NCBI GenBank assembly: GCA_027398005.1
Contig: DAHYUM010000009.1
Coordinates: 1-34,853 of the forward strand
Direction of reading: 5' to 3'
DNA: 34,853 bases
Source of the DNA: a bacterium
Lineage (GTDB): Bacteria; Bacteroidota; Ignavibacteria; Ignavibacteriales; Melioribacteraceae
In this document: positions 1-34,853 of the stretch, piece after piece
Numbering within the stretch: the first letter of the stretch is position 1
Layout: every line of letters begins with the position of its first letter
Notes under the pieces: generated by a model
Told to the model about the DNA's origin: nothing
The model's input: only the letters and a program-made list of their open reading frames with translations
The model's database searches: none
Translations under genes and position numbers: made by a program

Positions 1-146
1 TTTTGATAGGTACGTAAAACCGAATCTTTTTCGTAGGCGATCCCGAAAGATTCACAAAGTTGTTGGATCAAATCAATCCAACTATCATTATCTGTAGGAT
101 ATCTTAAGAGACTATCAGTTTTAAAATCTTTAACTATTATAACCAT
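1..146 (-). CDS. Partial hypothetical protein, truncated by left window edge
   Basis: This open frame starts at ATG 146 and runs off the left edge without a stop, giving at least 48 codons (begins MVIIVKDFKTDSLLRYPTDN). It is absent from the ORF track because it is cut by the window. A good ribosome-binding site (GAGGG, about 6 nt upstream of the ATG) supports the start. The visible part is soluble, mixed charge, with no signal peptide or membrane segment. I do not recognise the family and assign no function. It lies on the same strand as the Cache-domain gene but is separated from it by about 195 bp holding a terminator-like hairpin, so it is probably transcribed separately. Confidence 0.55.
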   Translation of the reverse strand, partial: MVIIVKDFKTDSLLRYPTDNDSWIDLIQQLCESFGIAYEKDSVLRTYQ

Positions 147-223
147 TATACCCTCAATATTTGTTGTTGTTAAATCTACTTTTTGCCATCTAAAATTTGT
201 TTGGCCAACACACAGGCAACGGT

Positions 224-284
224 CTCTGCGTGCAGAGTACTGTGTTTGATGACCGCTGCCGCAGAAGTTTCTGCGTGCAGAGTA
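224..284. repeat. Duplicated short palindrome (two hairpin copies)
   Basis: The 15-mer TCTGCGTGCAGAGTA occurs at 225-239 and again at 270-284, exactly 45 bp apart. Extending to 18 bp adds one mismatch. Each copy contains a small inverted repeat (CTCTGC-GT-GCAGAG in the first, TCTGC-GT-GCAGA in the second). The 71-aa track ORF 183-398 reads through both as a repeated 'VSACRV', but its TTG start, composition and overlap with the end of the Cache gene make it an unlikely gene. I read this as a non-coding palindromic duplication of unknown role. Confidence 0.6.
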
Positions 285-302
285 TGGAATCCGGAGGTTA
301 AA

Positions 303-325
303 GGGGCAGGTGTTTACCCTGCCCC
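303..325 (-). terminator. Hairpin terminator downstream of the Cache-domain gene
   Basis: A perfect 8-bp GC-rich stem (GGGGCAGG / CCTGCCCC) with a 7-nt loop lies about 15 nt past the stop codon of the minus-strand Cache gene. In the minus direction it is followed only by a short T run (CTTTAAC), so termination efficiency is uncertain. Confidence 0.6.
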
Positions 326-340
326 ATTAATTCAAAATAT

Positions 341-799
341 TTACTTTTTACTATATGCGCCGCAAGCAAATACGTATTTGCCTACTTTTTCAACGTAAAC
401 AGTCTTTGCCTCAACATTTTTTGTAGCCGGATTGGCCCATTTATAGTTCTGCCATCCCTTTCCTTTTGTTTTTGCAATTTCAATACGGTCTTTAACAATC
501 ATCTTGCCGTCGGCATCTTTAAGGTCCATTCTGTTTTTGCCCACAGCCGCAGGGTCGCTCCCCTGAGCAAGGCACTTGCCATCAAGATCGTAAACAATAA
601 TGTAAAGATCCCCCCTGGTAAATTTACCTTTCGGATTATTGAATTCCTTAAAAGCTTTTTCGGCACCCGCCTCCTTATAAAAAGCAATTGCCTTTTTAAC
701 CCACTCTTCTGCCTGCTTGGGGGTAGAATTCTTTGTCTGAGCATAATATGCCGGTGAAACAAAAGCGGCAATTATAAAAAACAGAATAAACCGTTTCAT
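341..799 (-). CDS. Secreted single-Cache (sCache_2-like) domain protein
   Basis: This 152-aa protein has a clear signal peptide (MKRFILFFIIAAFVSPAYYAQ), so the mature form should be periplasmic or exported. The rest, about residues 25-150, matches the style of stand-alone Cache domains: an N-terminal amphipathic helix (AEEWVKKAIAFYKEAGAEKA), a 'YIIVYDLDGKCLAQG' strand-turn, 'VGKNRMDLKDADGK', and a C-terminal 'VYVEKVGKYVFACGAY'. Cache domains bind small molecules such as carboxylates, and in receptors they sit outside a TM segment. Here there is no TM helix or kinase/methyl-acceptor output domain, so it would be a soluble binding protein. The start is fixed by a near-perfect Shine-Dalgarno AAAGGAGGT (804-812). 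No partner gene is adjacent. Family assignment is from pattern recognition; the ligand is unknown. Confidence 0.8.
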   Translation of the reverse strand: MKRFILFFIIAAFVSPAYYAQTKNSTPKQAEEWVKKAIAFYKEAGAEKAFKEFNNPKGKFTRGDLYIIVYDLDGKCLAQGSDPAAVGKNRMDLKDADGKMIVKDRIEIAKTKGKGWQNYKWANPATKNVEAKTVYVEKVGKYVFACGAYSKK

Positions 800-803
800 T
801 TAA

Positions 804-812
804 ACCTCCTTT
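804..812 (-). promoter_or_regulatory. Strong Shine-Dalgarno of the Cache-domain gene
   Basis: On the minus strand AAAGGAGGT precedes the ATG at 799 by 4 nt. It is nearly the full anti-SD complement, stronger than at most genes in this window, and suggests high translation. Confidence 0.7.
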
Positions 813-1031
813 GTTGTTCTTCTTAAATAATAAAAGTCTATTTGAATTAAACTTTGGAAATGGAATTAAGGGCAAAATAAAGAATAAAAAATTAAAAGCA
901 AACCGGTATGATTTTCAGATAATTAGGACAAAGAATCTTCTGAAGGTATAAATATGAATGGGGATTATTTTTTGCACTGTTTTTAAAAAACCGGTATATT
1001 ATTTTGTTATTGGGTACAATTTGGGGGAAAA

Positions 1032-2354
1032 ATGAAAAAAACATTACTTTTTTTATTGTTTTTCACATGCATCACTTCCGCGCAGTGGCAGTTGCGCAGT
1101 ACCGGATTAACCAATTTTAACATAGGGTCGCTTGACGCTATTGACAGAAACAATGCAGTTGTATCTTCGGGGGGAATTTATATTACAAGCAACGCCGGTT
1201 TAAATTGGCGCAAAATATTTAACAGTTCAGTTATTGACGTAGTAATGAAAAGCGATTCTTTAATTTACGCAATTTCAGAAAGAGCTGTTATACGTACTAC
1301 AAACGGGGGCGCAAAATGGGATACGCTCTACCAGCAGCCTTCAAACATGGGAATGCTGGACTATATTAAAGTTTTCGGCAATACAATAATTGTTATGGGC
1401 GATTGCGATATGGATGATTTCTACAGTCCCGCGCAAATTTACAAATCTACCGACGGGGGAACCACCTGGCTTCAGGTTAATAAGAGCGGTTTAATTGGCG
1501 GAAGGACCTGGAATGTATGGCGCCCCGTTGATTTTGGATCCGATTCCACGGCAATTATTGGGTATCATTACCTTATGACACCCGGTTCAAATCAGTTAGC
1601 CCATACTTTTGCACGAACAAGCGACGGGGGAGACACCTGGCAATTTAACACCATACCGGGCCTGCAAAATTCCCCCTACATTTATGTATCTAAAATGTAC
1701 GATGCATTGTACGGGGCCGCATACGGATGGGACCATGACGGCCACGCCTGCATGTTTATAACCAACGACGGAGGGGCGAACTGGGAAACAAATGTTATTA
1801 ATACCAGCAATATTTACGGTAACGCCATATGCTTTGTTCCTAACGACCCGGATAAAATTTTCCTTTCGAGAAGCGACGCATTATATTACAGCAACGACCG
1901 GGGTAAAAAGTGGACCATGCAGAACTTTACGCCGAATACCACCCCCGCCAGAATTGAAGATATTATTTTCGTTGATCAGGACTGCGGCTGGATGGTTACC
2001 AGCATGGGGGAAATATACTGGACCGACAACAAGGGAAATGCAGTTGTAAGGAACGACAAACAAACAGCACTGCCGTCTGGTTATTATCTGGAACAGAATT
2101 ACCCCAATCCATTTAACCCTTCAACAAAAATAACTTTTTCGCTTCCAAAGGTTTCAAGAGTGCTTTTAAGGATTTACGATTTACTGGGGAGGGAAATTAA
2201 AACACTAGCCGATAAGGAATTAAGCGCCGGGTATCATTCATTCACCTGGAACGCCGATGATAACTACGGTAAAAAAGTCGCCACCGGAATATATATTTAC
2301 ACCTTAAGCACAGAAAATTTCATGCAGACAAGAAAGATGATATTGATAAAATAA
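1032..2354 (+). CDS. Secreted Asp-box/BNR-repeat (Ycf48-like) protein with T9SS sorting domain
   Basis: This 440-aa protein starts with a signal peptide (residues 1-18, ending TSAQ). Residues about 30-335 form a beta-propeller-like region with repeated Asp-box motifs: SNAGLNW (53), TNGGAKW (90), STDGGTTW (139), TSDGGDTW (196), TNDGGANW (244) and a degenerate SNDRGKKW (287). This is the sialidase/sortilin/Ycf48 propeller style. Residues 353-440 are a T9SS type A C-terminal sorting domain (EQNYPNPFNPSTKITFSL ... TRKMILIK). The protein should be exported by Sec to the periplasm and then moved across the outer membrane by the T9SS. No enzymatic residues of a true sialidase are apparent, so binding or adhesion is as likely as catalysis. 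The start has a GGGGG ribosome site. It converges on the next gene and shares a terminator with it. Confidence 0.85.
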   Translation: MKKTLLFLLFFTCITSAQWQLRSTGLTNFNIGSLDAIDRNNAVVSSGGIYITSNAGLNWRKIFNSSVIDVVMKSDSLIYAISERAVIRTTNGGAKWDTLYQQPSNMGMLDYIKVFGNTIIVMGDCDMDDFYSPAQIYKSTDGGTTWLQVNKSGLIGGRTWNVWRPVDFGSDSTAIIGYHYLMTPGSNQLAHTFARTSDGGDTWQFNTIPGLQNSPYIYVSKMYDALYGAAYGWDHDGHACMFITNDGGANWETNVINTSNIYGNAICFVPNDPDKIFLSRSDALYYSNDRGKKWTMQNFTPNTTPARIEDIIFVDQDCGWMVTSMGEIYWTDNKGNAVVRNDKQTALPSGYYLEQNYPNPFNPSTKITFSLPKVSRVLLRIYDLLGREIKTLADKELSAGYHSFTWNADDNYGKKVATGIYIYTLSTENFMQTRKMILIK

Positions 2355-2361
2355 ACTATTA

Positions 2362-2391
2362 CTCCGGCCGGTAAATATAATCCGGCCGGAG
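2362..2391. terminator. Bidirectional hairpin between convergent T9SS cargo genes
   Basis: A perfect 10-bp inverted repeat (CTCCGGCCGG / CCGGCCGGAG) with a 10-nt AT loop sits in the 47-bp gap between the convergent genes. It lacks a T tract on either strand, so it may act as a transcript end stabiliser or a factor-assisted terminator for both. Confidence 0.75.
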
Positions 2392-2401
2392 AATAGCATA
2401 G

Positions 2402-5400
2402 TTACTTCATTAGAATCATTTTACGCGATTCAGTTTTAGCCCCCGCATTAAGCCTGTACATATAAACTCCGCTGGGCAGATGCGAAGCATTGAATGATAC
2501 GGAATGATTCCCGGCCGTTTTAAAACCATCAACAAGAACCGCAACCTCCCTTCCAATTGAATCGTATATTTTTAATGTAACTTTTTCTTCAGAAACGGGA
2601 AGAGAATATGCAATTGTAGTAGCAGGATTAAAAGGATTAGGGTAATTCTGTTTCAAGCAAAAATCGGTTGGAACAGCACCTGAAATATTTTTATTGTCAA
2701 CCGATACGGTAAAATCCCTGCAGATATTACTTATTCTTACTTCATCAATATATCCGTCCAAGTCCCTTCCAATAACAAGGTCTTGTGTGTTTATCAGAAG
2801 CGGAGAAGTTTCGGTATAATTTCTTTTAATTACCGCTATCTGCGCATCGTTTTCATCGAATATTTCAATCTTGATTTCTTTGCTTAAACTGTTTCTTGTA
2901 TAAGCTACATGGTACCATTTATTCAGCTGAGGCGTAAAGCCTGAGACCGCCACCCTGCTGCCCGATTGGTCGAAATAGAATCCGTGGAAAACATTTCCCC
3001 ACCAGGGGTTGATTTCCAAAGTAAAATTTGCCCAATAGGAATCATTATCCCCCGGTTTTGAAATAAGAGTAGTGCCATTAGGATTAAAGGAATTGATTTT
3101 AACCCACATTTCAATAGTAAAATCGGCCGTAAGATTAAATGCCTGTGAATTAGGTAAAGACAGAGGGGAAGAGAAAGAAGCCGAATTACCCAAATTGGAC
3201 TTTGCGCTAGGATAGAAAACAGCCCCTCCTCCGTTCCCATCCCCAGTTAATGCGTAATTGTGAAAGTTATTGTTTAAATGCAAAAGCAGTTTAGTATTGG
3301 TATCATTAATATAGGGCCCGAATTTGGAATTGGAGCGTACAATCTTAAAAGCGGCCTGCGAAACACGGTACAGCGAAGGGTCAGCGCTATCGGTAATTCT
3401 AATCAATCCCCGGTCGGTCATCAAAACCGGAACATTCCAGTTATAAATTCCAGATAATGCAGGCACGTTCGATGCAATGCTGTTCCATGAAGCTCCTCCG
3501 TCCTGCGAAAATTCAATATTAACATTAGCCACATTAAAACCATTGAATTGGATGACTTCTTTATCCCCCTCAATAAAGGCCTCTCCACCTGCCGGAGAAA
3601 CCAGCTGAAGTCCTTTAGCCGCAAGTTCCGAAGAAAGTGTAACTTCTGCCAAACCGTTCAGAGCAACGCCCCCCTGCCAGGTATGCCCCGAAAACACATA
3701 GGTGCCCTTGTAAACACCGTTATCCTGGTCATAATTAATAAGTTCAAGCCCAAACTTTTTACCGGCAGAAGGGATAACACCAAGCACATTCCATGGAATA
3801 GCAAATTCGGCCGTATAGCCATTTCCGTTTTTAACAAAACTGAAATTAGCGCCCGTCATTCCGGTACGGTAAGAAAGAGCTGAATTAACAACATTCCAGA
3901 TAAATGCCATGTCATTATCTTTAAAATCGACACCTCTCGAAAGATCGGGATCAATATCAACTTCAATGCCGTCGTTAAGAAAATCGACATAACTAAGGCA
4001 AGAAAGGCTGGCATCGGCAACTTCAATTGCAATATAAAGGTTATCTTCATCCCAAACCATCGAGGCTGTAACAGAATTATCTATTGAAGGGACATTGTTA
4101 ATTGAGCCTTCCTGAAAGAATTTGCGGTTTAAAACAATGCTCTTATCCCACACCGGTTCCGAAATAATACCGTCAATAACCGGTTTACCCATAGTCTTTT
4201 TAATTGAAAGAGTTTTAGGCTTGGGCGCCCAGTACGTGTTGTAATAATCATAGAACCCATCTTCGAACTGTTGTTTAGTAGAGTACCCAAGCGATGAAAA
4301 ATCCTGTCCGTTTGACTGGATTATGCTCTTAAGCGGGATATATCCCCCTTTACGTACAACAAAATCGTTCATTAAAAGTCCGAATAAGTAATAATCCAAT
4401 CCATTCCTGCTATTGAAATCGTAGTCTTCCATTTCGGCAATTGTAGGATAATGCCCAATTTTGGATTTAGCATATTCAAATTTATAAACAGCAAATCCGG
4501 TTTCGTTTCTAATCACTTGTTCATTCATAATACCATCCGTCATAAAGCTTGCAAACCCTTCCGAAAGCCAAGCCGGCATAAAATTGGGCTTAATAAGGAA
4601 CTGGAAAAGATGTGCAAGTTCGTGCCTAACAAGACTTCCGAACATGGGCAAATCCTCCGCTTTTTCGGCGCAGGAAGTAACCACCCCCGAAACCCAGGCA
4701 GTTCCGCCGGTATATCTGTGAATACACTCGGCACTATCCAGTTTGGCCCCCTCGCATTCAGGCTGAAAACTATAAGTTGCCTTTTTGCTGCTTTGAACGG
4801 CAAGTTCCGTTGAATACTGCGTGTAAGCCGCTTCAAGCTCGTTCTGCATATAAGGCATGCAGTAATTCTCGTTATCCCGGTAATAATATTTAAAGTGGTC
4901 CGATTCCCCCTGGAATTTAAGCCTGAACCTTTCAATTGTTTCGAGTATCCTCATATTGGTATATCTACGGAATACACCGAACAGATAGCTCATCGATTTA
5001 TCGGCAGAGTTCATTACAACCTCGTCGGCAGTAATCGATTTTACATCGAAGTAGCGCCACCATCCGTAAGTAACATTCATCAGCTCTCCCCATAGATAGG
5101 CAATGGCAATGCAGTTTTTCGAATCGAATTCGGCTCGGTCGTTCATTCTGGTGAAGGATGGAATTGAACCCCCGTAATTGTTAATTGCCTCTTTAATCAT
5201 ATTATCATCAATTTTTAGGTCTGCTTCAAAAGCGGCAAAGCCGGCAATAAACCAGACCGGCATAGTTTTCACCCTGAAATAGAAACGCAAAAAAGACTGG
5301 CTGGCATAATAAAGGGCCGCATCGGTAATGTTTCTGAAAATCTTTTTCTGGGCATCTGTAACCGGATCGCTCACGAACACCTTCCCGTCGTCATCAAGAT

Positions 5401-5617
5401 AGCCGCAATCGAACGACAATGCATCTGCAGGTTTCTGCGATTCGTACTGACTTGCCGAAATAGGTGTAATTTGCGGGTTAAATATCTGCTGGTCCCAAAA
5501 ATATTTAATCTGCGAGTTAAGGTAATTAACCTGCCTGTCAACGGCAGTCTGGTCAATCTGGGCAAATAAATATGCCGGCAATACCAAAAGGAATAAGACA
5601 ACAATAAGTGACCTCAT
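2402..5617 (-). CDS. Large T9SS-exported multidomain protein: duplicated peptidase-MA-like, CBM9-like, Ig-like, LamG-like, sorting domain
   Basis: This 1071-aa protein has a signal peptide (1-20). Two related domains follow. The second (about 325-480) contains RHELAHLFQF with HExxH at 332-336 and a downstream WLSEGFASF (Glu353), the layout of a gluzincin/peptidase-MA metalloprotease. The first (about 95-235) aligns by eye with it (MPVWFIAGFAAFEADL versus MPAWLSEGFASFMTDG; FDSKN...WGELMN versus FNSRN...FGLLMN) but lacks HExxH and the Glu. Residues about 478-660 resemble a family 9 carbohydrate-binding/DOMON-like module (IDGIISEPVWDKS, NDGIEVDIDPD, AEFAIPWNVLG). Residues 670-760 resemble an Ig-like module (SPAGGEAFIEGD, FSQDGGASW). 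Residues 770-970 are a LamG/concanavalin-like module (TIEMWVKI, WYHVAYTRNS, GYIDEVRI). Residues 985-1071 are the T9SS type A sorting domain. Role: likely a surface or secreted glycan-associated protease; the substrate is unknown. Confidence 0.85.
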   Translation of the reverse strand: MRSLIVVLFLLVLPAYLFAQIDQTAVDRQVNYLNSQIKYFWDQQIFNPQITPISASQYESQKPADALSFDCGYLDDDGKVFVSDPVTDAQKKIFRNITDAALYYASQSFLRFYFRVKTMPVWFIAGFAAFEADLKIDDNMIKEAINNYGGSIPSFTRMNDRAEFDSKNCIAIAYLWGELMNVTYGWWRYFDVKSITADEVVMNSADKSMSYLFGVFRRYTNMRILETIERFRLKFQGESDHFKYYYRDNENYCMPYMQNELEAAYTQYSTELAVQSSKKATYSFQPECEGAKLDSAECIHRYTGGTAWVSGVVTSCAEKAEDLPMFGSLVRHELAHLFQFLIKPNFMPAWLSEGFASFMTDGIMNEQVIRNETGFAVYKFEYAKSKIGHYPTIAEMEDYDFNSRNGLDYYLFGLLMNDFVVRKGGYIPLKSIIQSNGQDFSSLGYSTKQQFEDGFYDYYNTYWAPKPKTLSIKKTMGKPVIDGIISEPVWDKSIVLNRKFFQEGSINNVPSIDNSVTASMVWDEDNLYIAIEVADASLSCLSYVDFLNDGIEVDIDPDLSRGVDFKDNDMAFIWNVVNSALSYRTGMTGANFSFVKNGNGYTAEFAIPWNVLGVIPSAGKKFGLELINYDQDNGVYKGTYVFSGHTWQGGVALNGLAEVTLSSELAAKGLQLVSPAGGEAFIEGDKEVIQFNGFNVANVNIEFSQDGGASWNSIASNVPALSGIYNWNVPVLMTDRGLIRITDSADPSLYRVSQAAFKIVRSNSKFGPYINDTNTKLLLHLNNNFHNYALTGDGNGGGAVFYPSAKSNLGNSASFSSPLSLPNSQAFNLTADFTIEMWVKINSFNPNGTTLISKPGDNDSYWANFTLEINPWWGNVFHGFYFDQSGSRVAVSGFTPQLNKWYHVAYTRNSLSKEIKIEIFDENDAQIAVIKRNYTETSPLLINTQDLVIGRDLDGYIDEVRISNICRDFTVSVDNKNISGAVPTDFCLKQNYPNPFNPATTIAYSLPVSEEKVTLKIYDSIGREVAVLVDGFKTAGNHSVSFNASHLPSGVYMYRLNAGAKTESRKMILMK

Positions 5618-5756
5618 TTTTTTGATTCCTTATTTTTATTTATAAAAAACACGCAATACGCAAACTGCCCGGCAATGCTAATTGAAAAGCTCTAATGTGC
5701 CTTAGCATAAATGAGAGTTATAAAAACGCACATAACAAATCCATTGCATAACCGGT

Positions 5757-6347
5757 TTATATTTTTATTTTATATAAATTCCGCAGAACAAGTTTTCCTT
5801 CGGCATGCGAAATAAGCATAACCTCTTTCCCTTTTTCAGGGAAATCATCAGTCACTATAAAATGAATAGTTTTAAGGGCTCTTCCTGAGGAATCGCATAA
5901 TTCGGCTTTAATGGTTTTATGCCCATTTTTTAATGAGGTTGCAAAAGCAACCAACTGTACCTGAAAATCCATTATTCCGCTGTTAAACAGGCAGTTGCTT
6001 ACCCTAATCTCCCTTATAGCGAAATTTGAAGAATCGGACATTTTAGAGAAAGGGACGTTAAGTACGTTTTCGCGCCTCCTTAAACTTTCTTTAAGGGAAT
6101 GATTAACTTCAAAAATAAGGGAGTCCAATTCCCTCTTCAGGTCCAGCTGGTTTTGAAGCCGGTTTTTCAATTCGGCTTCCTTTAACCATAAAGATAAACT
6201 GCCAATCCGTTCCTCATAAATATCGATAATAACCGCTTCATCTTTTAGAAGAGAGTTACTAATAAGAGGTGAGTCGCCGCAGGAATTAAATAGGGCGAAG
6301 CAGGGGAAAATCAAAATCGCCCGAATTAAATTCTTAATCATATTCAC
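5757..6347 (-). CDS. Hypothetical lipoprotein with coiled-coil segment
   Basis: This is a protein of about 195 aa with a lipoprotein signal (LIFPCFALFNSC, lipobox Cys about residue 23), so it is likely membrane-anchored by lipid. Residues about 40-95 are highly charged and helical (ERIGSLSLWLKEAELKNRLQ), probably coiled coil. The C-terminal half (about 105-195) looks beta-rich (REIRVSNCLFNSGIMDFQV, KTIHFIVTDDF). I do not recognise a family. The annotated first codon is GTG at 6347 with GAGGG upstream; an ATG two codons later (6341) with AGGTG is an alternative. It is the nearest gene downstream of the TPR-AraC regulator on the same strand, 126 bp away, and could be its target, but the sequence does not prove that. 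Confidence 0.7.
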   Translation of the reverse strand: MNMIKNLIRAILIFPCFALFNSCGDSPLISNSLLKDEAVIIDIYEERIGSLSLWLKEAELKNRLQNQLDLKRELDSLIFEVNHSLKESLRRRENVLNVPFSKMSDSSNFAIREIRVSNCLFNSGIMDFQVQLVAFATSLKNGHKTIKAELCDSSGRALKTIHFIVTDDFPEKGKEVMLISHAEGKLVLRNLYKIKI

Positions 6348-6473
6348 CTGCCATCCCTCGGATTTAATTTACGGGGGCAAATAAATTGATTAAAAAGAAT
6401 TAAGGCAAATGATTGCTGTAGCGATTTATAAAACGGAACAGATACTTAGAAAAGGGGGTAAAAAAGGGGTAAA

Positions 6474-8465
6474 TTAAGGGGTTTTATTTCTTCCGGCTAC
6501 ATATTCGCTCGGGGTAAGATTAGTGAATTTTTTAAATGCTTTATTAAAAGAAGAGCGGGAAAGGAATCCGCAGCTTTTTCCAATTCCTTCAAATGTAAGA
6601 AAATCCTGCTTCCCCGATTCAAGAAGAGCTTTGGCCTCTTCAATCCTATACCGATTAATATAATTATTGAAATTCATCTCTCCCTGTTCATTAATTACCT
6701 TAGATAGATAAGCAGTGTTTGTATTAAGAATGCGGGCTGTTTCCGAAAGAGTAAGCTCAGGATCGAGGTACTTTTTTTCTTCTTCCATAAGCTTATTTAG
6801 CTCATGCCTAATGCGCACATACAGTTCTCCATTCTCTGTACGATTTTCGGAATTTCCGTTTTCCATTATTTTAACAGCCGATTTATCCCCTCTCCTATCC
6901 CTGAAGGGCTTGTGCTTAATTTCCCTGTAGAAGTTTACAAGCCGGAATATTTTTTTACGGTAAAATAGACTTAATACTGAAACAGAAATTACCCCTCCCG
7001 CAATTACAAACCAGAACAGGAAAGATTTTCTGCCCGATTCTTTTTCGAGCTCAGAAATATTTTGTTTTGCCTTAAGTATTTCCTCTTTGGTGTGATTAGT
7101 TTCGTATTTCACCATCATTTCAATATAAGCTTTGCGCGAACTCTGCTTTTGCAGAGTATCTGCAATTTCATTTTTCAGTTTAAGATATGCAAGCGCCTTC
7201 TTCGAATCTTCTTTGGCTTCATAACAAATCGAAAACTCGTCATAAATATCCTTAAGAAAATTGGCATTTTTAATTTCCCTTGCATACTGTTCGGCAATAT
7301 TAAGGTTATTAATCGCTTTATCAATTTTTCCTGTTTTTCTGTAGTACTGCGCTGCGGTTTTGTATGCATCTGAAAGAGCAAGCTTATCGTTAATTTCCCT
7401 GCCCAGGCGCAGGGCATTCTGAATTGGTTTTTCCGCCTGGTCGAAAAGCCCCATCTTAATATATGCCGCGGCCAGATTGGAATTTGCAAATGCCAGATGC
7501 TGCCGGCTGTTCATTGGCTCGAGAGTATTGATGGCCTTTTTAAAATAATTAACTGCCTCATTTGTAATACCGGCCTGAAGATAGTCCATTCCAATCAGGT
7601 TATAGGTATAACCTACACCGAAAGGTTCTTTAAGATTGGAATAAATATCTATGGCTTTTCTTCTATACTGCAATACCGTATTTAATTCCTGCCCTTCAAT
7701 TGAGGCAATTTTATTGGCCATTCCTGCCAGCTGAATGCCGCTTTTAGTATAGTCGGAATATTGAAGCGCAAGGTTGTAATATTTGATAGCTTCTTTCAGG
7801 TTCCCGAAATCGGTGTAAATAAACACAAGTTCCGAATAGATACTTCCTTTCAGTAGCGGGTTATTCGCGCAAAGCCTTAATGCATTTTTAGAGGCCGCAA
7901 TAGCATTTACCGGGTCGTTGTTCATTCTGTTGAAAACTACAAGATAATAGGATGATGATTGAATTAAAGTAGAATCGTTGAGCGAAATGCCCAATGAATA
8001 AGATTTATTTGCCATCATTAAAGCAGAATCGGGTCTGTTAAGCGCATATCCAAGAAAAATACTGTAGCCAAGTGACGATTCAGCTTCCAGAAATTCATTT
8101 TTCATTTGCCTGCTTAAATCAACCGCTTCAGCAAAGCATTTTTTTGCCCTGCCAATATTTCTTTCGCGCGTAGCATTCTTGCCTATATAAATATCGGCTT
8201 TTACCTGAATGAATTTATTACCCGTTTCCGATGCCAGCTGTAAAGCCTCTTCGGCATATTTTACCCCTTTATCGGTTGAGTTCTTATACGTTTCTGAGAA
8301 TAAAGAATAAAGCGTTTTTAACTTTTCTACATTAGCCTGCTCATTTCCCTTACTCTGCGCTTTTATTTCTGTGCAGAAGTTAAGAATGAGCAAAAATAAT
8401 AACGGAGCCGCCAGCATCCGGTTAATTACACTACTATTTTTACAAGAATCTGGAAGAATAACCAT
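6474..8465 (-). CDS. Membrane-anchored TPR sensor with C-terminal AraC-type DNA-binding domain
   Basis: This is a 663-aa one-component regulator. An N-terminal hydrophobic stretch (MLAAPLLFLLILNFCTEIKAQ) acts as signal or anchor. It is followed by a long TPR-like helical array (about 45-450, repeats such as GYTYNLIGMDYLQAGITNEAVNYFKKAI), a single TM helix (about 478-500, FLFWFVIAGGVISVSVLSLFY) and a cytoplasmic C-terminus. The last 110 residues are an AraC/XylS double helix-turn-helix (LSETARILNTNTAYLSKVIN; FEGIGKSCGFLSRSSFNKAFKKF...TPSEYV). This architecture is common in Bacteroidota: periplasmic TPRs sense a partner and the HTH binds DNA at the membrane. Start choice is uncertain; the upstream ATG has a close AGGG, and Met17 is an alternative. 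Cognate signal and targets are unknown. Confidence 0.9.
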   Translation of the reverse strand: MVILPDSCKNSSVINRMLAAPLLFLLILNFCTEIKAQSKGNEQANVEKLKTLYSLFSETYKNSTDKGVKYAEEALQLASETGNKFIQVKADIYIGKNATRERNIGRAKKCFAEAVDLSRQMKNEFLEAESSLGYSIFLGYALNRPDSALMMANKSYSLGISLNDSTLIQSSSYYLVVFNRMNNDPVNAIAASKNALRLCANNPLLKGSIYSELVFIYTDFGNLKEAIKYYNLALQYSDYTKSGIQLAGMANKIASIEGQELNTVLQYRRKAIDIYSNLKEPFGVGYTYNLIGMDYLQAGITNEAVNYFKKAINTLEPMNSRQHLAFANSNLAAAYIKMGLFDQAEKPIQNALRLGREINDKLALSDAYKTAAQYYRKTGKIDKAINNLNIAEQYAREIKNANFLKDIYDEFSICYEAKEDSKKALAYLKLKNEIADTLQKQSSRKAYIEMMVKYETNHTKEEILKAKQNISELEKESGRKSFLFWFVIAGGVISVSVLSLFYRKKIFRLVNFYREIKHKPFRDRRGDKSAVKIMENGNSENRTENGELYVRIRHELNKLMEEEKKYLDPELTLSETARILNTNTAYLSKVINEQGEMNFNNYINRYRIEEAKALLESGKQDFLTFEGIGKSCGFLSRSSFNKAFKKFTNLTPSEYVAGRNKTP

Positions 8466-8530
8466 TCCCTAATAAATATTAATATTTCTAAAATTCTATC
8501 AACCCGTTGTTTTAAACATATTAAATTGGA

Positions 8531-8650
8531 TTATATTTTCAAATCCCCGTATTGCATTATCGGCTTCTTATGCCCCTGCATAAATGTATTAAAATCGGAC
8601 ACGGTAATTATGCCCGGTTTGATAAGTGCGCTTTTGTAATAGTATGACAT
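8531..8650 (-). CDS. Possible 39-aa small protein
   Basis: An ATG-initiated frame of 39 codons (MSYYYKSALIKPGIITVSDF..., ends KI-TAA), too short for the ORF track, begins 18 nt after the stop of the interrupted ABC-type gene on the same strand. Composition is protein-like (many Y, K, I) with no TM segment. The ribosome site is weak. It may be a genuine small gene co-transcribed with the ABC-type gene, or a decayed remnant. No family recognised. Confidence 0.35.
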   Translation of the reverse strand: MSYYYKSALIKPGIITVSDFNTFMQGHKKPIMQYGDLKI

Positions 8651-8668
8651 TTCGCGCTTACGGTAAGT

Positions 8669-9541
8669 TTACTCATTAGCTTTAATCCTGTGTGAAATAT
8701 CCCTTATAGCCACACGGCTTTCCATAAGCTCGGGCAGGTATTCAACAGACGACATAAAAGTCCACAGGTAAGCCACAATAGCATAAATGTTGCCTGTTGT
8801 AAACTCATTCATATCAATAGCAATAAATAGAACTACAACAAAGATAAAAAGGAGCACAAGCCTCATAATGCTGAAATTTGCGGCGTTCCATATCCCTATT
8901 TTGAATTTCACCTTCTCTATAGATGAATAGAAATTTTTGACCTCTTTTCTATCTTTTTTGGCAAACACACCGAATAGGTTCTCGTAATCGTCGTGATAAT
9001 TTTTTTGCAGTACTGCCACTTTCGTATTATAAATTTGTCACATATATATTAAAGGCACGGCAACAATAAGGCATGCAACTGAAATTCTGTAATCGAAAAT
9101 GGAAAGAGCCGCAATAGCGCCTACAATAGAGATAACCTGTTCAAAGGCCTCGGGCACCCTGTATTGGAAAAATGTAATAAATTCCTGCGAAAGCTGGGCT
9201 CTTCCGGCGGCAATAGTAATATCAATTTTATCCTTTTCCGCCTGGTCGGCCACTTTATCGGCAATTCTGGCAAGCATACGCTGAAAAATCTTCGGTTCCA
9301 GCCCGCGCCTGAATGCCCCCGAAGCCGAGTTTGTAATATAAGCCCCTACCCACAAAAGGAAAGGTATTAAACGGACTGAATCGCTGAAAAGGGTCCTAAA
9401 ATTCCGGTTCTCAATGAAAGCATCTATCAGATTTCCGAATAATGTTGGTTCAAGCACCCAGGCCACCTGCTCAATTAAAAGAAGGACAAATATTAATGAG
9501 AAGCCTTTCTTATTCTGCTTTGCAATATCTAAAAGATGCAT
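8669..9541 (-). pseudogene. ABC-type six-transmembrane domain protein (ABC_membrane_3-like), interrupted by in-frame TGA
   Basis: The two track ORFs 9038-9556 and 8669-9019 are one reading frame: the frame continues unbroken through a single TGA at 9038-9040 (…AVPLIYM-stop-QIYNTKVAVLQKNY…). Together they give about 290 codons resembling the stand-alone six-TM ABC permease-like family (PF13748 style): TM segments around FSLIFVLLLIEQ, LIPFLLWVGAY, VISIVGAIAALSIF, CLIVAVPLIYM, LVLLFIFVVVLFIAI and IYAIVAYLWTF, with a conserved middle 'RAQLSQEFITFFQYRVPEAFEQ'. No ATPase domain is present, as in that family. TGA ends several other genes here (secA, ftsH, the AddB-like gene), so it is a real stop in this genome. 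Likely a recent nonsense mutation or a sequencing/assembly error. I prefer ATG 9541 over the track's TTG 9556; neither has a strong ribosome site. Confidence 0.75.
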
Positions 9542-9683
9542 ACCCGGGTTCCGCAATTGTTAAATAGTTTACTGTTTTTTTGACACGGCACAGGTATTTA
9601 AGGTTGAACCATTTTTATGAATATTAATGGGAAAAAAGAAGAAAGGCAAAAACGAATTAAAAACCAGACCTATTGTCAGAAAT

Positions 9684-9719
9684 AAAAAAGGCCGGTTTTG
9701 AATTAAAAACCAGCCTTTT
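9684..9719 (-). terminator. Intrinsic terminator of the TIGR03545-like gene
   Basis: On the minus strand AAAAAGGCTGGTTTT pairs with AAAACCGGCCTTTTTT across a short AT loop with one mismatch, followed by TTTATTT. It lies about 20 nt past the stop at 9741. The sequence is nearly symmetrical and may also terminate transcripts coming from the other side. Confidence 0.8.
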
Positions 9720-9740
9720 TATGACATCATATCCTTTTGC

Positions 9741-11603
9741 TCACTTTTTCTTGAAAATATCCTTCAATTTATCTTCAATAAAGTTGTTTTTTTCTTTGTT
9801 CAGCTTATCGGTAAGCTCTTTCTTTTTACCTTCAATAAAGGCGGTTTTATCGTTAATTATCCCCTGGTATGCGGCCAGCTGGTTCTTTACATCCTCAATT
9901 TTAGAGGCATATTGTTTTTCGAACTTATCCCTTTCTTTCTGCACATAATCGTAAAATTTGGCTTTAAGCTGATCCTGCAGTTTCTGGAATTCGGCCCCGA
10001 TAACTGAAGTAAGGCGTTCGGCAATTTTCTGGTCCAAGTCGGTGGAAATGGCAATATCCAAATTTCCCCCCGTATCCCATAATCTAACGCCGACATTAAA
10101 AGAATTAATTCCCTTAAGAACTTCCTGCACAATCTGCTCGGCAATATTTTTAGGAGCCGCATCAAACTGAACCGCTACGTTTGAGAGGTCGAATTTCATT
10201 TCGGCATCGAAATTTGAACCGGGCACTTTAATTCTAAATGAAGAAGTCAAACTTGCGTTCTTTATGCTCGATGGAAGGAAACCCGAATTGCCAATCTTAA
10301 ATTCACCCACCGGAACCCCTGCAAGCGAAACAGTATATTCATCTAACGGAAGATCTTTTCTTCTATCCATTAACCCTGTAATTGATAGTTTTCTTACATT
10401 ATCGGCAGTACCTTCAAGCTGAAACGTAGTTGGCAAACCGGTAATATTCTGGTTATCTGTAATATTATTAACCTGCCCTTTGGCTTCAAGAGTATTTATT
10501 ACTGTCTTGTCACCTGTTCCGTAGGTAAGCAGAATATTCTTAATCCACAGTTTCGGGTAGCCCCTGTCAACGGGGAATTTAATATCCTGCCCTTCAAAGC
10601 GAACCGGTTTTTCTACTTCCGGTTCGGGAGCATATTTTTTAACACTGCTCCTTCCTACATCAACCCAGTAAAGATATTTCTTTATCCTTTCATACATTTC
10701 GCTTCCTACAAGAAGCTGAGCAACACCCGGCATCGAAATTGAAGGAAGGCGCGCTGCGCTTTTAAGATGCTCGTAATCGGTCTTAATGTAATTGTCTATC
10801 GAATCGATTGAAGTTATGGTAGAATTGATAAACCCCGTTGCAACTTCGGTATTCCTGCTTACCAGCCCCGAGACTTCGTTAACGGTTTTAAGGGTGTTAT
10901 CTACGGTTGAAATTGCTTGAAGGATATTCTGCGGATTATTAAGCTCGTTTACATTGATAGTCTTAATATTAGCCTCAAGCTCGGTTAAACGGGTTTTAGT
11001 CTTCTCATAATCATTCTTCATCCCGTTCCATTTAGTAACCGCGTAATCAACTTTCCTTTTAAGGGTGTCTATGTTTTTAATAGTTTTAATATCAAGGGCG
11101 GCAATAAGGCTATCGGGGTTAAACCCTTTTTTAAGTTTCGAAGCATCGAAAATGGGGCTGGCCGAAAGTGTTTTCTTAAGAGTATTTTCGGCAATGGCAG
11201 TAAAATTATTGCCGGCTCTTTCAAATACCGATTGTTTTTTCTTTCCTTCGGGCAGAGCGCCGTCGGTTGCGCGTTTGGTGCCGACAATAAGGTTATGCAC
11301 TTCAATTGTTTCAATAATGTACTTGCCCCTTAAGAGCTGATTGGCATCCATTTCGAATTTGACTTTTTTCGTCTCGAACAGATTTTCCCATGTAGCGTTG
11401 GGGTTGGCTACCTGCATTGCGTTCCATTCAATGCCAACGGGAAAGAAGTGCACTTTAAGCCCTCCAATATCAACTTTTGCTCCTACAATTTCCTCCCCTG
11501 CCTCTTCAATGCTGTTTTCTACAATTTTATCGAGGAACAGATAAACAAAAAGAACAGCCAGCACAATGGGCACAAGCGCGAACCATAAAAATTTCTTTCT
11601 CAT
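9741..11603 (-). CDS. TIGR03545-like AsmA-type membrane protein
   Basis: This 620-aa protein has one N-terminal TM helix (residues about 5-25, FLWFALVPIVLAVLFVYLFL), followed by an AsmA-like start (VGAKVDIGGLKVHFFPVGIEW, LLRGKYIIETIEVHNLIVGT), so most of it should be periplasmic. A central region (about 180-280) and the extreme C-terminus (about 535-620, KFYDYVQKERDKFEKQYASK) are charged and probably coiled coil; the part between is beta-rich. Size, architecture and the direct link to a TIGR03546-like partner match the paired conserved families TIGR03545/TIGR03546, whose function is not established. By analogy with AsmA-type proteins a role in envelope lipid handling is possible, but this is inference. 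The start ATG overlaps the partner's TGA by 4 bp (ATGA), indicating translational coupling. Confidence 0.75.
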   Translation of the reverse strand: MRKKFLWFALVPIVLAVLFVYLFLDKIVENSIEEAGEEIVGAKVDIGGLKVHFFPVGIEWNAMQVANPNATWENLFETKKVKFEMDANQLLRGKYIIETIEVHNLIVGTKRATDGALPEGKKKQSVFERAGNNFTAIAENTLKKTLSASPIFDASKLKKGFNPDSLIAALDIKTIKNIDTLKRKVDYAVTKWNGMKNDYEKTKTRLTELEANIKTINVNELNNPQNILQAISTVDNTLKTVNEVSGLVSRNTEVATGFINSTITSIDSIDNYIKTDYEHLKSAARLPSISMPGVAQLLVGSEMYERIKKYLYWVDVGRSSVKKYAPEPEVEKPVRFEGQDIKFPVDRGYPKLWIKNILLTYGTGDKTVINTLEAKGQVNNITDNQNITGLPTTFQLEGTADNVRKLSITGLMDRRKDLPLDEYTVSLAGVPVGEFKIGNSGFLPSSIKNASLTSSFRIKVPGSNFDAEMKFDLSNVAVQFDAAPKNIAEQIVQEVLKGINSFNVGVRLWDTGGNLDIAISTDLDQKIAERLTSVIGAEFQKLQDQLKAKFYDYVQKERDKFEKQYASKIEDVKNQLAAYQGIINDKTAFIEGKKKELTDKLNKEKNNFIEDKLKDIFKKK

Positions 11604-12130
11604 CTCAGCCCTCCCAAATCGCGTATTTTAATGTACCATCTTACAAGCAGGCTTTTATTCAATGTCTGGTAAATTTTCCACTTATGCACCTTTGCACCAA
11701 TATGTTGCCGGTATTTAACAACAAACAGTTTCATTCCAAAATAAACGGGAGTAAAAAGTATTAATGCCGATACAAAACTGCCCATCACTACAGTATTGTT
11801 GAAACGCGATAGCGGGGCAACAGGGGCATTGTAAAGGAATGTGTAGCCGCCATCGAGAAAAGTAAGCTTGGTCAACAGGAAATACCCGAACTGGTGAAAA
11901 AGTGGATCGAGAAGAAAGGCAAAAAGCCCGAAAATTGTAAACCCGAGCACTGCAGCCCCTAAATTTACATTCAGTATCAAAATAAGTATCCAGACAATTA
12001 TTCCCTGCAGATTAAGCGAAGGCGATAATCCGATAATTGAACCGAGCGCAAAACCGAGCGCTATCTGTTTCGGGTTCTCTCCATCCCGGAATATCTTTAG
12101 TATGTCGCGTAGTAATTTTAACCAGAACAT
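11600..12130 (-). CDS. TIGR03546-like (DUF2062-type) integral membrane protein
   Basis: This 176-aa protein has about four hydrophobic segments (IALGFALGSIIGLSPSL, GIIVWILILILNVNLGAAVLG, FTIFGLFAFLLDPLF, VVMGSFVSALILFTPVYFG). The pattern 'NPKQIALGFALGSIIGLSP' resembles DUF2062 proteins, where a P-x-x-x-A-x-G-x-A-x-G motif precedes the first TM. It is consistent with TIGR03546, which occurs next to TIGR03545. It lies in a minus-strand operon: the EamA transporter ends 5 nt upstream of this start (ribosome site AAGGA) and the TIGR03545-like gene overlaps its stop by 4 bp. The pair presumably forms an inner-membrane/periplasm complex. The biochemical role is unknown. Confidence 0.75.
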   Translation of the reverse strand: MFWLKLLRDILKIFRDGENPKQIALGFALGSIIGLSPSLNLQGIIVWILILILNVNLGAAVLGFTIFGLFAFLLDPLFHQFGYFLLTKLTFLDGGYTFLYNAPVAPLSRFNNTVVMGSFVSALILFTPVYFGMKLFVVKYRQHIGAKVHKWKIYQTLNKSLLVRWYIKIRDLGGLR

Positions 12131-12135
12131 ATATT

Positions 12136-13062
12136 TTATTCCTTGCTGAATTTCTTACCTGAAAATAAGAATAATTTAGGAAATCTGACTATAGTAACTC
12201 CGCATACAATAAGCAGAGCAGAAATTGCCATTTTAAGAGTTATTATTTCGCCAAGCATAAAAACGGCCATTATTGCGGCCATTACCGGCTGAAGATACAC
12301 ATAAATGGCCACAAATGAGGCAGGCGCGCTTTTTAAGGCTATGCTGTTCAATAAGTAAGGTATTAAAGTGCCAACCGTAAGAACCATTATTAAAGGGTAA
12401 TAATCTGCAAACTTTACCGGACCGAAGTTAAAATAGAATACATCGCCGAATGTTAAAGGAAGAATTTCGATAGAGGCAAAAATGAAGACATAAGTAATAA
12501 TTGTAAACGGTTTGTAAATTTTAAGAAGCGGCTTAACAAGGGCGAGATAAATTGAGTACAAAAAAGAATTTAGTATAATAAATAGATTGCCCCAAAGATA
12601 GCCCCCCATTTTAAATCCGCTGAAATCTATTAGATTGCTCACTCCCGAAAAAGCTACAAGCACCCCTATAAGTTTGCCAAGCGAAAATTCCTCCTGCCTG
12701 AGCACAAGAGCAACAATTAATGTGAATATAGGCACCGAAGAGACTATAATCGTCGCATTAATTGCGGTTGAAAGCTGCAGCCCTTTCAGGTAAAAATAAA
12801 TATTACCCGTTACACCAAATAACGCAAGAACAGCCAATCGCAATAAATGGCTTTTCTCCTTAACCCTCTCACGCTGAAAAATAAAGAATACCAGTGCAAA
12901 TACAATGGCAATGCCCCAAATGCGCGCAAATGCCAGAAAACCGGGGCCGAAAGTTCTAAACGCCAGTTTTGAATAAATTGGCAGTGCCCCGAAACAAACC
13001 TGCACTAAAAAAAGAGGCAAATGTACTTTTATAAAATAATTATCCCTGTTCCCGCTTTGCAT
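12136..13062 (-). CDS. EamA/DMT-family transporter
   Basis: This 308-aa inner-membrane protein has about ten TM helices arranged as two EamA repeats. The first half ends around LQLSTAINATIIVSSVPIFTLIVALVL, and the second holds LIPYLLNSIALKSAPASFVAIYVYLQPVMAAIMAVFMLGE, the typical EamA signature. EamA proteins export metabolites or amino acids; the substrate cannot be predicted. The ORF track begins at a GTG (13116), but the ATG at 13062 has a proper ribosome site (TAAGAG, 13067-13072) and gives the usual family length, so I place the start there. It is first in an operon with the TIGR03546/TIGR03545-like pair. Whether it is functionally tied to them is unclear. Confidence 0.9.
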   Translation of the reverse strand: MQSGNRDNYFIKVHLPLFLVQVCFGALPIYSKLAFRTFGPGFLAFARIWGIAIVFALVFFIFQRERVKEKSHLLRLAVLALFGVTGNIYFYLKGLQLSTAINATIIVSSVPIFTLIVALVLRQEEFSLGKLIGVLVAFSGVSNLIDFSGFKMGGYLWGNLFIILNSFLYSIYLALVKPLLKIYKPFTIITYVFIFASIEILPLTFGDVFYFNFGPVKFADYYPLIMVLTVGTLIPYLLNSIALKSAPASFVAIYVYLQPVMAAIMAVFMLGEIITLKMAISALLIVCGVTIVRFPKLFLFSGKKFSKE

Positions 13063-13066
13063 AAAA

Positions 13067-13071
13067 CTCTT
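13067..13071 (-). promoter_or_regulatory. Ribosome-binding site fixing the EamA start
   Basis: AAGAG on the minus strand, 4 nt before ATG 13062; there is no comparable site before the upstream GTG at 13116. Confidence 0.55.
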
Positions 13072-13266
13072 ATTTTTTCTACCGGCCAATATAGAGAATA
13101 AGATGATATAAATCACAATTTAAGATGCCGCTCTCTTCTTTTTAGGAACTATGGCGCATCAGTAATTGTTAAAAACATATATTAAGAGAAATTAATCCGG
13201 AAAAATATTGATTGTTAAAATGTGATTATTATTTTTGAAATGCAGATAAATTCAATTAACCAATCG

Positions 13267-13273
13267 AAAGGAG
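13267..13273 (+). promoter_or_regulatory. Ribosome-binding site fixing the cytochrome c start
   Basis: AAAGGAG lies 5 nt before ATG 13279. It selects this ATG over the track's earlier start at 13222 and places the signal peptide at the N-terminus. Confidence 0.75.
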
Positions 13274-13278
13274 TTATA

Positions 13279-13611
13279 ATGAAATACACAAAATACTTAC
13301 TTGCAATCGCAGCTTTATTGTTCGTAACAGTATCAGCTCAGGCTCAGACAAAGAAAGACGGAAAGAGCATTTTTGAAGCTTCAAAATGTAATATGTGCCA
13401 CAGCATTGCCAGCCAGAATATTACAACAAAAGGGAAAGCTCCCGATCTTTCAAACGTTGGCGCCGACAAAAAAGCTGATTGGATTGCCAAGTTTGTTACC
13501 AAACAGGAAAAATTAGACGGCAAACAGCACGGTATGATGTTCAAGGGTACACCCGAAGAATTGAAGACCCTTTCTACATGGCTTGGAACAATGAAAAAAG
13601 CCGCAAAATAA
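13279..13611 (+). CDS. Small periplasmic monohaem c-type cytochrome
   Basis: This 110-aa protein has a signal peptide (MKYTKYLLAIAALLFVTVSAQAQ) and one haem c attachment motif, CNMCH, soon after cleavage. Context such as KGKAPDLSNVGADKKADW and a C-terminal TPEELKTLSTWLGTMKK are typical of class I cytochrome c. Methionines in KQHGMMFKG are candidates for the distal haem ligand. The role is electron transfer in the periplasm; the partner oxidoreductase is not in this window. The ORF track starts 19 codons upstream, but that leader would precede the signal peptide, and the strong AAAGGAG favours ATG 13279. It is a single-gene unit with its own terminator. Confidence 0.92.
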   Translation: MKYTKYLLAIAALLFVTVSAQAQTKKDGKSIFEASKCNMCHSIASQNITTKGKAPDLSNVGADKKADWIAKFVTKQEKLDGKQHGMMFKGTPEELKTLSTWLGTMKKAAK

Positions 13612-13634
13612 TTTTGCCTAATCAGATAAAAGTT

Positions 13635-13667
13635 AAAAGCGGGAACTATCTTTTTCCCGCTTTTTTT
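13635..13667 (+). terminator. Intrinsic terminator of the cytochrome c gene
   Basis: An 11-bp stem AAAAGCGGGAA / TTCCCGCTTTT with an 8-nt loop, followed by an unbroken T run. It is one of the clearest terminators in the window. Confidence 0.92.
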
Positions 13668-13754
13668 ATTTTAAATAATTTCCCATTTATTCCCGTCAAA
13701 TTATTACCTTTGTGAATTATTATATATTTATTCTTGCTTAAAATATTTATTACA

Positions 13755-13772
13755 GCCGCACGCAGCTGCGGC
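13755..13772 (+). promoter_or_regulatory. Small 5'-leader hairpin upstream of the SMR exporter
   Basis: GCCGCA-CGCAGC-TGCGGC forms a 6-bp GC stem in an AT-rich leader, 24 nt before the SMR start codon. Guanidine exporters of this family are often under guanidine riboswitches, but the hairpin does not match the two ACGR-loop hairpins of the guanidine-II class. Function unknown. Confidence 0.4.
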
Positions 13773-13795
13773 ATTAAACCGGAATAAGGAATTAT

Positions 13796-14113
13796 ATGTC
13801 CTGGATCTATATTTTCATCGCTTCAATATTCGAAATAAGCTGGGCCGTTGGGCTTAAATACAGCAACGGTTTCAAAAATTTAAAAGCCAGCATCTTTACT
13901 GTTATTACAATGATATTGAGCTATGTTTTTCTGGCTATGGGGGCAAAACAACTGCCTATAGGCACTGCCTACGCGGTATGGACCGGAATAGGCGCTGTTG
14001 GCACTGCTGTTTATGGAATATTCTTTTTTAATGAACCGAGGGAATTCTTGAGGGTTTTCTTTCTATTTGTTATTATTGCCGGCATTATCGGACTGAAACT
14101 TACATCGAAATAA
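13796..14113 (+). CDS. Small multidrug resistance (SMR) exporter, SugE/Gdx-like
   Basis: This 105-aa inner-membrane protein has four TM helices, working as an antiparallel dimer in this family. Conserved features are Glu13 (the central proton/substrate carboxylate), Trp16 and WAVGLKYSNGF after TM1, and PIGTAYAVWTGIGAVGTAVYGI in TM3. WAxGLKYxxGF is the signature of the SugE/Gdx branch, whose members export guanidinium or quaternary ammonium ions coupled to proton import. Position 10 is Ser where many Gdx proteins have Gly, so the exact substrate is uncertain. The ribosome site AAGGA is 5 nt upstream. The methyltransferase gene follows after 4 nt, so the two are co-transcribed. Confidence 0.88.
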   Translation: MSWIYIFIASIFEISWAVGLKYSNGFKNLKASIFTVITMILSYVFLAMGAKQLPIGTAYAVWTGIGAVGTAVYGIFFFNEPREFLRVFFLFVIIAGIIGLKLTSK

Positions 14114-14117
14114 TTTT

Positions 14118-14654
14118 ATGAGAAAATTACTACACGACGAAATTACCCAAAACCGCTCTACTATAGAAACTCTGGAGAGCGTTAAAAAACTGCCCGTATA
14201 TGTTATTCTTAATAATATAAGAAGCAGCTACAATGTAGGCTCAATTTTCAGAACCTCGGACGGGGCAATGATTGAAAAATTATACCTCTGCGGCTACACC
14301 CCGCATCCCCCAAAGAAAGAAGTTCTGAAAACCGCGCTCGGTTCGCAGAACAGCGTTGCGTGGGAATATGTTAAGGACCCGGTTGAACTTGTTTTAAAAC
14401 TTAAGGAAGAGGGGATAAAAATAGGCGCTTTAGAGCTTACCGAAAACAGCATTCCCCACTACTCGTTTCAGAAAAACAATTTCCCGGTGGCTCTTTTGGT
14501 AGGCAACGAAATTAAAGGTGTTTCGCAGGACCTGCTGGATTTATGCGATTTCTCTCTCGAGATACCCCAGTACGGCATAAAACAATCGCTTAATGTGGCT
14601 GTTGCTTACGGCATTGCAGTATTCGAGCTTAGAAGAATTTTCGATACTATGTAG
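14118..14654 (+). CDS. TrmH/SpoU-family RNA 2'-O-methyltransferase
   Basis: This 178-aa protein carries all three SPOUT/SpoU motifs: motif 1 NIRSSYNVGSIFRTSDG (about 33-49), motif 2 VALLVGNEIKGVSQDLLDLCD (about 124-144) and motif 3 LEIPQYGIKQSLNVAVAYGIAVFE (about 147-170). These build the trefoil-knot SAM site. It methylates a ribose 2'-OH of tRNA or rRNA; the particular nucleotide cannot be deduced. It lacks the N-terminal RNA-binding extension of RlmB-type enzymes, making it closer to short TrmH/TrmL-like proteins. It has no obvious ribosome site of its own and starts 4 nt after the SMR stop, so translation is probably coupled. Its stop is only 4 nt from the convergent AlbA_2 gene. Confidence 0.92.
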   Translation: MRKLLHDEITQNRSTIETLESVKKLPVYVILNNIRSSYNVGSIFRTSDGAMIEKLYLCGYTPHPPKKEVLKTALGSQNSVAWEYVKDPVELVLKLKEEGIKIGALELTENSIPHYSFQKNNFPVALLVGNEIKGVSQDLLDLCDFSLEIPQYGIKQSLNVAVAYGIAVFELRRIFDTM

Positions 14655-14658
14655 GCGG

Positions 14659-15315
14659 CTACCCCGCATAGGTAAAAAAGGATTCCCCGTTTTCTTTCTG
14701 ATGGATTAGCACCAGGTTTGCGCGCACAAGTTTTATTAATGTGCGCGATGCCCGCCGGTAAGATATATTTCCGTATTTGCTTAACTCCTGCACTGTAATA
14801 GTTTCATTCTTATCCAGATAATCGAATACTATCTTTTCATCCTTCGAAATAACATAATTTGTAAGCCCGGCTCCCCTGGTCTGCGCCTGAAGAATTTTAA
14901 TCATTTCCTTTCCGGCAGGCACGCTTTTATCGTTAACCCGCACATATACGGCCGCCGTGTTAAGGTCCAGCTCCGCTAAGTAATCCTGCATTCTGTGCGG
15001 TTTAACATCCGATTCGAAGACCTCTACAATTAGGATTTCCTTTTTATCAATTTCAAAATCGTGCAGTTCATATTTAACGGGGGGAACGCAGTATTTTTCG
15101 GCAGTTTCAATAACAAGGCCGGCATCGGCTTTCTCGCCGTCAATTCCGTAAACCGATTTATCATCGTCTATGCCTATAAATAAAAAGCCTCCGCGCGTAT
15201 TGGCGAAGGCAATTAATTCTTTTGCTATTTTTTCGTGGGATGAGAAACGCTGTTTGAATTCAACCGTAAGCGATTCCCCTTTTTCAATCATTTCAAAAAC
15301 GGTCTTCCGTTTCAT
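14659..15315 (-). CDS. AlbA_2 (Schlafen-type) domain protein with winged helix
   Basis: This 218-aa cytoplasmic protein has an N-terminal AlbA_2/divergent AAA-4-type domain (about 10-130). Hallmarks are ESLTVEFKQRFS, KELIAFANTRGGFLFIGIDD and YGIDGE, ending in AAVYVRVNDKSVPAGKE. The C-terminal part (about 155-215, KIVFDYLDKNETITVQELSKYGNISYRRASRTLIKL) is a winged-helix-like DNA-binding region. Such proteins are annotated as putative transcriptional regulators or ATP-binding proteins; the true biochemical activity is not settled. It is last in the secA-glnB-SprE/PorW-like run, starting 11 nt after the preceding gene, so probably co-transcribed. Confidence 0.85.
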   Translation of the reverse strand: MKRKTVFEMIEKGESLTVEFKQRFSSHEKIAKELIAFANTRGGFLFIGIDDDKSVYGIDGEKADAGLVIETAEKYCVPPVKYELHDFEIDKKEILIVEVFESDVKPHRMQDYLAELDLNTAAVYVRVNDKSVPAGKEMIKILQAQTRGAGLTNYVISKDEKIVFDYLDKNETITVQELSKYGNISYRRASRTLIKLVRANLVLIHQKENGESFFTYAG

Positions 15316-15326
15316 ATAAAGCCGGG

Positions 15327-17738
15327 TTATTTTTTCTGAACAGCCTTGGTGGAATCGTGGTTAATCTGCTCTCTGGCCTTTTTCTGTTCCGCTTCCTTCT
15401 GCAATGCCTTCTGCATCATAACCTTAATTGAATCGGGAAGGGCGTCTTTCGAATCCTTTAATTCCGGTTTGGCCTGATTGTTTACAGGATTTGCCGGTTT
15501 CGGATTTGGCGTTTTACCCGCGGCTTTTTCTTTGGCTTTATAAGCATCTTCGTAAACTGTATACCTGCTTTTAACTTTCGCGTAGATTGCCGAATCGGGG
15601 TATTTCTCATTTAAAAACTGGTATGCGGCAGTTGTGGAATCGACATTCTTAAGGTCGTTTTCAAAAATGAACGCAATATAGTAAGCCGATTTGGGCGCCG
15701 TCTTCGATTTCGGATACTTTGAAATTATATTCCTGAAACCTGCAATTGCTCCGGTAAAATCTTTATCGAAATATTTCTTTTCCGCATCAATATAAAGCTG
15801 GTCTGCTTCGTCGGTAGCGGGCGCATCCTTTATAAGCCCCAGTTTCTTTGCCGCAGGAATTGCCACATCCGATTTCGGGTAATCGGTATATACTATGTTA
15901 AACAAACTGTCCGCCTTCTGTTTTTTATCAAGTGTAAGGTAATAAGTGCCAAGAGCATAATAGGCATTTGGCGCAATACTCTTTGCATGATAATCATTAA
16001 TAATTTTTTTGTAATAAAATGCGGCCGAATCGGGCAGATCCATATCTGCAAAGAACATATTGCCGAAATTAAAATACTTGTTGGAAAGAATTGTCTCGAG
16101 AGAATCTTTAGAAATAGCAGGCATAACAGGCTTAACGGGAAGATTTTTCCTTTTACCGGGACGGGTCATATTAACCCTGCGAGTATCGTTATACCCTGCA
16201 TTACCGGTTCTCTGCCCCTGCTGGTTTGCTACCTTTTGGTTCTGCCTGTTGGTGTTGGTGTTTTGCATTCCCAATGAATTCTGAGGCGTCTGTATCTGCT
16301 GGTTAGCTCCGGAATTCATACTGCTCCGCCCAGCATCACTTGTCATACCCTGGTTTCCCATTGTGTTGTTGCTAAAACCTGTGTTACTCTGCCCAAGCTG
16401 ATTGTTTTGTCCAAGCTGGTTCTGCCCAAGCTGGTTATTCTGCCCCAATTGCCCCGTCTGCCCCGGTATCTGGCCTGTACCGGATTGCATTGCAAGCATT
16501 TTCCTTCTCTGCTCTGTGGTATCCCTATAGATAGCTTCCGCATAAAAAATAGAATCTTTAAGATAATTACCCTTATCCAGCGCGTAAAGAATCTGTTTCT
16601 GGTTCGTTCTTATTTCATCCCTGGATGAAATGTATTTTGAAAAGAGCCCCGACTTTTTGCTTATCTGGTTCTTCATATCATCGCTTAAAAGGGGATTCTG
16701 GTTTGCCATGTCGTAATAAACTGCGGCGCTGTCAAAATTAGGAATGTGATATTCGTAAAGCTGACCTTTCATATATTCAGCAGTGCCTGAGCTTTCTGTG
16801 CCGTAGTAAAGGGTATCAACTTTGGTAAAAACGTCCAGGGCGTTTTCATAATCTTTTTTAAGATAATCAGCCGTTCCAATTTCTACGAGTATTTCATCCA
16901 GATATTTTGCATACTGCGATTTGTTTTTCAGGTCGTTTAAAATTGAAAGCCCGTCATCAATCTTTTCCATATCTAAAAGGCATTTTGCGTATTCAAGCTT
17001 ACTTTCGTAGGCAACTTCAAAAGTGGGGGAATAATTATCGACCGATTTAAAAGCGGCGGCGGCATTCTGGTAATCGGAATTTTTATAATAAAATTTACCT
17101 AATTCGTAGGCTACCTGGGCGTTAACTTCCTTGTCTTTCGAATTCTGGAGGAAATTGTTGCATTTATCAATTGCCTCGGCATATCTTTCCTTATAAATCA
17201 TAAATGCAATCTGCTTAATTACTGCTTCGTCAAAAATATCGTTATCGTCATATTTAATCGCGTCCTGCGCAACTTTATCAAGTATCTGAACCCCTTCGTC
17301 AAAGTTCCTGAGCTGAAGCTCTGTTTTGCCGAGCCAGAGATTAACTTTAACAAGTTCCTCAGGGTCTGTTACGTTTTCAAGAAGCTCCTTAAATTTTCTT
17401 TCGGCCTTTACATATTCCTTTTGATAGTAGAACGATTTACCCGAAAGCCAAAGGGCATCTATAAAATAACTTGACCTTGTATCGAACTGGAGAATTTTAG
17501 AGCATTTTTCATTTACCTTGGTAAGAGCCAGATAATCCTGAGCCATAATGGTGGGTTCCGCAAAGGAAAATAGGTCCCGCGGCAGTTTATTTACATTATC
17601 TTCAACCTGGTCGAACAATACTTTTGCATTGTAGTAGGTATTAAAATAAGCCTTAAAATTATACCACACTCCGCATGAAGAAAGCCCGGTTGAAAGCAAT
17701 GCCAGCAAAAGAATCCGGATTACAAATTTATTTTTCAT
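15327..17738 (-). CDS. TPR lipoprotein, SprE/PorW-like
   Basis: This 803-aa protein has a lipoprotein signal (LLALLSTGLSSC, Cys22), then KAYFNTYYNAKVLFDQVEDN, close in style to the start of SprE/PorW, a T9SS-associated lipoprotein of Bacteroidota. Residues about 60-400 and 540-760 are TPR arrays (AERKFKELLENV, AIAGFRNIISKYPKSKTAPKSAYYIAF). Between them (about 410-520) is a low-complexity Gln/Asn/Gly insert with repeats of QLGQN. The C-terminus is charged and Pro/Lys-rich. T9SS cargo occurs in this window, which suits a secretion or gliding role, but general TPR lipoproteins are an alternative. It starts 14 nt after glnB with ribosome site AAGGCGGA. Confidence 0.7.
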   Translation of the reverse strand: MKNKFVIRILLLALLSTGLSSCGVWYNFKAYFNTYYNAKVLFDQVEDNVNKLPRDLFSFAEPTIMAQDYLALTKVNEKCSKILQFDTRSSYFIDALWLSGKSFYYQKEYVKAERKFKELLENVTDPEELVKVNLWLGKTELQLRNFDEGVQILDKVAQDAIKYDDNDIFDEAVIKQIAFMIYKERYAEAIDKCNNFLQNSKDKEVNAQVAYELGKFYYKNSDYQNAAAAFKSVDNYSPTFEVAYESKLEYAKCLLDMEKIDDGLSILNDLKNKSQYAKYLDEILVEIGTADYLKKDYENALDVFTKVDTLYYGTESSGTAEYMKGQLYEYHIPNFDSAAVYYDMANQNPLLSDDMKNQISKKSGLFSKYISSRDEIRTNQKQILYALDKGNYLKDSIFYAEAIYRDTTEQRRKMLAMQSGTGQIPGQTGQLGQNNQLGQNQLGQNNQLGQSNTGFSNNTMGNQGMTSDAGRSSMNSGANQQIQTPQNSLGMQNTNTNRQNQKVANQQGQRTGNAGYNDTRRVNMTRPGKRKNLPVKPVMPAISKDSLETILSNKYFNFGNMFFADMDLPDSAAFYYKKIINDYHAKSIAPNAYYALGTYYLTLDKKQKADSLFNIVYTDYPKSDVAIPAAKKLGLIKDAPATDEADQLYIDAEKKYFDKDFTGAIAGFRNIISKYPKSKTAPKSAYYIAFIFENDLKNVDSTTAAYQFLNEKYPDSAIYAKVKSRYTVYEDAYKAKEKAAGKTPNPKPANPVNNQAKPELKDSKDALPDSIKVMMQKALQKEAEQKKAREQINHDSTKAVQKK
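16388..16455 (-). repeat. Tandem repeat encoding QLGQN units
   Basis: Near-identical units of 15-18 bp (core CTGCCCAAGCTGGTT on the plus strand) encode about four copies of QLGQN/QLGQNN inside the TPR lipoprotein. Unit length varies by whole codons, consistent with in-frame slippage expansion. Confidence 0.75.
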
Positions 17739-17752
17739 TTTGTCCGCCTTTT

Positions 17753-21162
<3,410 letters not shown>

Positions 21163-21472
21163 TATTTCTCCGTTTATTTAGCAAATAAAGTTACTGAATG
21201 AGGTTCTGAAATGCAAAGAAACCGCAGGGCATAAAATCATCCCCATTTTTATACAAAAACGGTATGGTTTTGTTTCAGTAAAGGGTTAATATTTGAATAA
21301 AAATGAGGTTTTTCCTGCCCGAATAACTTTCTTTTTAACTCCCTAAAAATAAGAAAATCCGCCGATATTACCGACTAATATTTTGCCCTTCGTACCCCCG
21401 TTATTCCCCCCTTTCCATTTCCCTCCTTTTTTTAAAATAACTATCTTTATACATAAAAAATAAGCGGAAGAA
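21163..21472. other. Divergent intergenic region between secA and glnE
   Basis: A 310-bp gene-free, AT-rich spacer that must hold the promoters of both divergent transcription units. I see no convincing ORF, tRNA, riboswitch, strong hairpin or clear match to the Bacteroidota TTTG/TAnnTTTG promoter; the nearest is an imperfect TAATATTTTG around 21376. Confidence 0.5.
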
Positions 21473-24241
21473 TTGAGCGGAAGAGAAAAAGAGGTATTTT
21501 CAGAGGATTTCACATTATTCTTTCTGAAAAATATAGGCGGGTTTATACCCTACCAAAAAGCGGAGCTCTTTCTGCAAAGACTGGGGGAGGAATTATCGGT
21601 TTACCACTATAACCGGGAGACCGAGAACAACCTGATCCGGCTTTTTTCGGCACTATACGACCTGACCGCCTTTGTTAATGACGCGGTTAAGTTTCCGCAT
21701 CACCTCGAAATTATTTCGGCAATTGCGGCAAGCAGTAATTTTCTTACCGATATAACCGTGCAAAACCCAGGCTTTTTATATCAATTGTTCGATAATGACT
21801 ATCTTCTGATGGATATTACCAAGCCCCAGATTGAAAAGGGAATTAAAGAGAACCTTGAAAGGTACAAGACCTTCACTTCAAAAATTAATTACCTTAAACA
21901 GCTAAAGAAAAGATATATACTAAAGACCGGAGTAACAGATATACTCGGATTCAGGGAACTGCCCGAAACAACCGCCTCCCTCTCATTTTTGGCTGATTCA
22001 ATTCTTTCGGCGCTCTTCCACTTATGCAGGAATGAAATAGGACTTAAATACGGATGCGAAATACCCGAAAATTCATTCTGCCTTGCATCCCTTGGCAAAC
22101 AGGGAGGGGGCGAGCTAAATTACAGCAGCGATGTTGACCTGATTCTCTTTTACGAAAAGGATTATCAGTTTACGGATAAAGCCGGAAAAGAATATTTTGA
22201 ATTAATTACCGAAGTTATTCTCCTTTTCATCAAATCGGCATCGGAGATAACCGAGAAAGGATATCTTTACCGGGTCGATTTCAGACTGCGCCCCGACGGA
22301 CGGAACTCCCCCCTCTGCAGAACCATTAACGATTATATGCGTTATTACGAAGCGCGCGGCGAGAACTGGGAAAGGCAGATGCTCATAAAACTAAATTTCG
22401 TAACAGGGGATCTCGGGCTTTACTACTCCTTCTATTACTACATTCAGGGATTTATTTACCCCTCCGCTTTCAAGCATCCGGTTAAAGAAGAAATAGGAAG
22501 AATAAAAAAGGATATAGAAAGGAAGGCAGGCGCCAGCGAAAACGTTAAGCTCTTTTCGGGGGGAATAAGGGATATAGAATTCGGCGTACAGGCTCTTCAG
22601 CTTCTTTACGGCGGAAAGCTGAGAGAACTAAGGACAGGCAATACATTAAACGCGCTTAAAATGCTTGTCCGCTTTAAGATTATTGAAAAAGAGGAAGAGA
22701 TAATTTTAAAAAGCGCATATATTTTCTATAGGAAGATAGAACATTTTCTTCAGCTGATGAACGACAGGCAGACACATGTTATTCCCGATAACCCGGAAAC
22801 GATAGAGAAACTTGCAGTCTTTACCAATCTTAATGATGCGGGAGAATTCCGCAGCAAGCTGGAGAACTACAGGAATAAGGTTAGAAAGTTCTTTGCGCGC
22901 ATCATAAAACCGGAACCGGATAAGGAAGCCGGACTTATAGATTCGATAAATTTCACTTCGAAGACGAGGGCATTGAATAATTTACGCTACCTGCAGACAG
23001 GTGCCGGGCTTTTGAGCGATAAAGGCTTTGAAACCGCTGCTATAGAAAATTTTAAACTGATTGAAAAGGATTTAATTAAATACCTTGCCGGTTCGCGGAA
23101 TGCCGATAAGGTTGTAGAAAATTTTGCGCGTGTAATAAGGGCTTCGCGCTTTGTTACACTCTGGTATTCGCAGCTTAAGAACAGGAAGTTTCTTAAATGG
23201 TTTCTTACGGTCTGCGAGTATTCGCAGAAATCGGTCGATTTAATTTCGCAGGGGGGGCTGGCCGAAGACAGGTTTATTGCCGGGAGCTGTTTTAACAAAC
23301 CGGAAGAAGAAGATCTTAACAATATGGGCATTAACGAACTGCTTCTGAACCTTACGGTGCTTTATACACTCAACAAAATTAAGGCGCAAGCATTTTCCCG
23401 CTATATTGCCTCTTATATAGACGGACGGATAAGAAAGCAGGCTTCGGAATATAGCTTCGATTATTTTATTGCGGCGCTGGGCAGTTACGGCGCAATGGAT
23501 ATGAATTTAGCCTCGGATATAGATTTTATTATGGTAATAAGGAATGAAGAGGATATTGAAGAATGCGAGAGGAAATATGAAGAACTGATTAAAATGCTGA
23601 GAAAAGAAGCTGGCGAATTTGATATTGACCTGCGCCTGCGCCCCGAAGGGAAAAACGCTCAGCTTGTTAGAACTATTGCCAGCTACGAAAAATATTTTGC
23701 CGAACGGGCAAGGATTTGGGAATTCCAGTCGCTTACTAAACTGCGCCTTGTGTGCGGAAACCAAAAGCTATTCAATTCATTCAGAGAAAAGGCACTTAAT
23801 AGGATAAAAGGATTTACGGAAGAAGCCGTAAAAAGCGAAATCGCCTCGATGCATAAATCATTTACAAAAGCCCCCGCTTTTAGCGATACGGATGAAATTG
23901 ACATTAAAAAATTCCCGGGGGGATTGGCTACAATTGAGTTTGCCCTGCAATTTAAATTGCTTACCGTAAAAGGGGCATATAAAAAACATGCCGGCAAACC
24001 GGCATCTAAAATAGCCCTGGGCATGGGCAGGCAGGCAGAGGGAATCGATTATATTAAACTGGCCGGTAATTATACCGCCATGAGGGATTTTCTTTTAAAG
24101 ACACAGAATTATTCGGGGAATAGGAATTATAAAATTACGGAAGAGAATCTTAAAGGGATTACGGGATTAAGTTTGACCGGGCTAAAAGAATTGATGAAGG
24201 AAAACAGAACAATATTCAGCCGGATAACGGGAATCAGTTAG
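21473..24241 (+). CDS. glnE: Glutamine synthetase adenylyltransferase/deadenylylase
   Basis: This 922-aa protein is close to the usual GlnE length, with two nucleotidyltransferase halves. The N-terminal half has ASLGKQGGGELNYSSDVDLILFY (about 203-225), the classical GxGGxELNxxSDxDL site, then RVDFRLRPDGRNSPL and FSGGIRDIEFGVQALQL. The C-terminal half has ALGSYGAMDMNLASDIDFIMVI (about 668-690), IDLRLRPEGKNAQLVR and KKFPGGLATIEFALQ. The second site keeps SDxD but has lost the GGxE part (AMDM), which is unusual and could alter one of the two opposing activities. GlnE adjusts glutamine synthetase activity in response to P-II and glutamine. The start is TTG with GGAAG just upstream; no closer ATG fits. 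It is divergent from secA-glnB. Confidence 0.93.
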   Translation: MSGREKEVFSEDFTLFFLKNIGGFIPYQKAELFLQRLGEELSVYHYNRETENNLIRLFSALYDLTAFVNDAVKFPHHLEIISAIAASSNFLTDITVQNPGFLYQLFDNDYLLMDITKPQIEKGIKENLERYKTFTSKINYLKQLKKRYILKTGVTDILGFRELPETTASLSFLADSILSALFHLCRNEIGLKYGCEIPENSFCLASLGKQGGGELNYSSDVDLILFYEKDYQFTDKAGKEYFELITEVILLFIKSASEITEKGYLYRVDFRLRPDGRNSPLCRTINDYMRYYEARGENWERQMLIKLNFVTGDLGLYYSFYYYIQGFIYPSAFKHPVKEEIGRIKKDIERKAGASENVKLFSGGIRDIEFGVQALQLLYGGKLRELRTGNTLNALKMLVRFKIIEKEEEIILKSAYIFYRKIEHFLQLMNDRQTHVIPDNPETIEKLAVFTNLNDAGEFRSKLENYRNKVRKFFARIIKPEPDKEAGLIDSINFTSKTRALNNLRYLQTGAGLLSDKGFETAAIENFKLIEKDLIKYLAGSRNADKVVENFARVIRASRFVTLWYSQLKNRKFLKWFLTVCEYSQKSVDLISQGGLAEDRFIAGSCFNKPEEEDLNNMGINELLLNLTVLYTLNKIKAQAFSRYIASYIDGRIRKQASEYSFDYFIAALGSYGAMDMNLASDIDFIMVIRNEEDIEECERKYEELIKMLRKEAGEFDIDLRLRPEGKNAQLVRTIASYEKYFAERARIWEFQSLTKLRLVCGNQKLFNSFREKALNRIKGFTEEAVKSEIASMHKSFTKAPAFSDTDEIDIKKFPGGLATIEFALQFKLLTVKGAYKKHAGKPASKIALGMGRQAEGIDYIKLAGNYTAMRDFLLKTQNYSGNRNYKITEENLKGITGLSLTGLKELMKENRTIFSRITGIS

Positions 24242-24902
24242 GAACGTTGGGAAGTATAAGAGCAAGATGTGGAAGAAAAATTGCGTAGAGAGCCCACATT
24301 GTTAAAGCAATTGAAACAGGTATAGTAAGGTTATCGTCGGCCCACCCCTGCGAAATATTTTCCGCAATCATGCCTACAAAGACAGCAAAAAGAGCAATTA
24401 AATATTCCCCTATACTGCCGGTAATTTTAGGCGTAAAAAATATTACTATTACGGAAGTAACAAAGAAAGCCATAGAGCCTTCGAGGCTTTTGGAAAGGAA
24501 TTTATGCCTGCCGAATTTTCTTCCTATAAGTGCGGCAAAAATATCACCTATTATTAGTACTGCAAAACCGGTAATTGCAAATATCTTGGGGAATAGAAGC
24601 ACAACAAGCACTGCCGATATAAGCACATAGGTAGCGCCGTTAAGGCTTTTTTTCTTGCTGTCCGTTTCGTGCTTGCGGAGCATAAAACCGAATATCATAT
24701 AAAAATATTTGCTTATAGAGGGGTGATAATGGCGGGTTACATCTAGAATAATAGAAAAAACAGCAAGCGGGATCAGCATTGATAATGCTAATTCCCGCGT
24801 GATAAAATAATAAACTATTGGAATGGAAAGAGAACAAAGGTGAATGCTTTTACGAAGCACTTCACTTTTATAATCAATAAATCCGTTGTCAATTGCCGTC
24901 AT
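24234..24902 (-). CDS. Diacylglycerol/polyprenol kinase-like membrane protein
   Basis: This 222-aa inner-membrane protein has about seven TM helices. The pattern matches the dolichol/phytol/diacylglycerol kinase (SEC59/VTE5-like) group: [19 protein letters not shown] at the start, [41 protein letters not shown] and [18 protein letters not shown], the last two forming the likely CTP/lipid site. The expected reaction is CTP-dependent phosphorylation of a lipid alcohol; the exact substrate is unknown. Its start overlaps the ftsH stop by 14 bp, so it is translationally linked to that operon, and its stop overlaps the end of the convergent glnE by 8 bp. Confidence 0.85.
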
Positions 24903-26994
24903 CTTTCTTTTCTGTATTATCTTCGGTAATCGGGTTATTAGTTCTCTTTTCTTTTTCTTCCATTAATCTTTTAACATGGTCGGGTATTGCATCCTTGCCG
25001 TTTTCCTTAACTCCGTTTTTCTTTGCCGGGGGAAGTTCTTCCCCTTTCATAATCTTGTCAATTTCATCCGAATCGAGGATTTCCCTTTCGAGGAGTTCGA
25101 GTGAAAGTCTATGTAGAAGGTCAATATTATCCTCAAGAATTTTTTCAGCGCGTTCCATACCCGAGTTTACAATATTTTTAATTTCGCGGTCAATTTCGCG
25201 TGCCGTTTCCTCGCTGTAATCCTTATGCTTTGTAATTTCGCGCCCAAGGAATATTTCCTCTTCATTCTTTCCGAATGCAATTGGGCCAAGGGTCTGGGAC
25301 ATGCCCCATTCGCAGACCATTTTGCGGGCAATGCCGGTAGCTTTTTCAATATCGTTCCCTGCGCCGGTAGTATAACGCGAGAATACAATTTTTTCGGCTG
25401 CGCGTCCGCCTAAGGCGTAAGTAATCATAGCCTCGAGATATTCCTTGGAATAGGTATGTTTTTCGTCAACAGGCAGATAAGTTGTAACGCCGAGAGCCCT
25501 TCCGCGCGGAATAATAGTAACTTTGTGCACCGGATCGGCTTCGGGAATCATTCTGGCAACAAGAACGTGTCCAATTTCGTGGTAGGCAGTAACTTTCTTT
25601 TCCTCTTCCGAAATTATAAGGCTCTTGCGCTCCATACCCATCATAACTTTATCTTTGGCTTCTTCAAAATCATCCATCGAAACGCTTCTTTTATTTTTTC
25701 TAGCCGCCAGCAGAGCCGCTTCGTTTGCAAGGTTTGCCAGTTCGGCGCCTGCAAGGCCGGGGGTGCCTTTTGCAAGAATTTTAAGATCCACATCCTTATC
25801 CAAAGGAATTTTTCTTGTATGTACTTTAAGAATTCCTTCGCGTCCTGTAACATCTGGGCGGTCAACAACCACCTGGCGGTCAAATCGGCCGGGGCGCAGT
25901 AACGCCGGGTCAAGAACATCGGGACGGTTGGTTGCGGCAATAATAATAACGCCGCTGTTCTGTTCAAATCCGTCCATTTCAACAAGAAGCTGGTTAAGGG
26001 TCTGTTCCCTTTCATCGTGTCCGCCCCCGAGACCTGCGCCTCTGTGACGTCCGACTGCATCAATTTCATCTATAAAAATAATACAGGGAGCGTTTTTCTT
26101 TCCCTGCTCAAAAAGGTCGCGTACGCGGCTTGCTCCAACGCCAACAAACATTTCCACAAAGTCGGCGCCGCTTATAGAGAAGAATGGAACGCCTGCTTCG
26201 CCTGCAACTGCTCTTGCAAGGAGTGTCTTACCGGTGCCGGGAGGGCCCAGCAATAAAACGCCTCTGGGAATTTTACCGCCAAGTTTCTGGAATTTGCCCG
26301 GCTCCTTAAGGAACTCAATAATTTCTTCAAGTTCAAGTTTAGCCTCGTCAGCGCCGGCAACATCTTTAAATGTAACTTTGGTAGCGGCTTCCGAAATAAG
26401 TTTAGCCCTGCTTTTGCCGAAGTTAAACAGCCCGCGGGAACCGCCTGCGCCCCCCTGCATCCTTCTCATAAAGAAGAACCAGACGCCCAGTATAAGAAGC
26501 CAGGGCCAGAAGCTGATAAGCATATTCATCCATTCGTTCGATTCTTTTTCGTTCGAATAGGGAATCTGCTTGGCAACCCAAACCTGCGAATCCTCTTCAA
26601 TCTGCTTTTCAATCATTACCACATTAACTTTTTTGGTAGATACGTATGAAGAGCCCACAGGGAATTTTTCATCGGCTTTAAGAGTGCATTCAACATTAAA
26701 ATCGTTAAGCCCTGTTTTAAGCACTGTAATTTTTGCAATTTTATCGTCGTTCAGTAATTTCTTATAATCGTTAAAAGAAATGGTAGTAGAAGAGTTATCG
26801 CCTGCGGCAAGTTTCATAATAACAACGGCAATAATAATAACGGCTCCCCAGCTGAAAACGGTTTTAATCACCTTTCCCCAGTCGAAATCGCCGTCCGGTT
26901 TCTGCTGTCCGCCTGGGAAATTCTTCTTTTTATTCTGGTTTCCCTTATTATCGTTTCCGTTTGCCATAAAATTCTTATTTTCTCCGTTAAACAT
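24889..26994 (-). CDS. ftsH: ATP-dependent zinc metalloprotease FtsH
   Basis: This 701-aa inner-membrane AAA+ protease degrades misfolded membrane proteins and some regulators. Two TM helices (about 46-63 and 158-176) flank a periplasmic domain. The AAA module has Walker A GPPGTGKT (250-257), Walker B IIFIDEID (305-312) and the [23 protein letters not shown] (354-373). The zinc site is HEIGH (472-476) with the distal Asp in AGNDIEKAT. The middle residue is Ile where the common form is Ala; the zinc ligands are intact. The acidic, Lys-rich tail is typical. The ATG at 26994 has AAGAGG overlapping the hpt stop. It lies in the widely conserved tilS-hpt-ftsH order. Confidence 0.98.
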
Positions 26995-27003
26995 AAAAAC
27001 CTC

Positions 27004-27567
27004 TTATTCGCTTAAGACATAAATAGAAGAAAGATTCCTGTATTTCTGAGCATAATCGAGCCCGTAGCCGATAACAAATTTATTCGGAATTTCGAAACCC
27101 ACATAATCGACCTTAATATCATACTTAAGGCTTTCGGGTTTAACAAGAAGGGAAGCTACTTTAGTGCTGGCGGGGTTATGCTCTTTCAGCAGTTTTTCAA
27201 GATAGCTGATAGATAATCCTGTATCAACAATATCTTCAACAATTATAACATGCCTTTCGCTGATATCGGCATTTAATTCCTTTAATGTTTTAACTTTGCC
27301 CGACGAAATTTTCTGGTCGCCGTAGCTTGAAAGCTTTATAAAATCTATTTCGCAATGAAGATCGACCTCTTTAATCAGGTCCGAAAGGAACATGAAAGAA
27401 CCGTTAAGCACGCTTATGAATATAGGAAGTTTAGCCTTATAATCTTCTGTAATCTGCTTGCCAAGCTCTACAATTCTAGCGCGGATTTGTTCGGCACTAA
27501 TCATTTCGACAAATTTTTCGTGCCCTACGAGAATTTGTTTATTATTTACTTTATTTTCTGAATCCAT
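27004..27567 (-). CDS. hpt: Hypoxanthine phosphoribosyltransferase
   Basis: This 187-aa cytoplasmic enzyme makes IMP (and usually GMP) from hypoxanthine or guanine and PRPP in purine salvage. The PRPP-binding motif is VIIVEDIVDTGLSI (about 109-122). Other family marks are PIFISVLNGSFMFLSDLI, the flexible loop LSSYGDQKISSGKV, and the purine-binding DYVGFEIPNKFVIGYGLDY near the end. Length fits the family. Its start overlaps the tilS stop region by 22 bp and its own stop is 9 nt before ftsH, giving tight coupling within tilS-hpt-ftsH. Confidence 0.97.
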   Translation of the reverse strand: MDSENKVNNKQILVGHEKFVEMISAEQIRARIVELGKQITEDYKAKLPIFISVLNGSFMFLSDLIKEVDLHCEIDFIKLSSYGDQKISSGKVKTLKELNADISERHVIIVEDIVDTGLSISYLEKLLKEHNPASTKVASLLVKPESLKYDIKVDYVGFEIPNKFVIGYGLDYAQKYRNLSSIYVLSE

Positions 27568-28913
27568 AGCCTTACTGTTTTTTTAGTTTTATCAGTTATT
27601 TTAAATCTGTCATCTATTCTTAAACCGCAAACCCACACAATATTGTTCCTGTTGAGCAAAATTAAACGGTTTCTTTTTTCGGAAGAGGGGACTTTCGCAT
27701 CCGTAAGGAAATCTGAAATTTTCTTAAATCCCTTCATTCCGAGCGGAATGAACTTATCCCCACTTTTCCACTTACGTAATATAAAAATATCGTCGGTATT
27801 ATCCGCCTCAATAAGTTCACTTTTTTCAAAGTTTTTTCGGTTTCCCTCCTCAATTGCGCCATTTTCGATGCCAATTCTAAAGGGGCCGATTTCAATATTT
27901 TCCCCTATTTTGAGCCTGAATTCGTCATCCAGCGCCTTGCCGGGCCTAAAAATCTCAATTCTTTCTCTTTCCTTTAGGGCCACCAGCCCCGATGAAAGAT
28001 GAACTCTTTTACCAGTCTGTTTATTTAGAAGTTCCTTAACCAGCGCATAGTCTTCGAATGTAAGTTCTTTTGAGAACTCCCTTTGGATAGCGCTCCTGAG
28101 CATAGCCCCCAGCAATTCCACTGAATTTGTAAAGGATGAGATATTGATAGAGACCCTTCCGGCTGAGAAATGGGCTTCCTTAGAAAGCAGTTCTTCGGCA
28201 ATGCGGTCCAGGCTGTTTTTCCCCTGTTCAAATATACGGCTCGAACGGAAGAGTGCATCCTCTAAAAGAGGGTTGAACTCTTTTTTGAGGTGGGGAATAA
28301 TTCTGTTGCGGAGAAAGTTCCTTTTATAATCATCCGAGAGGTTCGAACTATCGGTGCGGTATTTAATCTTGTTTTCCTTAAGGTATTCAAGAATCTCTTC
28401 TTTAGTAATTGAAAGCAGGGGCCTAATAATATTACTTCTTCTTGCCGGGATGCCCGAAATTCCATGCAGTCCGCATCCGGTAAAGAGATTAAGGAGCATT
28501 GTTTCGGCATTATCGTTTGAATTATGAGCCGTTACAATTTTATCGAAACGGTAGATGCGGGCAAGCTCTTCAAGCCTTCTATATCTTACTCCCCTTGCAG
28601 TTTCTTCAATTGAAGTCTTGGAAGCATAAGAAAGTTTTTTAATATCGGCGCTTTCCGAAAAGAGGCTGACCCCCAGAGAGGCGCACAGTAGAGAGCAGAA
28701 TTTTTCATCCCCTTCCGATTCCCTTCCCCTGAGTTTATGGTTAAGGTGGAAAGCGGAAATTTCAATGCGGAATTTCTTTTTGTATTTAAGAAGGAAATGG
28801 AGGGCAAAAACGGAGTCGGGTCCGCCGCTTAGAGCAACCAGAACATTATCCCCCTGCGCAATAAGGTTTTCGCGAGCGATAAATTTTAATATTTTCTGTT
28901 CCAGTTTAATCAT
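27546..28913 (-). CDS. tilS: tRNA(Ile)-lysidine synthase TilS
   Basis: This protein of about 455 aa converts the wobble cytidine of tRNA-Ile(CAU) to lysidine, which changes both charging and codon reading. The N-terminal PP-loop ATPase has VALSGGPDSVFALHFLL, followed by AFHLNHKLRGRESEGDE and TAHNSNDNAETMLLNLFTGCGLHGISGI. The C-terminal TilS_C domain has RKWKSGDKFIPLGMKGFKKISDFLTDAKVP. The track starts at TTG 28955, but that codon lies upstream of the greA terminator hairpin, so I place the start at ATG 28913 (MIKLEQKILKF). No good ribosome site precedes it and only 4 nt separate it from the terminator T run, so its transcript may be leaderless or depend on read-through. Confidence 0.95.
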   Translation of the reverse strand: MIKLEQKILKFIARENLIAQGDNVLVALSGGPDSVFALHFLLKYKKKFRIEISAFHLNHKLRGRESEGDEKFCSLLCASLGVSLFSESADIKKLSYASKTSIEETARGVRYRRLEELARIYRFDKIVTAHNSNDNAETMLLNLFTGCGLHGISGIPARRSNIIRPLLSITKEEILEYLKENKIKYRTDSSNLSDDYKRNFLRNRIIPHLKKEFNPLLEDALFRSSRIFEQGKNSLDRIAEELLSKEAHFSAGRVSINISSFTNSVELLGAMLRSAIQREFSKELTFEDYALVKELLNKQTGKRVHLSSGLVALKERERIEIFRPGKALDDEFRLKIGENIEIGPFRIGIENGAIEEGNRKNFEKSELIEADNTDDIFILRKWKSGDKFIPLGMKGFKKISDFLTDAKVPSSEKRNRLILLNRNNIVWVCGLRIDDRFKITDKTKKTVRLWIQKIK

Positions 28914-28917
28914 ATAG

Positions 28918-28949
28918 AAAAAAAGGGAGCAAAGAAAAACTTTACTCCC
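28918..28949 (-). terminator. Intrinsic terminator of greA, abutting tilS
   Basis: On the minus strand GGGAGTAAAG pairs with CTTTGCTCCC (10 bp, one G-T wobble) around a TTTTT loop, followed by a run of seven T. It ends 4 nt before the tilS ATG. Confidence 0.9.
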
Positions 28950-28973
28950 CTGCAATATAGCTATTTATAAAAA

Positions 28974-29447
28974 CTATTCTAAATCTAGAATTTCGAATTT
29001 AATAACGCCTGCCGGAACCTTGGCCTGCACAACATCCCCTTTTTTAACTCCCATAAGAGCCTGCCCTACGGGGGAGGAAATGGCAATTTTACCCGCATTA
29101 AGGTCGGCTTCTTCGGGTGAAACGAGGATATATGTATAAGTCTTGGTATTATTAAGATTTTTCACAGTCAGTTTAGAAAGTATATGCGACTGGTCTTTAG
29201 GCATAGAAGTCAGGTCAATAATTCTGGTTCTCGAGAGCATTTCTTCAAGTTTGCTTATTTTCAGTTCCAGCAGCCCCTGTTCCTCTTTAGCAGCATCATA
29301 CTCAGCATTTTCAGATAAATCGCCGTGAGAGCGGGCTTCGGCAATTCTTTCGGCCATTGCCTTGCGTCCTTTGGTTTTAAGATCTGTCAATTCTTTTTCC
29401 AACTCGAGCATCCGTTCGCGACTCAAGTAAACTAAATTGTTCGACAC
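28974..29447 (-). CDS. greA: Transcription elongation factor GreA
   Basis: This 157-aa protein stimulates RNA cleavage by paused RNA polymerase. The N-terminal coiled coil (about 6-75) contains RIAEARSHGDLSENAEYDAAKEEQG, the GreA signature with the acidic tip residues, and the C-terminal FKBP-like domain has ISSPVGQALMGVKKGDVVQAKVPAG. The ORF track starts 14 codons upstream, but GTG 29447 has an ideal AGGAGT ribosome site and gives the standard family length. It is transcribed alone, framed by terminators on both sides. Confidence 0.97.
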   Translation of the reverse strand: MSNNLVYLSRERMLELEKELTDLKTKGRKAMAERIAEARSHGDLSENAEYDAAKEEQGLLELKISKLEEMLSRTRIIDLTSMPKDQSHILSKLTVKNLNNTKTYTYILVSPEEADLNAGKIAISSPVGQALMGVKKGDVVQAKVPAGVIKFEILDLE

Positions 29448-29454
29448 TGTAAAG

Positions 29455-29460
29455 ACTCCT
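29455..29460 (-). promoter_or_regulatory. Ribosome-binding site fixing the GTG start of greA
   Basis: AGGAGT on the minus strand, 7 nt upstream of GTG 29447. Confidence 0.75.
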
Positions 29461-29473
29461 ATTTTGTAATAAT

Positions 29474-29526
29474 AAAAAAAAATGGCCACCGCTATTGCCG
29501 GAATACCTAAGCATTTGCAGTGGCTA
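29474..29526 (-). terminator. Terminator of the AddB-like operon
   Basis: On the minus strand GCCACTGC pairs with GCGGTGGC (8 bp, one wobble) across a loop of about 24 nt, followed by nine T. It lies about 45 nt after the AddB-like stop and just before greA. Confidence 0.7.
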
Positions 29527-29571
29527 CCCCCAAAACTACAAATTTTGTTTTTTTAATTCAACCGTAAATTG

Positions 29572-32500
29572 TCACTTTGATTCAGATACCCGGCAAATCG
29601 GTTTTAAGCCGCAATAACAGCAAACTATGGAATCTCTCTTAGGATTTTGCGATAAATTAAACTTTCCTTCAGATATTTCGCTTACATATTTAGCTATAAA
29701 CAGCCTGGCCTGTTTAATAAGCTCGCCGGTTAATGCCGCTTCGTCGTCATCTTTTTTCGATTTTAAATTAACTTTATCGGGCCCGAAGTCACCTTCGCTG
29801 AATTTAAGGGAATAAATAACCATTTCCGCCGGCACTAGTTTTTCGCTGTAATTATTAAACAGAATCTGCTCTGCCGCGGCAAGGTAAACCGGAAGCTGAA
29901 GCGATATGCCTGTCCACAATTCATCCTTGGTAGGTTTCTTTCCACTCAATTTATAATCGACAACCCTTAAAAATTTATTCTCATCATCAATTTCAATCCT
30001 GTCAATTTTGCCCTTTAATTTAACCCCTTCCATTTCAATTGAAGAAGTATCCTTAATTGAGTTATCGCTCCCCTCTTTTTCAACAAACCCGAAAGGCGTT
30101 TCAAAAAACTTAGGCTGATAGCCGTCCTTATTTTCTTTTTCGTGCATAAGGAGTTTGAACAGTATTGAATTTACTTTATCCCCCTTAATACCCAGAATTT
30201 TCTCTTTTTCGAAGAAATTCAATGGCGACGAAAAAGGCATCTCGTTTATTTCGTTTTCGGCAATCTCGAATAATTTAACCTTTGCCGCGGCAAACTGCTC
30301 TTCGGTACAGTCGTTCAGTTTAATTCCGTTATTCCTCAGGAAAGTAAAAAACTTATAAAACACGGAATGGAGCAGGTTGCCCATTTCAACCGCTTCAATT
30401 TCTTCGGAAGGTTCCTCTTCCGGTTTAATATTCAAAACCCGTTCGGCAAAAAATTTGAAAGGGCATTTGGCATAAGTTTCGAGCTGTGAAATAGAATACT
30501 GCTTATTCTTAAGCACGCCGAATTTTTCTTCGATAAGCTCTTTAACCGGCGCGGCAATATCGGAATTGTTAAGATCCACATACCCTGTATAAGGAGAAAG
30601 AGAATCCTCTCCGGCGCTCCTTATTTTCTGTACTTCGGAAGCCTTGTAAAAATAGTCTTTATCAAATTCCTCCCCTTCAAGTTCCGGAATAAGGAGTTCA
30701 TCTTTAACCTTTGCGGCAACAGTTCCAATCAGCTTCTGAATCTCTTCATTAGAATACACTTTAGAGGCGAAATAAGATTGCGGAAGAAGAGAAACATCGA
30801 ATAGGCGTGTAAACTCCTTAAGAAAGCTCGATTCGTTTAGCTCGCGGTTCGATTCGTTAAGGGGGGCCGATAAATAGAGCCGTTTATTAAATGCGCATAA
30901 CGATTGGTAAAAACGGTATCTTTCCTCAATTAAATGAGTCTCTTCCTGTTTCTGAAACGTGCCTGAATAAAAAATCTCGGGTTGATAGCGTGTGGGCAAA
31001 TCCCCGTCGCACAATCCGCCAATAAAAAGATAATCGAATTCAAGTCCTCTTATTTCCTCAAGGTTAGTAACCAGCACGGCGCTATCCGACTTTTCTTTAA
31101 CATTAAACCGGGCATGGCTTGCCGATGTTCGCATCTGGTCAAGGAAGAAAGATATAGGAAATTTTTTCGCGTCGCCGCACTGAACGGCCAGAAGGTTGAA
31201 TACTTCCTTAAGCGTTTCAAGAAAAGTTGTAACGGCTTTAATTTCCTTCTCCTTTTCGGCGCTTAATTCTAGTATATGGAAAGGGATATTGAGTTCGTAC
31301 ACCATTAATTCAAACTTTTCGAGGAATTCACCAATAGTAAGTTTCCCTTCGAAAGGCTTTAAAATTGAATGAATTGCCTGAATACTTTCCAGGGCCGAGG
31401 TGAAAGTTTTAATTTCCGAATCTTCCTGTTCATCGGCATTCTTATATTTTTTTCTTTCATCAACAGCGTTTTTAAGCATGGCAATCCAGTTTTCGCGCCC
31501 CCCTATAATCTTAAGCTCAATAGCCGATTTGAGAATGCTCTTCAGTTCAATCCCTTTGCCCGCAAGCACGTTGCTGCTGAATGCCCTGATAACATTCTTA
31601 AAATAATAATCATTCTCCAGAATTTCGAGCAGGTTAAGAATAGCAATTATAGGGGCAGTATATTCCAGATATACACGGTCTGTAAGGTTAAGTGGAATTC
31701 CGTAAACCGAAAAGACCTCGTTAAGCACGGGGGAATAATTCTGCACAAGATTAAAAGCCACGCAAATTTTATACGGTTCGGCATTCTCTTCAAGAATAAG
31801 TCTTTTTACTTCCTTTGCAATATTTACAATTTCCTCTTCACGGGTAAATGAATCGAACTTAAATAGCGATTCCTTAAACTCATTAATTCTTTTTCCCCTG
31901 TATTCCGAGAAGAGCTGTTCCCTGATAATTTTTTTGAAGCGGGAATTATTCCCCGATTCATTTTCCTTAATTTTAACGAATCCTCTTTTTTCAAATTTAT
32001 CGTACGTTTTATCGAGGTGGGCAAACAAGCCGCTGTTGCCTGCATAATAATCGAACTGGAGAAGCAGTGAGAGGCTCTTAATTTTGGCAAGGCGGTCAAC
32101 AATTCCGGCTTCCGGCCCCGTAAATTCATCGAAACCTTTAATTAGAATTTCTTTCGCATCGGGGAACACTTTTTTAAAATACTCCTCAAAAACCTCATCG
32201 GTCAATCCATTCAAAGCCGAATAAACATCCCCCGCCTCGAATGCGGCGAGGGAAATGGTTTTAAGCAGATAATTCTCATAAATCGAGGCGATATCGAGAG
32301 CTTTAAGTTTTTCCGAGTGGGGCAGTTTTTCGGCTTCCCCCCTTAGAACATCAGGAGTAATCCCGTTCCTTTTATACTCCGAAATTACGCTCCTTATCCT
32401 GTTAAGTGTTCCGTTCGGAATTTCCCCTTTATAGGAGGAAAAATAATTCAGTTCCGTTTCTGAAACCGCATGGCTAAGCAAAACAGCCGAGGGGGCTTCT

Positions 32501-32742
32501 TCAAGGTTGACGAATATAGTGCTTACTTCCAGAATTTTTGAGCAGAGCGATTCGAAAGTCTCAAGGTTCAATCCTGTTACACCCTTTCCCTTGAATGCCG
32601 AAATAATCTCCTTCTTATAGTCCCTAAGTTTTCTGTTAGTAGGAACCACGAGCAGAAGTTCTTTAAGCTCCCCTCTCTCTAAATAAGAGGAAATAATGCT
32701 TTCAATATTAACGGCGCCCCTGTTTTGCTTTGCCAGTATCAT
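29572..32742 (-). CDS. AddB-like PD-(D/E)XK nuclease/helicase-type protein with Fe-S cluster cysteines
   Basis: This 1056-aa protein resembles AddB/RexB, a subunit of the recombinational repair nuclease. The N-terminal half is a helicase-like scaffold; it begins ELLLVVPTNRKLRDYKKEI with no visible Walker A. The middle has LVTNLEEIRGLEFDYLFIGGLCDGDLP, like UvrD-family motifs. The C-terminal nuclease has QLETYAKCPFKFFAERVLN (Cys760), GKIDRIEIDDENKFLRVVDYKLSGKK (catalytic D-DYK), LQLPVYLAA, and a final CX2CX5C (Cys1041, 1044, 1050), matching the spacing of AddB 4Fe-4S ligands. No AddA-type helicase is in the window. The ATG overlaps the CYTH gene stop (ATGA). Confidence 0.88.
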   Translation of the reverse strand: MILAKQNRGAVNIESIISSYLERGELKELLLVVPTNRKLRDYKKEIISAFKGKGVTGLNLETFESLCSKILEVSTIFVNLEEAPSAVLLSHAVSETELNYFSSYKGEIPNGTLNRIRSVISEYKRNGITPDVLRGEAEKLPHSEKLKALDIASIYENYLLKTISLAAFEAGDVYSALNGLTDEVFEEYFKKVFPDAKEILIKGFDEFTGPEAGIVDRLAKIKSLSLLLQFDYYAGNSGLFAHLDKTYDKFEKRGFVKIKENESGNNSRFKKIIREQLFSEYRGKRINEFKESLFKFDSFTREEEIVNIAKEVKRLILEENAEPYKICVAFNLVQNYSPVLNEVFSVYGIPLNLTDRVYLEYTAPIIAILNLLEILENDYYFKNVIRAFSSNVLAGKGIELKSILKSAIELKIIGGRENWIAMLKNAVDERKKYKNADEQEDSEIKTFTSALESIQAIHSILKPFEGKLTIGEFLEKFELMVYELNIPFHILELSAEKEKEIKAVTTFLETLKEVFNLLAVQCGDAKKFPISFFLDQMRTSASHARFNVKEKSDSAVLVTNLEEIRGLEFDYLFIGGLCDGDLPTRYQPEIFYSGTFQKQEETHLIEERYRFYQSLCAFNKRLYLSAPLNESNRELNESSFLKEFTRLFDVSLLPQSYFASKVYSNEEIQKLIGTVAAKVKDELLIPELEGEEFDKDYFYKASEVQKIRSAGEDSLSPYTGYVDLNNSDIAAPVKELIEEKFGVLKNKQYSISQLETYAKCPFKFFAERVLNIKPEEEPSEEIEAVEMGNLLHSVFYKFFTFLRNNGIKLNDCTEEQFAAAKVKLFEIAENEINEMPFSSPLNFFEKEKILGIKGDKVNSILFKLLMHEKENKDGYQPKFFETPFGFVEKEGSDNSIKDTSSIEMEGVKLKGKIDRIEIDDENKFLRVVDYKLSGKKPTKDELWTGISLQLPVYLAAAEQILFNNYSEKLVPAEMVIYSLKFSEGDFGPDKVNLKSKKDDDEAALTGELIKQARLFIAKYVSEISEGKFNLSQNPKRDSIVCCYCGLKPICRVSESK

Positions 32743-33239
32743 TTTTTACCGAGAAGGTTTTTATACGAAGCCTTAATTTGTTTAGTCAGGTCTAACCCGA
32801 GCAATTCAACAATTTCGTTGAATCTCGTTTCGGCATCCTTCAATCCTTTATCAACCACGGTTTCCAGTTCAAGAAAAGTGCCCAGATTTTTCACCGTATC
32901 CAGATGGACCCGCGTTCCCTTGTAAAGGTACAAAATTCTTTTCTTTTCCACTACAATGTCAATTTTAAACAATTCAGCAAAATATTTCTCGGGATTTTTA
33001 CCTTCGATATTGAGGACTTCATAATCGGACCATCTTTTCTTTCCTTTTTCGTCCCTTAAATATTTTATCAGTTCAAATCTTCCGTTAACACTGCGCAGTT
33101 TAAGCAGTCCGTTTTTAATTTTATAATAGGTATCCTTCTGTTTTAGAATTCCCATATTCTTTGCTTTAATTTTAGAAAGCCTGTCAACAATTTTTCTGTG
33201 CGAAGGCAATTCGATTTTGAGTTCAAGATTTCTTGCCAT
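32739..33239 (-). CDS. CYTH-domain protein (class IV adenylate cyclase/ThTPase-like)
   Basis: This 166-aa protein is a single CYTH domain. It begins ARNLELKIEL, the common start of class IV cyclase-like CYTH proteins, and continues with DTYYKIKNGLLKLRSVNGRFELIKYLR, KKRILYLYKGTRVHLDTVKNLGTFLELETVV and a C-terminal IKASYKNLL. These beta strands form the triphosphate tunnel with Glu/Lys/Arg ligands. Members hydrolyse triphosphates or make cAMP; which applies here is not decidable from sequence. It is translationally coupled on both sides: TAATG with the upstream methyltransferase and ATGA with the AddB-like gene. Its own ribosome site is AAGGAG. Confidence 0.88.
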   Translation of the reverse strand: MARNLELKIELPSHRKIVDRLSKIKAKNMGILKQKDTYYKIKNGLLKLRSVNGRFELIKYLRDEKGKKRWSDYEVLNIEGKNPEKYFAELFKIDIVVEKKRILYLYKGTRVHLDTVKNLGTFLELETVVDKGLKDAETRFNEIVELLGLDLTKQIKASYKNLLGKK

Positions 33240-33844
33240 TATTTCTCCTTTCTGAATATCATTAATACTTCATTTCCTTTGCGGGGTTTTATTGATTTAA
33301 TTAAGCGTGAATAATGTTCCAGTTTCAAATATTTAGAAGTCATTGTTACAAATTCCTTTAAGTCAATAGAAAAGGGAGGCCCCCCTTTTCTGCCGTCTAC
33401 GGGAAAAAGGTCGGCTATAAACAATCCCCCCGGTTTAAGAGCCGCGGCAAAATTAAAAACCATCTCCTCCACGCGGGCAGGTTCAACCGCGCAGAGGGTT
33501 ACATATTCGTACAAATAATCGAACCGGGAGGGAAATTCCTCATTAAGGCGGAATAAATCGGTCTGTACCAGGTTTACATTAGCATTTTCCCTTTTGAAAA
33601 GGGAGGAAGAAGCCTCAATTGCATTTGCCGAAAAATCGACAGCGGTAACCTCGAACCCCTGTTTTGAAAGGAAAAGGGAATCGTCCCCTTTGCCGCAGCC
33701 TGCGGCAAGAACCGAGCCGGGGGGAGTTATTAATTTATGTTCAACAGCCTGAACCAAAACGGGATTTGCGTTGTTTAAAGTCCAGGTATCGTTATTTTCG
33801 GTATAGCGGTTATTCCAATATTCCGGAGTAGATAATTCTTTCAT
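33239..33844 (-). CDS. TPMT-family SAM-dependent methyltransferase
   Basis: This 201-aa Rossmann-fold methyltransferase matches the thiopurine S-methyltransferase group: YWNNRYTENNDTWTLNNANPVL at the start, SAM motif VLAAGCGKGDDSLFLSKQGFEVTAVDFS (about 45-72), DYLYEYVTLCAVEPAR, and GRKGGPPFSI near the end. Bacterial members methylate small nucleophiles such as thiols, selenium, tellurium or iodide; the native substrate here is unknown. It is the first gene of the operon with the CYTH and AddB-like genes; its stop and the CYTH start overlap by 1 bp. Its ribosome site is weak. Confidence 0.9.
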   Translation of the reverse strand: MKELSTPEYWNNRYTENNDTWTLNNANPVLVQAVEHKLITPPGSVLAAGCGKGDDSLFLSKQGFEVTAVDFSANAIEASSSLFKRENANVNLVQTDLFRLNEEFPSRFDYLYEYVTLCAVEPARVEEMVFNFAAALKPGGLFIADLFPVDGRKGGPPFSIDLKEFVTMTSKYLKLEHYSRLIKSIKPRKGNEVLMIFRKEK

Positions 33845-33927
33845 AATAAATGCGGCTGATTTTTACCGTTGATTTTTACTATATTATAATTAATTTTTCA
33901 ACTGAAAATAAATAAAAAGGTTTGGTA

Positions 33928-34569
33928 ATGAAAAAATTATTTCTCCTGTTTTTAATATTTCCCCTTCTGCCTCTTAATGCCCAGAAAATAGGAAAACTTG
34001 CCCCCGATACAAGCCGTGTTGTTTTTCCCCCAAATGCGTGGGAAGTAAATGTTATGTTCAGCGAGGGAGGTTTTGGGCTGGGGACTTTATTGAGGAAGAA
34101 TTTATCGGATAATCTTTCCGGATTTATTGATTTTTCCATTGGCGAATCGAAGGATGACAGGGAATTTGAATATATTGATTATTACGGCAATGTATATACA
34201 TTCAACAAAAAGAACCGTGTATTCATGTTCCCTCTTAATTTTGGTCTTCAGTACCGCATTTTCAGCGATGCCCTTACAGATAATATGCGTCCCTTTATAA
34301 GCGTGGCACTCGGCCCGTCATTCGCAATGACCGACCCGTACGAAAGAGAGTTTTTTGAGGCCCTTAAATACGCGCAGATGAAAGTGGCTTTTGGAGGATA
34401 TGTGGCACTGGGTGCTAATTTCGGTATGAGCCGCGAAAGTTTATTAGGATTCACAATCAAGTATTCATTTGCCCATTTCTTTGATAAAGGAGTGGAGAAT
34501 ATTTACGACCGCTTTAGAAAAGATATTGGCTCGCTTTCAATTTCACTTGATATTGGATTGCAATACTAA
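33928..34569 (+). CDS. Probable outer-membrane beta-barrel protein
   Basis: This 213-aa protein has a signal peptide (MKKLFLLFLIFPLLPLNAQ) and alternating hydrophobic/polar beta strands with many Gly and aromatic residues (WEVNVMFSEGGFGLGTLLRK, FMFPLNFGLQYRIF, VAFGGYVALGANFGMS, FTIKYSFAHFF). The last residues SLSISLDIGLQY end in an aromatic, typical of outer-membrane barrels. The fold is probably a small 8-stranded barrel; the function is unknown. The track starts at TTG 33922, but ATG 33928 has AAAAAGG 7 nt upstream and an unextended signal peptide. It is divergent from the TPMT operon with an AT-rich 83-bp spacer. A palindromic repeat array begins just after its stop. Confidence 0.82.
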   Translation: MKKLFLLFLIFPLLPLNAQKIGKLAPDTSRVVFPPNAWEVNVMFSEGGFGLGTLLRKNLSDNLSGFIDFSIGESKDDREFEYIDYYGNVYTFNKKNRVFMFPLNFGLQYRIFSDALTDNMRPFISVALGPSFAMTDPYEREFFEALKYAQMKVAFGGYVALGANFGMSRESLLGFTIKYSFAHFFDKGVENIYDRFRKDIGSLSISLDIGLQY

Positions 34570-34600
34570 TTTATTTTAATGAATATACTGATTCTATTTT

Positions 34601-34620
34601 CCGTCGGCTTAAGCCGACGG
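34601..34620. repeat. Palindrome copy 1
   Basis: CCGTCGGCTTAAGCCGACGG: an 8-bp GC-rich stem with TTAA in the centre. Confidence 0.95.
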
Positions 34621-34714
34621 CAAGTATAATAAAATTCTAATCAAAATATCTTTAACTTCATGAATTTAACAATTCAAAATATTCTGATGATTTTTGAGGC
34701 ATAATCTACAATTC

Positions 34715-34734
34715 CCGTTCGCTTAAGCGAACGG
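34715..34734. repeat. Palindrome copy 2 (covarying)
   Basis: CCGTTCGCTTAAGCGAACGG: relative to copies 1 and 3, stem pairs 5-16 (C-G to T-A) and 6-15 (G-C to C-G) both change with full compensation. Confidence 0.95.
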
Positions 34735-34831
34735 CAAGTTTAAACTAAATCCAATTTTATCATTCTTTAGTATTAAGTATTAGGCAAATCCAGAATATTT
34801 AATGTTTTTTTTGCGGCATTATCTTTAATTC

Positions 34832-34851
34832 CCGTCGGCTTAAGCCGACGG
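34832..34851. repeat. Palindrome copy 3
   Basis: CCGTCGGCTTAAGCCGACGG, identical to copy 1, 2 bp from the window end. Confidence 0.95.
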
Positions 34852-34853
34852 CT

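Follow-up and report, generated by a model that had tools for sequence, protein, structure and literature searches.

The window, a stretch of 34,853 nucleotides that makes up the whole of contig C337, ends in an array of palindromes that is, judged by sequence comparison, very probably a decayed cluster of REP-like elements that belong to a little-studied Y1/HUH transposase (TnpA_Y1 subclass 1.2). The association of such hairpins with genes of this transposase in related bacteria, the anatomy of the hairpins and the covariation of their stems are established by comparison across genomes. The recognition and cutting of the hairpins by the enzyme would follow the pattern of better studied relatives. 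The window copies themselves are orphans, as the source assembly (2.93 Mb in 337 contigs, 87.6% complete) contains no cognate gene.

Three perfect palindromes of 20 bp occupy positions 34601–34620 (CCGTCGGCTTAAGCCGACGG), 34715–34734 (CCGTTCGCTTAAGCGAACGG) and 34832–34851 (identical to the first), with start-to-start distances of 114 and 117 bp, in agreement with a first, sequence-only reading of this DNA. A chance origin is rejected: with up to three mismatches allowed, the window has three matches to the palindrome, where dinucleotide shuffles give 0.01. Hairpin 1 (CCGTCGGC-TTAA-GCCGACGG) has an 8-bp stem and a symmetric loop, with a predicted DNA folding energy of -10.2 kcal/mol (z -5.5). 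Hairpin 2 (CCGTTCGC-TTAA-GCGAACGG; -9.3 kcal/mol, z -4.9) is changed at stem positions 5 (C to T) and 6 (G to C), and the opposite arm compensates both changes, as had been noticed at the outset. Hairpin 3 ends 2 nt before the end of the contig. All loops are TTAA and therefore of TTNA type on either strand; given this symmetry, the orientation of the window hairpins rests on their feet only. These are of two kinds. On the right, tabulation of feet gives CAAGT on the plus strand, at 34621–34625 after hairpin 1 and at 34735–34739 after hairpin 2 (the family consensus is CAAT, of which CAAG is a variant). On the left stands AATTC, i.e. GAATT on the minus strand, at 34710–34714 as the second foot of hairpin 2 and at 34827–34831 before hairpin 3, where it was read from the sequence and is of the type found at other copies. 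Hairpin 1 has a right foot only, and the right foot of hairpin 3 would lie past the contig end.

The hairpins delimit two overlapping units on the plus strand, which have hairpin 2 in common: one of ∼134 bp at 34601–34734 and another at 34715–34851. Their flanks are diverged and related, as first described (self-alignment score of 40.5 versus a shuffled maximum of 18.5), and the units are direct repeats, 75–82% alike in their best-matching part. With hairpins intact and spacers drifted, the window copies look, from their sequences, like old members of the family. The array had been called open-ended; it does reach the contig end, but the contig simply stops there at an assembly break, so that open-endedness does not follow. 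The preceding ORF, a putative beta-barrel gene of that first reading, has no Pfam match, and no transposase gene lies beside the array in the assembled contig. An intrinsic terminator was considered and rejected, since the stems are not followed by a T-run and no terminator was called at the array.

Copies outside the window were sought with the pattern CCGTNNNCTNNAGNNNACGG, in which the inner bases are left free, and with the reversed pattern as control. The sequence-only reading depended on further copies in the genome. The search finds 17 copies, in six intergenic arrays on C144, C284, C293, C300, C327 and C337, versus none for the control. Those arrays that were examined lie within or beside gaps between genes. 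Local alignment of the two-hairpin unit identifies diverged copies on C300 (score 66.5, shuffled maximum 29.5), C293 (62.5 versus 26.5) and C327 (63.0 versus 24.0), and weaker relatives on C144 (41.0 versus 23.0) and C284 (38.0 versus 27.5); BLAST aligns window positions 34591–34737 with C300 at 72% identity. A BLAST match on C330 was dropped, as no palindrome of the window family is found there. On C284 (locus L041, about 1540–2240), a 298-bp segment that carries CCGTCAGC and CCGTCATC hairpins forms a tandem repeat, with partial copies at the end. Among 97 genomes, the pattern is present in 29, that of the window included, with up to 46 copies per genome and control patterns near 0.

These copies bear on the simplest account of the window, in which a local segment of 115 bp that contained a palindrome by accident was duplicated in tandem. 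The direct repetition of the units would fit this, as would a symmetric-type array with spacings of 107 and 108 bp in Dyadobacter fermentans (L226), which lies directly beside a transposase gene. Yet related units stand at other loci of the genome, outside the window, and the spacing recurs in other genera, which makes simple duplication very improbable as the whole explanation.

The stems of the palindrome family were compared over the matches to this pattern. The pattern left the three inner pairs free and so did not impose pairing at these positions. Within the window's own genome, Watson–Crick pairing holds for 50 of 51 inner pairs, with several different bases involved; in relatives, the three inner pairs are Watson–Crick in 62, 51 and 74 of the 75 matches listed. 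Over 47 distinct sequences, 51 double-change cells are counted versus a mean of 18.6 in shuffles, none of 500 shuffles being as high, on the understanding that the shuffles ignore relatedness; the signal is destroyed when the partner columns are slid. Mismatched stems occur in some relatives (e.g. CCGTCTGCTTTAGCTGACGG). Collectively, the inner stem pairs of the family covary, and the covariation that the sequence-only reading had glimpsed in one copy holds for matches in the window's genome and in relatives. Neither outcome that would have counted against that reading, a lack of further copies or of covariation, was obtained.

The link to a transposase comes in part from a scan of GTDB genomes with the transposase subclade of the window's hairpin type (described below) as query, which yielded 80 loci in Ignavibacteriales, Melioribacteraceae, Balneolaceae, Chitinophagales, Flavobacteriales, Bacteroidales, Dyadobacter, Pedobacter, Gillisia and others. 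Hairpins with stems of at least 8 bp and a TTNA or TNAA loop occur at 2.09 per kb within 500 bp of the gene and at 0.0098 per kb beyond 1 kb, a difference of ∼200-fold. Where at least 300 bp are available on each side, 61 of 69 loci have such a hairpin and 27 have it on both sides. The loop preference does not depend on the filter: without it, 159 of 170 nearby hairpins still have a TTNA or TNAA loop; of the 256 possible four-base loops, 7 would fit. Genomes with a close transposase also have more copies of the palindrome (at least two copies in 7 of 9 genomes versus 11 of 88; Fisher p 7e-5). Among the 13 genomes with at least four copies, seven, including that of the window, are without a close transposase. 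The highest number, 46 copies, was seen in genome G089, which has no close transposase of the clade and a single weak Y1 match.

Accordingly, the proposals made from the window alone are upheld in part. The evidence favors a REP/MITE-like family with a RAYT-type enzyme as partner: further copies exist, inner stem pairs covary, and hairpins and their asymmetric feet track the Y1 transposase gene in relatives. The same tracking leaves partition or recombination sites and repeated structured RNAs without support; the latter were rejected in the absence of any Rfam family at gathering score in the window. A further possibility is that the repeats, now unlinked from any transposase, serve the host at transcript ends, in mRNA stability or in protein binding; selection acting on RNA or on a dyad-binding protein would then maintain the hairpin. 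This would suit copies that are intergenic, adjoin gene ends and keep perfect stems despite diverged spacers, and whose cognate gene is absent from the assembly. It is nevertheless unlikely: the array lacks the T-runs and terminator-like sites mentioned above, compensated variation of the stems would be unexplained by a fixed protein site, and hairpins of the window type are concentrated near transposase genes in many lineages.

Hairpins at transposase genes have a recurrent architecture. Their stem is exactly 8 bp long in 128 of 145 cases. A foot NAA[TG], mostly CAAT, is found 3′ of the TNAA-oriented hairpin in 199 of 248 cases and on the other side in 22; viewed on the opposite strand, this corresponds to a 5′ ATTG foot with a TTNA loop, which is the REP orientation. 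A mini-hairpin, GGCTNAAGCC, accompanies 90 of 143 hairpins at a distance of 17–29 nt on the 5′ side and six on the other side, with 0.009 expected from distant sequence, and is present at 46 of 62 loci. It was not found at the window copies, where the feet are also variants. When the two nearest hairpins are both directional, the gene lies between a reverse (R) and a forward (F) hairpin in 23 of 36 loci. Outward pairs (R then F) near genes are spaced by 95–119 bp in 19 of 30 cases, which matches the period of the window array; inward pairs are mostly separated by 41–78 bp.

This architecture also bears on the covariation. Template switching is a known mechanism for imperfect palindromes, and copying of one arm onto the other in short palindromes could generate compensated changes by mutation, with no selection on the hairpin. 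Such events could plausibly occur in very short, perfect palindromes. However, arm copying alone would fix neither the stem length, nor the asymmetry of the loop (mostly TTNA), nor the one-sided foot, and it would account for covariation and not for the transposase link. It is an unlikely explanation, and REP-like elements of a transposase are the preferred one.

The partner proteins have the HUH motif, the YxxxQxxHH signature and a length of ∼150 aa that characterize subclass 1.2, an assignment made by motif and not by the published clustering. Among the Y1 genes of 29 genomes, YxxxQxxHH is found in nearly all full-length strong matches. With NCBIfam models, the proteins are identified above cut-off as IS200/IS605 transposases; they also match IS608 TnpA (2a6m, E 1.5e-11), with which the transposase is grouped by sequence. 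In a tree of 65 proteins, 25 subclass 1.2 proteins form a clade (support 100/98), and, with hairpin labels assigned by eye, TTNA or TNAA flanking hairpins accompany 23 of these 25 and none of the other 40. The CCGT...ACGG hairpin type of the window lies within one subclade of eight (starred), two members of which have CAGT...ACTG. In a larger protein tree, the CCGT and CAGT classes change 11 times, so that proteins and hairpin types correspond loosely. Outside the TTNA clade, subclass 1.2 genes (L140, L112, L097, L098, L130, L154 and L151) are flanked by other palindromes. In L140, for example, GAACTGCGAACGCAGTTC occurs on either side of the gene, as does TTACTCC..GGAGTAA in L112; more REP-like classes may therefore exist.

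The genome of the window has a single Y1 transposase gene (PF01797, contig C66), which was rejected as the partner because its flanking hairpins differ. This gene (L057, 1300–2120) is flanked by a double hairpin in direct copies, AACCGTTGAAACGGTT followed by ACCCGCGGTTAAAACCGCGGGT, which has the two-hairpin plan of the window family with a different sequence. A cognate gene of the subclade was not found in the window's own 87.6%-complete assembly; it is either lost or situated in the missing 12%.

A mechanism can be proposed from the relatedness to IS608 TnpA and from the published biochemistry of IS608 and TnpA_REP. When the DNA becomes single-stranded, e.g. on the lagging strand, the hairpin would fold, and the transposase would recognize it in folded form through the TTNA loop and the stem. 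The foot would guide the cut, as published REP work attributes a guiding role to the tetranucleotide next to the hairpin, and the catalytic tyrosine would cut and rejoin the strand, so that the two-hairpin unit moves into intergenic sites. For the window copies, with their symmetric TTAA loop and with feet that can lie on both sides, one hairpin could serve as the end of two neighboring units. Such sharing could explain the even spacing of ∼115 bp, with tandem duplication as a possible further contributor.

Subclass 1.2 is listed without REPs and generally without terminal structures of IS200 type (Quentin et al. 2018, PMC6006769), and no later report of REPs in this subclass was found in the open-access literature, the scope of the search excluding subscription papers. 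The clade described here agrees with that subclass in its YxxxQxxHH and HUH motifs, its length of ∼150 aa, its occurrence in Bacteroidota and its low copy number, and departs from it in having well-defined flanking hairpins. It thus appears to be a REP/RAYT system of a novel type. As in such systems in the broad sense, short palindromes are dispersed between genes in many copies per genome, and they flank a Y1 transposase gene in relatives, though not in the genome of the window.

Like REPs and REPINs with their RAYTs, which are GTAG-tagged and form inverted pairs at 71 and 110 bp (Bertels and Rainey 2011, PMC3116915), these are short intergenic palindromes with a foot next to the stem and a repeat-flanked gene, and the outward pairs near the genes (95–119 bp apart in 19 of 30 cases) may correspond to the inverted pairs. 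Unlike them, they have a CAAT/ATTG foot instead of GTAG/GTGG and low copy numbers (up to 46); their transposase belongs to class 1 rather than class 2, and a second mini-hairpin is present, the core of which is invariant. An unpaired GT[AG]G at the 5′ foot is lacking, the consensus in that orientation being ATTG, and YxxxQxxHH stands in place of the YxxxNP motif of RAYTs (TnpA_Y1 class 2). CGTC-tagged REPs (Di Nocera et al. 2013, PMC3733652) share stems of 8–9 bp, loops of 4–5 nt and presence in Bacteroidetes, among other phyla. Their CGTC tag is unpaired and no transposase is linked to them, whereas here CGTC, if present, lies in the stem and a transposase is linked. As neither defining tag is found, the window-type hairpins fall outside both the GTAG and the CGTC families. 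Elements of the IS200/IS605 family (IS608, ISDra2) likewise combine related Y1/HUH transposases with hairpin ends; the present genes differ in their low copy number and are at most putative mobile elements in intact form, and no insertion or excision event was observed.

A parallel in the loop is the Marinomonas TnpA, which in SELEX requires TTNA with a free third base (Corneloup et al. 2021, PMC8266576). REP_Mb of Marinomonas also has a perfect stem, which differs from the present one in being 5 bp long, with a GTAG foot 2 nt away and a group 3 RAYT. The occurrence of this loop in a distant REP system suggests that reading of the loop is ancient or has been put to use repeatedly. It is tempting to go further and to regard the subclass 1.2 clade as a Bacteroidota-wide REP system with two-hairpin ends, in which a constant mini-hairpin (GGCTNAAGCC) is joined to a larger, lineage-variable stem, both with TTNA-type loops, and in which the larger stem sets the elements recognized by each transposase; this generalization is reasonably probable.

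REPs, together with the transposases that go with them, provide some of the best examples of mobile DNA settled in host genomes, and the link between REP sequence and enzyme is an open question. The present findings suggest an overlooked variant of this known kind of bacterial mobile DNA. They add to REP systems an IS200-like (class 1) group listed without REPs, together with its hairpins, feet and second hairpin, and they offer many natural protein–hairpin pairs for testing how recognition evolves. Elsewhere in the window, positions 29572–32742 encode a protein of 1056 aa that matches AddB N-terminal, UvrD C-terminal and PD-(D/E)XK nuclease domains and is a probable recombination nuclease–helicase subunit.
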